The notes under the pieces: model-generated
What the model was told of the DNA's origin: nothing
Database searches by the model: none
The model's input: only the letters and a program-made list of their open reading frames with translations
Part shown: positions 1 to 26,634 of the stretch, one piece after another
Layout of the letters: each line of letters starts with the position of its first letter
Numbering within the stretch: the first letter of the stretch is position 1
Position numbers and translations under genes: made by a program
DNA from: a virus
IMG/VR virus record: IMGVR_UViG_3300001472_000045
Span: 3,439-30,072 of that record
Direction: 5' to 3' (one strand)
Length of the DNA: 26,634 nucleotides

Positions 1-1001
1 TAAGTGGTGATGTAAGAGCTTATACAGGTGATGGCTCAGACACAACTTTTACAGTATCAAGTGGTGCGACAGTATCAAATGTTTTAGTTTTTGTAAATGG
101 TGTTTTCCAGAGACCAACTACCGATTATGCTGTATCAGGAACAACTCTTACCTTTGGCACAGCTCCTGTAAATAATGATGTAATTACAATAAAAGAATTA
201 GTTGAAGGCAAAAATACATTCATGTCTTCAAGTGTTGTAAGGGCATTTACTGGTGACGGTTCAGATACTACCTTTACAGTATCATCAGGAAAAACAGTAT
301 CACAATTTTTAGTATTTTTGAATGGTGTCTTTCAAAGACCCACAGCAGATTTTACTTATGCAGGAACAACTTTAACCTTTGGTACGGCACCGGCAAACGG
401 TGATGTTATTACAGTTAAAGAATTAGCTGAAGGAACAGGTAGTGCATTATTAACTATTGCTGATGATTCATCTACAACAACAACTTTAGACGCCGGCGAA
501 TCTTTAAAATTTACAGGTAGTGGAGGTGTTACAACAAGTTTATCAGGCGATACTTTAACAATCGCAGGTGCGGCTTCATTAGCAGTACAAGAAGAAGGTT
601 CAGCATTATCAACATCAGCAACCACTCTAAATTTTGTAGGTTCTGGTGTTACTGCTTCAGGTACAGGTGCGACAAAAACAATTACAATACCAGGTGGCGG
701 CGGTGATATATTTAAAAATATTACAATGCCAGATGGTTCAACAGTTGTAGCAGCTGATAGTGCAACTGACACATTAACTTTAGCACAATCAGGTTTAGTT
801 ACTATTTCAGGTAATTCAAGTTCAGATACAGTTACAATTGGTACGGCTGCAAATGCACAATTACCATTTTTAAAAGCAGACGGCAGTTCAGCAGATATTG
901 ATTTTCAAACATCTGGAACAATTAGTGATATATTAAATAACTTACACATACCATTTACAAAAGCAGATGGTTCGAGTGTGACAACATTGGTGGTAGCATA
1001 A
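1..1001 (+). CDS. Tail-fibre-like structural protein, 5' end outside window
   Basis: The reading frame is open from the window edge (first full codon at 3), so the ATG at 222 is probably internal and the true start lies upstream. Two copies of a 66-residue module lie at 12-209 and 237-434. Each starts VRAxTGDGSDTTFTV, contains NGVFQRP and TTLTFGTAP, and ends KELxEG. This resembles modules seen in phage tail-fibre proteins (family knowledge). After the repeats the protein is rich in Thr, Ser, Gly and Ala with short beta-like segments (LPFLKADGSS, IPFTKADGSS), as in marine T4-like fibre proteins. The next gene starts one base after the stop, and neck gene 13 follows. It is probably a virion fibre or whisker component; the exact structure is unknown. 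No enzymatic motif is seen. Confidence 0.75.
   Translation, partial: SGDVRAYTGDGSDTTFTVSSGATVSNVLVFVNGVFQRPTTDYAVSGTTLTFGTAPVNNDVITIKELVEGKNTFMSSSVVRAFTGDGSDTTFTVSSGKTVSQFLVFLNGVFQRPTADFTYAGTTLTFGTAPANGDVITVKELAEGTGSALLTIADDSSTTTTLDAGESLKFTGSGGVTTSLSGDTLTIAGAASLAVQEEGSALSTSATTLNFVGSGVTASGTGATKTITIPGGGGDIFKNITMPDGSTVVAADSATDTLTLAQSGLVTISGNSSSDTVTIGTAANAQLPFLKADGSSADIDFQTSGTISDILNNLHIPFTKADGSSVTTLVVA
12..434 (+). repeat. 75-codon tandem repeat within fibre gene
   Basis: Two copies (12-209 and 237-434) are offset by 225 bases, exactly 75 codons. By hand alignment, 52 of 66 residues are identical. Differences are mostly conservative and many third positions differ, so this is an old in-frame domain duplication. 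More copies may lie upstream of the window. Confidence 0.9.
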
Positions 1002-1002
1002 G

Positions 1003-1500
1003 ATGGCAGTTAAAACTCCAGTAAAAGCAACTTTTTCAGGAAGTAATGTAACAGGACTTGCAGAATTTCAAACGGCAGATTTTATTGCCGTTACAGATGG
1101 TGGTACAGGTTTAGGGGCTTTAGGCTCAGCAGGACAAATACTAAAAGTTAATGGTGCCGGAAATGCTTTAGAGTATGGTACAGTTGAAGCAATTGTAAAT
1201 ATTGATAATGCAACAGATTTAACAAGTGCTACATTAGCAACAGGTGACTTACTTTTAGCTTCAGATGGTGGTTCAGAGGGTAGAATTACACTAGGTCAAA
1301 TAGATACTCTATTTTCAGGTACAACTAAAACATTAACAAATAAAACTTTAACTAGTCCTAAAATTAACGAAAATGTTGCAGTTACGGCTACAGCTACAGA
1401 AATTAATTATTCAGACGGTGTAACTAGTAATATACAAACTCAATTAGATACAAAAGCAACAAGTTCATTCGCTATCGCACAAGCAGTCGCTTTAGGATAA
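1003..1500 (+). CDS. Small tail-fibre-like structural protein
   Basis: A 165-residue protein rich in Thr, Ala, Gly and Ser. It contains LGSAGQILKVNGAGNALEYG, the segment TLTNKTLTSPKI, and a C-terminal EINYSDGVTSNIQTQLDTKA followed by a short helix. These phrases recur in fibre and other virion proteins of marine T4-like phages (family knowledge). The start is one base after the upstream fibre stop, so the two are probably co-translated. Gene 13 follows 14 bases later. In T4 the fibritin gene wac lies just before gene 13, so this could be a positional counterpart, but no fibritin-type coiled coil is evident. It is probably a late virion protein of unknown location. Confidence 0.65.
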   Translation: MAVKTPVKATFSGSNVTGLAEFQTADFIAVTDGGTGLGALGSAGQILKVNGAGNALEYGTVEAIVNIDNATDLTSATLATGDLLLASDGGSEGRITLGQIDTLFSGTTKTLTNKTLTSPKINENVAVTATATEINYSDGVTSNIQTQLDTKATSSFAIAQAVALG

Positions 1501-1501
1501 G

Positions 1502-1509
1502 GATAAATA
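1502..1509 (+). promoter_or_regulatory. Possible late-promoter variant GATAAATA before gene 13
   Basis: GATAAATA differs from the T4 late box TATAAATA in the first base. It ends only five bases before the gene 13 ATG, so transcription from it would give an almost leaderless mRNA. It overlaps a Shine-Dalgarno-like AAGGAT. Weak call. Confidence 0.25.
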
Positions 1510-1514
1510 ATAGT

Positions 1515-2327
1515 ATGGCAAATCCAAATACAAGAGAAACATTAAAACAGTATGCTTTAAGAAGTTTAGGTAAGCCTGTTATTGAAATTAATGCTAGTGA
1601 TGACCAACTAGACGATAGAATTGATGAAGCTTTACAATACTTTGCTCAGTTTCATTATGATTCTATAAGAAGAACATACTTAAAATATAAATTAACTTCT
1701 TCAGAAAAATCTCGTTTAGCAGCTATTAATCCTAGTAATGAAACAGCAACAAAGAATTCAGTATCAACAACATGGTACGAAGATAATAACTTTTTGGTAG
1801 TACCAGAATCAGTTATTTCAGTTATCAATATTTTACCATTTTCTAATAAAGGTAATCTAAACTTATTTGATGTAAGATACCAAATGAGATTAAACGACCT
1901 TTATGATTTTTCTTCAACATCAATTATTAATTATGATGTTGTACTAAGACATTTAGACTTCTTAGACCATGTATTGGTAGGTGAAAAACCGATAAGATTT
2001 AATCAACACGATAACAGACTATATATTGATATGGACTGGACAAACGATTTAGCAACAGATGAATGGATTGTAATAGAGTGTTATAGAAAATTAGACCCCG
2101 AAACATATACAGATGTTTATAATGATATTTACTTAAAAAGATATGTTACAGCATTATTTAAAAAACAATGGGGCGCTAATTTATCAAAATTTAATGGTGT
2201 CGCTATGGTTGGTGGTGTTACATTAAATGGTCAACAAATATTTTCAGAAGCTCTACAAGAGATAGAAAAGTTAGAAAATGATATTAGAAGTACATTCGAA
2301 TTAAATCCAGCAATGATGATAGGATAA
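1515..2327 (+). CDS. gp13: Neck protein gp13
   Basis: A 270-residue protein that starts MANPNTRETLKQYALRSLG and then reads PVIEINASDDQLDDRIDEALQYF, the recognisable N-terminus of gp13 in marine T4-like phages (T4 gp13 is about 309 residues). In T4, gp13 and gp14 form the head-completion/neck complex that seals the portal after packaging and lets the tail attach. The neighbours support this: genes 14 and 15 follow in T4 order, with four bases to gene 14. A Shine-Dalgarno-like AAGGA lies at 1499-1503. No deletion or frameshift is seen. The identification rests on remembered family sequence and synteny. Confidence 0.88.
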   Translation: MANPNTRETLKQYALRSLGKPVIEINASDDQLDDRIDEALQYFAQFHYDSIRRTYLKYKLTSSEKSRLAAINPSNETATKNSVSTTWYEDNNFLVVPESVISVINILPFSNKGNLNLFDVRYQMRLNDLYDFSSTSIINYDVVLRHLDFLDHVLVGEKPIRFNQHDNRLYIDMDWTNDLATDEWIVIECYRKLDPETYTDVYNDIYLKRYVTALFKKQWGANLSKFNGVAMVGGVTLNGQQIFSEALQEIEKLENDIRSTFELNPAMMIG

Positions 2328-2331
2328 TGCC

Positions 2332-3117
2332 ATGGCCGTTAATCACTTTTTTCAAAACGGAAACGGTATTGGGAATAAAAACGAAGCAAAACTACACGAA
2401 GACTTAATCATAGAAGGCCTAAAAATATTTGGCCATGATGTTTATTACCTACCGAGAACACTAGTTAACCAAGACCTAATATTAGGTGAAGATAGTTTAT
2501 CTAAATTTGATGACTCTTATCTGATAGAAATGTATGTTGAAACTACAGAGGGTTTAGCTGGCGAACAAGAATTAATCAGTAAGTTTGGTTTAGAGATAAG
2601 AGAAGAAACAACTTTTATGTTATCTAAGCGTAGATGGAATGACGCAGTAGATAGTTACCATACTATGATTAAAGAGGGTAGACCAAATGAGGGTGATATA
2701 ATTTATTACCCATTGATGAATAAGTTTTTTGAAATTAGTTTTGTAGAAGACCAAGAGCCATTCTTTCAATTAGGCAATTTACCGGTTTACAAACTAAGAG
2801 CAAGAACATGGGAGTACAGTTCAGAAAGATTAGATACTGGCGTTACAGATATTGATAGTGCTGAAGACCAATACTCTATTGATATGTTGGCTCACCAATT
2901 TCAACTTGAAGATGGTACAGGTTCTTTACAATTAGAAAACGATAGTGTAAGTGGTGACGCAAATTACTTTATCAATGAAGATTACGCTTTACAGACACAA
3001 TCAACTTATGCTGATAATTTAGATTTAGACGCACAAGCAGGTTTCAATACAGCAGATACTTCAGATGATATACTTGACTTTACAGAAAGAAACCCATTTG
3101 GTGAGGTAGACAATTAA
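2332..3117 (+). CDS. gp14: Neck protein gp14
   Basis: A 261-residue protein, close to T4 gp14 (about 256). Its N-terminal half contains EDLIIEGLKIFGHDVYYLPR and a block ending FMLSKRRWNDAV, both typical of gp14 in T4-like phages. The C-terminus is acidic. gp14 acts with gp13 as head completion/neck protein at the head-tail joint. The last base of the stop codon is the first base of the gene 15 ATG (TAATG at 3115-3119), implying translational coupling. The 13-14-15 order is the T4 order. It is probably transcribed late with its neighbours. Confidence 0.88.
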   Translation: MAVNHFFQNGNGIGNKNEAKLHEDLIIEGLKIFGHDVYYLPRTLVNQDLILGEDSLSKFDDSYLIEMYVETTEGLAGEQELISKFGLEIREETTFMLSKRRWNDAVDSYHTMIKEGRPNEGDIIYYPLMNKFFEISFVEDQEPFFQLGNLPVYKLRARTWEYSSERLDTGVTDIDSAEDQYSIDMLAHQFQLEDGTGSLQLENDSVSGDANYFINEDYALQTQSTYADNLDLDAQAGFNTADTSDDILDFTERNPFGEVDN

Positions 3118-3914
3118 TGTTTGGATATTTTTACAACGAAAGTATGAGAAAAATGACCGTAGCTTTTGGTCAGATTTTTAATAACATACAAATAAAAAGG
3201 AGAGATAGTGCAGGTGCAATAGTGCAATCTATTCGTGTGCCATTAGCATATGCTCCTAAAGAAAAGTTTTTAGTAAGACTAGACCAACAGGCTAGTTTAG
3301 ATGATAGAGAAATGGCAATCACACTACCTAGAATGGGGTTTGAGATTGCTGAAATTGCATATGATGGTAGTAGAAAACTAACTAAAGTGCAAAAATTTAA
3401 ATCAGTTAAAACTGGTGCAGACGGCAAGGTTATGAATTATAACTATATGCCTGTGCCTTATAATATATCATATAATTTATTTTGTTTGACAGCAACTGCC
3501 GAAGGTGGTTTACAAATTATAGAACAAATATTACCGTATTTTCAACCTGATTATACTGTTACTGTTAATGTTATTCCAGAAATGGGTATCAAAAGAGATA
3601 TTCCTATTGTACTAAATAATATTAATTACGAAGATAGTTATTCAGGAGATTTTACAACAAGAAGAGCAGTTATCTATACATTAAACTTTACAGCAAAGAC
3701 ATATCTGTATGGTCCTGCTTCAACGCAAAAAGTAATTAAGGAAACTCAGTCTGATTTACATACTGATTTACCGGCTGCTAGTAGAGAAGAAAGAATCGTG
3801 GTTGTACCTAATCCAACAAGTGCTGACGCAGATGATGATTTCGGATTTACAACAACCATAACAAGTTTTGCAGATGGTAAGAATTATGATAAAACAAGAG
3901 ATGAGGATGTATAA
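3117..3914 (+). CDS. gp15: Tail sheath stabiliser / tail completion protein gp15
   Basis: A 265-residue protein (T4 gp15 is about 272). It starts MFGYFYNESMRKMTVAFGQIF and carries IQIKRRD, the N-terminal signature of gp15. In T4, a gp15 hexamer caps the completed tail, stabilises the sheath and docks onto gp13/gp14. The start overlaps the gene 14 stop by one base. The stop codon lies inside a late-promoter box (3910-3917) that serves the next gene. In T4, gene 16 follows directly; here about 5 kb of adhesin and enzyme genes separate them. Confidence 0.87.
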   Translation: MFGYFYNESMRKMTVAFGQIFNNIQIKRRDSAGAIVQSIRVPLAYAPKEKFLVRLDQQASLDDREMAITLPRMGFEIAEIAYDGSRKLTKVQKFKSVKTGADGKVMNYNYMPVPYNISYNLFCLTATAEGGLQIIEQILPYFQPDYTVTVNVIPEMGIKRDIPIVLNNINYEDSYSGDFTTRRAVIYTLNFTAKTYLYGPASTQKVIKETQSDLHTDLPAASREERIVVVPNPTSADADDDFGFTTTITSFADGKNYDKTRDEDV

Positions 3915-3917
3915 ATA
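3910..3917 (+). promoter_or_regulatory. T4-type late promoter box upstream of adhesin
   Basis: An exact TATAAATA, the -10-like box read by the T4 late sigma factor gp55, overlaps the gene 15 stop codon. It lies 23 bases before the next ATG, which has AGAGGA just upstream as ribosome binding site. The spacing fits a short-leader late transcript. Confidence 0.75.
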
Positions 3918-3940
3918 TAAGAGAGAAATAGAGGAAAACT

Positions 3941-5344
3941 ATGCCAATAAGTAAAGTAGGTTCAAAAGGAATTAAAGACGCCGAATTGTCGGCAGCTGAT
4001 ATAGCGCCAGGTACAATTACAAGTGCAAAAATAGCAGCAGGCACAATTGCAGCTGATAGGCTTGCAGGTGGTATAACAAATACTCAATTAGCAGGTTCTA
4101 TTGCAACCTCTAAATTAGCAGGTTCAATTACAAATGCTAAATTATCAAACTCATCAATTACTGTAAACGGTACAGCTATTGCCTTAGGCGCTAGTGGTGA
4201 TATCGTTGCAGGTTTAGATTGGCAAGCAGTTAAAACAGCAAATTTTACAGCAGTTTCAGGAGAAGGATATTTCGTAAATACTGCTGGCGGTGCTATAACA
4301 GTTACATTACCAGCTTCACCTAGTAGAGGTGATTTTGTAGGTGTAGTTGACTATGGAAGTGCCGGTACAAACAATATTACAATTGCTCGTAACGGTTCAA
4401 ACTTTAATGGAGCGGCCGCTGATAGAGTAACAACACAGACAAGAGCAGCTGAGGTTTATGTATATTCAGACGCAACTTTGGGGTGGACAGTTCAATCCAC
4501 ATCTATCGAACCAGCTGCATTTGTAGAAGCAACAGGCGGAACAACAGCTAATTCAGGCGATTACAAAATTCATACATTCAATTCATCTGGAAACTTTGTT
4601 GTTGCAAGTATAGGAAATCAAAGCGCAATAGTTGATTACTTAGTTGTTGCCGGCGGTGGCGGAGGCGGTGAAGGCGGCGGCGGTGCCGGAGGTTATAGAG
4701 AATCAAATGGCCTAACTGTGGCAGGGAACAGTCCTTTAGCAAATCCAACTGGTATTACAATACAAGCTCAAACATATCCTATTACAGTAGGTGCTGGCGG
4801 AGGTGGTCAAGCACACGCTAGTGGCGGATTAAAAGGTGCCAATTCAATATTTTCTACTATCACATCAACAGGTGGTGGTGGCGGAGGTCCTGCTCCAAAC
4901 CCTAGAGTTTTAGGTGGTTCAGGTGGCGGTAGAGAACCAGGAGTTCCTGTCAGTTGCCAAAGTGGTAATCATCCACCAGTTTCTCCACCTCAAGGACAAC
5001 CTGGCGGCGTACAAGGTAACAATAGTAATCCAGGCAGACACGGCGGTGGCGGTGGTGCTCTCGAAGCCGGATGTACTGACGGTTCATCACACGGTGGTGA
5101 CGGTGCAGCTTCTTCAATTTCAGGTTCAGCAGTCACTAGAGCTGGCGGCGGTGGCGGTGGTTATAGTACCGGTGGTGCTCCACTAGGTACTGCTCCAGGA
5201 GGAGATGGCGGCGGAGGTAATGGTTCAACAACAAACGGTACAGCAGCTCCAGGTTCTAATTTAGGCGGCGGCGGTGGCGGAGGTTGGAACAATGGTGCCA
5301 ACGGAAGTTCAGGTGTCGTAATACTAAGATACAAAAGACAGTAA
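3941..5344 (+). CDS. Glycine-rich adhesin-like tail fibre protein
   Basis: A 467-residue protein in three parts. Residues about 18-72 are repeats of roughly ten residues (AGxIxxxKLAGSIT type). Residues about 90-185 form a beta-rich segment (GEGYFVNTAGGAITVTLP, SRGDFVGVVDYG, NNITIARNGS) found in many marine phage fibre proteins. From about 208 (HTFNSSGNF ... YLVVAGGGG) a glycine-rich domain runs to the C-terminal SGVVILRYKRQ, with at least seven Gly tracts and a Pro-rich interruption near 333-365. Glycine-rich domains of this kind occur in receptor-binding adhesins, for example gp38 of T2- and S16-like phages, where Gly tracts form packed polyglycine helices (established). Here a receptor-binding role is inferred. 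The gene has its own late promoter and is followed by a stem-loop. The Gly tracts are locally GC-rich, with many GGC codons. Confidence 0.72.
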   Translation: MPISKVGSKGIKDAELSAADIAPGTITSAKIAAGTIAADRLAGGITNTQLAGSIATSKLAGSITNAKLSNSSITVNGTAIALGASGDIVAGLDWQAVKTANFTAVSGEGYFVNTAGGAITVTLPASPSRGDFVGVVDYGSAGTNNITIARNGSNFNGAAADRVTTQTRAAEVYVYSDATLGWTVQSTSIEPAAFVEATGGTTANSGDYKIHTFNSSGNFVVASIGNQSAIVDYLVVAGGGGGGEGGGGAGGYRESNGLTVAGNSPLANPTGITIQAQTYPITVGAGGGGQAHASGGLKGANSIFSTITSTGGGGGGPAPNPRVLGGSGGGREPGVPVSCQSGNHPPVSPPQGQPGGVQGNNSNPGRHGGGGGALEAGCTDGSSHGGDGAASSISGSAVTRAGGGGGGYSTGGAPLGTAPGGDGGGGNGSTTNGTAAPGSNLGGGGGGGWNNGANGSSGVVILRYKRQ

Positions 5345-5353
5345 TTAATTCTT

Positions 5354-5370
5354 CAGGAACATAGTTCCTG
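5354..5370 (+). terminator. Stem-loop after adhesin gene, possible weak terminator
   Basis: A perfect inverted repeat CAGGAAC-ATA-GTTCCTG (7-bp stem, 3-base loop) lies nine bases after the adhesin stop. Only TTTG follows, so as an intrinsic terminator it is weak; it may instead protect the 3' end of the mRNA. It marks the boundary between structural genes and the halogenase/oxygenase cassette. Confidence 0.5.
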
Positions 5371-5376
5371 TTTGAC

Positions 5377-5384
5377 AATAAATA
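5377..5384 (+). promoter_or_regulatory. Possible late promoter variant before halogenase
   Basis: AATAAATA, one base from the T4 late box, lies nine bases before the halogenase ATG. It follows the stem-loop at 5354-5370, where a new transcription start would make sense. A TTGACA at 5372-5377 lacks a correctly spaced -10, so a late-type start is the better guess. Confidence 0.3.
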
Positions 5385-5393
5385 GGTTATATT

Positions 5394-6830
5394 ATGAATA
5401 AATTATGTATAGTTGGTGGTGGAACAGCAGGTCTCATAACTGCTTTAATACTAAAGAGAAGATTTTCCTCACTTAAAATAGACATTGTAAAGTCGGATAA
5501 AATCGGTATCATTGGTGTCGGCGAAGGCACTACTGAACATTGGGCAGACTTTATGCTTCATATCGGTATTACCGAAGAAGAGCTAATCAGAGAAACTGGT
5601 GCTACTATGAAAGGTGGTATTATGTTTAAAGATTGGACAAAACATGACTATTATCACAATACTTACGGCTCTTACGCATACACAAAATTTGCTCATTATC
5701 TAGGTGGATATGCTTATGCTGTATCTAATAATTTAAAATCAAAAGAATACACCGACCCACACGCATGGAACAATTTAGTAACACCTTCAGACCCGACAAA
5801 ACAATATCATTTTAACACTTTTAAATTAAATGAATTTTTGTTAAAAAAATGTAAAAGTTTTGATATTAATATTTACAATGATGATATAACAAAAGTTAAT
5901 ATTAAAAAGGGCAATATAGAAAGTATAGAAAGTAAAAAGAAAAAATACAAGTATGATTTTTATATTGATAGTACAGGTTTTAAAAGATTACTTATATCAA
6001 AATTAGGTGCAAAGTGGCAATCATATAAAGAATATTTGCCAATGAATGAGGCTATTGCTTTTCCTACAAAAGATACAGACGAATATACACCATATACAAC
6101 AGCTAAAGCAATGTCAGCAGGTTGGATGTGGCGAATACCAACAAATGGCCGTTGGGGTAATGGTTATGTTTATAATAATAAATTTATAAATGCTGAACAA
6201 GCTAAGATAGAATGTGAAAAGTATCTAGGTCATAAAATAGAAATAGGCAAGAATATAAAATTTGAGGCAGGTGCTATTGACAGACCTTGGATAGGTAATT
6301 GTGTTGCAACAGGATTAAGTTCCAGTTTTATTGAACCATTAGAAGCTTCTTCAATAGGCACTTCTATACAACAAGCTTATATATTAATGCACATATTAAT
6401 TAATTACTCTGAAAAAGATATACAACTTTACAATAAGAGGTTTAAATCAATTGTAGAAAATATTAGAGATTTTGTTTTATTACATTATATGACAGGTAAA
6501 AAAGATAGCAAATTTTGGAAACAATACAAACCAAATCTACCTTTATCTCTTAAAGAGAATTTAAAAACATGGCATAAAAGATTGCCTATGAAAGAAGACT
6601 TTGATGGTGAGTACATTTTATTTAAACCTGAAAACTTTTCTGTAGTATTAAAAGAGTTAAACTTATTTGATAAAAAGTCTATAAAAAAAGAATTTAATAG
6701 TTTATCGCAATCATATAAAGATTGTGTTTATGAGCAAGTTGACAGACAAAAATCATGGAATAATAATGTAGAAACCGTAAGTCATAAAAAGTATCTACAA
6801 AAAGTATGCTCTGGAAGGTTGCCTAAATAA
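5394..6830 (+). CDS. Flavin-dependent tryptophan-halogenase-like protein
   Basis: A 478-residue protein of the tryptophan halogenase family (PrnA/RebH-like, PF04820). The FAD-binding GGGTAG is at residues 8-13 and a second flavin-site motif GVGEGT at 41-46. Lys73 (TMKGGIMFKDW) sits where the catalytic lysine of PrnA lies. The family signature WxWxIP is WMWRIP at 244-249, and SSSFIEPLEASS (309-320) carries the conserved Glu region. These enzymes use reduced FAD, O2 and halide to halogenate indoles, and need a separate flavin reductase; none is visible here. All main motifs are intact, so it is probably an active flavoenzyme, but its substrate is unknown and need not be free tryptophan. Halogenase-like genes are known in marine T4-like phages. 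It leads a run of three oxygenases, starting 38 bases downstream. Confidence 0.82.
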   Translation: MNKLCIVGGGTAGLITALILKRRFSSLKIDIVKSDKIGIIGVGEGTTEHWADFMLHIGITEEELIRETGATMKGGIMFKDWTKHDYYHNTYGSYAYTKFAHYLGGYAYAVSNNLKSKEYTDPHAWNNLVTPSDPTKQYHFNTFKLNEFLLKKCKSFDINIYNDDITKVNIKKGNIESIESKKKKYKYDFYIDSTGFKRLLISKLGAKWQSYKEYLPMNEAIAFPTKDTDEYTPYTTAKAMSAGWMWRIPTNGRWGNGYVYNNKFINAEQAKIECEKYLGHKIEIGKNIKFEAGAIDRPWIGNCVATGLSSSFIEPLEASSIGTSIQQAYILMHILINYSEKDIQLYNKRFKSIVENIRDFVLLHYMTGKKDSKFWKQYKPNLPLSLKENLKTWHKRLPMKEDFDGEYILFKPENFSVVLKELNLFDKKSIKKEFNSLSQSYKDCVYEQVDRQKSWNNNVETVSHKKYLQKVCSGRLPK

Positions 6831-6868
6831 TTATATGAGTATATATAAATGATGATGAGGAACAAAGA

Positions 6869-7546
6869 ATGAATTTAGAAAATTATTACTATTACTTTCA
6901 ATCAGTATTACCACCTAAACTTGTTGATGATATATTAGCTTATGGCAAACAACATGAAATGGGAATGGCTGTAACAGGTGGTTCAGATGATAAAAAAAAT
7001 CTTGACGGTAAAGGTAAATTAAAAAAGTCTGTTGTCAAAGACATTCAAAAGAAGCGTAAATCAGATGTTGTGTGGATGGATGATACATGGATTTACAAAG
7101 AAATACACCCATACTTACAAGAAGCAAATCAAAAGGCCGGTTGGAATTTTGAGTGGGACTTTTCTGAGTCTTGTCAATTTACCAAATACGGTGTTGGTGA
7201 TTATTATGGTTGGCATACTGATAGTTGGAACAAACCATACATGAGGCCTCCATTAGAAGATGGTACACGACCAAGAGACCACGGTAAAATTAGAAAATTA
7301 TCAATGACTATTTCACTTTCACATCCTGAAGAATACGAGGGTGGTAACTTTGAAGTGGATTTAAGAAACAGTACAGACTATGATAATGCACATCAAAGAA
7401 AAAATAGTAAAAGATTAGTAACAGAAATTAGACCTCGTGGTTCAATTATTATATTTCCAAGTTTTGTATGGCATAGAGTCACACCAGTAACAAAAGGTAC
7501 TAGACACTCATTAGTAGTTTGGAGTTTAGGTCGTCCATTTAAATAG
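6869..7546 (+). CDS. 2OG-Fe(II) oxygenase, PKHD / prolyl-4-hydroxylase type
   Basis: A 225-residue protein with a complete double-stranded beta-helix dioxygenase motif set. The iron ligands are H116-x-D118 (YYGWHTDSW) and H202 (FPSFVWHRV), and R212 (TKGTRHSL) binds 2-oxoglutarate ten residues later. IRKLSMTISL and EYEGGNFEV are typical of the P4Hc/PKHD branch. Such enzymes hydroxylate prolyl or other side chains, or small molecules, using O2 and 2-oxoglutarate; the substrate here is unknown. A clear paralogue lies at 22111-22665, with the same WHxD, IRKLS and VTKGTR blocks. It is the first of three consecutive oxygenases after the halogenase. A purine-rich GATGAGGAAC lies just before the ATG. 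Confidence 0.85.
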   Translation: MNLENYYYYFQSVLPPKLVDDILAYGKQHEMGMAVTGGSDDKKNLDGKGKLKKSVVKDIQKKRKSDVVWMDDTWIYKEIHPYLQEANQKAGWNFEWDFSESCQFTKYGVGDYYGWHTDSWNKPYMRPPLEDGTRPRDHGKIRKLSMTISLSHPEEYEGGNFEVDLRNSTDYDNAHQRKNSKRLVTEIRPRGSIIIFPSFVWHRVTPVTKGTRHSLVVWSLGRPFK

Positions 7547-7558
7547 AGAAAGTATATT

Positions 7559-8197
7559 ATGAGTAATGAAGCAATAGTAAATCATCATTTTCAAACACCA
7601 GTATGGTTGTTCGAAAAATCAGAGTGGGTAAATGAAGTAAATAAAGTATGTGACAAATATATTAAAGAAGCTTATAAAAGAGATAAGAAAGGTAAAAATG
7701 ATTTTGGTCATTCTTATCATTCAAGACCTTTACACAGCGACCCTAAACTAAAAGAATTGCATGATTGGGTTGGCGCAACAGCTATAAACTTTTTAGATAG
7801 TATGGGATATAATATGGAAAATCATTCAATGTTCTATACTGAATCATGGGTACAAGAATTTTCAAAAAGAGGTGGAGGTCATCATAATTCTCATGTTCAC
7901 GGTAATAATCATGTATCGGCATTTTATTATTTGAAATGTACAGAAAATACATCAAGGCCAACTTTTCACGACCCTAGAACAGGCGCTCAAATGATGAAGC
8001 TTCCAGAAAAAGACAGTAAACAAATTTCTATGGCAAATGACAAGGTAAATTATATACCTAAACCTGGCACATTAATTTTTATACCTGCTTATTTAGCTCA
8101 CGAATATGGACTAGATGACGGTAAAGAAGATTTTAGATTTATACATTTTAACTTACAGGCTGTGAGTAAAGTTATATTAGAAGGAGAAAAAAAATGA
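7559..8197 (+). CDS. Putative 2OG-Fe(II) oxygenase (2OG-FeII_Oxy_5-like)
   Basis: A 212-residue protein starting with AIVNHHFQTPVW, an N-terminus typical of the putative oxygenase group TIGR02466/PF13759. The likely iron site is HHNSHVHGNNH (108-118) followed by SAFYYLKCT, with a distal His at 181 (PAYLAHEYG) and R193 about twelve residues on (DFRFIHFNL). The first ligand pair reads HxH rather than HxD, so the iron site, or the activity, may differ from classical enzymes. The substrate is unknown. It ends in a 4-base ATGA overlap with the next gene (8194-8197), so the two are probably made together. The truncated gene at the window end looks like the same subfamily. Confidence 0.72.
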   Translation: MSNEAIVNHHFQTPVWLFEKSEWVNEVNKVCDKYIKEAYKRDKKGKNDFGHSYHSRPLHSDPKLKELHDWVGATAINFLDSMGYNMENHSMFYTESWVQEFSKRGGGHHNSHVHGNNHVSAFYYLKCTENTSRPTFHDPRTGAQMMKLPEKDSKQISMANDKVNYIPKPGTLIFIPAYLAHEYGLDDGKEDFRFIHFNLQAVSKVILEGEKK

Positions 8198-8877
8198 CAC
8201 CTGCATTTAAGAAAAACAACTACATGGTAATTAAGAAAGCAATCGACCCAAAGATTGCTGAATTTGCTATGAATTATTTATTAATGAAAAGACAAATCGC
8301 AAGAACAATGTTTGACGAAAGATTTATTTCGCCATTTACGACAGAGTGGGGAGTTTGGAATGATAAACAAGCGCCAGAAACATATTCTCATTATGCCGAT
8401 ACAGTAATGGAAACTATGTTATTAAAAGTATTGCCTATAATGGAAAAAGAAACAGGATTAAAATTAATTCCTACTTATTCTTATACTCGTATCTATAAAA
8501 ATGGTGATATACTAAAAAGACATAAAGATAGATTTAGTTGTGAGATTTCTACTACAATGAATTTAGGTGGCGATAAATGGCCAATCTATATTGAACCTAA
8601 TCCTAAAAAAGGTAAAGATACAGATAACGGATATGAATCAGAATATACGGATGGGGTTAAAGTAGATTTAAAACCTGGAGATATGTTAGTTTATAAAGGA
8701 AACATTTGTGAACATTGGAGAGATAAATTTACAGGTACAGATTGTGCTCAAGTATTTTTACATTATAACAATGCAGCTACAAAAGGTTCTAAAAAGAATA
8801 TGTTTGATGGCAGACCACATATAGGTTTACCGTCTTGGTGGCAAGGTAAAGTTGACCACAGTAATACGGATTTCTAA
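8194..8877 (+). CDS. Putative 2OG-Fe(II) oxygenase
   Basis: A 227-residue protein. The likely facial triad is H110-x-D112 (LKRHKDRFSCEIS) with H174 (NICEHWRDKF) after the strand GDMLVYKG. The candidate for 2-oxoglutarate binding is less clear (a basic residue after H174). SYTRIYKNGDILKRH is characteristic of this phage and marine oxygenase group. The substrate is unknown. It overlaps the preceding oxygenase by four bases and is followed by small terminase 16 after eight bases, so it is embedded in the late structural/packaging operon. An AGGAG ribosome binding site (8180-8184) lies before its ATG, inside the upstream gene. Confidence 0.72.
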   Translation: MTPAFKKNNYMVIKKAIDPKIAEFAMNYLLMKRQIARTMFDERFISPFTTEWGVWNDKQAPETYSHYADTVMETMLLKVLPIMEKETGLKLIPTYSYTRIYKNGDILKRHKDRFSCEISTTMNLGGDKWPIYIEPNPKKGKDTDNGYESEYTDGVKVDLKPGDMLVYKGNICEHWRDKFTGTDCAQVFLHYNNAATKGSKKNMFDGRPHIGLPSWWQGKVDHSNTDF

Positions 8878-8885
8878 ATATTAAT

Positions 8886-9359
8886 ATGGCTATCGAAGAC
8901 AAAGTAAACGAAATTTTAGGACTAGAACCTGCTAAATCTCCTATGGAACAATTACATAAGGAAGAGGAGTTTAAAGCTCCGGTTGTTAGAACGGAAGAAA
9001 AAGAAACAGATGTCGATAATGACCATAAGAATAGTAGAGAACACTATTACAATCTTATAGAAAAAGGTCAAGAAGCTATTGAGGGTATTTTAAATGTTGC
9101 AAAAGAGGGTCAACACCCTAGAGCATATGAAGTTGCATTAGCTGGTATTAAGAATGTTGCAGATACGGTAGATAAGTTACAAGACTTAAATAAAAAATTA
9201 AAAGACTTAAAAGAATTACCAAAAACTGCCAATGCAAATATTAAAAACGCATTGTTTGTAGGGTCAACAGCAGAGTTGCAAAAAATGTTAAGAAAAGATG
9301 ATGAAATTATTGAAAGCAAAACAATCACACCCGAAGAAACAGATATTTCAGATAAGTAA
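8886..9359 (+). CDS. gp16: Small terminase subunit gp16
   Basis: A 157-residue protein, close to T4 gp16 (164). The middle, SREHYYNLIEKGQEAIEGIL, then GQHPRAYEVALAGIKNVADT, matches the conserved helical core of T4-like small terminases. Charged tails lie on both sides and LKDLKELPK is in the connecting helix. gp16 oligomers regulate the packaging motor gp17 and help recognise DNA for packaging. Unusually, gene 17 does not follow directly: a ParB-like ORF (overlapping the 3' end of 16) and an oxygenase intervene. It is probably late transcribed from the upstream unit. Confidence 0.85.
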   Translation: MAIEDKVNEILGLEPAKSPMEQLHKEEEFKAPVVRTEEKETDVDNDHKNSREHYYNLIEKGQEAIEGILNVAKEGQHPRAYEVALAGIKNVADTVDKLQDLNKKLKDLKELPKTANANIKNALFVGSTAELQKMLRKDDEIIESKTITPEETDISDK

Positions 9360-9549
9360 ACTTGGTTATGTCAAAAACGGCATAATGTTACAAGACATAC
9401 TTGATGGTAATGAAATGTTAGATTGTGTTGAAATAGAACACGACACAAATCCTAATTACGATAAAGAGTATTTTGTTTATAAAGGTAGTAGTCGTATTGA
9501 GGCGGCTGTTAAAATGGGTTACACACACATTGAGGGTTTTATAATATGA
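9298..9549 (+). CDS. Small ParB/sulfiredoxin-like protein between terminase genes
   Basis: An 83-residue protein. The C-terminal half, EYFVYKGSSRIEAAVKMGYTHIEGFII, resembles the G-x-R-R-x-x-A-x-x-x-x-G core of ParB/Srx-type nucleotide-binding folds, with GSSR in place of GxRR. Without the rest of a ParB protein, partition or nuclease activity cannot be claimed. The start is uncertain: ATG 9298 or 9301 would overlap gene 16 by about 60 bases, whereas the conserved-looking part starts near LGYVKNGIM, so a later start (ATG 9385) is possible. The 3' end overlaps the next oxygenase by four bases (ATGA at 9546-9549), which argues that it is translated. Confidence 0.6.
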   Translation: MMKLLKAKQSHPKKQIFQISKLGYVKNGIMLQDILDGNEMLDCVEIEHDTNPNYDKEYFVYKGSSRIEAAVKMGYTHIEGFII

Positions 9550-10136
9550 AAGAATACGAATTAGATAATATTACTCTAATGGGTGGTTGGTTTATACCAA
9601 AAAAAGTTTGTGACGACTTAAAAAAGTTTATGGATAAACAACCGTTAGTAGATGGTATGATGTATTCTACCAGAGGCAGCCAAGAAGTCGTAAAAGATTT
9701 AAAAGAATCAAAAGAGATTGCTGTTGATTTTTTTAATGAAAATGAGCCTTTTCATACATATAAAGTACACTTAGGTAATGTATTACAAAAGTATATTAAA
9801 AAGTATTCTCATATTGAATCTAATACACCATTTGCTTTGAGAGAAAAATATAATTTACAAAAATATCCTGTGGGTGGTGGTTTTAAAATATGGCATTTTG
9901 AAAATGATTTTAGTAGTAATTTAAATTGGCATAGAGGTTTAGTTTTTATGACATATTTAAATGATGTTGAAGATGGTGGTACAGAATTTTTATATCAAAA
10001 CTTAACAATACCAGCAAAAAAAGGATTAACATTAATTTGGCCTGCTTTCTTTACACATACACATAAAGGTCAAGTTAGTAAAACAAAAGAGAAATATATA
10101 GCTACAGGATGGTTTAATCATATAAACCTAATATAA
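9546..10136 (+). CDS. 2OG-Fe(II) oxygenase inserted between genes 16 and 17
   Basis: A 196-residue protein of the P4H-like 2OG oxygenase superfamily. RGLVFMTYLNDVEDGGTEF is a classic core block. The likely iron ligands are H117-x-E119 (IWHFEND) and H173 (FFTHTHKGQ), and K183 ten residues later (KEKYIATGWF) replaces the usual Arg as 2OG anchor. HxE with Lys is a known variation in parts of this superfamily. The substrate is unknown. It overlaps the ParB-like ORF by four bases and is followed by gene 17 after four bases, so it is translationally embedded in the packaging module. A family match to marine phage oxygenases is likely. Confidence 0.8.
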   Translation: MKEYELDNITLMGGWFIPKKVCDDLKKFMDKQPLVDGMMYSTRGSQEVVKDLKESKEIAVDFFNENEPFHTYKVHLGNVLQKYIKKYSHIESNTPFALREKYNLQKYPVGGGFKIWHFENDFSSNLNWHRGLVFMTYLNDVEDGGTEFLYQNLTIPAKKGLTLIWPAFFTHTHKGQVSKTKEKYIATGWFNHINLI

Positions 10137-10140
10137 AAAA

Positions 10141-11769
10141 ATGACAGACGCATACTTAGGAAATCCAAATCTTAAAAAGGTAAACACACCTGTTGAGTTC
10201 ACTAAAGAGAACATCAAAGAATACAAGAAGTGTGAAAAAGACCCAATCTATTTTATGGAAAACTATGTTCAAATAGTTTCCTTAGATGAAGGTCTAGTAC
10301 CTTTTAAAATGTATGATTTTCAAAAACACATTGTAAAAACTATACATGATAATAGATTTACAATATGTAAACTGCCAAGACAATCAGGTAAATCAACTAC
10401 AACAGTTTCTTATCTGTTGCATTATGCTTTGTTTAATCCAAATTCTAATATAGCTTTACTTGCAAACAAATCATCTACTGCTAGAGATATATTGGGTAGA
10501 GTACAATTGGCTTATGAAAATTTACCAAAATGGATGCAACAAGGAGTTATCAATTGGAACAAAGGTAACATAGAATTAGAAAACAAGTCAGTCATTGTGG
10601 CGGCTGCAACATCTTCAAGTGCCATTCGAGGTGGTTCTTATAATATAATATTCTTAGATGAGTTTGCTTTCGTACCGGCTAATATTGCCGAGATGTTTTT
10701 CAGCTCAGTTTATCCTACCATATCATCTGGTAAAAAAACAAAGATGATTATTGTATCTACACCTCGTGGTATGAATATGTACTACAAATTGTGGATAGAC
10801 GCAATCAATAAACAAAATGATTATGTGCCAATTGAGGTACATTGGTCAGAGGTACCCGGCAGAGATGAAAAGTGGAAAGAAACCACTATAAGAAATACCT
10901 CACCCGAGCAGTTTCAACAAGAGTTTGAATGTGAATTTTTAGGAAGTGTAGATACTTTAATCTCGCCAGCAAAAATTAAGGCGACCCCGTACATTCCAGC
11001 TATCGAAAGTAAAAACGGACTACAAATGTTTAAGCGACCCGAAAAAGACCATTTGTATGTTACAACAGTTGATGTTGCTCGTGGTACAGGCAGAGATTAT
11101 TCTGCCTTTGCAGTTATAGACGCTACAAATATACCATATGAAGTGGTTGCAACTTATAAAAACAATGAAGTAAAACCACATATCTTTCCAAGTATAATAG
11201 AACAAGTATGTAAAGGATATAACAAAGCACATATTCTTACAGAGGTTAATGACATTGGTCAACAAGTGGCAGATATACTACAAATGGAATTAGAATATGA
11301 TAATGTCTTAATGACTACACAAAGAGGCCGTGCTGGTCAAATATTAGGTGCAATGTTTAGTGGTAGAGGTACATCTATGGGTGTTCGTATGACTAAACAG
11401 ATTAAAGCCTTAGGAACATCAAGTATTAAAACATTAGTAGAAAGTGATAAAATTATCGTAAATGACTTTCAGTTAATAGAGGAGATGTCAACATTTAGTA
11501 GGCGTGGTAACTCCTGGATGGCGGAGGATGGTTGTAATGACGATTTAATGATGTGTCTAGTCATATTTGGGTGGTTAACAAATCAGCAGTATTTTAAAGA
11601 ATTATCAAACTCAAATATACGAAATCAACTCTATATTGAACAACAAGCTTTAATTGAACAAGATATGGCGCCATTTGGTTTTGTAGATGACGGAACACCA
11701 GATGAGTTAAAATCTGAGGTTGATGAATATGGTACGGTGTGGCATCCTGTCGTAAGAAAGGGACTGTAA
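10141..11769 (+). CDS. gp17: Large terminase subunit gp17
   Basis: A 542-residue protein (T4 gp17 is 610): the packaging ATPase and headful nuclease. Walker A is LPRQSGKST (78-86), Walker B IIFLDE with D173 and E174, and a coupling motif VSTPRG lies at about 205-210. The C-terminal RNase H-like nuclease has D311 (TTVDVARGTGRDYS), an acidic residue in TEVND (368-371), and D467/D468 in CNDDLM. All catalytic elements are visible, so it should be active. It docks on the portal gp20 and pumps DNA into the prohead. It is followed by 121 bases holding a late promoter and a possible micro-ORF before gene 18. Confidence 0.96.
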   Translation: MTDAYLGNPNLKKVNTPVEFTKENIKEYKKCEKDPIYFMENYVQIVSLDEGLVPFKMYDFQKHIVKTIHDNRFTICKLPRQSGKSTTTVSYLLHYALFNPNSNIALLANKSSTARDILGRVQLAYENLPKWMQQGVINWNKGNIELENKSVIVAAATSSSAIRGGSYNIIFLDEFAFVPANIAEMFFSSVYPTISSGKKTKMIIVSTPRGMNMYYKLWIDAINKQNDYVPIEVHWSEVPGRDEKWKETTIRNTSPEQFQQEFECEFLGSVDTLISPAKIKATPYIPAIESKNGLQMFKRPEKDHLYVTTVDVARGTGRDYSAFAVIDATNIPYEVVATYKNNEVKPHIFPSIIEQVCKGYNKAHILTEVNDIGQQVADILQMELEYDNVLMTTQRGRAGQILGAMFSGRGTSMGVRMTKQIKALGTSSIKTLVESDKIIVNDFQLIEEMSTFSRRGNSWMAEDGCNDDLMMCLVIFGWLTNQQYFKELSNSNIRNQLYIEQQALIEQDMAPFGFVDDGTPDELKSEVDEYGTVWHPVVRKGL

Positions 11770-11780
11770 ATTGCAGGTCT

Positions 11781-11788
11781 TATAAATA
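11781..11788 (+). promoter_or_regulatory. T4-type late promoter box upstream of gene 18
   Basis: An exact TATAAATA lies 11 bases after the gene 17 stop. Transcription would start about six bases later, leaving a leader of roughly 95 bases before the sheath gene, longer than at the other late boxes in this window. That leader contains a 25-codon repeat-bearing ORF and a palindrome next to the ribosome binding site. Confidence 0.8.
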
Positions 11789-11794
11789 TCTGTA

Positions 11795-11872
11795 ATGACA
11801 AAGTTTGAGTATGGGCGTATGAATAATACGAAATTTGAATATTTTAGTATGCAAAACAAGGTAATTAGCTAA
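11795..11872 (+). CDS. Possible 25-residue micro-ORF with a duplicated decapeptide
   Basis: ATG at 11795 to TAA at 11870-11872 encodes 25 residues that are two copies of a ten-residue unit, TKFEYGRMNN and TKFEYFSMQN, plus a short tail. The copies are exactly 30 bases apart. Four of the differing codons are synonymous (ACA/ACG, AAG/AAA, GAG/GAA, AAT/AAC), which suggests selection on the peptide rather than on the DNA. No Shine-Dalgarno is visible, and the start lies about where a late transcript from 11781-11788 would begin, so translation would be leaderless or by read-through. No function is recognised. A leader peptide controlling gene 18, or chance, are the alternatives. Confidence 0.35.
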   Translation: MTKFEYGRMNNTKFEYFSMQNKVIS

Positions 11873-11875
11873 TTA
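11862..11875. repeat. 14-bp perfect palindrome abutting gene 18 ribosome binding site
   Basis: TAATTAGCTAATTA is its own reverse complement. It ends at the first base of AAAGGAG (11875-11881), the Shine-Dalgarno of the sheath gene. In DNA it could be an operator; as RNA it has no loop, so a hairpin is unlikely. In AT-rich DNA chance is a fair alternative. Confidence 0.4.
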
Positions 11876-11890
11876 AAGGAGAATAAACCT

Positions 11891-13831
11891 ATGGCATTTC
11901 AAGTATCACCAGGTGTTCTCGTACAGGAAAGAGACCTAACTAGTATCATTCCTGCTGTTTCAACTTCTATCGGTGCAGTTGCTGGTCAATTCACAAAAGG
12001 ACCGTTAGACGAAATAGTAAGTATCTCTAGTGAGCAAGATTTAGTAGAAACTTTTGGTAAACCTGATGTAAATAATTTCGAGTATTTTTTCAGCGCAGCC
12101 AACTTTTTACAATATTCTAACACTCTTAGAGTAGTACGAGCAAACCAATCATCACAAGTGAATGCTTCAACATCTGGAACAGGTGTTTTAGTAAAGAATA
12201 CGGACGATTGGACAAATAACTATGCTTCAGGTGGCGCAGCCGGTAACGCAACATTTGTTGCTAGAGAAGCAGGAGCATATGGTAACACATTGCTTGTTGC
12301 AACTTGTCCGAACGCAGCCGCTTACGAATCAACAACAACAACAGCTCAACAAGTTAACCAAGCTGACTTAGCAGTCGGCGACACAACTGTAGCAATGGAC
12401 TCAAATGCAACAGCTTACTTAAATGTAGGTGATGTAATTCAGTTTTCAACTACAGCTGCAGGAACAGACTTTGATGATGGAGAAAAATATAGATTGACTG
12501 CTGTTGCTTCAACTTCAATAACACTCGTTCAGCACCCTAGAGGTACTGGCGGATTAAAAAGAGTTGTAGTCGACAATGCAAGAATCAAAAGAAGATGGCG
12601 TTATTATGACGCTGTTGACGGTGCTCCAGGAACATCTACTTGGACCTCAGACAGAAGCGGTGCGAATGACGAAATTCATGTCGTAGTCGTTGATGAAGAC
12701 GGTTCAATAGCAGGCGTTCCAGGTCAAATCTTAGAAACTTACAACAAAGTATCTAAAGCTTCAGACGCAAAAACTCCGCAAGGAGATGATAACTATTACG
12801 CAAATGTTATCTACACCAAATCAAGATATCTTTGGTGGACAAAACATCATGCTTCAGGTTCAAACTGGGGTAATGCAGCTTCTGGAACAACATTTACAGC
12901 GGTAAATGTACCAACAAGTGAATCACTTTCAGGTGGTTCTGACGGTTCTGCCGTTACAACTGGTCAACTAAAAACAGCTTACGATAAGTTTGCTGATAGT
13001 GAAACAGTTGATGTTGGTCTTATCATTGCTGGTAAATGTGACGCAACTCATGTAGAAAACTTAATCACAATCGCAGAAGCGAGAAAAGACTGTGTTGTCT
13101 TTGCTTCTCCTGAAAGAAGTGATGTAGTTAATGTAACTAATACAAATACGCAAAAAGATAATGTAATTGACTTTTATAGTACAATTTCATCTTCTTCATA
13201 TGTTGTATTCGATAGTGGTTACAAATATATGTACGACAGATACAATGATGTTTACAGATATGTACCATTAAACGGTGACATGGCAGGACTAACAGCTAGA
13301 ACTGACCTTATTGCAGACAGTTGGTTTTCACCAGCAGGTTTCAATAGAGGTGTAGTTAGAGGCGCTGTTAAACTTGCATTTAATCCTACAAAAACACAAA
13401 GAGATGAGTTATATCCGAAAAGAATTAATCCAGTAGCTACCTTCCCAGGTCAAGGTACTGTATTATTTGGAGATAAAACTGGTCTTGCAAGTCCAAGTGC
13501 TTTTGATAGAATAAATGTTAGAAGACTGTTCATCACTTTAGAGAAGGCAATCTCTACTGCTTCTAAATTCCAACTCTTTGAATTCAATGATGAGTTTACA
13601 AGAGCTAACTTTAGAAACATTGTAGAACCTTTTTTGAGAGAAGTACAAGGTAGACGAGGTATCACAGACTTTTTAGTAGTGTGTGATGAAACTAACAATA
13701 CAGGACAAGTAATAGACAGAAATGAATTCATTGCTGAAATTTTCATTAAACCAGCAAGAAGCATTAACTTTATTACATTGTCTTTCGTAGCAACAAGAAC
13801 CGGCGTTTCGTTTGACGAAGTAGCAGGTTAG
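11891..13831 (+). CDS. gp18: Contractile tail sheath protein gp18
   Basis: A 646-residue protein (T4 gp18 is 659). The N-terminus MAFQVSPGVLVQERDLTSII and then FTKGPLDEIVSI are typical of myovirus sheath proteins. The C-terminal region (SAFDRINVRRLFITLEKAI, EPFLREVQGRRGI, GQVIDRNEFIAEIFIKPA) is the strongly conserved core that interlocks subunits. It forms the contractile sheath around the gp19 tube. The AAAGGAG ribosome binding site is among the strongest in the window, as expected for an abundant protein. The insertion-like middle part (about residues 90-330) is the variable, surface-exposed section in this family. Gene 19 follows after 17 bases. Confidence 0.95.
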   Translation: MAFQVSPGVLVQERDLTSIIPAVSTSIGAVAGQFTKGPLDEIVSISSEQDLVETFGKPDVNNFEYFFSAANFLQYSNTLRVVRANQSSQVNASTSGTGVLVKNTDDWTNNYASGGAAGNATFVAREAGAYGNTLLVATCPNAAAYESTTTTAQQVNQADLAVGDTTVAMDSNATAYLNVGDVIQFSTTAAGTDFDDGEKYRLTAVASTSITLVQHPRGTGGLKRVVVDNARIKRRWRYYDAVDGAPGTSTWTSDRSGANDEIHVVVVDEDGSIAGVPGQILETYNKVSKASDAKTPQGDDNYYANVIYTKSRYLWWTKHHASGSNWGNAASGTTFTAVNVPTSESLSGGSDGSAVTTGQLKTAYDKFADSETVDVGLIIAGKCDATHVENLITIAEARKDCVVFASPERSDVVNVTNTNTQKDNVIDFYSTISSSSYVVFDSGYKYMYDRYNDVYRYVPLNGDMAGLTARTDLIADSWFSPAGFNRGVVRGAVKLAFNPTKTQRDELYPKRINPVATFPGQGTVLFGDKTGLASPSAFDRINVRRLFITLEKAISTASKFQLFEFNDEFTRANFRNIVEPFLREVQGRRGITDFLVVCDETNNTGQVIDRNEFIAEIFIKPARSINFITLSFVATRTGVSFDEVAG

Positions 13832-13848
13832 TAGAGGAGAAATAAAAA

Positions 13849-14376
13849 ATGGCAAACATTAATGACTTCAAAGCTAAACTTGCTGGCGGTGGCGCTAGAA
13901 GTAATCAGTTTAAGGTGACTATGCCTTTTCCAGGTTACGCTCAAGTTGGTGGCGAAATAGAAGACTTAGCTTTTTTATGTAGAAGTACAACAATACCTGC
14001 TATGAATGTTGGCGTAGTCAATGTTCCTTTCAGAGGAAGACAAATCAAAATTGCTGGAGACAGGACTTTTGATGAATGGTCTATCACGGTTCTTAACGAT
14101 ACGAACTTTAAGTTAAGAAACGCTTTTGAAAGATGGCAGAATGGTATCAACAACATGACTGACAATGAGGGTTTAACTAATCCTGTTGACTATCAAGTTG
14201 ACTGTTTTGTTGACCACTTAGACAGAAACGGAAACACAATCAAATCTTATACATTAAGAGGATTGTTCCCAACTGCTATAAGTGCAATTGATTTGAACTA
14301 TGATGAGGCGGCTGCTGTTGAAGAATTTACAGCAACCTTTAATTATCAATACTTTGAGAGTAATACTACTACTTAA
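13849..14376 (+). CDS. gp19: Tail tube protein gp19
   Basis: A 175-residue protein (T4 gp19 is 163). MANINDFKAKLAGGGARSNQF and the following MPFPGY match the tail-tube N-terminus. WSITVLNDTNFKLRNAFERW and YTLRGLFPTAISAIDLNYD are conserved tube segments. It polymerises as hexameric rings to form the inner tail tube through which DNA passes. It follows the sheath gene in T4 order, with AGAGGAGA as ribosome binding site, and is probably co-transcribed with gene 18. A late box follows its stop. Confidence 0.93.
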   Translation: MANINDFKAKLAGGGARSNQFKVTMPFPGYAQVGGEIEDLAFLCRSTTIPAMNVGVVNVPFRGRQIKIAGDRTFDEWSITVLNDTNFKLRNAFERWQNGINNMTDNEGLTNPVDYQVDCFVDHLDRNGNTIKSYTLRGLFPTAISAIDLNYDEAAAVEEFTATFNYQYFESNTTT

Positions 14377-14383
14377 AAACTAG

Positions 14384-14391
14384 TATAAATA
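14384..14391 (+). promoter_or_regulatory. T4-type late promoter box upstream of portal gene
   Basis: An exact TATAAATA lies seven bases after the gene 19 stop and 30 bases before the portal ATG. AAGGA motifs in between can serve as ribosome binding site. The spacing fits a short late leader and gives the portal and prohead genes their own late transcript. Confidence 0.8.
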
Positions 14392-14421
14392 TTACTAACA
14401 AGGAATAAAGGAAAAAATATT

Positions 14422-15936
14422 ATGGCTGAATTATTTGGATTTTCTATATCAAGACTTAAAAAACAGTCGGATCCAAAGCAAAGCTTTACTACAGCTCCAG
14501 CGGATGATGGTACACAAACCATCGCCGCTGGCGGCTATTTTGGACAATACCTCGACATGGAGGGAAATGCCAAAACTGAAGCTGACCTTATACGAAGATA
14601 TAGAGAAATCTCATTACACCCCGAGTGCGACTTGGCAATCGAAGATATTGTCAATGAAGCTATTGTGGCGAATGAGAACAAAGAAGCGGTAAGAGTGAAT
14701 GTACATCATTTACCTTATGGCAAAGATGTAAGAAGAAAAATTGAAGATGAGTTTAAAGAAGTGTTACGACTTATGCAGTTTAACACTAAAGGGCATGACA
14801 TCTTTAGAAGATGGTATGTTGATGGTAAAATTTTCTACCAAAAAGTTATTGATAGAAATTCAACCATAAAAGGTATTACAGAATTAAAGTACCTTGACCC
14901 ACGAAAAATTAAAAGAATTAGAGAAGTAAGAAAGAAAAGACCCGAAGGAGTTACAGGTCCTAATATGCTTACTGTAGTTGACGAGTTTGTTGAATATTAT
15001 CTATTCAATGAAAAAGGTGTAGTCAACTCTACTTCAGGTGGCATTAAGATTGCACCAGACACAATTGCTTATTGTCCGTCTGGATTAATTGACCAAAACA
15101 AAAATATGGTCTTATCTTATATGCAAAAGGCTATTAAGCCTGTCAATCAGTTAAGAATGATTGAAGACGCAACTGTTATTTACAGAATTGCTAGAGCTCC
15201 TGAAAGAAGAATATTTAAGATTGATGTAGGTAATTTACCTAAAGTTAAAGCTGAACAATATCTAAGAGATGTTATGGCAAGATATAGAAATAAACTTGTC
15301 TATGACGCTTCAACAGGAGAAATCAGAGATGACAGAAATTATATGTCAATGTTGGAAGATTTTTGGTTACCGAGTAGAGAGGGTGGAAGGGGTACTGATA
15401 TTACTACTTTGCCTGGCGGTCAAAATCTAGGAGAAATTAACGATATAGAATACTTTAGAAGTAAACTTTATCGTTCATTAAATGTACCCGTTAGTAGATT
15501 AGAGTCTAACTCAGGTTTTAATATGGGCAGAGCCTCAGAAATAACTAGAGATGAACTTAAATTTACTAAATTTGTACAAAGATTAAGAAAGAAATTCACA
15601 GAATTATTTAATGATATTTTAAGAACACAATTAATTCTTAAAGGTATTATTAATGAAGAAGATTGGCAATCAGTAAGAGATAGTATTACATACGATTTTT
15701 TACAAGATGGTCATTTCGCTGAATTAAAACATACTGAAATGATGAGAGAGCGACTAGCTTTAGCAAATGAAATGCGTGATTACATTGGTAAGTTTTACTC
15801 AGTTGAATATGTGAGAAAAAATATTCTGAAACAAAACGAAAGAGAGATGGAAGATATCGACAATCAAATCAAAAAAGAAATTGATACCGGTATTATTTCT
15901 GCTCCAACTTCTGATGTTACAGATACAACTTTATAG
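14422..15936 (+). CDS. gp20: Portal vertex protein gp20
   Basis: A 504-residue protein (T4 gp20 is 524). Family landmarks are GGYFGQYLDMEGNAKTEADL, then RYREISLHPECDLAIEDIVNEAIV near the N-terminus, the wing region LKYLDPRKIKRIREV, and the crown/clip part with FWLPSREGGRGTDITTLPGG and LNVPVSRLES. This is the region widely used as marine myovirus marker g20 (established). Twelve copies form the DNA entry ring at the prohead vertex, which starts assembly and later binds terminase gp17. It is followed ten bases later by gene 67, in T4 order. Confidence 0.96.
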   Translation: MAELFGFSISRLKKQSDPKQSFTTAPADDGTQTIAAGGYFGQYLDMEGNAKTEADLIRRYREISLHPECDLAIEDIVNEAIVANENKEAVRVNVHHLPYGKDVRRKIEDEFKEVLRLMQFNTKGHDIFRRWYVDGKIFYQKVIDRNSTIKGITELKYLDPRKIKRIREVRKKRPEGVTGPNMLTVVDEFVEYYLFNEKGVVNSTSGGIKIAPDTIAYCPSGLIDQNKNMVLSYMQKAIKPVNQLRMIEDATVIYRIARAPERRIFKIDVGNLPKVKAEQYLRDVMARYRNKLVYDASTGEIRDDRNYMSMLEDFWLPSREGGRGTDITTLPGGQNLGEINDIEYFRSKLYRSLNVPVSRLESNSGFNMGRASEITRDELKFTKFVQRLRKKFTELFNDILRTQLILKGIINEEDWQSVRDSITYDFLQDGHFAELKHTEMMRERLALANEMRDYIGKFYSVEYVRKNILKQNEREMEDIDNQIKKEIDTGIISAPTSDVTDTTL

Positions 15937-15946
15937 GAGATAGATA

Positions 15947-16255
15947 ATGTCAGAAAATACGAAAGCATTTATAGATAACTTAGAAGCCGGCAACAATGCA
16001 GACGCTGGTGAAGCATTTAAAAGTGCATTAAGAGATAAAATGGGTGACGCTTTAGATATCAAAAGAAAAGAATATGCGTCTAGTTTGTTTAACAAAGAAA
16101 CACCAGAGGCAATGCCTCATAGTGACCCTAAACCAGAAATTGCAACACCTGGAACATTTGCTCAAGATGGTTCAGTAGCAACACCTGGTCAACCAGAGTT
16201 AGACGGTAAAGCAGAGTTAGAGATTGCAGGCGATGGCGAAACTCAAGCTCAGTAA
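15947..16255 (+). CDS. gp67: Prohead core protein gp67
   Basis: A 102-residue acidic protein (T4 gp67 is 80). The part AGEAFKSALRDKMGDALDIKRKEYASSLF resembles the helical core of gp67-like prohead components. The tail is Pro-, Glu- and Asp-rich with two ATPG-containing repeats (IATPGTFAQDG and VATPGQPELDG, about residues 64-86). gp67 is part of the internal core that shapes the prohead and is destroyed by the gp21 protease. Its position between portal and protease is the T4 position. AGGAGA precedes the ATG. Its 3' end overlaps the next ORF by 23 bases. Confidence 0.75.
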   Translation: MSENTKAFIDNLEAGNNADAGEAFKSALRDKMGDALDIKRKEYASSLFNKETPEAMPHSDPKPEIATPGTFAQDGSVATPGQPELDGKAELEIAGDGETQAQ

Positions 16256-16481
16256 TATTGTCGAAAGAGAATTATATATCGACTCGAATTCTTTTAAATC
16301 TTTAAGTCCTAAAAAGAGGGCTGCCGTAAAAGATATTTACGAAAGAATACAAAAAGAAACTGGCGATATAATTAAAGTGTTTGAGGACGCCGTAGATAAG
16401 GCTGCCGAGTTTCATAATATTAATACAAATATTCTTTACGACTATTTCGATAAAGAATTAGAAGAACAATTAGGAGAATAA
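16233..16481 (+). CDS. gp68: Probable prohead core protein gp68
   Basis: An 82-residue protein from ATG 16233. A TTG nine bases upstream is open too, but ATG is preferred because it follows an AGG (16228-16230). The protein is predicted all-helical and highly charged: LKLSNIVERELYIDSNSFKSL, then PKKRAAVKDIYERIQKETGD and a C-terminal acidic helix. It lies between 67 and 21, where T4 has gene 68 (141 residues), so a prohead core role is inferred mainly from position; residue-level similarity cannot be confirmed. It overlaps gene 67 by 23 bases, implying coupling. Confidence 0.6.
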   Translation: MAKLKLSNIVERELYIDSNSFKSLSPKKRAAVKDIYERIQKETGDIIKVFEDAVDKAAEFHNINTNILYDYFDKELEEQLGE

Positions 16482-16483
16482 AA

Positions 16484-16735
16484 ATGGCAACAGTTATAGT
16501 TAAGGGCGAATTTATTAACAACCCTAGTGCTAACAACATTGGTTTAGCTCATTTTGTTCATTGTGTAGCTACAGGTGCTGCCCAATCTGTTATAGTAAAA
16601 GAAGCTGGCGGTACAACTTTAGGTAATATTTACCTACACGCAGCTGGCGATTCTATTATAATTGAAAAAGGTACAACTGATACTATTACATTGGCAGATG
16701 GTCACGCTAGTGCTGTCGGCTCACCAAGAAGTTAA
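16484..16735 (+). CDS. Small beta-rich probable virion protein
   Basis: An 83-residue protein, MATVIVKGEFINNPSANNIG onwards, with alternating hydrophobic strands, a central GGTTLGNIYLHAAGDSIIIEKG, and a C-terminal VGSPRS. There are no enzymatic motifs, signal peptide or membrane segment. A strong AGGAGA site precedes it (16471-16476), so it is probably well translated. It starts two bases after the probable gene 68 stop and sits inside the prohead operon, so a decoration, head or tail structural role is plausible but inferred. No T4 gene occupies this spot. I do not recognise a named family. Confidence 0.65.
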   Translation: MATVIVKGEFINNPSANNIGLAHFVHCVATGAAQSVIVKEAGGTTLGNIYLHAAGDSIIIEKGTTDTITLADGHASAVGSPRS

Positions 16736-16739
16736 TTAG

Positions 16740-17102
16740 ATGACTATATCAACCACCAAATTAGTAGATGATAATTTTAAGATTATTGTAAACTCAAACG
16801 GTGTTGGTGCAGAATTTCAGCAATTATTAGTTGATGTAGTTGGTAGTAATAATGCAAGTAGTGAACCTAAAGTTTCGATTGCAAATATGGCATTTGAGAT
16901 ATTAGGCACAGGTAAGGTTACTGTCTTCTTTAAGAATGACAATACCAAAAAAGTAGAATTATCAGGTAGAGGTAATTGGGGTTTAAAACCAGATGAGGTA
17001 AAACTACAAGACCCTATCGGAGATATAAGTTTAAATAGTGATGATACAGTTACAAAATATAATCTTGTAATTGAAACACACAAAGAAGCGGGATACAAGT
17101 AA
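16740..17102 (+). CDS. Probable virion protein, paralogue A
   Basis: A 120-residue protein, beta-rich with no catalytic motif. It is similar to the next ORF: both start with a TT-rich strand followed by Ile/Leu-x-Asp, have a central block with hydrophobic strands, a shared LSGxGxWxLxP motif (ELSGRGNWGLKP here), then PxGDxxLxxxD and a C-terminal xYxxxIE strand. It therefore arose by tandem duplication. The stop and the next ATG share a base (TAATG at 17100-17104). AAGAAG upstream is a weak ribosome binding site. It is probably structural, inferred from its place in the capsid operon. T4 has no counterpart here. Confidence 0.65.
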   Translation: MTISTTKLVDDNFKIIVNSNGVGAEFQQLLVDVVGSNNASSEPKVSIANMAFEILGTGKVTVFFKNDNTKKVELSGRGNWGLKPDEVKLQDPIGDISLNSDDTVTKYNLVIETHKEAGYK

Positions 17103-17494
17103 TGGCTGACATAGTAACAACACAAACAATAGCAGATACTTCAGGTGTTAAATTTGTTGTAAAGATGACAAACCAATCTGATGGTACAGGCGAAACTTTG
17201 GTAAAAAAGATAGACGCTTCAGAGTTGACTTTTATGACCGAAGACGCAAATAGAAAATTAAGTAAGATATGGTATTCAATCAATACTGCTAATAACAAAT
17301 CTGCCATAGAGCTTCTATGGGACGGAGTTACAGACGCTAGTATGGTTATATTATCTGGTCAAGGTTATTGGGATTTAAGACCAGCGGGAAATGAAATACC
17401 AAATAACGCAACCACACCAACAGGAGATGTACTACTATCTACAAAAGACTTTGCAAGTGGCGATAATTACACAATAATTGTAGAGTTTAGGTAA
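17102..17494 (+). CDS. Probable virion protein, paralogue B
   Basis: A 130-residue protein, the diverged tandem partner of the upstream ORF, carrying ILSGQGYWDLRP, PTGDVLLSTKD and a C-terminal YTIIVEFR. A central segment RKLSKIWYSINTANNKSAIELLWDG is beta-rich. No enzyme motif or membrane segment is visible. It overlaps its partner by one base, so the two products are probably made in similar amounts and may assemble together. It is followed by a late promoter and protease gene 21. Function is unknown; a structural role is inferred from context only. Confidence 0.65.
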   Translation: MADIVTTQTIADTSGVKFVVKMTNQSDGTGETLVKKIDASELTFMTEDANRKLSKIWYSINTANNKSAIELLWDGVTDASMVILSGQGYWDLRPAGNEIPNNATTPTGDVLLSTKDFASGDNYTIIVEFR

Positions 17495-17501
17495 TAATTT
17501 G

Positions 17502-17509
17502 TATAAATA
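17502..17509 (+). promoter_or_regulatory. T4-type late promoter box upstream of protease gene 21
   Basis: An exact TATAAATA lies seven bases after the upstream stop and 21 bases before the gene 21 ATG, with AAAGAGAGAAC as ribosome binding region. Confidence 0.8.
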
Positions 17510-17530
17510 GTTGGTACAAAGAGAGAACAT

Positions 17531-18175
17531 ATGAAACTAATTTCCGAAGAAGTACAAAATGCCGAGTATCTCGTAGAAGAAACTAACGGCAAAAAGTCAT
17601 ATAAAATCAGAGGTATCTTTCTTCAATCAAACATGAAGAATAGAAATGGTAGAGTGTATCCAAAAGAAATTTTGGAACAGGAAGTGAACAGATACAATAA
17701 AGAATTCATCCAAAAAAAGAGAGCATTTGGCGAACTAGGACATCCAGACGGTCCTACAGTAAACTTAGAGAGAGTATCACATATGATAAACTCTTTAACA
17801 CCAGATGGTAACAACTTTATTGGAGAAGCAAAAATTATGGATACACCATACGGTAAGATTGTAAAAGGTCTTATAGATGAGGGTGCTCAATTAGGAGTGT
17901 CTAGTCGAGGTATGGGGTCAATAATACAGCGTAACGGTGCAAACTATGTAAAAGATGACTTTTACCTTGCAACGGCGGCTGATATTGTTGCAGACCCAAG
18001 CGCTCCAGACGCTTTCGTAGAAGGCATTATGGAACAAAAAGAGTGGGTATGGGACAATGGTGTACTTGTTGAAAGGGATATAGAAGCCTGGAAACAAGAA
18101 ATAAGAACAGCGAAACGAAGAGCTTTAGATGAGGCTAAACTAAAAATCTTTGATTCGTTCCTTAAAAAACTTTAG
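17531..18175 (+). CDS. gp21: Prohead core protease gp21
   Basis: A 214-residue protein (T4 gp21 is 212), a serine protease with the herpesvirus-assemblin-like fold. MKNRNGRVYP (35-44) is the family signature. The catalytic His is H71 in FGELGHP, and the nucleophile is one of S124/S125 in LGVSSRG. After prohead assembly it cleaves the core (67, 68, 22) and trims the N-terminus of gp23, usually after Leu/Ile-x-Glu. A candidate site is present in gp23 (see that entry). It is in T4 order, with its own late promoter. Confidence 0.93.
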   Translation: MKLISEEVQNAEYLVEETNGKKSYKIRGIFLQSNMKNRNGRVYPKEILEQEVNRYNKEFIQKKRAFGELGHPDGPTVNLERVSHMINSLTPDGNNFIGEAKIMDTPYGKIVKGLIDEGAQLGVSSRGMGSIIQRNGANYVKDDFYLATAADIVADPSAPDAFVEGIMEQKEWVWDNGVLVERDIEAWKQEIRTAKRRALDEAKLKIFDSFLKKL

Positions 18176-18178
18176 TTT

Positions 18179-18186
18179 TATAAATA
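18179..18186 (+). promoter_or_regulatory. T4-type late promoter box upstream of scaffold gene 22
   Basis: An exact TATAAATA lies four bases after the gene 21 stop. It is 52 bases before the gene 22 ATG, which has AGAGGAG (18224-18230) as a strong ribosome binding site. It probably drives 22 and 23 at high level; no exact late box was found between these two genes. Confidence 0.8.
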
Positions 18187-18238
18187 ATACTAGAAACGAA
18201 AGTTTTTTAATTAATTAAAAAATAGAGGAGATTTCTCA

Positions 18239-19345
18239 ATGGCCGAAACAGAACAAAAGATTGAGGCGTTAGAAGCAGAAGCAGTGGTAGAGGCGCAAGC
18301 TAATCCATCAGCAGACGCTCCCAAAAAGAATGCTGTGGCGGCTGAACCTACTCACCTTAGTAATGAGGGCGAGGATTTAGGTCCAGCGGTAACTAAGCCT
18401 ACGGATTCTAATCCTGACGCAACAAAAAAGACTAAGCAAGTTTCTGGAGACGCTCAACAAAAATCAGCTGGCGCTGCTGACGCAATGCCGAAGATTAAAG
18501 AAGAGCAAGAAACAGAAGCAAGTGAAGGTTCTGAGGAAATATTAGAAACTAACGAAGATGAAGCAGTAGCTGAAGAAGCAGTTGAAGTAGTTGAAGAAGA
18601 CGAAAAAATTGATATCACAGCTGATGTTGACGCTTTAGTTAAGGACGAAGATTTATCCGAAGAATTTAAAACGAAGGCTGCAACTATATTTGAAGCGGCT
18701 CTTAACTCAAAAGTTAAAGAAGCTAAAAAGAAAATGCAAGCTGGATACGAAGAAAAACTTAAAACAGAATCAGAAAAAGCTAAAGGCGAACTCGTAGAAA
18801 AAGTTGACTCTTACCTTGCATATGTAGTGGAAGAGTGGATGAAAGAAAACGAATTGGCTTTAGAAAGAGGAATCAAAGGCGAGATTGCTGAAGATTTCAT
18901 TTCTGGTATGAAGAAACTATTTGAAGAACATTATATTTCAGTCCCAGACGAAAAGTATGATGTACTTGAAGACCAAGCTTCTAAGATTGATTCATTAGAA
19001 AAGAAACTTAATGAAGAAATCGAAAAGAATGTTGAACTTAACAAAAGCAATTCAGAAAAGACTGCTACTCAAATCGTAAGTGAAATGAGTGACGACTTAG
19101 CTGATACTGCCAAGGAGAAATTCAACAAACTTGCTGAAGAGGTTGAATATTCAAATGAAACAGATTTCAGAGCAAAGATTTCGACTATTAAAGAGTCGTA
19201 CTTCGGCGCTAAGAAAGAAGTGTCATCTGACATTGATGATGTAGCGGTAGGTGATTCAGTTGGTGAAACAATTGATTTATCTAAAAGCATGGCTGCTTAT
19301 ACCGCCGCTATTACTAAAACCAAAGACATTAAATTGTCAAAATAA
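18239..19345 (+). CDS. gp22: Prohead scaffold protein gp22
   Basis: A 368-residue protein, longer than T4 gp22 (269). The first 130 residues are extremely Glu/Ala/Asp-rich and probably disordered. The rest is helical and coiled-coil-like (EAALNSKVKEAKKKMQAGYE, SKIDSLEKKLNEEIEKN), ending in LSKSMAAYTAAITKTKDIKL, a tail typical of gp22. It forms the internal scaffold on which gp23 assembles, and is then degraded by gp21. Possible Leu/Ile-x-Glu cleavage sites include IKE and ILE in the acidic part. It sits between 21 and 23 as in T4. The extra acidic N-terminal length is the main difference. Confidence 0.9.
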   Translation: MAETEQKIEALEAEAVVEAQANPSADAPKKNAVAAEPTHLSNEGEDLGPAVTKPTDSNPDATKKTKQVSGDAQQKSAGAADAMPKIKEEQETEASEGSEEILETNEDEAVAEEAVEVVEEDEKIDITADVDALVKDEDLSEEFKTKAATIFEAALNSKVKEAKKKMQAGYEEKLKTESEKAKGELVEKVDSYLAYVVEEWMKENELALERGIKGEIAEDFISGMKKLFEEHYISVPDEKYDVLEDQASKIDSLEKKLNEEIEKNVELNKSNSEKTATQIVSEMSDDLADTAKEKFNKLAEEVEYSNETDFRAKISTIKESYFGAKKEVSSDIDDVAVGDSVGETIDLSKSMAAYTAAITKTKDIKLSK

Positions 19346-19372
19346 TATAAAATAATAGAGGAGAGATAAAAA

Positions 19373-20707
19373 ATGTATTTATCTGAAACACACGAAAAAA
19401 AATGGCAGCCAGTTTTAGAACACGCAGATTTACCAAAAATCGGTGATTCTTACAAACGAGCTGTAACTGCTACAATCTTGGAAAACCAAGAGCGTGCAAT
19501 GAAAGAGGACTCAGCATTCTTAAGCGAAGCTGCTCCAACTAACTCAACAGGTGCTTCAATTTCTAACTGGGATCCAATTTTGATTTCATTAGTAAGAAGA
19601 GCAATGCCTAATCTTATCGCATACGATATCGCTGGTGTACAACCAATGACTGGTCCAACTGGACTTATCTTTGCAATGAGAAGTAGATATGACGCACAAA
19701 ACGGAACTGAAGCTTTATTTGATGAAGCTGATACAGACTTTTCTGGCAGAAACAAAGCCGGTTCAGCTATAGAAGGTTTCTCAACTACTGCTCATGCAGG
19801 CACAAACCCTGAGGTTCTTAACGACTCACCTGCCGGTACTTACACAAAAGGTACTGCAATGACTACAGCAGCTGCTGAAGCATTAGGTGACGCTTCTGGA
19901 AATAGTTTTGCAGAAATGGCATTCTCAATCGAGAAGTCAACTGTAACTGCTAAATCAAGAGCTCTTAAAGCAGAATACACTATGGAACTTGCTCAAGACT
20001 TAAAAGCAATCCATGGTTTAGACGCTGAAACAGAACTTGCGAATATCCTATCTGCTGAAATCCTTGCGGAAATCAACAGAGAAGTAGTTAGAACTATCTA
20101 CATCAACGCAGAAAAAGGTTCACCAGCAGGTAGTGTTACTACAGCAGGTGTATTTGACTTAGATACTGACTCAAACGGCAGATGGTCTGTTGAAAGATTC
20201 AAAGGTCTTATGTTTAACCTTGAAAGAGATGCAAACAGAATAGCACAAAGAACAAGAAGAGGTAAAGGTAACATTATCATTACTTCAGCTGATGTTGCAA
20301 GTGCTCTTCAAATGGCAGGTGTATTAGACTATACTCCAGCTCTTAACAACAATCTAACAGTTGACGATACTGGTAATACTTTTGCTGGTGTTCTTAACGG
20401 TAGATTTAAAGTGTACATTGACCCTTATAGTGCAAACTCAGCGTCTGCTCACTACTATGTAGTTGGCTACAAAGGTACTTCACCTTATGACGCAGGTATG
20501 TTCTACTGTCCATATGTACCACTACAAATGGTTAGAGCAGTTGGTCAAGATACTTTCCAACCGAAAATCGGTTTCAAAACTAGATACGGCTTACAAGCAA
20601 ATCCTTTTGCTGAAGCTGGAACTGGTGACGCAGCTGTTATTAACGGTGCTGGTTCTGCTAACGCTAACAGATACTACCAAAGAACGCAAGTTGCGAACTT
20701 AATGTAA
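19373..20707 (+). CDS. gp23: Major capsid protein gp23
   Basis: A 444-residue protein (T4 gp23 is 521) with an HK97-type fold by family. WDPILISLVRRAMPNLIAYD and GVQPMTGPTGLIFAMRSRY are the well known gp23 core used as a marine marker. A probable maturation site is LSE-AAP at residues 50-55, after which gp21 would remove the first 52 residues. AGAGGAGAG is a strong ribosome binding site. No exact late box is seen directly upstream (TATAAAATA is one base too long), so it is probably transcribed with gene 22. It is followed by a strong terminator. A second capsid-type gene (24) is absent, as in marine T4-like phages, so gp23 may also form the vertices. Confidence 0.97.
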   Translation: MYLSETHEKKWQPVLEHADLPKIGDSYKRAVTATILENQERAMKEDSAFLSEAAPTNSTGASISNWDPILISLVRRAMPNLIAYDIAGVQPMTGPTGLIFAMRSRYDAQNGTEALFDEADTDFSGRNKAGSAIEGFSTTAHAGTNPEVLNDSPAGTYTKGTAMTTAAAEALGDASGNSFAEMAFSIEKSTVTAKSRALKAEYTMELAQDLKAIHGLDAETELANILSAEILAEINREVVRTIYINAEKGSPAGSVTTAGVFDLDTDSNGRWSVERFKGLMFNLERDANRIAQRTRRGKGNIIITSADVASALQMAGVLDYTPALNNNLTVDDTGNTFAGVLNGRFKVYIDPYSANSASAHYYVVGYKGTSPYDAGMFYCPYVPLQMVRAVGQDTFQPKIGFKTRYGLQANPFAEAGTGDAAVINGAGSANANRYYQRTQVANLM

Positions 20708-20730
20708 TATCTGTTTTTACAGAAACATAG

Positions 20731-20760
20731 AAAAAGGGGGCTTCGGTCCCCTTTTTTTTT
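20731..20760 (+). terminator. Strong intrinsic terminator after gene 23
   Basis: GGGG-GC-TTCG-GT-CCCC forms a stem closed by a stable UUCG tetraloop. It is extended by AAAAA/TTTTT pairing and followed by a run of T residues (20752-20760). It lies 24 bases after the capsid stop. The A tract upstream also gives a terminator-like structure on the opposite strand, although no minus-strand gene is present. Confidence 0.95.
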
Positions 20761-20776
20761 GGTCTCCTCCTAGATG

Positions 20777-20790
20777 GATAAATATAAATA
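20777..20790 (+). promoter_or_regulatory. Overlapping late promoter boxes after the terminator
   Basis: GATAAATA (20777-20784) and an exact TATAAATA (20783-20790) overlap by two bases directly after the gene 23 terminator. Either would restart late transcription for the small ORF and gp3. The leader would be about 15-20 bases, containing AAAAAGAGAT. Confidence 0.75.
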
Positions 20791-20811
20791 TGGATAAAAA
20801 GAGATAATTAG

Positions 20812-21018
20812 TTTGCGTGGATATTAGGTTTAGGTGCATTTATAGCCACCATTGCCATTATCACGGCACCTGATAAACTAAACAGACTAGAGTTTATTGA
20901 AAAAAAGATTGAGGATATACAAAGACAAAGAGTTGTTTTGACTGAAAAAGAAAAACAACTAGAGAAACTAGCAACCGAAAAAGATTGGGCAGAGGTCGAC
21001 AATGACAATAACAAATAG
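20812..21018 (+). CDS. Small membrane/coiled-coil protein without a canonical start
   Basis: An open frame of 68 codons after a TAG at 20809-20811. The translation has a hydrophobic, membrane-spanning-like N-terminus (AWILGLGAFIATIAIITAP), then a charged coiled-coil segment (residues about 22-60) ending in WAEVDNDNNK, so it looks protein-coding. It has no in-frame ATG or GTG near the front; the nearest in-frame candidate is ATA at 20821. AGAG at 20800-20803 predicts a start near 20811-20815, where a TTG exists only in another frame, closing after four codons. Possibilities are a non-standard start, a sequence error, or decay. The 3' end overlaps gp3 by 17 bases, as expected for a coupled real gene. 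Topology resembles small phage membrane proteins, but no function is recognised. Confidence 0.45.
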   Translation, partial: FAWILGLGAFIATIAIITAPDKLNRLEFIEKKIEDIQRQRVVLTEKEKQLEKLATEKDWAEVDNDNNK

Positions 21019-21625
21019 TTTAGCAAGACAACCAACAAGTTTAGATTATGCGTCACCAACGCAGTTTAAGTTTCAAATCAGTAAACTACCTAAAGTAGAA
21101 TACTTTTGTACAAGTGTTAACTTGCCTTCACTTACAATTAGTGAAACAACACAACCAACACCTTTTGTTGACTTACCTATGCCTGGTACTAAACTAACAT
21201 ATGGTACTTTATCAATGAGTTTTTTGGTTGATGAGAATTTAGAAAACTTCCAAGAGATACATGGATGGATTAGAGGACTAGGCTTTCCTGAAGATTACTT
21301 AGAATATGGTAATCTTGCAAAAGCTGGCGCAGACCGATTTCCTGGTGGTCAAAACGCAGTATCAAGTGAACCAGGTAAAGTTAAATATGGAACTACAAAA
21401 CAAGGTGCTGTATTTTCTGACGCAACATTGATTGTATTAACAAGTAAAAATAACCCTATTGTGGAGTGCAGATTTAGAGATTTATACCCTACATCTATAG
21501 GTGAGTTACAATATGACCAACAGGCGACAGATGTACAATATCTAACAACAACAGTAAGTTTCAATTACAGTAAATATGATTTTGCTCCTGTAGGTGCCTC
21601 AAGCACTACAGTTACAACTTCTTAA
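21002..21625 (+). CDS. gp3: Probable tail completion / sheath stabiliser gp3
   Basis: A 207-residue protein (T4 gp3 is about 176). DYASPTQFKFQISKLPKVEYF, LPMPGTKLTYGTLSMSFLVDE and IHGWIRGLGFPEDYLEYG are the pattern of the protein found between gene 23 and uvsY in marine T4-like phages, where it is called gp3. By fold it is related to tail-tube-type proteins, so a tube-initiator or terminator role is the alternative. In T4, gp3 terminates the tail tube. AGAGG at 20991-20995 is the ribosome binding site. It is the last late structural gene before the early promoter at 21632. Confidence 0.68.
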   Translation: MTITNSLARQPTSLDYASPTQFKFQISKLPKVEYFCTSVNLPSLTISETTQPTPFVDLPMPGTKLTYGTLSMSFLVDENLENFQEIHGWIRGLGFPEDYLEYGNLAKAGADRFPGGQNAVSSEPGKVKYGTTKQGAVFSDATLIVLTSKNNPIVECRFRDLYPTSIGELQYDQQATDVQYLTTTVSFNYSKYDFAPVGASSTTVTTS

Positions 21626-21631
21626 CCACAC

Positions 21632-21660
21632 TTTACTTTTTACTGTTTTTATGTTATAAT
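21632..21660 (+). promoter_or_regulatory. Sigma70-type early promoter upstream of uvsY
   Basis: TTTACT (21632-21637), a 17-base spacer, and a perfect TATAAT (21655-21660) lie seven bases after the gp3 stop and 22 bases before the uvsY ATG. No TATAAATA is present. It fits a host-polymerase early promoter opening the recombination and transcription-control block. Confidence 0.7.
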
Positions 21661-21682
21661 GAAGTGAATATAAGGATAAATT

Positions 21683-22111
21683 ATGGATTTAGAAAAACTA
21701 CAAGAAATGGCCGACAAAGACTTGGCCATTAATGAAACTGAATTAGATTTAGAATCCCTTAAAACACCACAACTACACAACAAGTATATGAAACACTATA
21801 CTAAGTTTAAGTTGATGTTGACTAAAGCGGAAACGGATTATAAACAGTTAAAAAGACACAAATGGGAATATTATACAGGCAAATCAGACGCACAGGTCTA
21901 TGCCGAAAAACCATTTGATTTAAAAATACTAAGAACAGATGTTGACAAATACATTGAATCGGATGATGATTTAATTAGAGGTAAACAAAAAATTGAATAC
22001 CTGTCAGCTTGTGTTGATTACTTAGATAGAACAATCAGACAAATATCAAATAGAACATTTACTATAAAGAACGCTATTGACTGGCGAAGATTTACTAGTG
22101 GTGCTGTGTAA
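21683..22111 (+). CDS. uvsY: Recombination mediator UvsY
   Basis: A 142-residue protein (T4 UvsY is 137). LNxTELDLESLKTPQLHNKYM-type N-terminus, YKQLKRHKWEYYTGK in the middle and IRQISNRTFTIKNAIDWRRF at the C-terminus match the family. UvsY displaces gp32 and loads the UvsX recombinase on single-stranded DNA in recombination-dependent replication. It is the first gene after the sigma70-like promoter. Its stop overlaps the next ATG by one base (TAATG at 22109-22113). In T4, uvsW lies near uvsY; here an oxygenase separates the two. Confidence 0.93.
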   Translation: MDLEKLQEMADKDLAINETELDLESLKTPQLHNKYMKHYTKFKLMLTKAETDYKQLKRHKWEYYTGKSDAQVYAEKPFDLKILRTDVDKYIESDDDLIRGKQKIEYLSACVDYLDRTIRQISNRTFTIKNAIDWRRFTSGAV

Positions 22112-22665
22112 TGTTTTTAGAAAATATTTATCATATAAAAACCGGTATTGTACCTTTAGATTTTTGTAATAGTATTATTGCAGAGGGAATGTCATCTAAT
22201 ATGACAAAATCAAAAATACAAGATGGTAATAAAGATAATAGAAGCTCTAGTGTAGGTTGGTTAGATAATAAAAAATTACAAACATCTCTAAGTAATCTTA
22301 TTCAATTGGCTAATGACGAAAGTAATTGGAACTTTTCTTTAAAAGAATTTGAACCTCTACAGTATTCAGAATATAATAAAGGTGACCATTATGATTGGCA
22401 TATTGATAGTCATAGAAAACCATATGATAATGGTATGATTAGAAAGTTAAGTTTTACTTTATGTTTAAATGATGATTATGAGGGTGGTGATTTTAGAATA
22501 AGTCAACCACATCCTAATTCAGACAAAGTGGTTGTTGAATCTTTTAAACCTAAAACAGGAACTATGATTGTATTTCCTAGTCACATATGGCATAAAGTAG
22601 GTGAAGTTACAAAAGGTACTAGAAAATCTTTAGTAGGTTGGGTTGTAGGAAAACAATGGCAGTAG
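22111..22665 (+). CDS. 2OG-Fe(II) oxygenase, PKHD type, between uvsY and uvsW
   Basis: A 184-residue protein with a complete motif set: H97-x-D99 (YDWHIDSH), H161 (FPSHIWHKV), and R171 (TKGTRKSL) ten residues on. IRKLSFTLCL and DYEGGDFRI are as in the P4Hc/PKHD branch. It is a clear paralogue of the 6869-7546 gene but lacks that protein's longer loops; both genes even share the 15-base string ACAAAAGGTACTAGA. The substrate is unknown. It overlaps uvsY by one base and uvsW by ten, so it is translated within the early recombination operon, at a different time from its late paralogue. Confidence 0.85.
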   Translation: MFLENIYHIKTGIVPLDFCNSIIAEGMSSNMTKSKIQDGNKDNRSSSVGWLDNKKLQTSLSNLIQLANDESNWNFSLKEFEPLQYSEYNKGDHYDWHIDSHRKPYDNGMIRKLSFTLCLNDDYEGGDFRISQPHPNSDKVVVESFKPKTGTMIVFPSHIWHKVGEVTKGTRKSLVGWVVGKQWQ

Positions 22666-24137
22666 TTAAGTATATTGTATTAGAAAAAAAAGATGAAGTT
22701 AATCTGTCTATTGAAGCAGAGGCTGGTATTCGTAGAGATTTATCAGAATACTTTACATTTGAAGTGCCTGGTTTTAAGTTTATGCCTCAATACAGAAATA
22801 GAGTATGGGACGGAAAGATTAGATTATATTCATATCAGACAGGTTTAATATACGCCGGTTTATATCCTTATATTGTAAAGTGGTGTAAAGATAATCAAAT
22901 AGAAGTTGTTGATGGTACAAAAATCAAAGATGTTACAGTAGATGAACAGGCTGTTGATGGTTTTATTAAAGCTTTAAAAATACCATTTGAAGTAAGAGAT
23001 TATCAAAGAAGTGCATTTATTCACGCAATTAAAAAGAGTAGATGTTTATTGTTATCACCCACAGCAAGTGGTAAGTCACTTATTGTTTATATGATAACTA
23101 GATTTAATTTAATTAGATTAAAGAGTAAGAAGAATAATAAAGTATTAATTATTGTACCTACAACATCATTAGTAGAACAGTTAACAAAAGATTTTAGAGA
23201 TTATGGTTGGAATAGTGAAGCAAATGTACATAAGATATATCAAGGACATGACAAAGATACAACTAAAAGAGTTGTTATATCTACATGGCAATCAATTTAT
23301 AATCTACCAAAGGCCTGGTTTAAACAGTTTGGTACTATAGTAGGTGACGAGGCACACTTATTTAAAGCAGTATCACTTACAAAGATTATGTCAAAACTAA
23401 CAGATTGTAAGTATAGATATGGTCTAACAGGTACATTAGATGGTACAAAAACACACAAGTTGGTGTTAGAGGGTTTGTTTGGTACTGTAAATAAAGTAAT
23501 CTCAACGGCAGAATTACAAGATAAAAAACAATTGGCGGCCTTGAAAATTTACGGTTTAATATTAAGTTATGATAGTGGTAGTAGACAAATGTTAAGTAGT
23601 CTAAACTACCAAGAAGAAATGGATTTCTTAGTAAAACATGAAAAAAGAAATAAGTTTATAGTTAATCTGGCTTCTAAATTACAAGGCAATACATTATGTT
23701 TATTTCAATATGTAGAAAAACATGGTAAAGGATTGTACGAAGATATACAAAAGAAAGCGGAAGACAAGAAAGTTTTTTATGTTCACGGAGGTGTAGAAGC
23801 AGATGAAAGAGAAAATATCAGAGAAATTACGGAAAAGAGTGACAACTCTATTATCGTGGCAAGCTACGGAACCTTTAGTACCGGTATCAATATTCGTAAT
23901 CTACACAACATTGTGTTTTGTTCTCCTAGTAAATCAAGGATAAGAAATTTACAAAGTATTGGTAGAGGTTTAAGATTAAAAGATGATAATTCAACGGCCA
24001 CATTATACGATATTGCTGATGATTTATCATATAAGGAAAAAGATAATTACACACTAGCCCATTTCAGAGAAAGGATAAATATATACAATGAAGAAGAATT
24101 TGATTATGAAATCCATAATGTGGAGTTAAACAAATGA
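22656..24137 (+). CDS. uvsW: DNA/RNA helicase UvsW
   Basis: A 493-residue protein from ATG 22656 (AGGAA seven bases upstream); a TTG at 22638 is open but less likely. It is a superfamily 2 helicase: Q-type motif FEVRDYQRSA, Walker A SPTASGKS (134-141), DEAH (231-234), GLTGTLDG (256-263, motif III area), and QSIGRGLR (433-440, motif VI). The N-terminal domain WDGKIRLYSYQTGLIYAGLY is specific to UvsW. It unwinds branched DNA and R-loops, and in T4 switches origin-dependent to recombination-dependent replication. It overlaps the oxygenase by ten bases and the next ORF by four (ATGA). Confidence 0.94.
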   Translation: MAVVKYIVLEKKDEVNLSIEAEAGIRRDLSEYFTFEVPGFKFMPQYRNRVWDGKIRLYSYQTGLIYAGLYPYIVKWCKDNQIEVVDGTKIKDVTVDEQAVDGFIKALKIPFEVRDYQRSAFIHAIKKSRCLLLSPTASGKSLIVYMITRFNLIRLKSKKNNKVLIIVPTTSLVEQLTKDFRDYGWNSEANVHKIYQGHDKDTTKRVVISTWQSIYNLPKAWFKQFGTIVGDEAHLFKAVSLTKIMSKLTDCKYRYGLTGTLDGTKTHKLVLEGLFGTVNKVISTAELQDKKQLAALKIYGLILSYDSGSRQMLSSLNYQEEMDFLVKHEKRNKFIVNLASKLQGNTLCLFQYVEKHGKGLYEDIQKKAEDKKVFYVHGGVEADERENIREITEKSDNSIIVASYGTFSTGINIRNLHNIVFCSPSKSRIRNLQSIGRGLRLKDDNSTATLYDIADDLSYKEKDNYTLAHFRERINIYNEEEFDYEIHNVELNK

Positions 24138-24550
24138 CAAACATAAAAATAGTTAAATTAGTTAACGGAGATGATATTGTTTGTGCTTTTCCCTCAGAGC
24201 AATTACCTGAGGACTCTAAATTATTAAGAATATCAAAACCGTTTCAGGTTAAATATATCCCTCAGTTAACACCTCAGGGGTTTAAAGATTATGTGGCCCT
24301 AGTTAAGTGGACAGCTTATACTAGTGACCAGATTATTACTATTCCAAAAGAAAAGATAATGACAATCACTAATGCAACTGGTGAAATGCAATCATCATAT
24401 GTAAATATAATTGGTGAATATAATGTAGTTGATAAAGTTCCAAATAGAATGAAGACCCCCAACTATGAACAAGAAAGAGTGAGTGATGAAGATGATAAAA
24501 GACTTAATGAAATATTTGATGATTTCGAAGACGACCCAACCGTCCATTAA
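24134..24550 (+). CDS. Conserved small protein, possibly Sm-like fold
   Basis: A 138-residue protein starting IKIVKLVNGDDIVCAFPSEQ, then a strand-rich segment (LRISKPFQVKYIP, ALVKWTAY) and an acidic C-terminus EDDKRLNEIFDDFEDDP. The opening VKLVNGDDIV and the strand pattern suggest an Sm/LSM-like beta barrel as in hypothetical proteins of marine T4-like phages, but this cannot be proven by eye. It lies between uvsW (4-base overlap) and the gp55 region, so a role in replication or late transcription control is possible. The acidic tail recalls the coactivator gp33 only loosely. Function unassigned. Confidence 0.65.
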   Translation: MTNIKIVKLVNGDDIVCAFPSEQLPEDSKLLRISKPFQVKYIPQLTPQGFKDYVALVKWTAYTSDQIITIPKEKIMTITNATGEMQSSYVNIIGEYNVVDKVPNRMKTPNYEQERVSDEDDKRLNEIFDDFEDDPTVH

Positions 24551-24719
24551 TAAAAATAAAAACAGAGTATCTTTAAGTAGTGGCTTAGGAGCTGTTCTCT
24601 TTGAAACGGAACACCGCTTATTATATACTAAATTTTTACCATGTCAAGCGTGGTTCGGCCATTTTATAAAAAATATATTTGTCAACCTAGGCTTGACTAT
24701 TCCTGAGGATAATGTATAA
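24486..24719 (+). CDS. Small hypothetical protein upstream of late sigma factor
   Basis: About 77 residues from ATG 24486 (GTG 24483 and ATGs at 24492, 24507 and 24519 are also open). An overlap of roughly 65 bases with the previous gene makes a later start plausible; the protein-like part is NKNRVSLSSGLGAVLFETEH, then LLYTKFLPCQAWFGHFIKNIF, a hydrophobic, aromatic, amphipathic segment. There is no signal or catalytic motif. The stop shares its last base with a gp55 ATG (TAATG 24717-24721), implying coupling. Position next to 55 makes a transcription-accessory role (gp33-like) conceivable, but no sequence supports it. Confidence 0.5.
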   Translation: MKMIKDLMKYLMISKTTQPSINKNKNRVSLSSGLGAVLFETEHRLLYTKFLPCQAWFGHFIKNIFVNLGLTIPEDNV

Positions 24720-24720
24720 T
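24693..24720 (+). promoter_or_regulatory. Sigma70-like promoter overlapping the start of gene 55
   Basis: TTGACT (24693-24698), 16 bases, then a perfect TATAAT (24715-24720). Transcription would start near 24727, at the second possible gp55 ATG (24728), leaving almost no leader. It may be fortuitous within the end of the upstream ORF, or drive 55/47. Confidence 0.35.
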
Positions 24721-25294
24721 GACTACTATGACTAAAAAAACAAAAACACAAAAAGAACATTATGTAAATAACAAGGAGTTTTTAGCTGCTATGATTGGTT
24801 TCAAAGAATCAGTCCAGTATGCTGAAAAAAACAAGTTAGATAGACCTCCTGTTACTGATTACATAGGTAGTTGTTTTCTAAAGATAGCGAATCACTTATC
24901 GTATAGACCTAATTTTATTAACTATACATTCAGAGATGATATGATTAGTGATGGTATTGAGAATTGTTTACAATACTTGGACAACTTTAATCCAGAGAAA
25001 TCGAACAATCCTTTTGCTTACTTTACTCAAATCATTTATTACGCATTTATAAGAAGAATACAAAAAGAAAAGAAACAAGTAATCATTAAACAAAAACTGA
25101 TTATGGAAGCTAATTATGATGACTTGACCTTGCAACCAGGTGAAGATAGAGATTTTAAGAATCAATTTACTGAATTTCTACAAAAGAACACAGTAATTGA
25201 TGAACCAGATAAAAAGAAAAAAGAAAAGACTACTAAAAAGAAATCTAAATCAACCTTGGAATATTTTATTAATGAAGATAGCGCTACTGAATGA
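24719..25294 (+). CDS. gp55: Late-transcription sigma factor gp55
   Basis: A 191-residue protein (T4 gp55 is 185); a second ATG at 24728 is an equally good start. YVNNKEFLAAMIGFKES, PPVTDYIGSCFLKIANHLSYR and RDDMISDGIENCLQYLDNFNP, then NPFAYFTQIIYYAFIRRIQKEK are the conserved region-2-like core of gp55. It binds host RNA polymerase core and recognises TATAAATA boxes such as those at 3910, 11781, 14384, 17502, 18179 and 20783. A Lys-rich segment (about 165-180) precedes a C-terminal LEYFINEDS that may be the clamp-binding tail. It overlaps gene 47 by 23 bases. Confidence 0.92.
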   Translation: MTTMTKKTKTQKEHYVNNKEFLAAMIGFKESVQYAEKNKLDRPPVTDYIGSCFLKIANHLSYRPNFINYTFRDDMISDGIENCLQYLDNFNPEKSNNPFAYFTQIIYYAFIRRIQKEKKQVIIKQKLIMEANYDDLTLQPGEDRDFKNQFTEFLQKNTVIDEPDKKKKEKTTKKKSKSTLEYFINEDSATE

Positions 25295-26321
25295 CACACA
25301 TTTCGGATGTCGTAATGATTCACCTGCCTTTATAGAATACCAAAACAAGTTTTACAATGATATATTCTTTCCTTATTTAAAAGAACATAACATTGGAACA
25401 TTGGTACATCTAGGTGATGTTGTTGACAGACGAAAGTTTATAAACCATAACACAGCTCATAACTTTAAAAAAGTTTTTTGGGATAAGTTAGATGAGATGA
25501 TTATAGATACACATATAATCATTGGTAACCATGATACTTATTATAAAAATACAAATGAAGTAAATGCTTTACAAAACCTCAACATTAGCAAAAACGCTAA
25601 AATCTATACTAGAGCGGACACCGTTAATATTGGTGGGCTTGATATACTTTTCTTGCCTTGGATTTGTGATGATAATTTGGATGATAGCATTCACGCTATC
25701 GACAATACTACTTCAACCATTGCTATGGGTCACCTTGAAATTAAAGGCTTTGAAATGCACAAAGGCGTTTACAATGACCATGGCCAAGAAAAATCACAAT
25801 TCACAAAATTCGAAAAAGTAATATCTGGTCATTTTCACAAGAAATCAGATGATGGTCGTATCTTCTATCTAGGTACACAATATGAAATAACATGGTCAGA
25901 CTATCAATGTCCTAAAGGATTTCATATTTTTGATACTGAAACAAGAGAACTAGAAAGAGTTATTAATCCTTATCGTATGTATAAAAAGATATACTATAAT
26001 GATAAAGAACAAGACTATTCTAATTACGACTTATCAGATTTTGATAATACCTATGTCAAACTGTTTATAACAAACAAGACAGATGAAGATATGTATAATA
26101 ATCTGGTTGAAAGAATTTACAACACAATCAATGTACACGAATTACAAATTATAGAAGACCCTATTGATGTGGCCTCTACAGTAAGAAGTGATATATTAGA
26201 ACAAGGCGAAGATACGCAAACATTTTTAAATAACTATATTGACCAGGCTGATACTGGTGAACTAGATAAAACAAAACTAAAACAGTTTGCAAGAGAACTG
26301 TATGGTGAGGCAAATGAATAG
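25272..26321 (+). CDS. gp47: Recombination nuclease subunit gp47 (Mre11-like)
   Basis: A 349-residue protein from ATG 25272 (T4 gp47 is 339); the longer open frame starting TTG 25197 reads through the end of gene 55 and is rejected because MKIALLNDTHFG is the canonical N-terminus. Calcineurin-like metallophosphoesterase motifs: D8-x-H10 (NDTHFG), GDVVDRR (48-54), GNHDT (85-89), GH (153-154) and GHFH (186-189). All metal ligands are present. With gp46 (Rad50-like, expected downstream) it resects DNA ends for recombination-dependent replication. It overlaps the next gene by eight bases. Confidence 0.94.
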   Translation: MKIALLNDTHFGCRNDSPAFIEYQNKFYNDIFFPYLKEHNIGTLVHLGDVVDRRKFINHNTAHNFKKVFWDKLDEMIIDTHIIIGNHDTYYKNTNEVNALQNLNISKNAKIYTRADTVNIGGLDILFLPWICDDNLDDSIHAIDNTTSTIAMGHLEIKGFEMHKGVYNDHGQEKSQFTKFEKVISGHFHKKSDDGRIFYLGTQYEITWSDYQCPKGFHIFDTETRELERVINPYRMYKKIYYNDKEQDYSNYDLSDFDNTYVKLFITNKTDEDMYNNLVERIYNTINVHELQIIEDPIDVASTVRSDILEQGEDTQTFLNNYIDQADTGELDKTKLKQFARELYGEANE

Positions 26322-26634
26322 AACAGTAGAATATGGTAATATACCTTTCGGTCCCTATGTTATGAGAACAAAAATACCTGAAGATATGAGAAAAAGATTA
26401 TTAACAGACGGAAAAAAACAATTAAAAAGTTATCATAAAAGATTAGCTGGCCATTTAGACTCACAACTAAAATACAATGATGAAACTACAGGTTGGTTTT
26501 ACCAGGAATCAAACTTTATCTGGCAGGCGTATAGAGAAGGCTGGTCAAATTTTACAGGACTTCCAAATGAGGGTGTAGAACTAAATGCTCACGACTTATG
26601 GGTAAACTTTATGAAACCTGGTGACTTCAATCCT
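26314..26634 (+). CDS. Putative 2OG-Fe(II) oxygenase, 3' end outside window
   Basis: An open frame of 107 codons running off the window end. It starts at ATG 26314, eight bases inside gene 47. The first part is VEYGNIPFGPYVMRTKIPED, then a helical stretch KRLLTDGKKQLKSYHKRLAGH. The visible end HDLWVNFMKPGDFNP is the strand that, in the PF13759/TIGR02466 oxygenase group, directly precedes the iron-binding His pair. The metal site itself lies beyond the window. It is probably related to the 7559-8197 gene. The expected gene 46 is displaced by this insertion, as oxygenases displace neighbours elsewhere in the window. Confidence 0.65.
   Translation, partial: MNRTVEYGNIPFGPYVMRTKIPEDMRKRLLTDGKKQLKSYHKRLAGHLDSQLKYNDETTGWFYQESNFIWQAYREGWSNFTGLPNEGVELNAHDLWVNFMKPGDFNP

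Follow-up and report, generated by a model that had tools for sequence, protein, structure and literature searches.

A four-gene oxidative cassette in a T4-like phage, consisting of a flavin-dependent halogenase-like gene and three oxygenase genes (ox1, ox2, and ox3), may modify the phage's own tail adhesin post-translationally, a reading to which we give a probability of approximately 0.5. The cassette was examined in a 26,634-nucleotide stretch of viral DNA (IMG/VR record IMGVR_UViG_3300001472_000045, positions 3,439 to 30,072), hereafter called the window, whose features are collected in Table 1. The core unit is ox1-ox2-ox3, with the halogenase as an optional member. In phages of different types the recurring partner is a Gly-rich tail adhesin (PF21722), whose gene lies directly upstream in the window.

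Table 1. Positions in the window of the cassette, its neighbors, and the further oxygenase genes.
Feature	Position	Strand	Match or remark
gp15-like	3117-3914		By match to HTVC008M genes
Gly-rich tail adhesin, proposed substrate	3941-5344	+	PF21722 Gly_rich_2 1.1e-13; phrog_2295 3e-44
Pro-rich adhesin loop NHPPVSPPQG (residues 343-352), candidate site of modification	4967-4996	+	Tied to ox1/ox3
Flavin-dependent halogenase-like protein, 478 aa	5394-6830	+	PF04820 4e-93; phrog_2928 1.3e-105
ox1, PKHD/prolyl-hydroxylase-like 2OG-Fe(II) oxygenase	6869-7546	+	PF13640 1e-13; profile match to PKHD hydroxylase PiuC 3e-7
ox2, PF13759-type oxygenase with H-x-H...H	7559-8197	+	PF13759 7.4e-14; TIGR02466 at cut-off
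ox3, phrog_2954 oxygenase, database label "ferrochelatase"	8194-8877	+	phrog_2954 3.1e-48
gp16 small terminase (context)	8886-9359	+	phrog_445 2.9e-43
ox4, fourth oxygenase	9546-10136	+	PF13640 6.3e-8; between gp16 and gp17, outside the set of the earlier note
gp18-like	at 11891		By match to HTVC008M genes
ox5 oxygenase	22111-22665	+	PF13640 1.3e-17; between uvsY and uvsW, type used as control
Further PF13759 oxygenase, 5' part	26287-26634	+	PF13759 1.7e-14 when the ORF is continued in L279; overruns the window end

The ORFs of all four cassette genes were found on the + strand with ATG starts, and they span exactly 5394-8877 at spacings of 38, 12, and -4 bases (halogenase-ox1, ox1-ox2, and ox2-ox3, respectively). 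The halogenase starts 49 bases after the adhesin, and ox3 ends 8 bases before gp16. An earlier note on this DNA had placed four oxidative genes at the same coordinates, and a halogenase and three oxygenases were indeed recovered there by profile and fold. The four genes are subject to purifying selection, with dN/dS values of 0.10-0.28 against near relatives. Their placement between gp15 and gp18 makes them cargo of the hyperplastic g15-g18 region, and the accessory insertion proposed in that note agrees with the position between gp15 and gp16. This region was already described as hypervariable in cyanomyoviruses (Millard 2009, via PMC2984593), and the insertion site is the same as in the window; that source names photosynthesis-linked and carbon metabolism genes as cargo, and it describes a region rather than a function. 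Such a site also suggests an alternative that we regard as rather unlikely, namely that a hypervariable locus after the tail genes gathers unrelated cargo, so that enzymes and adhesins both turn over there with no joint function. Its appeal lies in the known variability of g15-g18 and in the appearance of both Fe(II) oxygenases and tail fibers among the island genes tabulated in PMC3909814.

The catalytic residues of the oxygenases are conserved. The iron triad and the Arg for 2OG were complete in ox1, where H116-x-D118, H202, and R212 were invariant in 32/32 rows. In ox2, the H-x-D/E...H triad was not found; H112-x-H114 and H181 were instead invariant in 31/31 family rows, which locates the H-x-H variant previously noticed in one oxygenase. 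Since it is kept in every row, H-x-H is the rule of the ox2 family rather than the mark of a damaged copy, and a dead enzyme was ruled out as an explanation of this variant. Judged from its profile and modeled fold (pLDDT 85.8; similar to 3bvc/2rg4 and 2OG oxygenases), ox2 is a member of the oxygenase family with putative use of 2OG.

The ox3 model (pLDDT 96.1) found its best folds among prolyl hydroxylases of the prolyl-4-hydroxylase-like type, and an oxygenase fold with H-x-D...H is predicted for this protein. H110-x-D112 and H174 were invariant in 69 rows. The conserved Arg was located at H+2 (R176) instead of the usual +9/+10, R99 was conserved as well, and no conserved Arg or Lys occurred approximately 10 residues past the distal His in this 69-row alignment. 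The pattern H-x-D...H...R, earlier ascribed to two oxygenases, is hence complete in ox1 and differs in ox3 by the position of the Arg. A ferrochelatase identity was rejected for ox3, for which no Pfam or NCBIfam match was obtained and no ferrochelatase appeared among the best 50 folds listed. The proteins ox1 and ox3 resemble protein hydroxylases, and prolyl 4-hydroxylation is a candidate activity for them, as suggested by the PKHD profile for ox1 and the predicted fold for ox3. Co-location of a 2OG-Fe(II) oxygenase and a "ferrochelatase" was already reported in HTVC023P-type pelagiphages (PMC9599517), with the same gene families and adjacency as in the window. That source reads these pairs as iron/heme-linked, whereas here the fold is that predicted for an oxygenase, the partner is an adhesin, and a halogenase is sometimes present.

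The enzymes travel together. Of 108 related halogenase loci, 85 had a 2OG oxygenase no more than 3 kb away, versus 5/80 control loci (Fisher test), the latter being ox5-type loci (uvsY-uvsW-type oxygenases) centered by match coordinates. The 2OG share of genes decreased from 0.37 right beside the halogenase to 0.03 at a distance of 7.5-10.5 kb. Chance clustering is ruled out by this control, this decay, and the expected count for halogenase-PF21722 pairs given below; the earlier note had named co-occurrence no better than chance as an outcome that would speak against it, and the counts went the other way. When labels were shuffled inside the loci, adjacent 2OG genes, seen in 27/39 loci, were mildly above chance (shuffled mean 20.6, maximum 28), and the excess is only mild because the loci themselves are dense in 2OG genes. 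A single array contained as many as five halogenases, together with five or six oxygenases. A halogenase was near ox3 in only 6/80 ox3 loci, which makes its part in a joint function uncertain. The joint tailoring set that had been proposed is therefore retained as a group of co-traveling genes, but it is built on the trio, and its recurrent partner is the adhesin rather than virion assembly in general.

Several of these arrangements argue against a mere gathering of unrelated cargo. The trio was found in order, beside tail/structural genes, in the podovirus-type Pelagibacter phages HTVC023P and HTVC033P and in 023Pt_psg01, and the trio with the adhesin is present in podovirus-type phages and in many contigs without gp15/gp16. 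The order ox1-ox2-ox3 is often kept across loci, and 2OG genes adjoining the halogenase share its strand in 61/72 cases.

Residues 90-186 of the adhesin match the tailspike protein 7rfv (4.9e-8). A Gly-rich ORF was located within 3 kb of ox3 in 48/80 loci versus 0/80 in the control. After five PF21722 rows under the family cut-off were dropped, 11 phage records had both a halogenase and a PF21722 gene, and in 8 of these the two were separated by 471-710 bases, where 0.76 was expected within 3 kb; a PF21722 gene above the cut-off was absent from 13/29 halogenase records. Adhesins near ox1/ox3 contained twofold more proline even without the loop described below (0.061 vs 0.031). No aromatic excess was observed in the residues following poly-Gly runs. 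An excess of His, Trp, and Tyr in adhesins near halogenases is exploratory; that of Trp and Tyr fails within trio loci, and aromatic/His enrichment was absent at the window's own adhesin locus.

A Pro-rich loop with the motif GNxPPx[ST]PxQG (PP loop) is conserved although the adhesins are otherwise variable, and it is linked to ox1 and ox3. In a DNA scan for this loop, 45 loci had 2.5 kb or more of downstream sequence; 43 of them carry a 2OG gene on the loop's strand, and the other two (L317 and L333) also hold both ox1 and ox3 once strand is disregarded. In a signature-based sample, ox1 was present in 18/18 PP-loop loci, counted where downstream sequence was sufficient, versus 9/38 others. 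That the adhesin loop predicts ox1 also speaks against unrelated cargo. The advance prediction for fresh loci held for the PP form, which was accompanied by ox1 in 9/9; it failed for non-PP loci, which were predicted to lack the enzymes and had them in 4/5, so that the PP form was ruled out as a necessary condition. With a loose motif the link was weak (ox1 in 19/32 vs 8/24, p 0.064). A tree-based test of independent pairs was not significant (3.2 the same way and 0.3 the other way; underpowered at 8 supported pairs), and an earlier tree-based run with poorer labels gave no trend. Shared descent may therefore account for much of the PP loop-enzyme link, and this result favors the unrelated-cargo explanation. 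The exact PP loop occurred in 3 stretches of the genome collection, two MAG contigs, with downstream sequence too short for an enzyme count.

The halogenase exceeded the curated PF04820 cut-off by a wide margin (313 vs 21 bits) and matched Trp 5-halogenase (7.4e-55) and VirX1 (2.3e-35) in the PDB. Its GxGxxG (G8/G10/G13), K73, WxWxIP (W244/W246/I248/P249), and E317 with EPLE were invariant in 18/18 homologues, in accordance with the intact FAD site, lysine, and WxWxIP noted before. We take GxGxxG, WxWxIP, the catalytic Lys (K73), and Glu (E317) to be the functional motifs of PF04820. VirX1 (PDB 6qgm), an iodinating, flavin-dependent halogenase from cyanophage Syn10, belongs to the same Pfam family. 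Its gene (530-residue match to 6qgm) is the second of two halogenases after the Gly-rich fiber genes of Syn10 and precedes PF13759 oxygenases, an arrangement similar to that of the window. The window protein is shorter (478 vs 530 residues), matches VirX1 more weakly than bacterial Trp 5-halogenases, and has putative activity.

We consider a small-molecule role of the enzymes unlikely, with free amino acids, 2-oxoglutarate/nitrogen metabolism, or a host signal or defense metabolite as the target. For cyanophages, adjustment of host 2OG levels by 2OG enzymes has been suggested (PMC3037559), a halogenase was proposed as antibiotic protection (PMC2984593), and VirX1 accepts many aromatics in vitro (PMC8407142). 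Such a role leaves the bond to the PF21722 adhesin and the PP loop unexplained, and the cassette has no evident transporter or carrier gene. Moreover, the local alignment with PrnA ends at query 404 (chain 439), short of the PrnA C-terminal part, so that a free-tryptophan site, though possible, draws no support from this alignment. From the tailoring pathway of the earlier note, tailoring is kept with the adhesin as target, in view of the recurrent PF21722 neighbor and the PP loop, and a metabolite target is less well supported. Modification or repair of DNA or nucleosides is very improbable: certain phage 2OG genes, including ox5, do lie between uvsY and uvsW, where DNA repair was proposed (PMC9146016), but ox5-type loci have no Gly-rich neighbors and a halogenase nearby in just 1/80, ox1 and ox3 resemble protein hydroxylases, and a halogenase fits DNA modification poorly.

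For adhesin modification, we infer the substrate, the altered residues, and the effect on binding as follows. The Gly-rich adhesin would be produced in the host cytoplasm, where ox1 and ox3 would hydroxylate prolines in the loop GNHPPVSPPQG and other Pro-rich stretches, and ox2 would oxidize another residue. The halogenase, where present, could halogenate exposed aromatic or histidine side chains, with reduced flavin supplied by the host and halide taken from sea water. The outcome would be a receptor-binding tip with changed surface chemistry. Prolyl hydroxylation is likely, and halogenation is more speculative.

Related systems are known. Iyer et al. reportedly described in 2010 bacterial operons of peptide-modifying dioxygenases with halogenases, whose oxygenases and PF04820 proteins are said to act on proteins or peptides, as proposed here, but these are bacterial. 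Chlorella virus PBCV-1 similarly encodes a prolyl 4-hydroxylase whose proposed targets are prolines in viral proteins (Eriksson 1999, as cited in PMC9301287); it differs as a single enzyme of a eukaryotic virus with collagen-like substrates and no halogenase. The earlier note knew of no description of the joint set; the insertion site and the 2OG/ox3-family pairing are in print (PMC2984593 and PMC9599517), while no adhesin-modifying halogenase/oxygenase cassette was found described in the open-licence literature.

To our knowledge, the 2OG oxygenases and halogenases of phages have for the most part been assigned to host metabolism, without a known substrate. A broader possibility, which we hold tentatively and with some doubt, is that several types of marine phage modify their receptor-binding proteins after translation by a modular system, in which exchangeable prolyl-type hydroxylases and flavin halogenases hydroxylate and halogenate Gly/Pro-rich tail tips, host recognition depends on non-coded chemistry, and the natural substrate of VirX1 is such a tip. 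Should the tail tip be the target of these enzymes, the "ferrochelatase" label, widespread in marine viromes, would be wrong, and the role of VirX1 in nature would have an explanation. The host range of ocean phages would then be partly set by chemistry that is invisible to genome sequence alone.

The source record comprises 39,320 bases, of which the window spans 3439–30072, and belongs to a T4-like marine phage near Pelagibacter phage HTVC008M (63%, 60%, and 70% identity for gp17, gp20, and gp23). The earlier note had placed a cassette of a halogenase and three 2OG-Fe(II) oxygenases (ox1, ox2, and ox3) at 5394–8877, and these coordinates proved exact. Together with a Gly-rich tail adhesin (PF21722/phrog_2295), the four genes are tightly packed on a single strand from gp15 to gp16. 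Their dN/dS values of 0.10–0.28 (vs. L008, L010/L011, and L112, loci of relatives) indicate that they are maintained as functioning proteins. A small ORF at 9298–9549, which overlaps the gp16 end and has no family match, is conserved between gp16 and a further oxygenase gene (9546–10136) in relatives.

Features of the gp15–gp16 interval, in window coordinates
Feature	Position	Remark
Gly-rich adhesin	3941–5344	same strand as cassette, gp15–gp16 interval
Halogenase-like protein	5394–6830	same strand as adhesin, gp15–gp16 interval
ox1	6869–7546	same strand as adhesin, gp15–gp16 interval
ox2	7559–8197	same strand as adhesin, gp15–gp16 interval
ox3	8194–8877	same strand as adhesin, gp15–gp16 interval
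PP loop in adhesin	N = residue 343	GNHPPVSPPQG; candidate modification site

The halogenase matched PF04820 in a profile search (4e-93), and its FAD site, lysine, and WxWxIP, previously described as intact-looking, are indeed conserved, as GxGxxG, K73, WxWxIP, and EPLE are retained in 18/18 homologues. The closest solved structures are Trp 5-halogenases, with a weaker match to VirX1, the characterised halogenase of cyanophage Syn10 (PDB 6qgm). H-x-D...H...R is invariant in ox1 (PF13640; 32/32), which resembles the PKHD hydroxylase PiuC (3e-7). The H-x-H...H of ox2 (PF13759 type) is the rule of its family (31/31 members), and its model (pLDDT 85.8) matched two uncharacterised solved proteins, 3bvc and 2rg4, and many 2OG enzymes.

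The phrog_2954 family of ox3 is named "ferrochelatase" in PHROGs and phage records. Profile searches of ox3 gave no Pfam or NCBIfam match. The best fold matches of its model (pLDDT 96.1, pTM 0.91) were Dictyostelium PHD (E = 1.6e-8) and Pseudomonas putida prolyl-4-hydroxylase (E = 2.3e-8), with TM of 0.45–0.53 by query length, and ferrochelatase was absent among the 50 fold matches listed. The name is therefore unsupported for ox3, whose modelled fold is prolyl-hydroxylase-like, and it looks wrong for phrog_2954 in general. The usual 2OG-binding Arg is missing from ox3, so that we infer its co-substrate, 2OG, from the fold.

Neighbouring genes were assigned by local profiles at 108 halogenase loci in viral contigs (two scans, the second being the best 80 of 581) and at 80 control loci of an oxygenase located between uvsY and uvsW. 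A 2OG-Fe(II) oxygenase (2OG) gene lay within 3 kb in 85/108 halogenase loci vs. 5/80 control loci (Fisher, 4e-25, with loci treated as unrelated); the co-occurrence that the earlier note proposed to check is hence above chance. For the 71 halogenase loci left after near-duplicates were taken out, the 2OG share of genes by distance bin was 0.37, 0.25, 0.16, 0.08, and 0.03, out to 10.5 kb. Five halogenases and five or six 2OG genes occur in loci including L083, L104, and L109; in these and in L078, L070, and L090, four or five halogenase genes are interspersed with several 2OG oxygenases, and the arrays of L083 and L109 adjoin three tandem Gly-rich adhesins. Within 3 kb of ox3 (best 80 of 598 loci), ox1 was found in 66/80 and ox2 in 65/80, but the halogenase in only 6/80; therefore, the core unit is the ox1-ox2-ox3 trio, with the halogenase as an optional accessory. 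At the locus equivalent to that of the window, L004–L011 carry the halogenase, and L112, L128, L137, and L144 lack it. In a hand-chosen set of 36 whole records, the ox3 and halogenase genes lie within 5 kb in 7 of the 12 records with both (expected 2.8), and in 2/7 when only phage records are counted, which is not significant (expected 0.5; 1719/20,000 random placements reach 2). Genes named "DNA endonuclease V" (phrog_274; L279:2178–2657 and several cyanophages) recur within oxygenase arrays and, by eye, appear to resemble small 2OG oxygenases.

The trio also occurs away from gp15/gp16, and thus has no fixed bond to those genes. It adjoins tail or structural genes, with its gene order unchanged, in 023Pt_psg01 and in two podovirus-type phages of Pelagibacter, HTVC023P and HTVC033P, while in Synechococcus phage S-SM1 a fibre gene is followed by relatives of the trio genes. 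An ORF in which Gly makes up 25% or more of 100 residues (Gly-rich) was located within 3 kb of ox3 in 48/80 loci (best 80 of 598) vs. 0/80 for the control oxygenase. Six Gly-rich genes beside arrays form one family (phrog_2295 6/6; PF21722 5/6, one below cut-off). The 36 hand-chosen whole records comprise 20 phage records and 16 longer contigs; a halogenase is present in 29, a PF21722 gene above cut-off in 22, and both in 16, so that 13 of the 29 halogenase records have no such PF21722 gene. The two genes lie within 3 kb in 12/16 records (expected 3.3), a count reached in 0/20,000 random placements. They are close in 8 of the 11 phage records with both, all at 471–710 bases (expected 0.76), the exceptions being HTVC008M (8.1 kb), S-SSM7 (6.9 kb), and P-SSM2 (65 kb). 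These eight are cyanophages throughout and may descend from one ancestor. Syn10 (record L286) is among the eight, and a 530-residue match to 6qgm identifies its second halogenase as VirX1, whose gene is downstream of two Gly-rich fibre genes and upstream of PF13759 oxygenases. Inside this array, L286:8063–8851 (phrog_7084) and L286:9690–10481 (phrog_1644) have no Pfam match and possibly encode extra tailoring enzymes. In L272–L274, L166, and L140, a series of tandem Gly-rich adhesins is followed by small genes (phrog_7759 in L166) and these by the trio.

Gly-rich adhesins that vary elsewhere share a recurring PP loop, GN-x-P-P-x-[ST]-P-x-Q-G. A search of viral contigs based solely on this loop listed 80 loci, 45 of them with at least 2.5 kb downstream; 43/45 carry a 2OG gene downstream on the loop strand (ox1 40/45, ox3 39/45), and the other two (L317 and L333) contain ox1 and ox3 once strand is disregarded. 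In a loop-independent sample obtained with a PF21722 signature (56 loci with 2.5 kb downstream), ox1 was present in 18/18 PP-loop loci vs. 9/38 others (p = 2e-8), and with a looser motif in 19/32 vs. 8/24 (p = 0.064). The strict loop form was picked after the data had been seen; hence, a written prediction was applied to new loci found via a different signature. Its first part, that PP loci carry ox1, held in 9/9 new loci, and its second, that non-PP loci are without ox1, failed, as ox1 was detected in 4/5. For loci first met in these two signature scans, minus near-duplicates, ox1 or ox3 was present in 10/10 PP loci vs. 12/55 others (p = 3.6e-6). Adhesin proline content was approximately twofold higher near ox1/ox3 (0.067 vs. 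0.032 elsewhere; 49 and 119 adhesins), and 0.061 vs. 0.031 in the same adhesins with the loop excluded.

These loop, proline, and oxygenase counts take loci as independent. In a Gly-rich domain tree, eight supported independent pairs differing in the trio gave 3.2 agreements and 0.3 disagreements for the loop, which is the direction expected for a loop–trio link and is not significant; part of the loop–enzyme association could therefore be carried by descent. The values for proline content were 1.4 vs. 0.5, and an earlier tree run with poorer labels exhibited no trend between loop and trio. Adhesins near halogenases are overall richer in His and Trp, and their His share is approximately three times that of other Gly-rich adhesins, which may be a lineage effect. 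The Trp enrichment was not seen within trio loci, nor was either enrichment at the window's own locus. The adhesin is hence a less certain substrate for the halogenase than for hydroxylation.

Earlier papers already describe a hypervariable g15–g18 region (PMC2984593), halogenases in 20/153 cyanophages (PMC10452541), pelagiphage 2OG oxygenases co-located with "ferrochelatases" (PMC9599517), and enrichment of phrog61 and phrog2954 (2OG oxygenase and "ferrochelatase") in seasonal viruses (PMC11561400). They also list Fe(II) oxygenases of variable islands under host recognition (PMC3909814), remark on a possible relation of a viral prolyl hydroxylase to tail-fibre collagen (PMC9301287), and report phage 2OG oxygenases structurally like a human prolyl hydroxylase (PMC12774648). 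No paper uniting halogenase, oxygenase trio, and Gly-rich adhesin was found in searches of an open-licence library. The main rival explanation, that the genes hitch-hike in a hot spot, appears rather unlikely. The cassette as first observed stands overall, and modification of the adjoining adhesin by its enzymes is the likeliest explanation, with a probability of roughly 0.5, in which hydroxylation by ox1/ox3 is better supported than halogenation. These gene families are already known, and their use on the phage tail tip, if true, would be new.
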